From a candidate division WOR-3 bacterium (GTDB lineage Bacteria; Hydrothermota; Tepidihabitantia; SM23-42; JAOAFX01), in NCBI GenBank assembly GCA_039802205.1, contig JBDRWD010000022.1, forward strand, positions 1-34,548: DNA of 34,548 nt, in the 5' to 3' direction. The stretch's first letter is position 1, and each line of letters begins with the position of its first letter. This document shows, one piece after another, positions 1 to 34,548 of this stretch. The notes under the pieces were generated by a model. That model searched no databases, was not told where the DNA came from, and was given only the letters and a program-made list of their open reading frames with translations. Position numbers and translations under genes: made by a program.

Positions 1-102
1 TTAAGCAGTTTCCGATTGGGTTTAGAATTATTGGATAAGCTGGATTTATCCAAATACCCGTGGCTTTTTTGTTTCAAAAAGTTATGCCCAACCGAAGATT
101 AA
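1..102 (+). CDS. 3' tail of an upstream gene (partial, unidentified)
   Basis: Frame 1 is open from the window edge to a TAA at 100-102 and gives 33 residues with a helical, leucine-rich start (GLELLDKLDLSKYP). That stretch faintly resembles the C-terminal helix of SigJ-like ECF sigma factors, which is too little for an assignment. A second frame stays open from about 23 to the TAA at 170-172, so a frameshifted tail is also possible. The rest of 1-187 shows no clear promoter or ribosome binding site for the next gene. Confidence 0.25.
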   Translation, partial: LSSFRLGLELLDKLDLSKYPWLFCFKKLCPTED

Positions 103-187
103 AAGTGAGGAGTACTCAGTTGAAGGTGGGGCAAAAATAGTGGACAAAATCATTTGGCATTTTCATCTCTAACAGCATCGAATAATA

Positions 188-1222
188 ATGATTGACACCA
201 TACATTGTTTTTACTATAATCAGTGGATGCTATTATTAATTCTTGGTTTTCTTATCTGTACCGGCGTTATTTTTTTTGCAGGGACAAGGCTTTCATTTTA
301 TAGTGATGTAATCGCTGAAAAGACTGGTATAGGTAGAACTTTAATTGGACTTTTTCTTGTTGCCTCAATAACCTCCCTTCCGGAAATAGTAAATTCGGTT
401 AGTGCAGTAACCTATGTCCAGGTGCCCGATATTGCTGCTGGGGATTTGATCGGTAGCTGTACGTTTAACTTGCTGATCATTGCCCTCCTTGACTTATTTC
501 ATCGTCAGCCGCCGATTTCGAGCCTCGCTCAGCCCAGCCATATAATCTCGGGAGGTTTTGGCATCCTCCAGTTAAGTGTTGTGGTTATCAGTATCTTTTT
601 AGGAGAAAATATGCCCCGGCTTGGCTGGATTGGATTAAATAGCTTCGTTTTCCTCCTTGTTTATCTTTTGGGGATGAGGTTCGCTTTCCAGTATGATAAA
701 AAATTGAGGCATAAGGGTTGTTATTTGGATACCCCGATCTATCCGGAGATAAGCTTGAATAAAGCCATCCTCCGATTTGTTATAAATGCCATATTCGTGA
801 TTATCGCCGCACTTTTCCTTCCCAAGATCGGTGAAGGCATTGCGGAAAGAACCGGATTGGGACAGACATTTGTCGGAAATATCTTGATTGCATGTTCTAC
901 ATCCCTGCCCGAAACGGTTGTTTGCTTCGGCGCCCTGCGCTGTCAAGCGGTAGACTTGGCATTAGGCAATGTGATGGGTAGTACAATGTTTAATATTGCA
1001 ATTTTAGGAATTATCGACTTCATTTATCCACGGGGATCAATCCTCTTCCTTGTGAATCCCAACCATACAATCTCGGCACTCTCCGCCATAATTATAACCG
1101 CAGTGGTGATAATCAGTCTCACCTATCGCTCCAGTAAAAAATATCTTTTTTTATCCTTAGATGGCATGATCATTATTATAGTATACATTTTAAACATAAT
1201 CTTCCTTTACTGGTTAAGATAG
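188..1222 (+). CDS. Ca2+/cation antiporter, CaCA superfamily (YrbG-like)
   Basis: An inner-membrane antiporter of the sodium/calcium exchanger family, expected to extrude Ca2+ (or another cation) in exchange for Na+ or H+. Both diagnostic alpha repeats are visible: one around residues 55-95 with TSLPE (E66) followed by GDLIGSCTFN, and one around residues 230-275 with TSLPE (E242) followed by GNVMGSTMFN. The paired Glu residues are the ion ligands in this family. About ten hydrophobic segments are arranged in two inverted halves, and 344 residues is normal for bacterial members. No Shine-Dalgarno sequence stands before the ATG at 188 and no consensus promoter was found, so the start is the least certain part. 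The transported ion cannot be read from sequence. Confidence 0.88.
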   Translation: MIDTIHCFYYNQWMLLLILGFLICTGVIFFAGTRLSFYSDVIAEKTGIGRTLIGLFLVASITSLPEIVNSVSAVTYVQVPDIAAGDLIGSCTFNLLIIALLDLFHRQPPISSLAQPSHIISGGFGILQLSVVVISIFLGENMPRLGWIGLNSFVFLLVYLLGMRFAFQYDKKLRHKGCYLDTPIYPEISLNKAILRFVINAIFVIIAALFLPKIGEGIAERTGLGQTFVGNILIACSTSLPETVVCFGALRCQAVDLALGNVMGSTMFNIAILGIIDFIYPRGSILFLVNPNHTISALSAIIITAVVIISLTYRSSKKYLFLSLDGMIIIIVYILNIIFLYWLR

Positions 1223-1292
1223 GTTTACCAGACTAATTTATCGCAAATTTGTTTTGAACTTCTTTCGCTTTGAAGCAGTAAAATCATAAGGC

Positions 1293-1320
1293 TTGACAAA
1301 AAATTATATCGGGTTATAAT
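1293..1320 (+). promoter_or_regulatory. Sigma70-type promoter
   Basis: A perfect -35 TTGACA (1293-1298) and a perfect -10 TATAAT (1315-1320) are separated by 16 bases. The predicted start is about 1327, giving a leader of about 29 bases with a ribosome binding site before the gene at 1356. The 16-base spacer recurs at most promoters in this window. Confidence 0.85.
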
Positions 1321-1355
1321 CTAACAAATTAAAAGGATACGCAAAAGGGGGTATT

Positions 1356-1589
1356 ATGGCTTTATGGGCAATGGTGGTATTTCTACTTGGGGTCCTTGCT
1401 CTTCTTTTCAATATCTTTAATATTTTCGAATGGTTTACTCCTTTCTGGGCGATCATCTTAATGGCGATTGCCTTCGCAATGCTTTCGCGTATCGCTCAAA
1501 AGGAAAAAGAGGCTGAGAAAGAAAAACTCGTGGAAAAAATCCAGGAACTCGAAGCCCAGCTGAGTAAATATGAGAAAAAAGAAATATAA
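1356..1589 (+). CDS. Small membrane protein with coiled-coil tail
   Basis: A 77-residue protein with two hydrophobic segments (about residues 3-22 and 28-44) followed by a highly charged Lys/Glu-rich heptad-like tail (about residues 48-75), which probably forms a cytoplasmic coiled coil. A strong ribosome binding site (AAGGGGGT) lies just upstream, and a consensus promoter lies at 1293-1320. No family is recognised; it resembles many uncharacterised membrane-anchored coiled-coil proteins, and the function is unknown. The GH13 gene follows 71 bases later and may be cotranscribed. That gap contains GGAG and CTCC blocks able to pair loosely, but no convincing terminator. Confidence 0.75.
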   Translation: MALWAMVVFLLGVLALLFNIFNIFEWFTPFWAIILMAIAFAMLSRIAQKEKEAEKEKLVEKIQELEAQLSKYEKKEI

Positions 1590-1660
1590 GGAGAAAAATA
1601 TTGAAATTATTTTAACCGCCTCCTTTTTGCTCCATTTTTGATTTCCCCGTAGCGTTCAGC

Positions 1661-4600
1661 ATGTTTGAATTCCACATCCGTAAAGAATGCCGCGATAAAT
1701 ATAAATTTGATCTCTCCCTTTATCAAGCAAGCGGCAATGTCATATTCATTGATTTCCAGGCAGTAAAAAAATTTGTCGTCCAATGGAATGCCTTAAGAAG
1801 GGCCGCAGGACAGAATTTGATTCGACCCGGTGAATTAAACGCAATGGGGCTTATCGACGAGATTCTCCATATTGTCGTTGAGAGATATCAACTGGAAAGA
1901 AACCCCGATGCCTTTAAAAAATCACTGGAGTATCTCAAGAGAAAACTTGGGGCAAAAAAGATTGACCGACTTATTCACAAATTCATTGAGTTATTTCCGC
2001 CTCGGGATGTGTATACGAAAAAGATAAGTGCTGAAGAATACCTCAGAGAGGATACATGGGGTAAACCTAATCTCCAGATCGCTCTCCAGGAAATATTGAT
2101 GCTTGGTCTCGCCAATGAAAACCCAGCGTTTGCTCAATTTAAAGAATTATTTGACGATAACGAATTACTCGCGCATACCTCCTACCATCAGGTTCTCGTA
2201 GAAATTGAGAAGTTTTTTCAAACCCAGCCCGCTTATGGACCAGAGAATCAATCACTGATCGAATTACTCAAGGCACCGATGCGGGCAGCACCCCATTCCC
2301 TTGTCGGGCAGTTGTTATATATCAAAAAACACTGGAAAATGCTACTTTCGCCAGAATTGCAGGAAAGATTAACCATGCGCATCCTCGTCTCCCTGGATTT
2401 CATTAAAGAAGAAACCAAAGAGCGCATCGGAGGTCCCGGACCAGCGCTCATTTTGGAATTTAAAGAGAATTTGGAGGATTCTTCAGCACACCCGGGAGAC
2501 GAACCTCGCTTCAGTCCCGATACCGAATGGATGCCCAAGGTGGTGATGATCGCTAAGCATACCTATGTCTGGTTGTATCAATTGAGCAAAAAATATAAAA
2601 GAGAGATAAAAAAATTGGATGAGATACCAGAGGAAGAATTAAAGATTTTGAGCGATTGGGGGTTCAATGCCCTTTGGCTTATCGGCATCTGGGAGAGGAG
2701 CAAGGCTTCAGCAAAGATAAAAAAACTGTGTGGTAATCCAGAGGCGCTCGCCTCTGCTTATTCAATTTATGATTACGAAGTTGCCCGGGATTTGGGTGGT
2801 GAGTCAGCATTCAATGCGTTGAAAGAGCGAGCACTAAGATATAACATCCGCCTGGCGGTGGATATGGTCCCCAATCATACGGCGATCGACTCTAAATGGA
2901 TAAAAGAGCACCCGGACTGGTTTATCCAGTGTTCTAAACCTCCTTTCTTTAATTACCGCTTCCATGGTCCCAATCTTTCAGAAGACCCGGAACTGGAAAT
3001 CTATATTGAAGATGGGTACTATAACCGGACCGATGCCGCGGTCGTTTTTAAACTGGTGGAGAAGAAAACCCAGCGTGTTCGTTATATCTACCATGGCAAC
3101 GATGGGACAAGCACGCCCTGGAATGATACTGCCCAGCTGAATTTTCTCCTCCCCGAGGTTAGAGAGGCAGTCATTCAGAAGATAATCGAGATTGCCCGCA
3201 AAGCACCCATCATCCGACTGGATGCGGCAATGACCCTCACCAAGCGTCATTATCATAGGTTATGGTTTCCAGAGCCGGGTAAGGGTGGTGATATCCCTTC
3301 CCGAAGCGAATATAGCATGACCACAGCCCAATTCAATAAACTATTCCCCCGGGAATTTTGGCGCGAGGTGGTGGACCGCATTGCCCAGGTGGCTCCAGAT
3401 ACCCTACTCCTGGCAGAAGCATTCTGGCTCATGGAAGGATACTTTGTCCGAAACCTGGGCATGCACCGGGTTTATAACAGCGCCTTCATGAATATGCTCA
3501 AGATGGAACAGAATAAAGAATATCACCAGGTTTTAAAAAATGTTTTAGACTATAATCCTGAGATTCTCCGGCGCTTTGTGAATTTTATGAGCAATCCAGA
3601 TGAATTGACCGCCGTCCAGCAATTCGGCAAGGACGATAAGTATTTTGGTGTCTGTATCATGATGGTAACGATGCCTGGTTTGTGTATGTTCGGGCACGGT
3701 CAAATTGAGGGATTCCAGGAAAAATACGGAATGGAATACGCGCGTTCTTATTGGGATGAGAAGCCTGATGAATATCTGATAAAAAGGCATGAGAAGGAAG
3801 TATTTCCATTATTAAAAAAGCGTCACCTTTTCAGCGGTGTAGAAAACTTTTATCTCTATGACTTTTATGATGAAAAAGGGAATATAGATGATAATGTCTT
3901 TGCATACTCAAACGGCAGTACTACGGAACGGGTGCTTGTTGTATATAATAACCGTTATCAAGAAACCCGGGGTTGGGTCCGTGCTTCGGAAAGATTTCAT
4001 ACCAAAAATCTTTGTGCGGGCTTGAATTTGAAATGCCAGGAGGGGTTATACTATCTATGTCGGGAAAATCGCAGTAATCTCTTTTATCTCATTTCACCTT
4101 TAGATATTGAGAAAAATGGCTGGTATCTCCACCTGGGTGCCTATAAATACCATGTCTATATGGATTTTGAAGAAGTGAGTGACCAGCCGGATGGAAATTA
4201 TAAGAGATTATACGAATTTTTAGGTGGCGGAGGCTTTTTAAATCTAAAATGGGCATTGAAGGGTATGGAACTAATCCAGGGTATGGAAAAGGCATGCGCT
4301 TTTATAAAGACGATGGAACCACTTCTGGAAAAATCTTTGCTCTTTGACGCTCTAAAAGATGCTCTCAAAAGGCCCACTGAACTCAAAGATTTGTTTCTTT
4401 ATACTCCGCTCGGCTTGATTATTGAGCAAGGCATTAACCTCTTGGAGAAGAAAACCACATTATCCAATTTCTTCCAGATACCCGCAGTTAAGGATTTTAT
4501 CTTTGTCCATCACTATGAAGAAATTGAATGGTTTAATAAAGAGAGATTGGAACTCTTACTGGCTCTCCTTTTTATTGAGCTTATTGGACATAGATTCACC

Positions 4601-4720
4601 TCAGATGATTATAAAAATATTATAGCAGGGTTCGATCAAATTTTGAAGATTGCGATGACAAGCGGCTATCAATTCGGAAAATTTATCAATAACTTGACGC
4701 AGCTGGATTGTTGGGTATAA
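1661..4720 (+). CDS. GH13-family glycoside hydrolase or alpha-glucan transferase, large multidomain
   Basis: An alpha-amylase superfamily enzyme acting on alpha-glucans. After a mainly helical N-terminal region (about residues 1-290), the TIM barrel carries the family motifs: region I DMVPNH at D401-H406, region II IIRLDAA with R519 and nucleophile D521, region III LLLAEAFW with acid/base E586, and region IV SNPDE with D647. The catalytic triad is therefore intact. The usual His of region IV (NHD) is Pro, reminiscent of the NTPD seen in GlgE maltosyltransferases, so transferase activity is possible. A helical C-terminal extension follows (about residues 890-1019). At 1019 residues it is far longer than a simple amylase. 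No signal peptide is seen, so it is probably cytoplasmic and may act in glycogen metabolism. No clear ribosome binding site precedes the start. The next gene begins 18 bases downstream. Confidence 0.85.
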   Translation: MFEFHIRKECRDKYKFDLSLYQASGNVIFIDFQAVKKFVVQWNALRRAAGQNLIRPGELNAMGLIDEILHIVVERYQLERNPDAFKKSLEYLKRKLGAKKIDRLIHKFIELFPPRDVYTKKISAEEYLREDTWGKPNLQIALQEILMLGLANENPAFAQFKELFDDNELLAHTSYHQVLVEIEKFFQTQPAYGPENQSLIELLKAPMRAAPHSLVGQLLYIKKHWKMLLSPELQERLTMRILVSLDFIKEETKERIGGPGPALILEFKENLEDSSAHPGDEPRFSPDTEWMPKVVMIAKHTYVWLYQLSKKYKREIKKLDEIPEEELKILSDWGFNALWLIGIWERSKASAKIKKLCGNPEALASAYSIYDYEVARDLGGESAFNALKERALRYNIRLAVDMVPNHTAIDSKWIKEHPDWFIQCSKPPFFNYRFHGPNLSEDPELEIYIEDGYYNRTDAAVVFKLVEKKTQRVRYIYHGNDGTSTPWNDTAQLNFLLPEVREAVIQKIIEIARKAPIIRLDAAMTLTKRHYHRLWFPEPGKGGDIPSRSEYSMTTAQFNKLFPREFWREVVDRIAQVAPDTLLLAEAFWLMEGYFVRNLGMHRVYNSAFMNMLKMEQNKEYHQVLKNVLDYNPEILRRFVNFMSNPDELTAVQQFGKDDKYFGVCIMMVTMPGLCMFGHGQIEGFQEKYGMEYARSYWDEKPDEYLIKRHEKEVFPLLKKRHLFSGVENFYLYDFYDEKGNIDDNVFAYSNGSTTERVLVVYNNRYQETRGWVRASERFHTKNLCAGLNLKCQEGLYYLCRENRSNLFYLISPLDIEKNGWYLHLGAYKYHVYMDFEEVSDQPDGNYKRLYEFLGGGGFLNLKWALKGMELIQGMEKACAFIKTMEPLLEKSLLFDALKDALKRPTELKDLFLYTPLGLIIEQGINLLEKKTTLSNFFQIPAVKDFIFVHHYEEIEWFNKERLELLLALLFIELIGHRFTSDDYKNIIAGFDQILKIAMTSGYQFGKFINNLTQLDCWV

Positions 4721-4738
4721 TCCCTAAAAGGAGGTACG

Positions 4739-5284
4739 ATGAAAAAATTCGGATTGACGCTTCTTGCTCTTGCCTGTCTGGTCGGTGCTTATGACCTGAG
4801 CGGTCGCATTGGTATGGGCTTGGGTTTTACACCGGATGTCTATCAGGAAGCTGCCAACGAACTGATCACATTCCCTGTGATTGACCTCGCAGTCACCCGC
4901 TATGGTTTGAATTCTAACCTGGTGCTGGAACCCCTATTTCAATTCACCCTGAGGAATATCCAGGATAATACTTCCGTTGAACTTCAGGCTTCGGGACTGG
5001 TCAACTTTTTGCTCAAAGGTCACCAGAAAACCAACCTCTACGGAAAAGCCGGATTTGGCTTTTTATTCTCTTCACCCGGGGGTGGTGCGGAGAGTGAATT
5101 CGGTTTCCATCTCCCGTTTGGCTTTGGCCTTGAACACTTCGTGAGTGAACATTTTTCATTAAACCTGGCAGCTCTGAGTGGCTTTACCTTCATCTCCAAT
5201 CCGCCTACTGGCGGTGATACATATATGGAAGTCAAGATCGGTAATGCTAAACCTTTTGCCTTCTATCTGGTTTGGTATTACTGA
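4739..5284 (+). CDS. Secreted small beta-barrel-like outer-membrane protein
   Basis: An N-terminal signal peptide (residues 1 to about 17, MKKFGLTLLALACLVGA) is followed by alternating hydrophobic/polar strands rich in Gly and aromatic residues, with a C-terminus ending in aromatic Tyr-Tyr. This is the pattern of an eight-stranded OmpA/OmpX-like barrel of about 160 residues. The start has a near-ideal ribosome binding site (AAAAGGAGG, about 5 bases before the ATG). It sits 18 bases behind the GH13 gene and directly before a strong terminator, so it ends that transcription unit. No specific family is recognised and the function is unknown. Confidence 0.7.
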   Translation: MKKFGLTLLALACLVGAYDLSGRIGMGLGFTPDVYQEAANELITFPVIDLAVTRYGLNSNLVLEPLFQFTLRNIQDNTSVELQASGLVNFLLKGHQKTNLYGKAGFGFLFSSPGGGAESEFGFHLPFGFGLEHFVSEHFSLNLAALSGFTFISNPPTGGDTYMEVKIGNAKPFAFYLVWYY

Positions 5285-5295
5285 TTGATTATTTT

Positions 5296-5331
5296 GGGAG
5301 GCTGGTTAAAACCAGCCTCCCCGGTTTTTTT
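5296..5331 (+). terminator. Rho-independent terminator
   Basis: GGGAGGCTGGTT (5296-5307) pairs perfectly with AACCAGCCTCCC (5310-5321), followed by CGG and a run of seven T (5325-5331). It ends the unit of the barrel-protein gene. It lies immediately before the archease ATG at 5334. Confidence 0.92.
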
Positions 5332-5333
5332 GT

Positions 5334-5744
5334 ATGCCCTATCGCTATTTAGACCATACTGCAGATTTGGGTATTGAAGTAGAAGCACCATCAATTGAGG
5401 AATTGTTTATTGATACTGCCAAAGCAATCTTCGAAACACAGATAGATGGTGCGATCTTGGAAAACAAAGAATTGACCTTTGAAATAAGCAGTGTTTCCCT
5501 TGAAGAGCTACTCATTGAGTGGTGCCGGGAATTGATCTATAATTTTTCGGTAAATGGTTTTATCCCGGCGGTTTATAAGGTGGAGATAAAACCGGATTAC
5601 AAACTGAAGGCATTTTTAAAGGGTGATATATTTACTTCCGGAAGACATAGGATAAAGTTAGAGGTGAAAAATGCCACATACCACAATTTGTTTATTCAAA
5701 GGAAAGACGATTTGTATCACGCCCGGATTATATTTGATGTCTGA
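5334..5744 (+). CDS. Archease, cofactor of the RtcB RNA ligase
   Basis: Archease promotes guanylylation and multiple turnover of RtcB, the 3'-phosphate RNA ligase used in RNA repair and tRNA splicing. Diagnostic features are the N-terminal YLDHTADLGIEVEA motif (residues 5-18), EELF, the central LLIEWCRELIY stretch, and the C-terminal H-L/I-R-K...ARIIFDV ending. The Asp residues near both ends are the family's metal ligands. The 136-residue length is typical. No rtcB lies in this window. The start is fixed by family conservation, yet it lies two bases after the T-tract of the preceding terminator, leaving no room for a normal ribosome binding site. It converges with the dCMP deaminase gene 12 bases away. 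Confidence 0.9.
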   Translation: MPYRYLDHTADLGIEVEAPSIEELFIDTAKAIFETQIDGAILENKELTFEISSVSLEELLIEWCRELIYNFSVNGFIPAVYKVEIKPDYKLKAFLKGDIFTSGRHRIKLEVKNATYHNLFIQRKDDLYHARIIFDV

Positions 5745-5756
5745 AATAATCTAAAA

Positions 5757-6257
5757 CTATTTCAATTTTACCAACTTCACACCTGATTCCCGGAGCATCG
5801 CAATTGCCAGTTTATCAGGATAGGCTTCTTTAAAAATGATCTTCTTTATCTTGGCATTGATCAACATCTTGGTGCAGATAAAACAAGGTTGATGGGTGGT
5901 GTATATCGTTGCCCCTTCAATATTGACTCCGAAATTTGCCGCCTGAATAATGGCATTCTGTTCCGCATGGACACCTCGGCATAATTCATGCCTTTCACCT
6001 GAGGCAATGCCCATCTTACCACGGATACAGCCGACCTCGGCACAATGAGCGATGCCGCTGGGTGCACCGTTATAGCCTGTAGCGAGGATTCTTTTGTCTT
6101 TGACAATCACCGCTCCTACCTGTCGGCGTAAGCAGGTGGAACGTTTTGCTACCAGTTCCGCAATCCCCATAAAGTATTCATCCCAGGATTGGCGCTGTTC
6201 AGAGCGAGTCCTTTTATCTTGGGTTTTCGTCATGGCAAACGACTCGGTGTCACGCAT
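5757..6257 (-). CDS. dCMP deaminase (ComEB-type)
   Basis: A zinc-dependent deaminase of the cytidine/deoxycytidylate family that converts dCMP to dUMP for dTTP synthesis. The core [29 protein letters not shown] begins at residue 24. The zinc site is visible: H97-A98-E99 (E99 the proton shuttle) with C125 and C128 in PCFIC. Further conserved parts are TGYNGAPSG and the insert Cys/His residues typical of ComEB. The start is uncertain; Met9 (ATG at 6233) would remove an atypical N-terminus and neither start has a good ribosome binding site. The gene begins 16 bases after gyrA stops, on the same strand, so the two are very likely cotranscribed, an arrangement linking DNA topology and nucleotide supply only by proximity. 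Confidence 0.92.
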
Positions 6258-6273
6258 CCGCTGAGTCTCGCTT

Positions 6274-8694
6274 TTACACTTCAGCCTTTATCCGGGCTAC
6301 TGATACCACTTTATCACCTTTCTCAAGGGTGATTATCTTCACTCCCCGGGCATGTCTGCCCATCACCCGGATCTCCTTCACCGGGGTTCTTATCCCTTTC
6401 CCGCTCATCGTCATGGCTAAAAGATCATCGTCATCACTCACATTCACTGCTCCTGCCACTCTGCCGGTCTTCTCATCGATCGTCATCGCCCGCACCCCTT
6501 TACCCCCCCGACCCTTTTCGTTAACATCGGAGAATTTTATGCGCTTGCCAAGCCCGTTCTCACCAATTATGAGCATATCCTCTTCTTCCCGGGCAATGTT
6601 AAAACTTACAACCTCATCGCCTTTTTCCAGCTTCATCCCTCGCACACCGCTCGCATTCCTGCCCATGGGTCGTATCTTCTTTTCTGAAAATCTCAAGGTC
6701 AACCCATTCCGGGTGGTCAATAAAACCGAGTCTTTGCCGGTGGTGAGTTCAGCAGCGATGAGCTTATCCTTTTCCTCCAATTTTATTGCGATAATACCCT
6801 TCTTACGCACATTTTCATACTCATCGAGCGCCGTCTTTTTCACCTTACCCAACTTTGTAGTCATGAAGATAAAGAATTTGTTGGAAAATTCCTTTATCCC
6901 TAAGCAGGCGGTCACCTTTTCGCCTTCGCCCATTTCGATGAGATTGGCAATCGATCGCCCCTTGGAAAAAGGTCCTGCCTCAGGAATTTCATAAACCTTT
7001 GAAGCATATACCTTGCCGGCATCGGTGAAGAATAAAAGGGTGTCGGTGGTCTTTGCGATCAATAGTTGATTCGCGAAATCTTCTTCACCGGTTTCCACCA
7101 GTTTCCGTCCCTGACCCCCGCGGGTCTGATTCCGATAGGTGGTGATAGGTTGGCGTTTGATATAACCACGCTGGGTTAATGTGATCACCATATCTTCTTC
7201 AGCAATCAAATCTTCAATCGTGAGTTCCTCGGGTTCCATCTCGGAGATCGTAGTCCGCCGGCTATCTTGATATTTAGCGGCAAGTTCGCTCAATTCTTTC
7301 TTTATCACACCGTAGACACCTTTGGGTGATGCCAAAATTGATTTTAAGCGGGCGATTTCCTTTATCAATCCCAAGTACTCCTTTTCCAGTGCTTCTTTCT
7401 CAAGATTTGTCAGCCGGGCAAGACGCATATCAAGTATTGCCTGAGCCTGGGCCTCGGTGAGGGAGAATCTTTTCATCAGTCTTTCTTTTGCCGTCTTTGC
7501 ATCTGCGGATTTTTTAATGATGTTCACCACTTCATCAATATTTTCGATCGCAATCTTTAATCCTTCCAGGATATGCGCCTTTTTCTCGGCCTCAGCCAGT
7601 TCAAACTTGGTCCGGCGGGTTATGACCTCAAAACGGAAATTAAGAAAGTGTTGGAGCGCCTGTTTTAATGTTATCGTCCTGGGCACTCCATCAACCAGTG
7701 CCAGGATTTGAATGCTATAGGTGGTCTGCAAATTGGTGAATTTATAGAGGTTATTCAGTACTATCTCGGGATTGGCATCCCTTTTCAATTCCACCACTAC
7801 CCGGATGCCATCTTTATCCGATTCATCCCTTAAGTCCGTAATATCCTCAATTTTTTTCTCCTTTACCAGTTGGGCCATTTTCTCCAGTAATGCGGCTTTA
7901 TTAACCTGGTAAGGAATCTCAGTAATCACGATCGCCTGTTTGCCACCTTTTAAATCTTCTATCTTAATCTTGCCCCTGATGAAAATCCGTCCTTTACCGG
8001 TCAGATAGGCTTCCTCAATCCCCTTTTTGCCCGCGATGATTCCACCCGTGGGAAAATCTGGTCCGGGGACATATTTTAAAAGTTTCTTATCCTCAATCTC
8101 CGGATCATCGATTAAGGCATTGAGCGCATTGATGATCTCACCCAGATTGTGCGGCGGAATATTCGTTGCCATACCAACGGCAATGCCCGAGGCACCGTTG
8201 CACAAAAGATTGGGAAAAGATGCGGGTAATACCACCGGCTCTTTTAGCCGGCCATCAAAATTAGGCACGAAATCAACAGTATCTTTCTCTAAATCCTTCA
8301 GCAGTTCTTCAGCAATCGGTGTGAACCTTGCCTCGGTATAACGATAGGCAGCGGCTGCATCCCCGTCAATTGAACCGAAATTGCCCTGACCATCGATGAG
8401 GGGATAACGCATGGAAAAATCCTGGGCCATGCGGACCAAGGCATCATAGATCGCCATATCGCCATGGGGATGATACTTACCGAGGACATCACCGATCACT
8501 GTAGCACTCTTTTTATGGGGCCGATTGGAGGCAAGCCCTGCTTCATGCATGGCGAACAAAATTCGGCGCTGGACGGGTTTTAACCCGTCGCGGACATCGG
8601 GCAATGCCCGGCCCACGATCACGCTCATCGCATAATCGAGATAACTCGATTTTATTTCATCTTCGATATACACCGTCGTAATGCGTTCTTCCAT
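6274..8694 (-). CDS. gyrA: DNA gyrase subunit A
   Basis: The breakage-reunion subunit of gyrase, which introduces negative supercoils together with GyrB. The N-terminal domain has the canonical [16 protein letters not shown] motif, YHPHGD (residues 74-79) and catalytic Tyr119 in AAYRYTEAR. The C-terminal pinwheel domain contains a GyrA-box-like QTRGGQG near residue 525 and repeated blades, which favours gyrase over topoisomerase IV. At 806 residues it is full length. The position equivalent to E. coli Ser83 in the quinolone-resistance region is Met80 ([10 protein letters not shown]), while the Asp87 equivalent (Asp84) is kept. The ATG lies about 8 bases downstream of a -10 element, so the mRNA is predicted to be leaderless. 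gyrB is not in the window. Confidence 0.97.
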
Positions 8695-8701
8695 AATTTT
8701 A

Positions 8702-8729
8702 ATTATACCTAAAAAAACGCGGGCGTCAA
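8702..8729 (-). promoter_or_regulatory. gyrA promoter (predicted leaderless start)
   Basis: Reading the minus strand, -35 TTGACG (8729-8724) and -10 TATAAT (8707-8702) are separated by 16 bases. Seven bases separate the -10 from the A of the gyrA ATG at 8694, which is where transcription should start. No ribosome binding site can fit. Confidence 0.85.
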
Positions 8730-8761
8730 GTTGATAGGAAAGAATAAAAACAAATTTTTTC

Positions 8762-8789
8762 TTGACTTCAAGCTGATTTTAGATATACT
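8762..8789 (+). promoter_or_regulatory. korDABC operon promoter
   Basis: -35 TTGACT (8762-8767), 16-base spacer, -10 TATACT (8784-8789). It is divergent from the gyrA promoter, with the two -35 boxes 32 bases apart. Transcription is predicted at about 8796, within a few bases of the ATG at 8800. This also rules out starting the ferredoxin ORF further upstream. Confidence 0.8.
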
Positions 8790-8799
8790 TACCTTCGAT

Positions 8800-9003
8800 A
8801 TGACCGTGGCTACCCGGCGCTTTGAGGTGATAATAAATGAAAAATGGTGTAAAGGCTGTGAAATTTGCGTGGTTTTCTGTCCCAAAAAGGTATTAGCAAT
8901 GGAAAAGACCAAGGCAAAAGTCGTGAATCCTGATGCCTGCACTGGTTGTCAGCTCTGTGAGATATATTGTCCTGATTTTGCCATAGAAGTAGAGAAGTTA
9001 TAA
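8800..9003 (+). CDS. korD: 2-oxoacid:ferredoxin oxidoreductase, delta (ferredoxin) subunit
   Basis: A 67-residue 2x[4Fe-4S] ferredoxin-like subunit that passes electrons from the oxidoreductase core to free ferredoxin. Two complete CxxCxxCxxxCP motifs are seen: C17/C20/C23/C27 and C47/C50/C53/C57. The ORF stays open upstream to about 8731, but the promoter at 8762-8789 lies inside that extension, so the ATG at 8800 is chosen. An in-frame GTG at 8827 (VIINEKWC) is the other option. It is the first gene of the kor cluster, and the alpha subunit starts 5 bases after its stop. Confidence 0.88.
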   Translation: MTVATRRFEVIINEKWCKGCEICVVFCPKKVLAMEKTKAKVVNPDACTGCQLCEIYCPDFAIEVEKL

Positions 9004-9008
9004 GGGAT

Positions 9009-10136
9009 ATGAGAAAAATTGCGTTGATGACTGGGAATGAGGCGTGTGCCGAGGCGGCAATCGTTGCCGGGATGAGATTTTTTGCTGGTTATCCGATCAC
9101 TCCTTCTTCGGAAATTGCCGAGGTTCTATCCCGAAGGTTACCCGAGGTGGGTGGAGTCTTTATCCAGATGGAAGATGAGATTGCCTCCATGGGAGCGATC
9201 ATCGGAGCTTCCCTGGCCGGAGTCAAGTCTATGACCGCCACCAGTGGTCCGGGATTTTCATTGATGCAAGAAAACATCGGTTATGCATCCATGGCTGAAG
9301 TTCCGGTGGTTGTAGTCGATGTTCAGCGCGGTGGTCCGAGCACAGGTCTGCCAACCCTACCTTCTCAGGCAGATGTGATGCAGGCAAGATGGGGAACACA
9401 CGGAGACCACCCGGTGATCGCGGTTGCCCCAGCTACAGTCCAGGAGACATACGAATGGACAATCAAGGCATTCAATCTTTCAGAAAAATATCGGGTGCCG
9501 GTGATCCTCCTGATGGATGAAATCGTCGGGCATTTAAACGAGAAGATCGTGATTCCAGAAAGAAGCGAAATTGAGATCATCAACCGGAAACTCACCACCG
9601 ACCCACCAGAAAAATATCTACCATATAAAATTACCGAGGATGATATCCCACCTATCGCCCATTATGGAACCGGTTACCGATTCAATGTCACCGGGCTGAG
9701 CCATGATGAGAGCGGATTCCCCACCAATGATCCGGTGAAAATCGATGCCTTATACCGGCGGATAAATCGAAAGATTGAGCGGTATAAAAATGAAATAATA
9801 TCTTATAAAACCGAACTGCTCGATGATGCCGAGGTATGTCTTGTGACCTATGGCTCTACCGCCCGTTCCGCAAAAAGGGCTATGTATGAAGCGAGGGCAG
9901 CCGGGATAAAAGTTGGCTTGTTCCAGCTTTATGTCATCTGGCCATTTCCTTATGAAAAATTGAGGGAACTGGCAGTGCGGATAAAAAAATTTATTGTTCC
10001 TGAGATGAACCTGGGGCAGATTGCCCATGAGGTAGAATGTGCCACCCGGACTGAAGCGATCAAAGTCAATCGGGTGGATGGAAGTCCTGTCACCCCTGGG
10101 GAAATACTGGAGCAAATAAGGCATGTTTCCGTATAA
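9009..10136 (+). CDS. korA: 2-oxoacid:ferredoxin oxidoreductase, alpha subunit
   Basis: The alpha subunit of a CoA-dependent 2-oxoacid:ferredoxin oxidoreductase, most likely 2-oxoglutarate, carrying domain I of the pyruvate:ferredoxin oxidoreductase fold. GNEACAEAAIVAGMRFFAGYPITPSSEIAE near the N-terminus is the family signature, followed by SGPGFSLMQE and a C-terminal domain II with VTYGSTARSAKRA. The 375-residue length is typical. A ribosome binding site (AAGGG) precedes the ATG. It overlaps the beta-subunit gene by 14 bases. The delta-alpha-beta-gamma order matches KorDABC clusters; substrate choice between 2-oxoglutarate and branched-chain 2-oxoacids cannot be settled by eye. Confidence 0.92.
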   Translation: MRKIALMTGNEACAEAAIVAGMRFFAGYPITPSSEIAEVLSRRLPEVGGVFIQMEDEIASMGAIIGASLAGVKSMTATSGPGFSLMQENIGYASMAEVPVVVVDVQRGGPSTGLPTLPSQADVMQARWGTHGDHPVIAVAPATVQETYEWTIKAFNLSEKYRVPVILLMDEIVGHLNEKIVIPERSEIEIINRKLTTDPPEKYLPYKITEDDIPPIAHYGTGYRFNVTGLSHDESGFPTNDPVKIDALYRRINRKIERYKNEIISYKTELLDDAEVCLVTYGSTARSAKRAMYEARAAGIKVGLFQLYVIWPFPYEKLRELAVRIKKFIVPEMNLGQIAHEVECATRTEAIKVNRVDGSPVTPGEILEQIRHVSV

Positions 10137-10941
10137 AAAGTATTTAAGACTGGATAAATTCCCGCACATCTGGTGCACAGGTTGTGGTTGCGGGATTGTG
10201 ATGAAGGCGATGTTGCGGGCGATAGACCGAGCAGGGATTCAAAAGGACGATGTCGCAATCGTTTCAGGAATTGGGTGTTCCTCCCGGACCCCAGGTTATC
10301 TCGATTTCAATACCCTCCATACCCACCATGGCCGGGCAATCGCCTTTGCGACTGGTTTAAAACTAGCAAAACCCAGATTAAAGGTGATTGTAGTTACGGG
10401 TGATGGCGATGCTACCGCAATCGGTGGTAACCATTTCATCCATGCGGCACGTCGTAACCTCGACATGACCGTCCTCCTTTATAATAACCATATCTATGGT
10501 ATGACCGGTGGTCAGGTATCACCCACAACCCCGTTTGGGAAGAAGGCAAGCACTGCACCATATGGAAGTACAGAGCCGGATTTCGATATCTCCAATCTGG
10601 CAATTGCTGCTGGCGCCGCTTTCGTAGCACGTTCCACCTGCTATCATGCAACCCAGCTCGATAAACTAATAGAAAAGGCTCTGCTGAAAAAAGGTTTTGC
10701 CTTGATCGAAGTTTTGACCCAGTGTCCCACCTATTACGGACGGCCGAATCGGCTTGGTAGTGCTGTTGATATGCTGAAGTATTACAAAGAAAATAGCATT
10801 CCAGTAGAAACAGCCCGAAAATTGAGTCCTGAAGAAATAAAAGGCAAAATCACCATCGGTGTTTTACATGATATTGAGAGACCCGAATTCTGTGAAGAGT
10901 ATCAGAAATTGGTGGATCGGGTCCGGATAAAAAATGAATAA
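10123..10941 (+). CDS. korB: 2-oxoacid:ferredoxin oxidoreductase, beta (TPP-binding) subunit
   Basis: Carries the thiamine diphosphate site and, in this family, the proximal [4Fe-4S] cluster. WCTGCGCGIV (about residues 14-23) supplies N-terminal cysteines. GIGCSSRTPGY and the TPP motif GDGDATAIGGNH (from G93) are canonical, as is NHIYGMTGGQVSPTTP. The 272-residue length is normal. Together with the alpha subunit it would decarboxylate the 2-oxoacid and form the acyl-CoA with reduced ferredoxin, or run in reverse for CO2 fixation. It overlaps korA by 14 bases, implying translational coupling; korC follows after 29 bases. Confidence 0.93.
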   Translation: MFPYKKYLRLDKFPHIWCTGCGCGIVMKAMLRAIDRAGIQKDDVAIVSGIGCSSRTPGYLDFNTLHTHHGRAIAFATGLKLAKPRLKVIVVTGDGDATAIGGNHFIHAARRNLDMTVLLYNNHIYGMTGGQVSPTTPFGKKASTAPYGSTEPDFDISNLAIAAGAAFVARSTCYHATQLDKLIEKALLKKGFALIEVLTQCPTYYGRPNRLGSAVDMLKYYKENSIPVETARKLSPEEIKGKITIGVLHDIERPEFCEEYQKLVDRVRIKNE

Positions 10942-10970
10942 TCTTTGCAAGCATTTTAAAATAGCACCCT

Positions 10971-11516
10971 ATGGCACTTAGATATGAAGTCAGACTGAGT
11001 GGTTCAGGTGGCCAAGGTTTGATTCTTGCCGGTAAGATTCTTGCTGAAGCCGCAGCAATATACGACAACAAAAACGCCACTCAGAGCCAATCCTATGGTC
11101 CCGAGGCACGGGGAGGTTCGAGCCGTTCCGAAGTCATCATCAGTGATACCGAGATCGATTATCCCAAGGCGGTAAATATTGATTTTTTACTCGCCCTGAC
11201 CCAGGAAGCGTGCGATAAATATTCCAAGGATGTGAAAGAAGGGGGAACAATACTTGTGGATTCTCGATTTGTGACCAAATTGCCCGAGGGTAAATTTAAG
11301 GTTTATTCAGCCCCGATTACCGAGATTGCCGAACAGGAAACGGGCAAATCATTGGTCGCTAATATTGTAGCCCTTGGGATGATTACCGAACTCACCAAGA
11401 TTGTTTCCCAACAAGCCGTGGAATCAGCAATCCTCTCCCGGGTGCCGAAGGGAACCGAAGAGTTAAATCTCAAGGCATTCCGTGCTGGCATTGCTGCGGC
11501 TCAGAAACTTTTGTAA
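10971..11516 (+). CDS. korC: 2-oxoacid:ferredoxin oxidoreductase, gamma subunit
   Basis: The gamma subunit (domain III), identified by RLSGSGGQGLILAGKILAEAA (about residues 8-28) and SYGPEARGGSSRSEVIIS, both strong family signatures. At 181 residues it is full length. It completes the delta-alpha-beta-gamma set, and the gene order supports one transcription unit from 8762. No good ribosome binding site is visible before the ATG. Its last 47 bases overlap the tail of the convergent nucleotidyltransferase gene on the opposite strand, so read-through from either side would give antisense RNA. Confidence 0.93.
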   Translation: MALRYEVRLSGSGGQGLILAGKILAEAAAIYDNKNATQSQSYGPEARGGSSRSEVIISDTEIDYPKAVNIDFLLALTQEACDKYSKDVKEGGTILVDSRFVTKLPEGKFKVYSAPITEIAEQETGKSLVANIVALGMITELTKIVSQQAVESAILSRVPKGTEELNLKAFRAGIAAAQKLL

Positions 11517-12201
11517 CAAGATTTTTTAACTTACCGGTGAGGGTTTTAAAAACCTTGGGAGTACCGATATCACACCAGAAATCACAGGTGATATAGGGGT
11601 AAAGTAACTCTCCCTTCTCAAGGGCAAGGTTAAAGATTTCCGGGAGACTGAAGATTTTTTTGTCATCGGGAAAATATTTAAAAATCTTTTTTGAGATCAC
11701 AGCAATCCCTGCATAGGTATAGCAATCAGGCATTCTTTTTTTATAAAATTTTGTGATCCTATATTTCCTTATGCGTACCCGGTTTGTGGCTTGATTTTTG
11801 ACAAGCACGACCGTTGCCAGCGGTGCGTGAATTTTATGCTGTTGAATCACCTTTTTTAAATCGACATTTGATAGGACATCACAGTTATGAAGCAGAAAAT
11901 CATCGGAGACAAAATCCCGGAAATTTAACAATGCGCCACCGGTTCCAGAAAGATATCTTTCCACGACAAGATATAGGCCTGGAATATCTTTCAATGCACT
12001 TTTTATCAAATCCGCTTTGTAGTAAAGGTTAATACCAATCTCTTCGATTCCTGCGGTTTTTAATTTTTCAATGATTAGCTCAATTATCGGTTTACCGTTA
12101 ATTGGAAGTAATGGCTTGGGCAGTATTTGGGTAATCGATCCTAATCTTTTACCATATCCTGCGGCAAGGACGATCCCCTTCATGTTTTTAACTTCAATCA
12201 T
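11470..12201 (-). CDS. Sugar-1-phosphate nucleotidyltransferase, MurU-like
   Basis: A nucleotidyltransferase that joins an NTP to a sugar-1-phosphate. The N-terminal GIVLAAGYGKRLG loop (about residues 9-21) binds the nucleotide, LPKPLLPINGKPI is the second signature, and D108 in HNCDV fits the Mg ligand; DFWCDIGTP near the C-terminus fits the second metal Asp. The start is set at ATG 12201, where ATGATTGA overlaps the stop of the upstream gene by 8 bases; Met7 (MKGIVLAAG) is an alternative. Coupling to a NamZ-type muramidase suggests MurNAc-1-phosphate uridylyltransferase activity, as in the AmgK/MurU recycling route. Glucose- or mannose-1-phosphate enzymes look similar, so this is inference. 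The 3' end overlaps korC by 47 bases. Confidence 0.8.
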   Translation of the reverse strand: MIEVKNMKGIVLAAGYGKRLGSITQILPKPLLPINGKPIIELIIEKLKTAGIEEIGINLYYKADLIKSALKDIPGLYLVVERYLSGTGGALLNFRDFVSDDFLLHNCDVLSNVDLKKVIQQHKIHAPLATVVLVKNQATNRVRIRKYRITKFYKKRMPDCYTYAGIAVISKKIFKYFPDDKKIFSLPEIFNLALEKGELLYPYITCDFWCDIGTPKVFKTLTGKLKNLVTKVSEPQQCQHGMP

Positions 12202-13351
12202 AAAGCCAGTATCCACGAACGGTCTTCTGGTATGCCCGGAGTGCATCCTCCCAGCGGGCAGCAAGTAAACGAACGTCCACTCCTTGCTCTAACCCTTCTC
12301 TTATCCAGGCATTACCGATTAACATATCAAAAGGCATCTTCTTTTTTTCAAACTCATAAGGCGGGCGACGCCACTTAAACTTTTTCGGATAAAGTCTTTT
12401 TATTGCAGCAATGATTTCCAGCCCGGTGAGCACCGGATCAAAATTCCATAAATCCTTTACATAAAGCTGGACGCCGCCACAGGTTAGTCCCTGATACTTA
12501 TGGAATGTCGGAATGAACTTTAAAGGACGGAATTCCACACCCTTCAGGTTTATCCGACGGAGTTCCTGCACCAGTTCTTCTTCATCAATCCAGGGCGCGC
12601 CGAAGATTTCAAAGGGACGGGTTGTGCCACGACCTTCAGAGATGTTTGTTCCCTCCAGCAGACACATGCCGGGATAGACCAATGCCGTTTCAAATGAAGG
12701 CATATTGGGTGATGGAATTGTCCATTTTAAACCGCAATCCGGAAAATAAAATTTTCTTCGCCAATTCCTCATTTTTATGATCTCTAAATCGGCGTTGACA
12801 TTTTCCATCTGATTAATCATTCTACAAATTTCACCGATTGTCAAACCGTGCCGGACAGGAAGAGGAAAAAATCCCACAAATGATACAAAATCTCTTTCCA
12901 GTACTGGTCCCTGGGTAGTGATGCCATTAAGGGGATTTGGTCGGTCAAGGATAATCGCTTTCTTTTTCAATTCAGCCAAGGTCTTTAAAAGCAAAACCGC
13001 GCTCCAGACAAATGTATAATAGCGTGTACCAATATCAATCAAATCAATGACGGCAATATCCACTTCTTTTAAAGCACTTTTTGGTGGTCGAAGATTTTTA
13101 CCATACATACTCTGCACAGGAATCCTTTTGTTTCTTGCATTAGCAACATAGACCTGATCCTGGAGGGCGCAGAAAAGCCCGTGTTCAGGTGCCAGAATGA
13201 GTTTGAGTTTGAAATTTTGACTGCTAATAAAATGATAAAGTGTCGGACGCAAATTTTTATCCGTGGCTGAGATGTTGGTCAGTAATGCTACCTGCTTATT
13301 GCGCAAGGGGGCAAAATTATTCCGGATTAAAACATCAATTCCGAGTTCCAT
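12194..13351 (-). CDS. Exo-beta-N-acetylmuramidase, NamZ/DUF1343 family (GH171)
   Basis: Belongs to the DUF1343 family, whose Bacillus member NamZ removes MurNAc from the non-reducing ends of peptidoglycan fragments. Signatures seen in order: APEHGLF (E56-H57), VIDLIDIGTRYYTF (residues 101-114), DRPNPLNG (136-143), PVRHGLTIGE (165-174), SPNMPS, YPGMCLLEGTNISEGRGTTRPFE and GAPWI. The 385-residue length fits. No signal peptide is seen, so cytoplasmic turnover of imported muropeptides or a different export route must be assumed. The stop overlaps the start of the nucleotidyltransferase gene. The ATG lies 6 bases past a -10 element, so translation is probably leaderless. Confidence 0.9.
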   Translation of the reverse strand: MELGIDVLIRNNFAPLRNKQVALLTNISATDKNLRPTLYHFISSQNFKLKLILAPEHGLFCALQDQVYVANARNKRIPVQSMYGKNLRPPKSALKEVDIAVIDLIDIGTRYYTFVWSAVLLLKTLAELKKKAIILDRPNPLNGITTQGPVLERDFVSFVGFFPLPVRHGLTIGEICRMINQMENVNADLEIIKMRNWRRKFYFPDCGLKWTIPSPNMPSFETALVYPGMCLLEGTNISEGRGTTRPFEIFGAPWIDEEELVQELRRINLKGVEFRPLKFIPTFHKYQGLTCGGVQLYVKDLWNFDPVLTGLEIIAAIKRLYPKKFKWRRPPYEFEKKKMPFDMLIGNAWIREGLEQGVDVRLLAARWEDALRAYQKTVRGYWLYD

Positions 13352-13356
13352 GTCAG

Positions 13357-13385
13357 AATATACACTTATTTACCAGGAATGTCAA
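13357..13385 (-). promoter_or_regulatory. Promoter of the namZ-like operon (predicted leaderless start)
   Basis: Minus strand: -35 TTGACA (13385-13380), 17-base spacer, -10 TATATT (13362-13357). The A of the ATG at 13351 is six bases beyond the -10, so transcription should begin at or next to the start codon. Confidence 0.85.
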
Positions 13386-13467
13386 TGCTCAACAAAACGA
13401 ATATTTTGACAAAGTTTAAAATCGGGCTATCCCCGTCTTTTAAAAAGATCAAAAAACATCCCAGTTA

Positions 13468-13605
13468 GTGGAAGTTCCTATCTTCACAGACACCAGGGTT
13501 CTAAAGTATCAGATTGGCTACATTGATTCAAGGGTCATCAAATTCACACTCAAAAATGGTAGTTATAATTTTAAATTGGTGGTCAATGTTTTTACGATCA
13601 CATAA
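13468..13605 (+). pseudogene. Short orphan ORF, probable gene remnant
   Basis: Starting at a GTG, 45 codons run to a TAA at 13603-13605 and read like real protein (VEVPIFTDTRVLKY..., alternating beta-strand pattern), resembling the tail of an extracellular beta domain. The frame stays open upstream only to a TAA at 13441. A weak promoter-like pair, TTGACA (13406-13411) and TATCCC (13428-13433), has the same 16-base spacing used elsewhere. No ribosome binding site is present. It is either a fragment left by a rearrangement or a very small gene. Nothing else is seen in 13386-13637. Confidence 0.3.
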
Positions 13606-13637
13606 CCGATTTCTCGTGGTGAGAGTAAAAAGTTAAA

Positions 13638-14222
13638 TTAATGATGGGGTTCGATATCGAGTTTCTTCGCCTTCAACGATAACCAGTATCCTGGGAACAA
13701 ATCAAAAGAAAGATAAATACTCTTCCAGTTTATCGGAAAGTCATTAAATCCCGGGTCATCAACATCAAAGAACAACCTGCTATCTGTTTTCAATGCATTG
13801 AATCCTATGCGAAAACTCAAAAAATAATGAGTAACACCAACACCAAAATCAATCAACATTCCATTCTGAAATCCCCAGGTGCTGAAGCCTGAATATAAAT
13901 ATGTAACCCATGGTGTAATCTCAAGTGATTTTCTATGGGCTGCGAATGGCACAAAATAGATATATGCTGGTGCAACGAATCCGGCAAGTGCAACACTCTC
14001 CGAAGAAAAATCTGCATTATGTATCACCCTGAATCCTTTTGTCCCGAGACCAAAAAATTTATAAATAACTGCGATATCACCTATCCGGTAATCAATGTGA
14101 CCCGGTGCTACTGCACTCGCACCTGTGGGATTAAAAAACAGACGCCAGGTCGTATAATACTTCTGTGCGTAGCCAATACAAAAAATTAAAAAAAATGAAA
14201 GAAAAACAGCAAGCTTTTTCAT
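13638..14222 (-). CDS. Secreted beta-barrel-like protein
   Basis: The start at ATG 14222 gives a clean signal peptide (MKKLAVFLSFFLIFCIGYA, cut before Gln20) and a 194-residue protein. The mature part begins KYYTTWRLFFNPTGASAVAPG, resembling the conserved start of PorV/OMP-like barrels in FCB bacteria, and continues with alternating strands, aromatic girdles and Gly-rich turns. It is probably an outer-membrane barrel; no specific family is claimed. A longer ORF extends upstream to 14318, but the promoter at 14228-14255 lies within it and the signal peptide begins at 14222. With a -10 five bases before the ATG, the mRNA should be leaderless. Confidence 0.72.
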   Translation of the reverse strand: MKKLAVFLSFFLIFCIGYAQKYYTTWRLFFNPTGASAVAPGHIDYRIGDIAVIYKFFGLGTKGFRVIHNADFSSESVALAGFVAPAYIYFVPFAAHRKSLEITPWVTYLYSGFSTWGFQNGMLIDFGVGVTHYFLSFRIGFNALKTDSRLFFDVDDPGFNDFPINWKSIYLSFDLFPGYWLSLKAKKLDIEPHH

Positions 14223-14227
14223 ACTTG

Positions 14228-14255
14228 AGTATAGCACAAAATTAAAAAATGTCAA
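14228..14255 (-). promoter_or_regulatory. Promoter with predicted leaderless start
   Basis: Minus strand: -35 TTGACA (14255-14250), 16-base spacer, -10 TATACT (14233-14228), then five bases (CAAGT) and the ATG at 14222. Confidence 0.87.
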
Positions 14256-14346
14256 GCATGCATTTGTTTGAGTCAACTCTGAAGAGCGAGCTTTCAATTT
14301 TCTAACCAAGATTTTCAAAAATTTGAAGGGCTGGATAAATTTTCTC

Positions 14347-15650
14347 TTAGGGGTAGACTTCTCTTATGCTATGTGGATAATAACACACAAAGAACCATCT
14401 CATTTCTTCTAAAAACCAATAGGCAAACTCACGAATACTGCCTAAAGCCTTCTTGATTTCCTCGGTCAACAGACTACTCTTCTCAATCAATTGATTGAGA
14501 ATATGGGCAATCTGGATGAGTAAATAAACACATTTCATTCCATTATAATCCTTAATATAAAGATGCTCTAAATTGTATCCCCCATTTTTTTGTATATTAA
14601 AACCCTCATTCTCTTGTTTCCACCTTAAACAACCTCTTTGGTTGGCTAAAACCACACAATTCTCCTTGTTAATCGGAAGATTGGTAATCCAAAGCCAGCG
14701 CACCACCTTCTTTTCACCTTTTTTAACCTTCTTTTTCTTAACCAAACACTCCAAAAAATTCACACAGAAACGACCCATAAATTTGTAATCCATATTCGTC
14801 ACCCATCAATACCGCTGATACTCACCACCCTCCACCCAATCATATTCTAAATAACCCTCAGAATAACGCCTCTTTAAAACCTCAAATTCCTGATACATCT
14901 CCGGGCTACTGCCCCCTTAAAAACAATGATAAACCATCAATCATGCAACTCACAAAGCCCCAAAATCCCCTCGGAAACATAAAGACTATCTAAAACCAAA
15001 CAAATCCCTAATTGCGGAAAAACGCCTACCTAAACGCTCAAGTAAGCGATACGCCGCCTTTAATTCACAATCCTGACTCCTAACCCACGGCCCAGAATTT
15101 TCCACAAACTCGGTGTCAATACTCAAAGCAAAACCATTGGGTGTCACAATCTTTGCATCCACCACCGAATGAGAATAAATCACCCGCTTTTTACCCTTCT
15201 TACCCTTAACCTTTCTGACCAAACAATGGGGACAATGCCGCCCGGAAAATACATACCAACCCGTACCATCAATGGCAATTAAATTAAACTTATCTAAAAG
15301 CCGAAATTTGACTAAAGACTTACTCCGCAAAATCTCATTAATCACTGAATAGCGGACTTTATAAAACCTTTCAGGTTCAAGTTTTTTCAAAAGATTAGCC
15401 AGCGTCGTATCATGAGGAAGCTTGCACAATTTTTGACCACTCAATAACCCAAGGTGCTTAATAAATTGCCTGGTGTTAAAACGGACATTAAGTTTACGCC
15501 GGGAATTTAGTTTTAAAACAAATACCAAAAGAGCAACCCATGAAAGGGTTTGAATTTCATAGATGCAACTACCTTTATGCCTGGAATCATTAATTGTTTT
15601 AAGCCCATCAGTAAATTAAAAATGATGCACTGTTTGATAAAATATTTTGG
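14347..15650 (-). pseudogene. Decayed DDE transposase
   Basis: The pieces add up to one transposase broken by frameshifts and stops. The N-terminal part (15528-14986) has a typical start region (LNSRRKLNVRFN, PHDTTLANLLKKLEPE) and the first catalytic Asp in IAIDGTGWYVF. The second Asp lies in VLDSLY, encoded near 14989 but in another frame. The C-terminal part (14802-14347) has LWITNLPI and RGCLRWKQENEGFN with the catalytic Glu, then GGYNLEHLY. Recognisable upstream N-terminal sequence (about 15540-15625, reading SRHKGSCIYEIQTLSWVALL) sits in yet another frame, with a stop near 15625. At least three frame changes rule out activity. The IS family was not assigned, and no convincing terminal inverted repeats were found. 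Confidence 0.82.
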
Positions 15651-15671
15651 TAAGTTTCGCTTGTTTAATCA

Positions 15672-16049
15672 TCAGTGTTTCTTTAGATAACTTTTAACCT
15701 TACCTTTGGTTAAGCCCCGTTCTATGAAATTTATCAATTGAATCATCTCCTGATAAATCTTCACCAACCGTGCCCTGCGGAAACGCTGATAATTGGCGGT
15801 CAGCTGTTGATAATCATAGACCGCGCTCTTTTTTATGGCAATCTGTTTTACCACCTTCAGTCTAATATAACTTCCACACCACATGCAATGCCCTTTCACG
15901 AACACACCGACAATTAGGCTTGCCAGAGCGACTTTTACTCTGATACACACCACCTTTAATTAATAATTTCCTGGCTAAAAAATATTCAATAATTTTATTA
16001 ATTCGTTAGCCAGTTGCCTTAATTTTAGCCTTGCTTGACTTAAAGTCAT
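15672..16049 (-). pseudogene. Decayed transposon accessory ORF (DUF6788-like)
   Basis: From an ATG at 16049 with a GGAG ribosome binding site, the reading MTLSQARLKLRQLANELIK continues after a frameshift as EYFLARKLLIKGGVYQSKSRSGKPNCRCVRE, and after another shift as MWCGSYIRLKVVK...LTANYQRFRRARLVKIYQEM. A Cys-rich GKPNCRC core followed by a helical region matches the small DNA-binding-like proteins (DUF6788 type) that precede some transposases. At least two frameshifts make it a pseudogene. It sits directly upstream of the transposase remnant in the same orientation, so the two form one dead insertion sequence of about 1.7 kb. Confidence 0.6.
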
Positions 16050-16062
16050 ATTTTTCTCCTAT

Positions 16063-16089
16063 CTGGGGATAATTATATATAATCCCCAG
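16063..16089. repeat. Inverted repeat upstream of the dead insertion sequence
   Basis: Arms CTGGGGAT (16063-16070) and ATCCCCAG (16082-16089) flank an AT-rich centre. On the minus strand a TTGACT and an embedded TATAAT lie 14 bases apart, so this may be the element's promoter and repressor site. The remainder of 16090-16275 shows nothing recognisable. Confidence 0.45.
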
Positions 16090-16275
16090 AAAGTCAAGAA
16101 GAAAGTGAAGCGCGAAAAATATGTTTTTAAGGGAGATATTTAGTGTAATCTAACGATTAAGCTGATCCCTATTTTTTCCGCTAAAATTAAAGAACATCAA
16201 GGTGAGAAAAATTTTGGCTCTTCAGCGCTGTTTAAATAAAAATACCGAGTTCAATAGGAGGATTAGAAAACCTGA

Positions 16276-16303
16276 TTGACACTTTGCCAGTTTTTGCTAT
16301 ATT
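16276..16303 (+). promoter_or_regulatory. Promoter of the lipoprotein gene
   Basis: -35 TTGACA (16276-16281), 16-base spacer, -10 TATATT (16298-16303). The predicted start lies 2-4 bases before the ATG at 16314. Confidence 0.8.
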
Positions 16304-16313
16304 ATTATAAAAG

Positions 16314-17249
16314 ATGAGAAAAAAATTCGTTACTTTAATTAAAATAGTATTTTGGGGACTTGTTCTGACTTTGCCGATAGATTGTGCAAAGACGAAAATT
16401 ACGATTGAAATCATCAATCCACCAAATGGAGCGGTGGTGGGGGGGATTGTGGAGATTACTGCCCGGGTTGCTGATGGTGGGGAGATATCTGCACTTGGAT
16501 TTTACATTGATGATTCGCTTGTAAAATTTTTTGAAAAAGAGCCGTATTCATATTTATGGAATACAATTCCCCTTCCTGATAGTTCAATTCATACGATATA
16601 TGCAAAGGCTGAACTTGAAAACGGGAATTATATATACTCTGAAACAATCTCAGTAATGGTCTATAATATTCTGCTCTTTTATGATGATTTTGAATTTTAT
16701 TATATTCACAATTACCCTTCCCAATACTGGTTTCAAATCTGGCCCGGAATCGGTGAAAGTACCTATGTTGATTCACTTTTTTCCTATGATGGATTTAAGA
16801 GTTTCCGACTTTGTGGCTCTTCACAATGGGTAAGAACTGATGGCATTGAACTTGATTTAAAAAAATTGCATAAACTTACTTATGAATATGCCTTAATGAT
16901 TCCGGAGACGAGCCCGGCCGGTGCGCTTGCAGGATTTTTTGTAAAATTGAGCCCCACACTGGGTACGATATATAACGGTGTTCTTTTTGATTTCAACGAT
17001 AGTCTGGTGTATGTGCGGGGTGTTGATCCACAACCAACCGGTTATAAGTGGCAAAAAAATCTGTGGTATAATGTAAAAGTGCACCTTGATTATGATAATC
17101 TGTTAATGGATGTCTGGATAAACGAACAGAAGATTGCTGATAATGTTCCTGCGGCAGAGAAATCAATCTCTGACACCTTTGCCCTATCCACCGAATACGG
17201 CATAGGGGGCGCAGTATATTTTGATAGAATCCAGATATTAAAAAAATAA
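16314..17249 (+). CDS. Surface lipoprotein with Ig-like and lectin-like domains
   Basis: A hydrophobic signal ends in a plausible lipobox, LPIDC (Cys24). Residues about 30-115 (INPPNGAVVGGIVEITARVAD...) match bacterial Ig-like domains of the Big_7 type. Residues about 120-311 form a beta-rich domain (YDDFEFY..., GFKSFRLCGSSQWVRTDGI, LWYNVKVHLDYDNLLMDVWING-like WINEQKI) resembling concanavalin/LamG-type carbohydrate-binding modules. It is probably anchored to a membrane and binds polymers. It stands alone behind its own promoter, lacks a ribosome binding site, and converges with the polyferredoxin gene with 16 bases between the stops. Confidence 0.7.
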   Translation: MRKKFVTLIKIVFWGLVLTLPIDCAKTKITIEIINPPNGAVVGGIVEITARVADGGEISALGFYIDDSLVKFFEKEPYSYLWNTIPLPDSSIHTIYAKAELENGNYIYSETISVMVYNILLFYDDFEFYYIHNYPSQYWFQIWPGIGESTYVDSLFSYDGFKSFRLCGSSQWVRTDGIELDLKKLHKLTYEYALMIPETSPAGALAGFFVKLSPTLGTIYNGVLFDFNDSLVYVRGVDPQPTGYKWQKNLWYNVKVHLDYDNLLMDVWINEQKIADNVPAAEKSISDTFALSTEYGIGGAVYFDRIQILKK

Positions 17250-17265
17250 TTAGTTGGAATTTCTT

Positions 17266-18759
17266 TCACTTAATCATAAACCCCGAAGGGATGTCTTCCT
17301 CTTTTTCTTCACAATTTCGCAATCTTTCTTTTTCTTCAGTGATATAAGAACCAGATTGCTTCCTTTCTTCGCCAATGGAATATACCTGTATCGCAGCGGT
17401 TCCTTCAACCGGGCAGCGATTTTCACACATACCACAGCCTGTGCATATTCTTTCATCAACAATTGGTCTACCCAATGTTATTCCATAAACCGTTTCATTA
17501 ATTAAATTGATTGCATTATACTGGCAGGCTTCATCACATATCAAACAGGCCTTGTTTTGTTCCCATGCAATACACCTCGCCTTGTCAATAATTGCAGTCC
17601 CGATCTTCGCATAACTCTTTTCTTTCAAAGATAAATTCCTTATTGCCGAAGTCGGACAAACCTTGCCGCACATATTGCAATTTTTTTCGCAGGCACCAAT
17701 GCGCGGGATGAGTCTTGGGGTCCAGAGCCCCAGAATACCTGATTCAAAAAGACAGGGCTGGAGTCCATTCGTGGGACATACCTTCATACACCTGCCACAA
17801 TGCAAGCATCTACTTAAAAATTCTGATTCAGGAATTGAGCCGGGCGGACGGATCAATCTTCCTTCAATTTTTTGATGATGAACTGAACGCAATAATGGTG
17901 CAAGGATAAAAGCACTGCCGATAGAGAAGATTACCTGACGTTTCTTAATATCAAATTCAGGTTGTGAAAATCTTATTTTATATTTAATTACATTTTCCGG
18001 ACACTCATAGATACAGTTAAGGCAGATAATACATTCGCCTGTGTCAATCGTCTCATTTTTTGAATCTATCGCACGGGTCGGGCAGACCTTTTCGCATAAA
18101 GCACATTGCTTACACCCCGCGCCAAAGAAAAATTTAAATAGTGAGAATTTTGAAAAAAACGCAAAGAGTCCACCCAATGGGCAGATATTCTGACACCAGA
18201 ATCTTTTTGAAAAAAAATTCAAGCCGAGTATTATCGCGAAAAACAAAAGGGCAAATAATCTTTCGGTATAAGCAAAAGAAGCCTTTAGAGTAAAAATGCC
18301 GACAAAAAATGAAATGACAGGAAATACAATCAACAAAAGAGCCCTTTCAAATATCACAATTGGGTCAAAATATTGAATAAAAGAAAAACCGAGAACCGCC
18401 GCTGTAATTATAAATATCAGTATTAGATATTTGAATTTTTTGAGTCTGTTTTGTATAATCAACAATTTTTGTGGCTTAATGAGCATTCCGGATAAATCGA
18501 TTACTGTCCCTAACGGACAGATAAAACCACAGAAGAATCTGCCAAAAATGAGTGTTAAAAAAATTAGAATAAGGGAAAAAAGGTATGGACTGAGTAATAT
18601 GCGGTTTGAAATACTGATGATTAAAAAAATCAGCGGGTCAAAATAGTAGAAATATAGAAAATTGAACTTTGTATTATAGTTGATCAGTAAGAATAAAAAG
18701 ATAAAGGTGAATAAAAAGATTAATTGAGTAGATAATCTTATCGTGCGGTGTTTCTTTAT
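17266..18759 (-). CDS. NapH-like membrane polyferredoxin (4Fe-4S), apparent ATA start
   Basis: An integral-membrane electron carrier. Several membrane segments fill the N-terminal part, with CxxxCP motifs of the NapH/MauN type (FCGFICPLG before Met92 and FWCQNICPLG after it). Five or six ferredoxin-type Cys clusters follow (CKQCALCEKVCP, CIICLNCIYECP, CLHCGRCMKVCP, CEKNCNMCGKVCP, CTGCGMCENRCP and a variant). The first in-frame ATG (18486) would delete the conserved membrane helices and the FCGFICPLG motif. Coding sequence runs up to 18759, where ATA-AAG-AAA reads (M)KKHRTIRL, seven bases after a GGAGG. No ATG, GTG or TTG exists in between. The ATA overlaps the DUF362 stop as ATAA; a single G-to-A change from ATGA would explain it. 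Confidence 0.8.
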   Translation of the reverse strand: MKKHRTIRLSTQLIFLFTFIFLFLLINYNTKFNFLYFYYFDPLIFLIISISNRILLSPYLFSLILIFLTLIFGRFFCGFICPLGTVIDLSGMLIKPQKLLIIQNRLKKFKYLILIFIITAAVLGFSFIQYFDPIVIFERALLLIVFPVISFFVGIFTLKASFAYTERLFALLFFAIILGLNFFSKRFWCQNICPLGGLFAFFSKFSLFKFFFGAGCKQCALCEKVCPTRAIDSKNETIDTGECIICLNCIYECPENVIKYKIRFSQPEFDIKKRQVIFSIGSAFILAPLLRSVHHQKIEGRLIRPPGSIPESEFLSRCLHCGRCMKVCPTNGLQPCLFESGILGLWTPRLIPRIGACEKNCNMCGKVCPTSAIRNLSLKEKSYAKIGTAIIDKARCIAWEQNKACLICDEACQYNAINLINETVYGITLGRPIVDERICTGCGMCENRCPVEGTAAIQVYSIGEERKQSGSYITEEKERLRNCEEKEEDIPSGFMIK

Positions 18760-19676
18760 ACCTTAACCTCCTTAATCACCATTTTTTCTGTATCAATCTC
18801 ACCGAGTCCGAGCTCATAAGCATAGGCGATGTGTTTTACATTCTTACCGGTAAACGATTTATTGTACCACTGACTGATTCCTACTGTATATGAATCAACC
18901 GCAACCATATCTGTGCCTGCGATGACGGTATTCAATATCACCGTTTTACCAGGACCACCTGGTCCACCGCTGGTCAAAACCCTTGTTGCATCAACAATTG
19001 TAAGGTCGGGTTTAAATACCAGTCCGAGTTCAGCAATTGCCCGATGCAGGTCAACTCGGTGCAAATAATTACGGTTCCAGATAAGTCCCATCAAGTTTTT
19101 TATTCCCAAACTCACCCCGGTTGCCGAGTGTGATTTTGCCGTAGGAAGGTTGATAAATTTATCTACTTTCTGCAGTTCCCGGGCAATCTTGATGGTTTTC
19201 AGTTCCTTGCCGTCGGGCACTTCAATCTCCCAAAATTGGTGTTCTTTATTTAACATTAATAAACTAACTTTGTTTGGATCTACAATTGCTTCTCTAACCC
19301 TGGTTTTTTCAATACATATTTCAGCATTCGCCAGCGGATAATCAATGATAACGATCTTTGATGCACCTGCTTCAAGGGAGAGTTCCACAACCTGTTTTAT
19401 TACTTCCACGCTTGTGGTGGCACCACATTCGGTATTCGCCGAAAAAGAAATGTTGGGTTTAATAAGCACCCGGTCACCGGGTTTGATGAATTTATCAATT
19501 CCTCCGATAACATCCACCGCGGCTTTTACCAGCCGTTTACTTTTGCCGCGGGCAACACCGATAATGGGGTGCGGTGTACTTCCTCCCTGTGCCTCGAATA
19601 TTTTCACCGGTAGAATAAAATTGGCAGCAAGACCCAGACCAAATTTTAAGAATTCCCTGCGGCTTATGTTCTTCAT
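18756..19676 (-). CDS. Tat-exported DUF362 iron-sulfur-associated protein
   Basis: A DUF362-family protein with a twin-arginine signal (SRREFLKFG, residues 5-13, then a hydrophobic stretch), so it is folded before export. Family features are KAAVDVIGGIDKFIKPGDRVLIKPNISF, the TSVEVIKQVVELSLEAGASKIVIIDYP block, LPTAKSHSATGVSLGIKNLMGL and VAVDSYTVG. The activity of the family is unknown; members often accompany ferredoxins, and here the gene overlaps a polyferredoxin gene by 4 bases. The pair probably forms a membrane redox module. ATG 19676 is chosen because it begins the Tat signal and has an AGGGA site; a TTG at 19712 is the alternative. No Cys cluster motif is seen in the protein itself. Confidence 0.85.
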   Translation of the reverse strand: MKNISRREFLKFGLGLAANFILPVKIFEAQGGSTPHPIIGVARGKSKRLVKAAVDVIGGIDKFIKPGDRVLIKPNISFSANTECGATTSVEVIKQVVELSLEAGASKIVIIDYPLANAEICIEKTRVREAIVDPNKVSLLMLNKEHQFWEIEVPDGKELKTIKIARELQKVDKFINLPTAKSHSATGVSLGIKNLMGLIWNRNYLHRVDLHRAIAELGLVFKPDLTIVDATRVLTSGGPGGPGKTVILNTVIAGTDMVAVDSYTVGISQWYNKSFTGKNVKHIAYAYELGLGEIDTEKMVIKEVKV

Positions 19677-19726
19677 ATAATTAATTCCCTGCTGAGTGAT
19701 TGCATGCCCCAAGGACCTCTGGTTTA

Positions 19727-19754
19727 AGTATACGGATATAACTCATTTTGTCAA
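19727..19754 (-). promoter_or_regulatory. Promoter of the DUF362-polyferredoxin operon
   Basis: Minus strand: -35 TTGACA (19754-19749), 16-base spacer, -10 TATACT (19732-19727). It gives a leader of about 45 bases containing a weak ribosome binding site. It is divergent from the promoter at 19778, with 23 bases between the -35 boxes. Confidence 0.82.
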
Positions 19755-19777
19755 TGTGGCGCAAATGATTTACTCTA

Positions 19778-19805
19778 TTGACATAAGTTATAAAGTGTGT
19801 ATAAT
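19778..19805 (+). promoter_or_regulatory. Promoter of the attenuator-controlled operon
   Basis: Perfect -35 TTGACA (19778-19783), 16-base spacer, perfect -10 TATAAT (19800-19805). The ATG of the leader ORF at 19811 is six bases beyond the -10, so the leader peptide is predicted to be translated from a leaderless transcript. Confidence 0.9.
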
Positions 19806-19810
19806 CAGCC

Positions 19811-19885
19811 ATGCTTGGACTTTCCTGCCTTTCCCACCGGACAATGAGAGATAATAAGAATAAGGATCCGGGCTTTCTGCTTTGA
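19811..19885 (+). CDS. Putative attenuator leader peptide, Asn/Asp-rich
   Basis: A 24-codon ORF begins MLGLSC and ends RDNKNKDPGFLL before a TGA at 19883-19885. Six consecutive codons (19850-19867) read Asp-Asn-Lys-Asn-Lys-Asp. This suits ribosome stalling when charged tRNA-Asn or tRNA-Asp is scarce, just upstream of a gene resembling asparagine synthetase. Its last codons overlap strand 1 of an antiterminator hairpin (19870-19880), so a ribosome reaching the stop would mask that strand. It has no Shine-Dalgarno sequence; the promoter spacing predicts a leaderless start. An internal ATG at 19844 is an alternative start that keeps the control codons. Role inferred from geometry. Confidence 0.6.
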   Translation: MLGLSCLSHRTMRDNKNKDPGFLL

Positions 19886-19910
19886 TGATTATTGGAGAGG
19901 CAGAAAGCCC
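19870..19910 (+). promoter_or_regulatory. Antiterminator hairpin of the attenuator
   Basis: Strand 1 GGGCTTTCTGC (19870-19880) pairs perfectly over 11 bases with strand 2 GCAGAAAGCCC (19900-19910). Strand 2 also supplies AAAGCCC (19904-19910) to the terminator stem, so the two hairpins exclude each other. Confidence 0.75.
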
Positions 19911-19932
19911 ACCAATTTTGGTGGGCTTTTTT
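19904..19932 (+). terminator. Attenuator terminator hairpin
   Basis: AAAGCCCACCA (19904-19914) pairs with TGGTGGGCTTT (19919-19929) around a four-base loop, and a run of six T covers 19927-19932. It lies between the leader ORF and the ribosome binding site (AAAGGAGG, 19941-19948) of the first structural gene, so it would stop transcription before the operon unless strand 2 is captured by strand 1. Confidence 0.85.
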
Positions 19933-19952
19933 ATTTGATGAAAGGAGGCTTT

Positions 19953-20888
19953 ATGGAAGAAATGATTGATATAATGGGATTAGAGCGCACCATAAAATCT
20001 AGTCGCTTGCGGGCTATCTTGAGGATAGCCAGTGAAATACGATTCATAGCCGGCAAATTCCTTCGCGAGAAAGGATTTTTAGAAATTAATCCGGTAATAA
20101 TATCACCGCTAACTGATCCTCTGCGCCATCAGGTATTAGATGCTTCAATACATTACCTTGGAATGAAATACCAACTTACAAAAAGCATGATATTCCACAA
20201 ACAGATTGCGCTTCTAAGTGTGGATAAGATTTTCATTTTTTCACCGAATGTAAGGTTAGAACCACCGGAATATTCATCCACGGGTAACCACCTGATTGAA
20301 TTTACACAGATTGACCTTGAGATGAGGAATGCAACACGAGAAACAATGATGGAACTTGCTGAGGAGATGATAGTAGAAATTATCTCTCAGGTGGTGAAAA
20401 ATTGTTATAATGAATTGAGTGATTTAGGTAGGAATTTAAAGCTACCTACAGGACCGTTCAAAAGATACAGATACCTTGATTTATATAACCAATATGGTAA
20501 TAAGTTTGAGATGATAATCTCGCGGGCTTCAATCGAACCTTTTTGGGTGATTGACTTTCCGATAGAAGTAAGGGAGTTTTATGACCGAGAATATGAAGAT
20601 AAGCCAGGGATCCTATGTGATATGGATTTGATTTATCCCGAAGGCTATGGTGAAGCACTTTCCGGAGGTGAACGGGAGTTTAAATACGAGAGGATTGTGG
20701 AACGTATGAAAATTGCTGGCAACAATCCCGAAGATTTTAAATGGTATCTCGAATTTGTTAAAAAAGGACTGTTCCCATCTTGCGGGTTTGGCATCGGCTT
20801 AGAAAGGTTGACACGGTTTATATGCGGGCTTAACGATATTTCTGAGGCAACTCTATTCCCCAAAACGCCAGGTAGATGGAGCATCTAA
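19953..20888 (+). CDS. AsnRS-like truncated class-II synthetase (archaeal asparagine synthetase-related)
   Basis: A class-II aminoacyl-tRNA synthetase catalytic core without an anticodon-binding domain, 311 residues against about 430 for AsnRS. Motif 2 appears as IEFTQIDLEM (from about residue 115) and motif 3 as GFGIGLERLTRFI with Arg285. Other AspRS/AsnRS-like parts are FLEINPVIISPLTDP, YQLTKSMIFHKQ and FSPNVRLEPPE. Family knowledge: stand-alone paralogues of this kind in Pyrococcus make asparagine from aspartate by way of aspartyl-adenylate. This enzyme may do the same, or adenylate another acid for the pathway encoded downstream. The start at ATG 19953 follows AAAGGAGG; an ATG at 19938 would overlap that site. 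The next gene overlaps by 13 bases. Confidence 0.8.
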   Translation: MEEMIDIMGLERTIKSSRLRAILRIASEIRFIAGKFLREKGFLEINPVIISPLTDPLRHQVLDASIHYLGMKYQLTKSMIFHKQIALLSVDKIFIFSPNVRLEPPEYSSTGNHLIEFTQIDLEMRNATRETMMELAEEMIVEIISQVVKNCYNELSDLGRNLKLPTGPFKRYRYLDLYNQYGNKFEMIISRASIEPFWVIDFPIEVREFYDREYEDKPGILCDMDLIYPEGYGEALSGGEREFKYERIVERMKIAGNNPEDFKWYLEFVKKGLFPSCGFGIGLERLTRFICGLNDISEATLFPKTPGRWSI

Positions 20889-22612
20889 CAAGAGTGGAGG
20901 AGATGGTGGAGAAAAGTTTAAAATTAGAAAAAATTAAGCCCCGACAGGTAATTAAGGCACTTGAACTTGCACAAAAAGAGGGTGAAACAAATATTTACGG
21001 GATTGAGAAAGAATTTGCATTTATTAACGCCAAGAATCTTTATGCTGTGCAGAAGATCGGGAGACAATCTGCTTTCAAATTCGTAACAATGTATGGTGAT
21101 ATACCTTTTGAACTGCGAAGAAGAATAATGCCTGAGGTCTTTGATTATATGATAGAGGTGATTACTGAACCTGAGATCTCATACCGGCAGGCAGTTAATG
21201 AAATATTAATGGCTGAAGCTTATTTGTGGTTCGCATTGTCCCATATCCAGAATGAATTTCCGGCAATGGAAGAGATACTTTTGAGCAGCGGAACACTGTA
21301 TAAACCTGCAAAAATAGATACCGAAAGTATTCCTGAAGTCTGGGGAAAAGATAAAAAGGCGTATCTGGAGGAGATGGTTCGTCGTTACGGTGATAAACTC
21401 ACCCCTCAAGGTATGCACGGTAACATTTCCCTTCCCGAGCCCCTTATTGACTATCAATACCACCGCTCCGATATGAAAAAAGAACGGGGGAGCACCGGTT
21501 ATGTGGATTTCAAAAACGAAATCTACATCTGGCTTGCCGCCCGGCTCCGGGCATTTGCCAGTTTAATCATTGCCATTGAAGCTAATTCACCCTTCGATTA
21601 CATAATAGAAGATGATGCTGTTTATACGGTCCTCACTGGTTATCAATCTAATCGCTGGCGGCGTTTGCCGCAAATCGAAAGTACCAATCAACCATTCATG
21701 CTGCACAATTATACCCATTTTCAGAAACTTTCGTTGGAATTGATTGACAAAGGCGTGATTATTGGTGCCAACAATTATATGCCCATAAGACCAAAAGGAG
21801 AAAGGAGATTGGGTGAGGTTCCATTATCGTTGGAGCGGGCATGTTGGTTCCATGATATTGTCATTGATAGAGAAGAGCTGGAATCTGAGCCCGCGCTCCG
21901 TGCTTTACTGAAACTCGAAGATTTGACATTCATTGAAAAGTTACAAATTGCCGAAAGAACCGGATGGCTAAAAAAGAAAGGTTATACATTGAATGCCCTG
22001 ATAAGATTGTGGCAGAAGGATAATGTGCGCCGGCTGCTGGGTGTGCCGCTGAGCCGACTGGAGATACGGTGCGAGGAGTCAGGAGGCGATTATGAATTTG
22101 AACAGGGAAAAGCCGGTTTCATCTTTACCTTAGCCCTTTATCTCTTCGCGCATCCAGAATTCGCTTCTTCTTTCACCTACGACCGCAAAGACTTAAAAAG
22201 GTTGGAGTATAATGAAAAACAAGCAACCAAAGATGGCTTGAATTGTACAATAATACATCCCTGGACCGGTAAAAAGATGAAGATACGTGAGTTTCTTTCT
22301 TCCACCTTGAAAACTATTGATAATTTTGCCCGGGAGATTGGTACGTATGAAGACCTGAAGCCTCTTTATGAGTTAAGCAAAGGTCAGGAGAATGAAGCCG
22401 GGAAGAAAATAAATAGCGTGCTCAAGAGTCTGGGCCGAAATCCCCCACGGACAAAAAGCGGTCTGATCATCGTCCCGGATGAAATCATCAGAGATTACCT
22501 GAGGGCACGAAAGCGATATCTACTTGAAGAACTTTCGGAAAGATTGAATTGGGGGATTGCTGGGATGACAGAATACCCTCAGGAGATGACTTTTTTCAAA
22601 TCGTATAAATAA
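20876..22612 (+). CDS. Glutamate-cysteine-ligase-like (GCS2-type) carboxylate-amine ligase
   Basis: A 578-residue protein with features of the glutamate-cysteine ligase/YbdK superfamily, which activates a gamma-carboxylate with ATP and couples it to an amine. YGIEKEFAF (E44, E46) resembles the metal-binding GxExE start of the family. GMHGNISLPEP (H181), GYVDFKNEIYIWLAARLRAFASLIIAIEANSP, ANNYMPIRPKGERRLGEVP and RLEIRCEESGGDYEFE follow in an order like these ligases. It is longer than YbdK (about 370) and its amine substrate cannot be read. The GCS assignment is pattern recognition and should be tested by structure comparison. It overlaps the synthetase gene by 13 bases and is followed after 12 bases by the aminotransferase gene, so coordinated synthesis is likely. 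Confidence 0.55.
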   Translation: MEHLTRVEEMVEKSLKLEKIKPRQVIKALELAQKEGETNIYGIEKEFAFINAKNLYAVQKIGRQSAFKFVTMYGDIPFELRRRIMPEVFDYMIEVITEPEISYRQAVNEILMAEAYLWFALSHIQNEFPAMEEILLSSGTLYKPAKIDTESIPEVWGKDKKAYLEEMVRRYGDKLTPQGMHGNISLPEPLIDYQYHRSDMKKERGSTGYVDFKNEIYIWLAARLRAFASLIIAIEANSPFDYIIEDDAVYTVLTGYQSNRWRRLPQIESTNQPFMLHNYTHFQKLSLELIDKGVIIGANNYMPIRPKGERRLGEVPLSLERACWFHDIVIDREELESEPALRALLKLEDLTFIEKLQIAERTGWLKKKGYTLNALIRLWQKDNVRRLLGVPLSRLEIRCEESGGDYEFEQGKAGFIFTLALYLFAHPEFASSFTYDRKDLKRLEYNEKQATKDGLNCTIIHPWTGKKMKIREFLSSTLKTIDNFAREIGTYEDLKPLYELSKGQENEAGKKINSVLKSLGRNPPRTKSGLIIVPDEIIRDYLRARKRYLLEELSERLNWGIAGMTEYPQEMTFFKSYK

Positions 22613-22624
22613 AAGGAGGTGCTT

Positions 22625-24016
22625 ATGAAAAATTATGATGTCTGTTATCCGGGACAGGATGTGTCCCAGAGTTTGATCCCGCAATTTTTTGACAAAGCGG
22701 AAAACTGGGTCCCGATCGCAAAATATCCTCGGCGTGAAGTTTGGCCCTCAAAGATGTTTACAATAAAACAGGAGCTGGATGAGTTTATCAAAGATCATCC
22801 TACCGTTCCGGTCTATGATGCATCCCAGGGTGATGGTGGGATGAGTCTGGGGGGTATTCCAAAGCAGGAGATTGCCGAGGCATTATTAAGGTATCTGCCA
22901 GAAGAGCGTGCGACAAAATACGGTGAACCGAATGGAAGTTTAATATTGCGGAAAGCAATTTTTGAGAATTACTACCGATTTGACCTGGATACGGGTCTCA
23001 CTCCGGAGAATATTATCATCGGTGATGGAGGTCGTGATATCCTACAGAAGTGGTATCAGGCACTTTCTCAGGATTGTGGCGGTCATGGTGATTTCATCCT
23101 CGTGAGCGCTGCTCCTTGGGGCTCTTATCCTGAAGGTTCATATCTGAATGGTTTCAACATCGTATGTGCCCCAGGGAATCCGGATAATGCTTTTAAAATC
23201 ACTCCCGAAGGAATTGACCTCTCCATAGAATATGTCCAGAGGCATGCGAGAAGGATTGTGGGTATTATTATCACCAGCCCGGATAATCCTACGGGGAATT
23301 ATCTAAACGATAAAGAAATAGTAAATCTCATTGAACACGCTGTCGCCAGAGGAATCAATTATATCTTTGTGGACTTGATCTACCAGGCAGTGACGGACCC
23401 AGAGGTCGGTTGTTATGATGTGAATAGAATCTTTAAATCTTTGAGCCCCGAAGGCAAAAAGAAAGTTGTCTTTATGGATGGGTTGACCAAAATGGTAGGG
23501 GCATCAAATCTGCGAAATGCCCATCTGGTCTGTGGTTCAATTGAATTCGCTAAAAAATTAAAGGGAATTGCGACCCATACGGTCCTGCCCAATGTCGCCG
23601 GCGAGGCAGTTGCTTATGAGGTATATAGCCAAAAAAATCCGTTGATACATCCCTGGGTAAAAAGGATTGTAGAGCCTACCGCATTGAGCCGGGCGATAGT
23701 AAAGGAAAAACTGAAAGCGTTCAACTTTAAATTCATCTGTGACCAGGGTTACTATGCTTTCATCAATATCTATCCATGGCTCGGAAAAAGAATCCCCCAG
23801 GGAAAAGAGTTTTTCGATACGCACGGTCGCAAAATCGAAAAGATTGAAAATGTAGATATTTTAAAATCCTATCTTTCGGCAAGATGTGGCTTGGCGATAA
23901 TCCCGGGTTCAGTTTTCCGACAGCCCCATTTTATCCGTTTTTCTTATGCTAATGCTCCGGAATATACGCTGGGCGCAATAACCAGGTTAGAGCAGAGTTT
24001 AAGGGAGTTAGAATGA
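22625..24016 (+). CDS. PLP-dependent aminotransferase, fold type I (class I/II)
   Basis: A 463-residue aminotransferase-like protein. Recognisable parts are the YGEPNGSLILRKAI stretch near residue 100, GDGGRDILQKWY, SPDNPTGN with N221 (pyridoxal O3' contact), the FVDLIYQ region and the PLP Lys289 in MDGLTKMVGASNLRNAHL, where the Lys follows a Thr. The C-terminal RFSYAN has the carboxylate-binding Arg. An unusual N-terminus (about 50 residues, with FDKAENWVPIAKYPRREVWPSK) precedes the core. The substrate is unknown; decarboxylase or C-S lyase chemistry is possible in this fold. The start at ATG 22625 has an excellent site (AAAAGGAGG, 22611-22619). The stop overlaps the next start in ATGA. Confidence 0.82.
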   Translation: MKNYDVCYPGQDVSQSLIPQFFDKAENWVPIAKYPRREVWPSKMFTIKQELDEFIKDHPTVPVYDASQGDGGMSLGGIPKQEIAEALLRYLPEERATKYGEPNGSLILRKAIFENYYRFDLDTGLTPENIIIGDGGRDILQKWYQALSQDCGGHGDFILVSAAPWGSYPEGSYLNGFNIVCAPGNPDNAFKITPEGIDLSIEYVQRHARRIVGIIITSPDNPTGNYLNDKEIVNLIEHAVARGINYIFVDLIYQAVTDPEVGCYDVNRIFKSLSPEGKKKVVFMDGLTKMVGASNLRNAHLVCGSIEFAKKLKGIATHTVLPNVAGEAVAYEVYSQKNPLIHPWVKRIVEPTALSRAIVKEKLKAFNFKFICDQGYYAFINIYPWLGKRIPQGKEFFDTHGRKIEKIENVDILKSYLSARCGLAIIPGSVFRQPHFIRFSYANAPEYTLGAITRLEQSLRELE

Positions 24017-25188
24017 ATTATATATATGGGGAGCAAAAACAAAAGGAAATATTGAGCCTGGCAATGGAGTTGATAAAAATTCCCGCGATAAGTGTCGGGC
24101 GGTTTAAAAATCCAGAGGGAGTAGTGAAATGTTTTGAGTTTATCGTTGCATACCTGAAAAAGGCGGGTCTAAGGGTGATTGAGCTTAAAGATAAAGAATC
24201 AGTACCTGCATTATACTGCGACTTACAGACGCAAAAAGAATTGTCCGGGAGGATTCTTTTTGCGGGTCATTATGACCGTGTCTCACCGATTTCTGAGACA
24301 CAGATGGTGCCATTCATTGAAGGAGAATGGCTTAAAGCGCGCGGGGCAACCGATATGCTCTGCACGGTCGCCACCCTGATGGTGCTTTTTAAAGATTTGA
24401 AACTGGAGAACAAAAAGATAAATTGTGGACTGATCCTGGTGGGAAACGAAGAATCGGGCGAAACCGAAAGATGGGGAACACCGTTTATCCTTGAAGAATT
24501 ATATAAAACCACTAATTATCAACCGGATTTTGTGATTGTCGCAGAAAGAACCGGCGAAGGTGATGTCTGTCTGGGAAGATTGGAATATAAAAACCGGGGT
24601 CTCATCCGCATAAAGATTGTAGCATCAGGAAGTGCTGAACACACCGCCCAGTTAAAAGGTTTGACCGCGTTAGAAAGAATAATGGAATTCCGTAACCGGA
24701 TTTTTGAATATTTTTCAAGACCGTCCGAAAGCGAATGGAAGACTACTTTTACCTTCCCTTATTTTCTCTCCGGTGAAATCGGGAATTTCAATACCACCCC
24801 TACAGTTGCCTGGGCTGGATTGGAAGTTAGGCCGATTCCCGAAGAGAACATTGAGAAGATAATAACCCACATAACCGAACTCGGTAAACAATTTGATCTG
24901 TCGATAGAGTACATAAATAAAGAACCAGGAATAACGACCCCTCTTAAAAATTCTTTTCTCCAGTCTCTCCTGCAAATTCTTGCGACATTTGGTGGAGGTA
25001 AGATCGATGATTATCTGGGGAAGGGCAAAATTCATGCCACACAGGCGCGCTTTATAAAATCCCCAGTGGTAATCCTGGGTCAATCCGGGATTAATCCCCA
25101 TGGTGCCCATGAAGCCCATTATATCCCAAGTATCATGCCTTATTATCATCTCATGCGAGAATTTCTTTCTTTCTGTGGTTCTGCTTAA
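24013..25188 (+). CDS. M20-family metallohydrolase (peptidase or deacylase)
   Basis: A di-zinc M20 enzyme related to ArgE, DapE and carboxypeptidase G2, which cleaves amide bonds to release free amino acids or amines. Candidate ligands and catalysts are in order: H86 and D88 in AGHYD, D114 in RGATD, E146/E147 in NEESGE, E178 in AERTGEG, and His in GAHEAHYIP. The dimerisation domain lies at about residues 195-300. The 391-residue length is typical. It is coupled to the aminotransferase gene by an ATGA overlap and is the last gene of the operon. In this context it could remove a gamma-glutamyl or acyl group installed by the ligase, which is inference. No signal peptide. Confidence 0.88.
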   Translation: MNYIYGEQKQKEILSLAMELIKIPAISVGRFKNPEGVVKCFEFIVAYLKKAGLRVIELKDKESVPALYCDLQTQKELSGRILFAGHYDRVSPISETQMVPFIEGEWLKARGATDMLCTVATLMVLFKDLKLENKKINCGLILVGNEESGETERWGTPFILEELYKTTNYQPDFVIVAERTGEGDVCLGRLEYKNRGLIRIKIVASGSAEHTAQLKGLTALERIMEFRNRIFEYFSRPSESEWKTTFTFPYFLSGEIGNFNTTPTVAWAGLEVRPIPEENIEKIITHITELGKQFDLSIEYINKEPGITTPLKNSFLQSLLQILATFGGGKIDDYLGKGKIHATQARFIKSPVVILGQSGINPHGAHEAHYIPSIMPYYHLMREFLSFCGSA

Positions 25189-25211
25189 TTGGTGGGGCAA
25201 TAAAACGGCTA

Positions 25212-25239
25212 TTGACGTAAATAAAATTTTAATTATACT
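25212..25239 (+). promoter_or_regulatory. tRNA-Arg promoter
   Basis: -35 TTGACG (25212-25217), 16-base spacer, -10 TATACT (25234-25239), eight bases before the tRNA 5' end. Confidence 0.88.
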
Positions 25240-25247
25240 AACCATAG

Positions 25248-25321
25248 GCGCCCGTAGTTCAATTGGATAGAACGGCGGACTCCGGCTCCGCAGGTTAGGT
25301 GTTCAAATCACCTCGGGCGCG
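25248..25321 (+). tRNA. tRNA-Arg (anticodon CCG)
   Basis: The cloverleaf folds fully: acceptor GCGCCCG with CGGGCGC, D stem GTTC/GAAC, anticodon stem GCGGA/TCCGC around loop CTCCGGC (anticodon CCG), and T stem AGGTG/CACCT around TTCAAAT. The discriminator is G25321. CCA is not encoded, so a CCA-adding enzyme is needed. The 74-base gene has its own promoter and stands alone. Confidence 0.96.
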
Positions 25322-25383
25322 GTGTAGAAGTCTACTAGGAGTAAGAGCGGAATTTCATTTGGTACAATAAAAGGAGGTCACGA

Positions 25384-25902
25384 ATGGAATTTTATGAGGT
25401 GATAAAGAAAAGAAGGAGTGTGAGAAAATATAAATCCGACCCCATCCCGGATGAAGTTCTGAAGCGAATCCTTGAAGCCGGTCGCATTGCGCCTTCGGCA
25501 AAAAATATTCAACCCTGGAAATTTGTTGTGATAAAAGATTCAGAGACAAAGAAAAGGATTGCGGAGGCATGTAGGGGTCAGCACTGGATGGCAGATGCTG
25601 ATGTGATCATTTGTGGGTGTGCATTGGAAAAGATCGCGTGGGGACGCATGGGTGGCTACATGAGTTCCTTTGCGGTTGATCTCGCAATTGCCATGGACCA
25701 CATCATTCTTGCGGCAACTAATGAAGGACTGGGAACCTGCTGGATTGGGGCTTTTGAGGAGAAAAAGGTAAAAGAGATTCTGGGAATACCGGATGATGTG
25801 CGGGTGGTCGCCTTGACACCAATTGGGTATCCGGCAGAGGAGCCCAAGGATCGGGGTCGAAAAGAATTCCACGAAGTAGTTGCTTATGAAAGATATCAGT
25901 GA
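25384..25902 (+). CDS. Nitroreductase-family flavoprotein
   Basis: A 172-residue FMN-dependent member of the nitroreductase superfamily. KKRRSVRKY (residues 8-16) is the FMN phosphate-binding start, followed by APSAKNIQPWKFVVI, a mid-protein AIAMDHIILAATNEGLGTCWIGAF and VVALTPIGYPAEEPKDRGRKE, all classical. Members reduce nitroaromatics, quinones or other substrates with NAD(P)H; the natural substrate here is unknown. The short length is typical of anaerobe members. A strong ribosome binding site (AAAGGAGGTCACGA) precedes the ATG, and the stop overlaps the GTG start of the radical SAM gene (GTGA), implying coupled translation. Confidence 0.92.
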   Translation: MEFYEVIKKRRSVRKYKSDPIPDEVLKRILEAGRIAPSAKNIQPWKFVVIKDSETKKRIAEACRGQHWMADADVIICGCALEKIAWGRMGGYMSSFAVDLAIAMDHIILAATNEGLGTCWIGAFEEKKVKEILGIPDDVRVVALTPIGYPAEEPKDRGRKEFHEVVAYERYQ

Positions 25903-26942
25903 TCTGCCAGAACTGTAGAAAAGAGCGATTATTATCCGAGATTCTTCCCTATTGTCCGGAATGTATCAGACAAGATTTTGATAAATTAAAACCCAAGATC
26001 GAAGCTATCCACCAAAAGACCAGGCAGCCATTTAAACTCCCGGGGTCAATCCCCGAAGATAAAACCGGCGTTAACTGTGGGTTATGTGGTAATAACTGCC
26101 AGATTGGTGATGAGAATACCGGTTACTGTGGTGTGCGCCGGAATATGGGTGGTGTGATTTCTGGCCCAGATAATGAATGGGCTTATGTGGATTGGTATCA
26201 TGACCCCCTGCCTACAAATTGTGTTGCGGACTGGGTCTGTGAAGGGAGTAAGGACTACGGGTACAAAAACCTGGCGGTTTTCTACGAAGGTTGCACATTC
26301 AATTGTCTCTTCTGTCAGAACTGGCAATTCAAAGAGAGAAAAAATAGGGCAACGGTGATGGATATCGCTCAATATGCGGACCCCTTGACAAGTTGTATTT
26401 GCTATTTTGGTGGTGACCCTACTCCTTTTGCTCAACACACAATTGCTCTTTCTAAAGAAATCCTTGAAAGAAAAAGAAATAAAAAATTTCGAGTTTGCTG
26501 GGAGACCAATGGCTCGGTGGCGCCGTCAATTATGGAAGAATGGGTGACGATTGCCTTAAAGACGAATGGATGCATTAAGATTGATTTTAAAGCATTTTCA
26601 GAATCCTTGAATGTTGCCCTTTGTGGAGTATCAAATAAAAATACCAAAGAGAATATAAAGCTGGTTGCCGGATACATGAAAAAGAGGGAAAAGCCGCCCC
26701 TGCTTATTGTTAGTACCCTGCTCATTCCAGGATATTTGGATGAGTATGAAATAACCGAAATGGCAAAATTTTTGAGTTCGCTCAATAAAGAAATCCCTTG
26801 GTCTTTCTTGGGATTTTATCCCCATTTCTGTTTTAATGATATGCCGCGGACTTCCAGGCGACAGGCTGATTTGGCAATCCAGATTGCTGAAAGATATGGG
26901 ATGAAGAAGACCAAAATCGGAAATGTCCATCTTTTGCTATAG
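25899..26942 (+). CDS. Radical SAM protein, PflA/AmrS-like
   Basis: A radical SAM enzyme with the CxxxCxxC cluster motif at C132, C136 and C139 (GCTFNCLFC). The N-terminus has a zinc-ribbon-like set (CQNC near residues 3-6, CPEC near 18-21) and a second Cys group (CGLCGNNCQIG...YCG) as in the radical SAM proteins related to pyruvate formate-lyase activating enzyme and the AmmeMemoRadiSam set. YFGGDPTPF is the glycine-rich SAM-contact strand and WETNGS follows. The partner AMMECR1 and MEMO genes are absent here. The target is unknown; coupling by GTGA overlap to a nitroreductase may mean a shared pathway. The start is GTG. Confidence 0.85.
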   Translation: MICQNCRKERLLSEILPYCPECIRQDFDKLKPKIEAIHQKTRQPFKLPGSIPEDKTGVNCGLCGNNCQIGDENTGYCGVRRNMGGVISGPDNEWAYVDWYHDPLPTNCVADWVCEGSKDYGYKNLAVFYEGCTFNCLFCQNWQFKERKNRATVMDIAQYADPLTSCICYFGGDPTPFAQHTIALSKEILERKRNKKFRVCWETNGSVAPSIMEEWVTIALKTNGCIKIDFKAFSESLNVALCGVSNKNTKENIKLVAGYMKKREKPPLLIVSTLLIPGYLDEYEITEMAKFLSSLNKEIPWSFLGFYPHFCFNDMPRTSRRQADLAIQIAERYGMKKTKIGNVHLLL

Positions 26943-26994
26943 ATAAAACACTCGAATTTATAGCACTTCCCTTAAAAATTGTATATGAGTATGA

Positions 26995-27174
26995 TCAGTC
27001 GATTGAAATTTTTGAGACAGGCGCCCTGAATTCATCCCAACCTAAACCGAATTCACTCCATATACCACACCCGATCTCGGGCTTCTCAAACGGTGTATTT
27101 ATTTCAACAGCATTTGCGGGAGCGGATGGATAGAGATAAGAATTTGCACAAACGTTATACAGAACTAGAAGCAA
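26995..27174 (-). pseudogene. Fragment of a secreted-protein gene
   Basis: Between the radical SAM gene and the PQQ-repeat gene the minus strand reads as plausible protein: a hydrophobic stretch (LLLVLYNVCANS) followed by YLYPSAPANAVEIN and WSEFGLGWDEFRAPVSK to a TGA at 26995-26997. No ATG exists; a TTG at 27174 is the only late start, the frame closes upstream at a TAA, and no ribosome binding site is seen. It looks like a decayed or truncated exported protein in line with the secreted-protein block. Nothing else is seen in 26943-27215. Confidence 0.3.
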
Positions 27175-27215
27175 AGGTGAGAAATGAATGTAGAGATCGG
27201 ATCCCTTTTACTTTG

Positions 27216-28622
27216 CTAATCAACCCTTCCTGTGTGCTGGGGGTCATGTTGATACATCGGCCAGGAAGATAGGGCAAGAGAGTCTCTACCCTGGATTGCA
27301 AAGAGTGTAGCGGACCGTTCTTTATAACCAATATCATAGATTGTGCCATTATTATCTATAGTCGGTGCATAGCCAATGTAACTGCGGGAATATCTGTATG
27401 TAATCTTTGTCTTGCTCCTTGCCCTGCCTATATTGGTAAAGAGATATATCTCGGATTGCATTGGCACAATAATTGAACCATCAGAAGTGACCATCGGTGT
27501 TCCAGATGATTCACCTTGATGAGTCCAGATTATGCTACTATTCTGTGAAATCGCAAAGAGACTGTCTTTGCCGGCAATATAGATTGTTCCATCCGGACCA
27601 ATCACCGGCGAATTTATAGATGGGAAATCAACTTCAATGGGCAGATGCCACTTGATTGAACCATCTGATTTTATTGCATAGATTCCTTGTCCATTTGGAA
27701 TGGTAAAAATCGTTCCATCTGAAGAAATTGCTCCTGCGGTGTGCCACCAGCTGGCATCTGAGGTGATTTTTGTTTTCCAAATCAGGTCTCCGCCCGGAGA
27801 AACTGCATAATAATAGCCATCACCCGCTGGGAAGTGAATATTACCATTTGAATTTATTATCGGAGTAGCATTAACCTTTGCATCTGCTTTATATCTCCAC
27901 TTGAGGGTTCCATCAGGGTTTAATGCATAAAGGCAGGAATCAGCTGAACCGAAGTATATTGTGCCGTCTATTCCGATTGCCCCGCCGGTAGGTGAAGGTG
28001 CAGGATAACTCCACTTTATTGAGCCATCGGTATTGAGTGCCACAAATTCTCCACTACCCACTCCAACATAGATTGTGCCATCCGCACCGATTGCGGGACT
28101 TGTGATAGGATGATCTGCAACATAGTATGACCACTTTTGATTGCCGAACGGGTCAAGGGCATAAAGTCGCCACTCAAGGACAACATAGATTGTGCCATCA
28201 TAACCAATTGCCGGTGGTTCAGACCAAAGCTCAACCCCTGAAGCAGTAAATAACCACTTCAGTTGCAATTCAGAAAGAACTTCAATCGCTAAGAGAGGCG
28301 ACCAGTCAGATGTATCACCATTTAAATCCTTGGCGATTGCCTTCAGATAGTAAAGGCTTTCAGTTGCAAACCGATGGGCAAATGAACCGGTATCACCACT
28401 GGCATAATAATCAGACCATCTTGTAAAATTTCCATCACCCCAATCTATTAAATAACTTAATGAATCTTCATCAGGGTCTACCGCACTGAGGAAGAATGTA
28501 TCCTCTTCACCAACAAAAACTTCAGTTGGTCCGGTGATAGAAGGAACCCCAGGATTTTTATTCCTACCACATACCATAAACAACAAGCCTGCAAAAAGGA
28601 TAATTTGGGGTAAATTCTTCAT
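27216..28622 (-). CDS. Lipoprotein with PKD-like domain and PQQ-type beta-propeller
   Basis: A signal sequence ending FMVC (Cys18, imperfect lipobox) suggests a lipoprotein. Residues about 25-115 form a PKD/Ig-like domain (VDPDEDSLSYLIDWGDGNFTRWSD). The rest is a propeller with about seven repeats of the kind APAIGxDGTIYVGxxxxxLYALNPDGTLKW (for example near GYDGTIYVV, GADGTIYVG, GIDGTIYFG, GPDGTIYIA). The protein ends WPMYQHDPQHTGRVD, a common ending in such PQQ-like proteins. The quinone-binding residues of true dehydrogenases are not evident, so a binding or structural surface role is likelier. A good ribosome binding site (GGAGGT) precedes the ATG. The preceding gene on the strand ends 14 bases upstream. 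Confidence 0.85.
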   Translation of the reverse strand: MKNLPQIILFAGLLFMVCGRNKNPGVPSITGPTEVFVGEEDTFFLSAVDPDEDSLSYLIDWGDGNFTRWSDYYASGDTGSFAHRFATESLYYLKAIAKDLNGDTSDWSPLLAIEVLSELQLKWLFTASGVELWSEPPAIGYDGTIYVVLEWRLYALDPFGNQKWSYYVADHPITSPAIGADGTIYVGVGSGEFVALNTDGSIKWSYPAPSPTGGAIGIDGTIYFGSADSCLYALNPDGTLKWRYKADAKVNATPIINSNGNIHFPAGDGYYYAVSPGGDLIWKTKITSDASWWHTAGAISSDGTIFTIPNGQGIYAIKSDGSIKWHLPIEVDFPSINSPVIGPDGTIYIAGKDSLFAISQNSSIIWTHQGESSGTPMVTSDGSIIVPMQSEIYLFTNIGRARSKTKITYRYSRSYIGYAPTIDNNGTIYDIGYKERSATLFAIQGRDSLALSSWPMYQHDPQHTGRVD

Positions 28623-28636
28623 GTCTACCTCCAGGT

Positions 28637-30013
28637 TTATCTCTTCATTACTATAATTTTCTTTTTCATGCTACCTCGGTCGGATTCTACGACCAAAAAA
28701 TAGACGCCTGCCGGGCAACCTTTAAAAAGAAACCTCTGTCGGTGAGCACCGGCTTGGTTCATTCCATCAAATAACTTTGCCACCAATCTGCCTGTGCTAT
28801 TGAATAGTGATAGCCTTATTATTTGACTGACATGTAGTTGATATTGTATTACCATCTCATCTGAGGCTGGAATTGGTGAGCAATGCAGCACCAATTCGTT
28901 TTCGCTGGATTCCTGTTTTCCTTCCTCTACACCCTCCAGCTCGTAGTAGGTAGCATAAAAAGTCCTCCTTTCATAGGTATGGGCGATAAACCCGGCCCAG
29001 ACCCTCCTTGAATAAGGATCAAAGGCGATGTATTCATCTGAAGCTGGTAAAAGTACCTGCGAGGTATCAAGTAACTGGGGCGTAGACACCGAATCTCCAT
29101 TCCATACTGCCCAATAGAGATGGCACCTGCCAGGGGCAATGGAATCACAAAGGAGCATCCATATTTGACCCATATCATCGCTTGCAATCAAAGGTGCCCT
29201 CTCAAATTGGGTATCAGTCCAGATTGTTTCTGGGGGAGAAATGGTTGAATTGAAACTCAAGATATGGTTCGTGTGTGGTGAAACATAAGTTCTATAGGAG
29301 AGGAATACCGAACTATCAATGAAGGAGGAGGTAAAAAAAGGCGCACTAACGCCGTAAGGGTCCTCACCTCCCCAGATTCTGAAGTTAATAATCCAGTTTG
29401 TTCCATTGTATGTGCTGACAAAAATGGTATCACAGGCCTCAACCCCTGTCCACACTGCCCATAACCTTCCATTCTTTGATGTAGTAACCCCGTGTAATAA
29501 ACAATCATCATTGATATGAGGAGGTAGAGGGCCTACCGAGATAGATTCAGACCAGACGCTCCCATTGTAGCAGCGAGTCCAGCCCGTAAAATACCCAAAC
29601 CAATCGGTCGTCCAGAAGACCCAGTAATTACCAAGGCTATCAGCACCTTGAAATGAAGCAAAATTACAGGAAGGGAACCCCGGTACCTCCATTGGGTTTG
29701 TCCAGAAATTCCCATTGTAATAGCACGCCCAAATCTCAATGTCGTTGTCTGCAAGGCACCAGATAAGGCCGTTTTTATCTCTGATTAAACCTTGGAAAAA
29801 GAGAAACCCGGACATCACTGTCTGAGAGTCAGATAATATCCCGCCTTCATAATAACGGACACCGATAGTTCCATACTTCCAACCAAACCAGACCTTGCCT
29901 TGATAATCGGACACGATGTAAGGAGTGGATAAATTAAGTTGGGTAGTGTCTACCATGATTTCTATTAGCGGTGCCCAATTGGCAAATAGAAAATAGAGGA
30001 TTACCTTTGCCAT
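28637..30013 (-). CDS. Secreted beta-propeller-like protein with C-terminal sorting domain
   Basis: ATG 30013 gives a signal-like N-terminus (MAKVILYFLFANWAPLIEI). Residues about 30-370 contain WG/WA-rich blocks (GKVWFGWKYG, GLIWCLADN, GNYWVFWTTD, GRLWAVWTG, GQIWMLLCD, RRVWAGFIA) spaced like propeller blades. Residues about 375-458 form a type-A/FlgD-like sorting domain (CSPIPASDEMVIQYQL, IRLSLFNSTGRLVAKLF, CPAGVYFLVVES) ending KKKIIVMKR. This tail type directs export through T9SS-like systems, which is known for Bacteroidetes and inferred here. A TTG at 30028 is an alternative start. Its ligand is unknown. No promoter was found upstream. Confidence 0.78.
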   Translation of the reverse strand: MAKVILYFLFANWAPLIEIMVDTTQLNLSTPYIVSDYQGKVWFGWKYGTIGVRYYEGGILSDSQTVMSGFLFFQGLIRDKNGLIWCLADNDIEIWACYYNGNFWTNPMEVPGFPSCNFASFQGADSLGNYWVFWTTDWFGYFTGWTRCYNGSVWSESISVGPLPPHINDDCLLHGVTTSKNGRLWAVWTGVEACDTIFVSTYNGTNWIINFRIWGGEDPYGVSAPFFTSSFIDSSVFLSYRTYVSPHTNHILSFNSTISPPETIWTDTQFERAPLIASDDMGQIWMLLCDSIAPGRCHLYWAVWNGDSVSTPQLLDTSQVLLPASDEYIAFDPYSRRVWAGFIAHTYERRTFYATYYELEGVEEGKQESSENELVLHCSPIPASDEMVIQYQLHVSQIIRLSLFNSTGRLVAKLFDGMNQAGAHRQRFLFKGCPAGVYFLVVESDRGSMKKKIIVMKR

Positions 30014-30118
30014 CTTCTCATTTCCCAATCCAGAAGATTAAAGTCGTATTAAGATGTATTTTTGATTTAATGGTTCATAAAGATACTATTGTTAATGAGA
30101 GGTATCTCCCAGTCATAA

Positions 30119-30620
30119 TTACTTAAACAATATTATCTTTTCCATTTGCCCGTAGTTTTCCACCTCTAATCTCACAAAATAGATACCCGCAGATAGACCT
30201 TCTGGTCTTATCAAAACTTCATTCATTCCAAGCCGTGATTTTATTAAATCTTTGTGCACCAAACAGCCACAGACATCATAGAGTTTAATTGTAATCTTGC
30301 GCTCGTCCGGTGAATTGAATCTGATTTTTATCATCCCCTTTGTCGGATTTGGATAGATTCTATCAAAGAAAAATGGTCTCGTAAGTTGCGTCTTTTCTGT
30401 AGTTATTTCTTGAGGAATTAATATCCGCTGGTAAGTTTTCCCTCCTATTGTTGTATCTTGTAAGAACATGCCGTGAATTTTGATATTAAGGATTAACTGA
30501 CGCGTGGTATTGCTGAGGATGGCTATTGAGGGGGGTTGGGTCTGATGTTCCATCAAAAGGTATCCATAGAGCCATCAGACTGGATATTAATGTTCCAAGA
30601 CAAACAAATAAATTTTTCAT
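30119..30620 (-). pseudogene. Truncated, frameshifted C25-peptidase-like protein with sorting domain
   Basis: A clean start exists at ATG 30620 with AAGGAGG, coding MKNLFVCLGTLISSLMALW (signal peptide), but this frame stops after 44 codons. Removing one base from the six-G run at 30539-30544 joins it to the frame ending at 30119: residues LNIKIHGMFLQDTTIGGKTYQRILIP, like the start of gingipain-type C25 proteins, then directly FFFDRIYPNPTKGMIKIRF and a complete sorting domain ending MEKIILFK. The catalytic domain is absent, so it looks like an internal deletion plus a frameshift. A homopolymer sequencing error could explain the frameshift but not the deletion. Confidence 0.6.
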
Positions 30621-30655
30621 CTTAACCTCCTTGTGTAACTTCATTTTTATCTGCG

Positions 30656-30740
30656 AAAATCCAGAGTATCAGGTCAATTTTCTCTTTGAAAGGAGGTGAT
30701 CCAGCCGCACGTTCCCGTACGGCTACCTTGTTACGACTTA
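30656..30740. repeat. Direct repeat copy A: 16S rRNA 3' end and flank
   Basis: The 52 bases 30689-30740 are identical to the last 52 bases of the 16S rRNA gene copy at 34474-34525, including the anti-Shine-Dalgarno region. The adjacent 33 bases (30656-30688) match 34439-34473 with three substitutions and a two-base length change in a T run. Copy A ends exactly in the stop codon of the gene at 30738-32222: the TAA belongs to the shared sequence. The rest of 16S is absent. Confidence 0.9.
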
Positions 30741-32222
30741 TTTTGTCTTTACTAATTTTCTCGCCACATTGTTACATTTGATAAAATATATACCAGCGGG
30801 CAAGTTATTATGATAATCATCTTTACCATCCCACGAGAGTTTATATTCATCTGCTTCAGCATATGTAGTTAATAAATGCCGCACTCTTTTTCCAAGAATA
30901 TCGTAAACTGCGATATCAATGAGTGCCCTCTGGTTTAAATAATACTTAATCACAATTTTATTATTTGTTAAGAAATTAGGATATATATAAAATGAAATTT
31001 TAGTTTCATTGTCCGAAACCCGTTCTTCAACGGCTGTTTCCGGTTGTGTTCTAACAAGATAAAGTTGCTCATTTGCCCGATTATCCCAATATAAAAATTG
31101 AGTATATCCAACAATTATGTAGCCATTGTCATCTGTTCTTTGAATTTCCACAGCATCATCAAAGTGATCTGCCTTTTGAAAGATTTTTGTCCAGATCACA
31201 TCACCGTTGAAATCAATTCTCACAAGGCAAATATCCTGGGCATACTGATTGGGCAGATATGTAAATCCAGTAATGATATATCCACCATCATAAGCCTCTT
31301 TTATACAGTGCCCATGTTCATCACCTCCGAGATCGTATTTTTTTGTCCAAATCGTATCCCCAGTTGGATTTAATTTCAAAAGATAGAAATTGCTCGGATT
31401 GGGTGGATATGAGTTTGTATATCCTGCAGCCAGATAGGAACCATTGCTTTCTATTACCGAATATCCTATTTCCTGGCCTGTGCCACCATATTTTTTTGTC
31501 CAAAGAACATTGCCATTACTATCTGTTTTTATGAGATAAAGATCATATTGAGGATGAAGTCCGGTGCAACCACAAATGAGATAACCACCATCAGTAGTTT
31601 GAATAACAGAATATGCGATATCATCTACAAATCCATCTTCACCATAAACTTTAGTCCATGTTGTATCACCCTGATTATCTGTCTTTATGAGATAAATATT
31701 CCAATAGGTAGGAGTACCCTGACCAAAAGAACACGTTCCACCCGCAATTATATATCCACCATCAGATGTCTGTTGTATTGAGCGGCCATAATCATTGTGC
31801 GTGCCCCCGTAAGCCTTCGTCCATAAAGTATCACCGTTAGAATTGACCTTTAAAAGCCAAACATCATCATAAGTTGTACCATAATTATTTTTCTTCCCAA
31901 CTATAACATAGTCTCCATCACTGGTTTGTATCACCTGGTATCCAGCATCATCATAATTACCACCATAAGTTTTGGTCCATACTGTATCACCACCAGTATT
32001 AAGTTTTAATAACCAGGCATCATATCCCCCATTACCGTAAGACATTGTGATACCTACACATATAAATCCACCATCATAAGTTTGTTTAACTGAATAGCCG
32101 TATTCTGGGTAATATCCACCGTAAGCCCTGGTCCACAATGTATCAAGTCGCTGAGCACAGACTTCAACTAAAATACCGTTACCCAAAAGAATTATGGTGG
32201 ATAAAAAGCTTCGTTTCACCAT
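30738..32222 (-). CDS. Secreted seven-repeat beta-propeller protein with sorting domain
   Basis: A signal peptide (residues 1 to about 23, ending VCAQ) leads into about seven tandem repeats of 50-55 residues with the consensus NGDTLWTKxYGGxxxDxGxSVxQTxDGGYIIxGxT, as in SBBP-like and delta-60-like propellers (for example residues 25-75, 78-130, 131-185). Residues about 405-494 are a FlgD-like sorting domain (YDILGKRVRHLL, SWDGKDDYHNNLPAGIYFIKC) ending RKLVKTK. It is probably a large surface or secreted binding protein; no enzymatic motif was seen. The stop codon TAA coincides with the edge of the 16S rRNA tail copy. It follows the subtilase gene by 27 bases in the same direction. Confidence 0.83.
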   Translation of the reverse strand: MVKRSFLSTIILLGNGILVEVCAQRLDTLWTRAYGGYYPEYGYSVKQTYDGGFICVGITMSYGNGGYDAWLLKLNTGGDTVWTKTYGGNYDDAGYQVIQTSDGDYVIVGKKNNYGTTYDDVWLLKVNSNGDTLWTKAYGGTHNDYGRSIQQTSDGGYIIAGGTCSFGQGTPTYWNIYLIKTDNQGDTTWTKVYGEDGFVDDIAYSVIQTTDGGYLICGCTGLHPQYDLYLIKTDSNGNVLWTKKYGGTGQEIGYSVIESNGSYLAAGYTNSYPPNPSNFYLLKLNPTGDTIWTKKYDLGGDEHGHCIKEAYDGGYIITGFTYLPNQYAQDICLVRIDFNGDVIWTKIFQKADHFDDAVEIQRTDDNGYIIVGYTQFLYWDNRANEQLYLVRTQPETAVEERVSDNETKISFYIYPNFLTNNKIVIKYYLNQRALIDIAVYDILGKRVRHLLTTYAEADEYKLSWDGKDDYHNNLPAGIYFIKCNNVARKLVKTK

Positions 32223-32249
32223 TTCAAATTTCCTTCTTGTAGTGATACA

Positions 32250-33887
32250 CTATTTAACATATACTATTTTCCTAATGAATCTTTCATTTTGCTGTTGTAA
32301 TTCAACAAAGTAAATTCCACTCGGCACCGTCTCTCGATTATCATTGGTACCATCCCAGACGATTCTCATGGGTAGAATATTATTTTTGGTTTTAAATAAT
32401 TTCACTATTGCTCCCTTAGCATCGTAGATTTTCAAAGAATAAATTTCTTTGTTATTCGCATGTTGGATTAGAATATTGCACTCTTTACTAAATGGATTGG
32501 GAGAAATGGATAATATTGAACTAAGAATTTTGTGACTGATTTCTTCGCTCCCAAGGGCATGGAGTGCTGAATAGATATTCAACCTCCCCCAGCCATATTC
32601 GTTGTTAGGATATGGCCCTCCTTGTGGTGGCCGATCTGTGTAATTAAGCAAAGTCTGATATACTGTCTCATAGGCGGCTGTTGAATCTTTTTGCAAAAGG
32701 ATTGCCAATGCACCAGTAACATGCGCAGCAGCCCATGATGTGCCATTGCTTACATCATACTGCCCCCCGGGCCATGCTGATTTTATATTGTGCCCTGGGG
32801 CAACAATGTCAGGTTTTATTAAATTCCAATCTGGCCTCCCCCAGTATAATGTATCATTCCACGGTGAATGATTAGGTGCTGGTCCACGACACGACCAAAG
32901 CATTCTATTATCAAGGCTATCAGTAGCACCAGCAGCTATGAGAATGGGATAACTTCCTGGCGTTTTTACAGAACTTGGTGGTGCGGGCGCAGTTGTTGTA
33001 CCAACTTTGAAAATTGGCCAGACACCAAGATTACGCAAATTTAAAAGATCATTCCAAAATTCCAGAGATAGCGAGTCAAATTCAGGTTGTGTATAGGGAT
33101 TGTTAAGGATTTTCGCGTTTTTTGTCGCAAACCATTGCAAACAATCATGAATGGCAGAATAAGGTGCTGCCCCCTGGCTATTGAACGCTTTAGCAACAAT
33201 AAACCTTACTCCCGGTGCTACCCCTATATCTTCAGGAAACGGACCGTTACCGTCCCCACCACAGATAATTCCCATAGTGAATGTTCCGTGCCCATTATCA
33301 TCATAAGGTCCTGGTAGACCATTTACTGCATCATACCAACCACCTGGATACCATTTCCCTTGAAGCGCCGGATGTGTAGTATCAACACCCGAATCAATAT
33401 TACCAATAATAACACCAGTTCCATCAAAACCTTCATTCCAGCAGGAATCGGCCTTGATTATACGGATATTATAACCAGCCATCCTTTTATCAGAATCACA
33501 GTTCTCGGTTTTATCTAAGTAGATTTTATCATTTCTTGTGATGAATGAAACTTTTTGATGACGCGCAATATCATCAATCACTCGTTTGGTTGCTTTTAAA
33601 TACAACCCGTTGAAGATCCAATAGGTTTTTATTTCCACTATTTGGTCAGAAAAACATAATAAATAATCTAACAGTGGCTGTTGGCTCGTTTGGGCAAATT
33701 TCTTAAGATAGGTTATCTTTTCACTTTTTGAAAAATGGGATGGAAGTATTGACAGATCAGGCTGGTCTTTTAAATGGATAATGACTTCTAATGTACTGTC
33801 CGATTCACATTTTAGACTTTTTACCTCTTGGCATTCAACCACACTTACTTTAAGTAATGATAAAAAGAGCATTAATGCTAAAGACAT
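32250..33887 (-). CDS. Subtilisin-like serine protease (S8) with sorting domain
   Basis: An exported protease of 545 residues. A signal peptide (1 to about 19) and an I9-like propeptide (about 30-115) precede the catalytic domain. The triad is present: D165 in NIDSGVDTTHP, H200 in DNGHGTFTMG, S384 in NGTSWAAAHVTG. The oxyanion-hole Asn, expected in AAGN after PIF, is replaced: the sequence reads PIFKVGTTTAPAPP, putting Thr297 there, followed normally by TPGSYPILIAAGATDS. A C-terminal FlgD-like/type-A sorting domain (about 460-545; SISPNPFSKECNI, VWDGTNDNRETVPSGIYFVEL) ends RKIVYVK. Activity may be reduced or altered. It lies in a co-directional run with short gaps behind the 16S gene. Confidence 0.92.
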   Translation of the reverse strand: MSLALMLFLSLLKVSVVECQEVKSLKCESDSTLEVIIHLKDQPDLSILPSHFSKSEKITYLKKFAQTSQQPLLDYLLCFSDQIVEIKTYWIFNGLYLKATKRVIDDIARHQKVSFITRNDKIYLDKTENCDSDKRMAGYNIRIIKADSCWNEGFDGTGVIIGNIDSGVDTTHPALQGKWYPGGWYDAVNGLPGPYDDNGHGTFTMGIICGGDGNGPFPEDIGVAPGVRFIVAKAFNSQGAAPYSAIHDCLQWFATKNAKILNNPYTQPEFDSLSLEFWNDLLNLRNLGVWPIFKVGTTTAPAPPSSVKTPGSYPILIAAGATDSLDNRMLWSCRGPAPNHSPWNDTLYWGRPDWNLIKPDIVAPGHNIKSAWPGGQYDVSNGTSWAAAHVTGALAILLQKDSTAAYETVYQTLLNYTDRPPQGGPYPNNEYGWGRLNIYSALHALGSEEISHKILSSILSISPNPFSKECNILIQHANNKEIYSLKIYDAKGAIVKLFKTKNNILPMRIVWDGTNDNRETVPSGIYFVELQQQNERFIRKIVYVK

Positions 33888-33939
33888 AAAACTACACCCT
33901 TCAAAAAGTCTTTTTCATCGTGCTACTAAATTTTCTCAT

Positions 33940-34416
33940 TCATAGCTCCCAAAAATAGTAAAGCGAATGCGATAGGTTCTTTGTGCGTTGTCGGTATGTG
34001 GATAAACCAATTTCGAGCAGATATTTATGACATTGCTTATTACTTACATTTGCGCCATTAATTTTAATTTTTGCTTCAGTAAAATTTGTCCACTGTAAAG
34101 GTTGGGGAATAGTATACTTTTGGACAATAACATGAATACTATCCACTACCAGATCATAGGTAGTCCCAGTATAACCATTTGTTAACCCAAAGAATATAGA
34201 AGCAACTTTTTTACTTGCTCCAAGCATTTGATAATTATGAACATAGCCATATAGGTTCACAGCGGTATTGGTCACAGTGAAATGAAAGACTGTGTCTTTA
34301 TACAGTGCAGTATCGCAGTACACATCGTATGGACCATAAGTTGTGCCACTAATAAGCAATGGAACAAATACTAACCCTATCCCGAACACTACATAACTCT
34401 TTCCCACTAACTTCAT
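33940..34416 (-). CDS. Secreted protein of unknown function, first ORF after 16S rRNA
   Basis: A 158-residue protein with a signal peptide (hydrophobic residues about 8-23, VVFGIGLVFVPLLISG) followed by a beta-rich region (YGPYDVYCDTALYKDTVFHFTVTNTAVNLYGYVHN). The last 30 residues are polar and lack a sorting domain. No family is recognised. A strong ribosome binding site (AAAAAAGGAGGCGAAA) precedes the ATG. The start lies only 57 bases after the 3' end of 16S rRNA on the same strand, with no promoter visible between, so it would be transcribed from the rRNA promoter if the junction is genuine. The subtilase gene follows after 52 bases. Confidence 0.65.
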   Translation of the reverse strand: MKLVGKSYVVFGIGLVFVPLLISGTTYGPYDVYCDTALYKDTVFHFTVTNTAVNLYGYVHNYQMLGASKKVASIFFGLTNGYTGTTYDLVVDSIHVIVQKYTIPQPLQWTNFTEAKIKINGANVSNKQCHKYLLEIGLSTYRQRTKNLSHSLYYFWEL

Positions 34417-34438
34417 TTTCGCCTCCTTTTTTATCTCA

Positions 34439-34525
34439 AAAATCCAGGGTATTGGGTCAATTTTTTCTCTTTGAAAGGAGGTGATCCAGCCGCACGTTCC
34501 CGTACGGCTACCTTGTTACGACTTA
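34439..34525. repeat. Direct repeat copy B: 16S rRNA 3' end and flank
   Basis: Copy B overlaps the 3' end of the 16S gene (34474-34525) and its first 35 downstream bases. It matches copy A at 30656-30740. The two copies lie 3785 bases apart and bracket three exported-protein genes. Confidence 0.9.
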
Positions 34526-34548
34526 GCCCCAGTCACCGACCCTACCTT
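34474..34548 (-). rRNA. 16S ribosomal RNA, 3' end (partial at window edge)
   Basis: The minus strand reads the universal end of bacterial 16S: AAGTCGTAACAAGGTAGCC, helix 45 with a GGAA tetraloop, and GGCTGGATCACCTCCTTT with the anti-Shine-Dalgarno sequence (34482-34477). Helix 45 has compensating changes beside the tetraloop. The rest of the gene lies beyond the window. No spacer tRNA or 23S follows within the window; a protein gene begins 57 bases downstream. Confidence 0.96.

Follow-up and report, generated by a model that had tools for sequence, protein, structure and literature searches.

A predicted leaderless leader-peptide attenuator with asparagine and lysine codons upstream of an uncharacterised operon in a candidate division WOR-3 bacterium

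Genes and features of the locus

The window, i.e. the whole DNA stretch of 34,548 nucleotides analysed here, belongs to a candidate division WOR-3 bacterium (genome G000) and was compared with two sister genomes of the same genus (G001 and G002). The following features were found on its forward strand:

19778..19805, +, sigma-70-type promoter TTGACA-16-TATAAT (12/12 consensus match)
19811..19885, +, leader-peptide ORF MLGLSCLSHRTMRDNKNKDPGFLL followed by a stop codon (AUG at the inferred +1; in-frame orthologues in G001 and G002)
19850..19864, +, putative control codons Asp-Asn-Lys-Asn-Lys (GAT AAT AAG AAT AAG), identical in three species
19870..19880, +, strand 1 (A), 5' arm of the antiterminator inside the ORF, pairing with 19900-19910
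19900..19914, +, strand 2 (B), common to antiterminator (19900-19910) and terminator (19902-19914)
19902..19933, +, intrinsic terminator predicted from sequence, 13-bp stem (19902-19931) and T-run; terminator core recurrent in the genus
19942..19948, +, Shine-Dalgarno sequence AAGGAGG of the first structural gene, recognized by sequence
19953..20888, +, predicted archaeal-type asparagine synthetase A (AsnRS-derived), 311 aa (NCBIfam NF005054)
20876..22612, +, GCS2-like carboxylate-amine ligase, 578 aa (Pfam GCS2, 2.2e-6)
22619..24016, +, class I/II aminotransferase, 465 aa (Pfam Aminotran_1_2, 3.5e-25; 78-79% identical in the sister genomes)
24013..25188, +, M20 peptidase/deacylase (DapE/ArgE-like), 391 aa (Pfam Peptidase_M20, 6.2e-13; 66-68% identical in the sister genomes)

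An earlier note on this DNA had described the promoter as perfect, and the -35 box (TTGACA, 19778-19783) and the -10 box (TATAAT, 19800-19805), separated by a 16-bp spacer, agree with the consensus at all 12 positions. The ORF of 24 codons announced there is present as well, extending from the ATG at 19811 to the TGA at 19883-19885 and encoding MLGLSCLSHRTMRDNKNKDPGFLL, and the codons for Asp-Asn-Lys-Asn-Lys-Asp were found at 19850-19867 as GAT AAT AAG AAT AAG GAT. At local codon frequencies, six consecutive Asp/Asn/Lys codons have a chance of about 2e-5 per position.

The first structural gene is predicted to encode an archaeal-type asparagine synthetase A. Its product reaches 386.6 bits with NCBIfam NF005054 over the full length (equivalog cut-off 309) and matches the Pyrococcus AS-AR structures 3p8t and 1nnh over nearly the full length (E ~1e-54). 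The nearest relatives (48-58% identical) are found in Thermoplasmata, relatives of Mesoaciditoga, Caldiserica and Aminicenantes, and none of 80 loci encoding asnA relatives carries ligase, aminotransferase and M20 genes nearby. The archaeal-type gene is absent from the operon in both sister genomes, in which the leader directly precedes the operon for ligase, aminotransferase and M20 hydrolase, with the ligase gene in first position. This distribution suggests that the gene was acquired by transfer into the window species. The assumption of an operon headed by a paralogue related to asparagine synthetase is thus correct for the window species and does not apply to the sister genomes; as these carry the leader without the gene, the leader is not tied to it.

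Orthologues of the ligase are 76-78% identical in the sister genomes; a search of 147 genomes of the phylum found none outside this genus. A plasmid search gave no match, no solved structure proved to be a convincing relative, and the AlphaFold model of the ligase, based on a three-sequence alignment, has a mean pLDDT of 39. The best NCBIfam match of the M20 protein, PRK08651, is far below the cut-off. An order of acylation, transamination and deacylation is known from acyl-DAP or LysW chemistry, and one might speculate from the enzyme classes that the operon performs such a sequence.

Probable leaderless translation start

The -10 box and its distance to the ATG are kept in G001 and G002. In all three species the AUG is located about 6 nt past TATAAT, with five intervening bases in the window and in G002 and six in G001, a spacing which suggests that the leader ORF is leaderless. 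A count of the pattern TTGAC...TATAAT with an ATG 5-7 nt past TATAAT, covering the genus and its sister genus, gave 126, 124, 98 and 108 promoters for G000 to G003, compared to 0-1 for the reversed pattern (126 versus 0 in the window genome). Judged by these numbers, leaderless initiation looks common in both genera.

Conservation of the leader in the genus

The leader DNA was found in G001 and G002 at 83-85% identity. No match was obtained in the other 58 relatives searched, and the ligase gene of the operon is absent from them, too. The core peptide RDNKNK, the stop codon and both hairpins are kept in the window genome, G001 and G002, and the leader alignment contains a nearly unchanged core, ATGAGAGATAATAAGAATAAGGRTCCGGGCTTTCTGCTTT. 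The orthologous leader peptides are MELRLISSSSHHIMRDNKNKGPGFLLL in G001 and MMNILRSFHQTMRDNKNKDPGFLLS in G002, each followed by a stop codon. The first 11-13 codons have diverged in amino acids, yet stay in frame: the sole length change in the 5' part of the ORF amounts to 6 nt and keeps the frame of the +1 AUG, and the distance from this AUG to the ATG of the core is 33 nt in the window, 39 nt in G001 and 33 nt in G002. The sample comprises three orthologues of the window leader, and the genomes are drafts.

The earlier note had looked to an alignment across related genomes for conserved control codons and covarying hairpins, and had regarded homologous operons lacking ORF and hairpins as evidence against attenuation. 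Both sister operons carry the ORF and both hairpins; the control codons are conserved apart from the last Asp, and the antiterminator helix covaries (see below).

Antiterminator and terminator

Strand A (GGGCTTTCTGC, 19870-19880) and strand B (GCAGAAAGCCC, 19900-19910) form 11 perfect pairs, precisely the antiterminator that had been proposed. Up to the end of strand 2, the antiterminator fold comprises 14 pairs (-24.7 kcal/mol). The terminator, previously given as 11 bp at 19904-19932 with a T run, was found in slightly longer form (13 pairs, 19902-19931, -20 kcal/mol, followed by the T-run). The segment 19902-19910 lies in both hairpins, which makes strand 2 a shared strand as described. The geometry proposed for ribosome control is also present, with the last codon of the Asp/Asn/Lys run ending 2 nt before strand A and the stop codon at the 3' end of this strand.

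When the upstream segment of the window leader was subjected to dinucleotide shuffling, pairing with the middle strand as good as the native one was obtained in 3 of 1000 cases; for seven related leaders the corresponding numbers were 1, 0, 9, 0, 0, 0 and 5 per 1000. The antiterminator pairing is above chance in all eight leaders. Furthermore, the whole window leader folds at z = -3.1 relative to shuffles. Formed before the 3' arm of the terminator exists, the antiterminator has -19.7 to -26.7 kcal/mol across the eight leaders and the isolated terminator -17.0 to -20.2 kcal/mol, being the weaker structure in every one of them; therefore, the masking of strand A decides. The full untranslated leader folds into the terminator in the window and into the antiterminator in other species.

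All eight leaders have their stop codon at the 3' end of strand A. In the A:B helix of these leaders, six cells are changed on both sides, 90% of the cells are paired (40-61% in slid controls), and the covariation score was reached by one of 500 shuffles. Since the alignment is small and includes paralogues, this apparent covariation is support rather than proof.

A pentanucleotide, CCACC (19835-19839), is kept in the three species, while the surrounding 5' part of the ORF has diverged. It might pair with GGTGG in the 3' arm of the terminator; the attenuation model gives it no part.

Paralogous leaders of lysA and leu

In a census covering 100 of the 126 strict leaderless promoters of the window genome, combined with a search for the terminator pattern, exactly three short ORFs followed by terminators were found: the window leader, a lysA leader and a leu leader. 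The lysA-lysC-ddh genes (contig C26 of G000) are preceded by a putative leaderless leader with Lys codons, MMKLFKRFWMKKGYKGVGLLFP, and the leu operon by one with Leu, Val and Ile codons, MQKYFIEIAICKIVLVILIALRRLGLMAV. In the sister-genome orthologues, the core is MKKxxKG for the lysA leader and LVILIA for the leu leader. The Lys-codon leader is kept before lysA in three species (loci L254/L238, L253 and L249); for lysine operons, L-box riboswitches are the more familiar form of control. The terminator core CCCACC-N-GGTGGGCTTTTT occurs eight times in the genus (3, 3 and 2 copies per genome); one further copy among 100 genomes lies at an unrelated site that has no leader. As the codons of the lysA and leu leaders match the pathways behind them in two independent cases, they calibrate the reading of the window leader.

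Proposed mechanism of control

The region 19778-19952 very probably acts as a transcription attenuator of the trp/his/leu type, controlled by a ribosome that translates a leaderless leader ORF. Attenuation as such is well supported as a prediction by the orthologues and by the two paralogous leaders with operon-matching codons. The anatomy of the leader, its conservation, the competing helices with their energies and the match of codons and pathway in both paralogous leaders can be read directly from the DNA; the course of events would be the following. RNA polymerase would initiate with the A of the AUG at 19811 or with an adjacent base, and a ribosome would start translation on this 5'-terminal AUG. 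With charged tRNA-Asn and tRNA-Lys in plentiful supply, the ribosome is expected to reach the UGA at 19883 and to cover strand A (19870-19880), whereupon strand B would pair with the 3' arm of the terminator and transcription would stop before the structural genes. When Asn and/or Lys (possibly Asp) run short, the ribosome would stall at 19850-19861 and leave strand A free; pairing of A with B would then prevent formation of the terminator, and the operon would be transcribed.

Two mechanisms in which the ORF is not the sensor were considered. According to the first, the purine-rich AATAAG repeat is an RNA site for a TRAP- or HutP-like protein controlling the terminator, and the ORF is incidental. 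Conservation of GATAATAAGAATAAG at the nucleotide level, wobble positions included, is in line with such a site, but the frame of the ORF, the AUG at or near +1 and the stop codon at the end of strand A are kept in all eight leaders, and the paralogous leaders carry pathway-matching codons at the same offsets without having the AATAAG repeat. A protein-binding site is therefore very unlikely. The second, control of the terminator by a T-box or a metabolite riboswitch, would suit an amino acid-related operon with a leader terminator. However, the region from transcription start to terminator is taken up by the ORF, a T-box sequence is not visible, and Rfam families stay below threshold in the leader; in a search of the whole window with Rfam covariance models, only rRNA and tRNA reached the threshold, and no riboswitch or T-box did. 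This mechanism can hardly be credited at all.

Control codons and the sensed amino acid

With ribosome-mediated attenuation as the preferred reading, the question is which amino acid is sensed. In the window leader, the distances from codon end to strand A are 17 nt for Asp, 14 for Asn, 11 for Lys, 8 for Asn, 5 for Lys and 2 for Asp; the offsets amount to ~14 and 11 nt for Lys in the lysA leader of G000 and to ~13-28 nt for Leu/Ile/Val in the leu leader, all of these values being approximate, as the chosen start of strand A shifts them by one to three. As far as these distances go, a lack of any of the three amino acids could serve as the signal. The last Asp codon (GAT, 19865-19867) is replaced by GGT (Gly) in G001 and is thus dispensable. 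Asn and Lys codons alternate and, unlike in classical leaders, no single amino acid dominates. Since the Lys codons equal the Asn codons in number, conservation and placement, the sensed amino acid would be Asn, Lys or both, with about equal odds for Asn and Lys. The earlier note had proposed shortage of charged tRNA-Asn (or Asp) as the signal; while attenuation itself is upheld, Asn is not singled out, given the equally conserved and placed Lys codons, and Asp appears weaker in view of the Gly codon in G001.

The effective signal may be asparagine, with stalling at AAT 19853 or 19859, although we place this somewhat short of probable. The two Asn codons, at offsets of 14 and 8 nt from strand A, do not vary among the three species, and the operon of the window species begins with the asparagine synthetase gene, whose product scores above the NCBIfam cut-off. 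AsnRS was confirmed in G000 and G001, and neither GatB nor a full-length AsnB was found in the three genomes, so that the cells depend on synthesis or uptake of free Asn. On the other hand, the Asn codons match an operon gene (asnA) in the window species only, the sister genomes having the same leader without the archaeal-type gene, and the Lys codons are conserved equally. Moreover, a bacterial AsnA (PF03590) is encoded elsewhere in all three genomes, in the window species without an attenuator. The operon as the only asparagine route of the genus was rejected because of this AsnA.

Lysine is a comparable candidate, which we likewise rate as a serious possibility below even chance. The ribosome would then stall at AAG 19856 or 19862, as for the leader of lysA-lysC-ddh, and the operon would belong to a lysine- or DAP-related pathway. 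The 11-nt offset is occupied by a Lys codon in the window leader and by a conserved one in the lysA leader. Both Lys positions of the window-type leaders in the three species, and the two control positions of all lysA leaders, have AAG, the less frequent Lys codon (35%). The combination of an aminotransferase and a DapE/ArgE-like M20 enzyme resembles acyl-DAP chemistry, and DapF is present in G000 and G001. Against lysine, the proteins of the operon are far below every DAP-pathway cut-off, and a DAP role of the operon is weakened because diaminopimelate dehydrogenase, an enzyme that bypasses the acyl route, is encoded beside lysA in the window genome, with a like ORF at the same place in G001. 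A replacement of DapD/DapC/DapE by the core of ligase, aminotransferase and M20 enzyme was considered and is weakened by the same neighbourhood of ddh and lysA.

A third interpretation is a dual-input attenuator, in which the alternating codons would make a single leader respond to a shortage of either of these two aspartate-family amino acids and switch on the undescribed ligase/aminotransferase/M20 pathway; in one species, the archaeal-type asparagine synthetase gene would have been inserted behind a switch that was already there. We put this forward tentatively, as the full combination is rather unlikely.

Comparison with known attenuators

The window leader shares with the trp, his, leu, ilv, thr and phe attenuators of E. 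coli an ORF that carries control codons, an antiterminator and a T-tailed terminator that use a common strand and exclude each other, and a strand 1 overlapping the end of the ORF and its stop codon. It differs from them in the apparently leaderless start, a three-strand instead of a four-strand layout, mixed Asn/Lys (and Asp) control codons and the uncharacterised operon. Whereas the earlier note had thought a leaderless leader ORF unfamiliar among attenuators, precedents exist in Streptomyces, Sinorhizobium and mycobacteria. In Streptomyces lividans, the leaderless leader peptides LeuL, TrpL and IlvL are accompanied by terminators (PMC8079986), and the trpL ORF of Sinorhizobium starts at the 5' end of the RNA (PMC7298713). 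These leaders, several of them with T-tailed terminators, have the ORF at the transcript 5' end in common with the window leader, which belongs to another group of organisms, involves other amino acids and has a perfect sigma-70 consensus promoter. According to Canestrari et al. (2020; cited in PMC9031893), leaderless polycysteine short ORFs of mycobacteria act as attenuators; there, as proposed here, sensing of a single amino acid by such an ORF attenuates the downstream operon. Seliverstov et al. (PMC1262725) detected no conserved terminator hairpin upstream of the mycobacterial cys operons, in contrast to the conserved intrinsic terminator and antiterminator of the window leader.

Both classical leader-peptide attenuation and the leaderless feature are already known. 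New are the host group, the mix of Asn and Lys codons, the Lys-codon leader on lysA and the uncharacterised operon; a limited literature search of titles and abstracts yielded no Asn-type or Lys-type leader-peptide attenuators. Classical translation-coupled attenuation apparently operates on leaderless mRNAs in this little-studied group of bacteria. The conserved codons are a handle on an operon that homology leaves unexplained, and would tie a genus-specific ligase/aminotransferase/M20 pathway to the supply of asparagine or lysine. Compared with Pyrococcus AS-AR (3p8t), to which the 311-aa product is similar over nearly its full length, the window gene differs in its setting, as an additional gene at the head of a bacterial operon with a putative attenuator. 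If the window species has indeed captured this archaeal-type gene behind a switch with Asn codons, which the sister species possess without the gene, it would be a compact case of a gene coming under ready-made control.

The closest counterparts are the predicted lysA and leu attenuators of the genus itself, which share with the window leader the leaderless ORF, the core CCCACC...GGTGGGCTTTTT and similar offsets between codons and antiterminator. Unlike the window leader, they have control codons of one amino acid group and match a known pathway. The leu operon carries two putative attenuators in series (contig C42 of the window genome, L123 7780-8330; L255). The second element comprises an ORF of 88-92 codons with its own Shine-Dalgarno sequence, ending in SSLVVIILILSMGLSWL / SLSVVIILILLGGLSWL; behind it, directly before leuA, the window genome has a second terminator.
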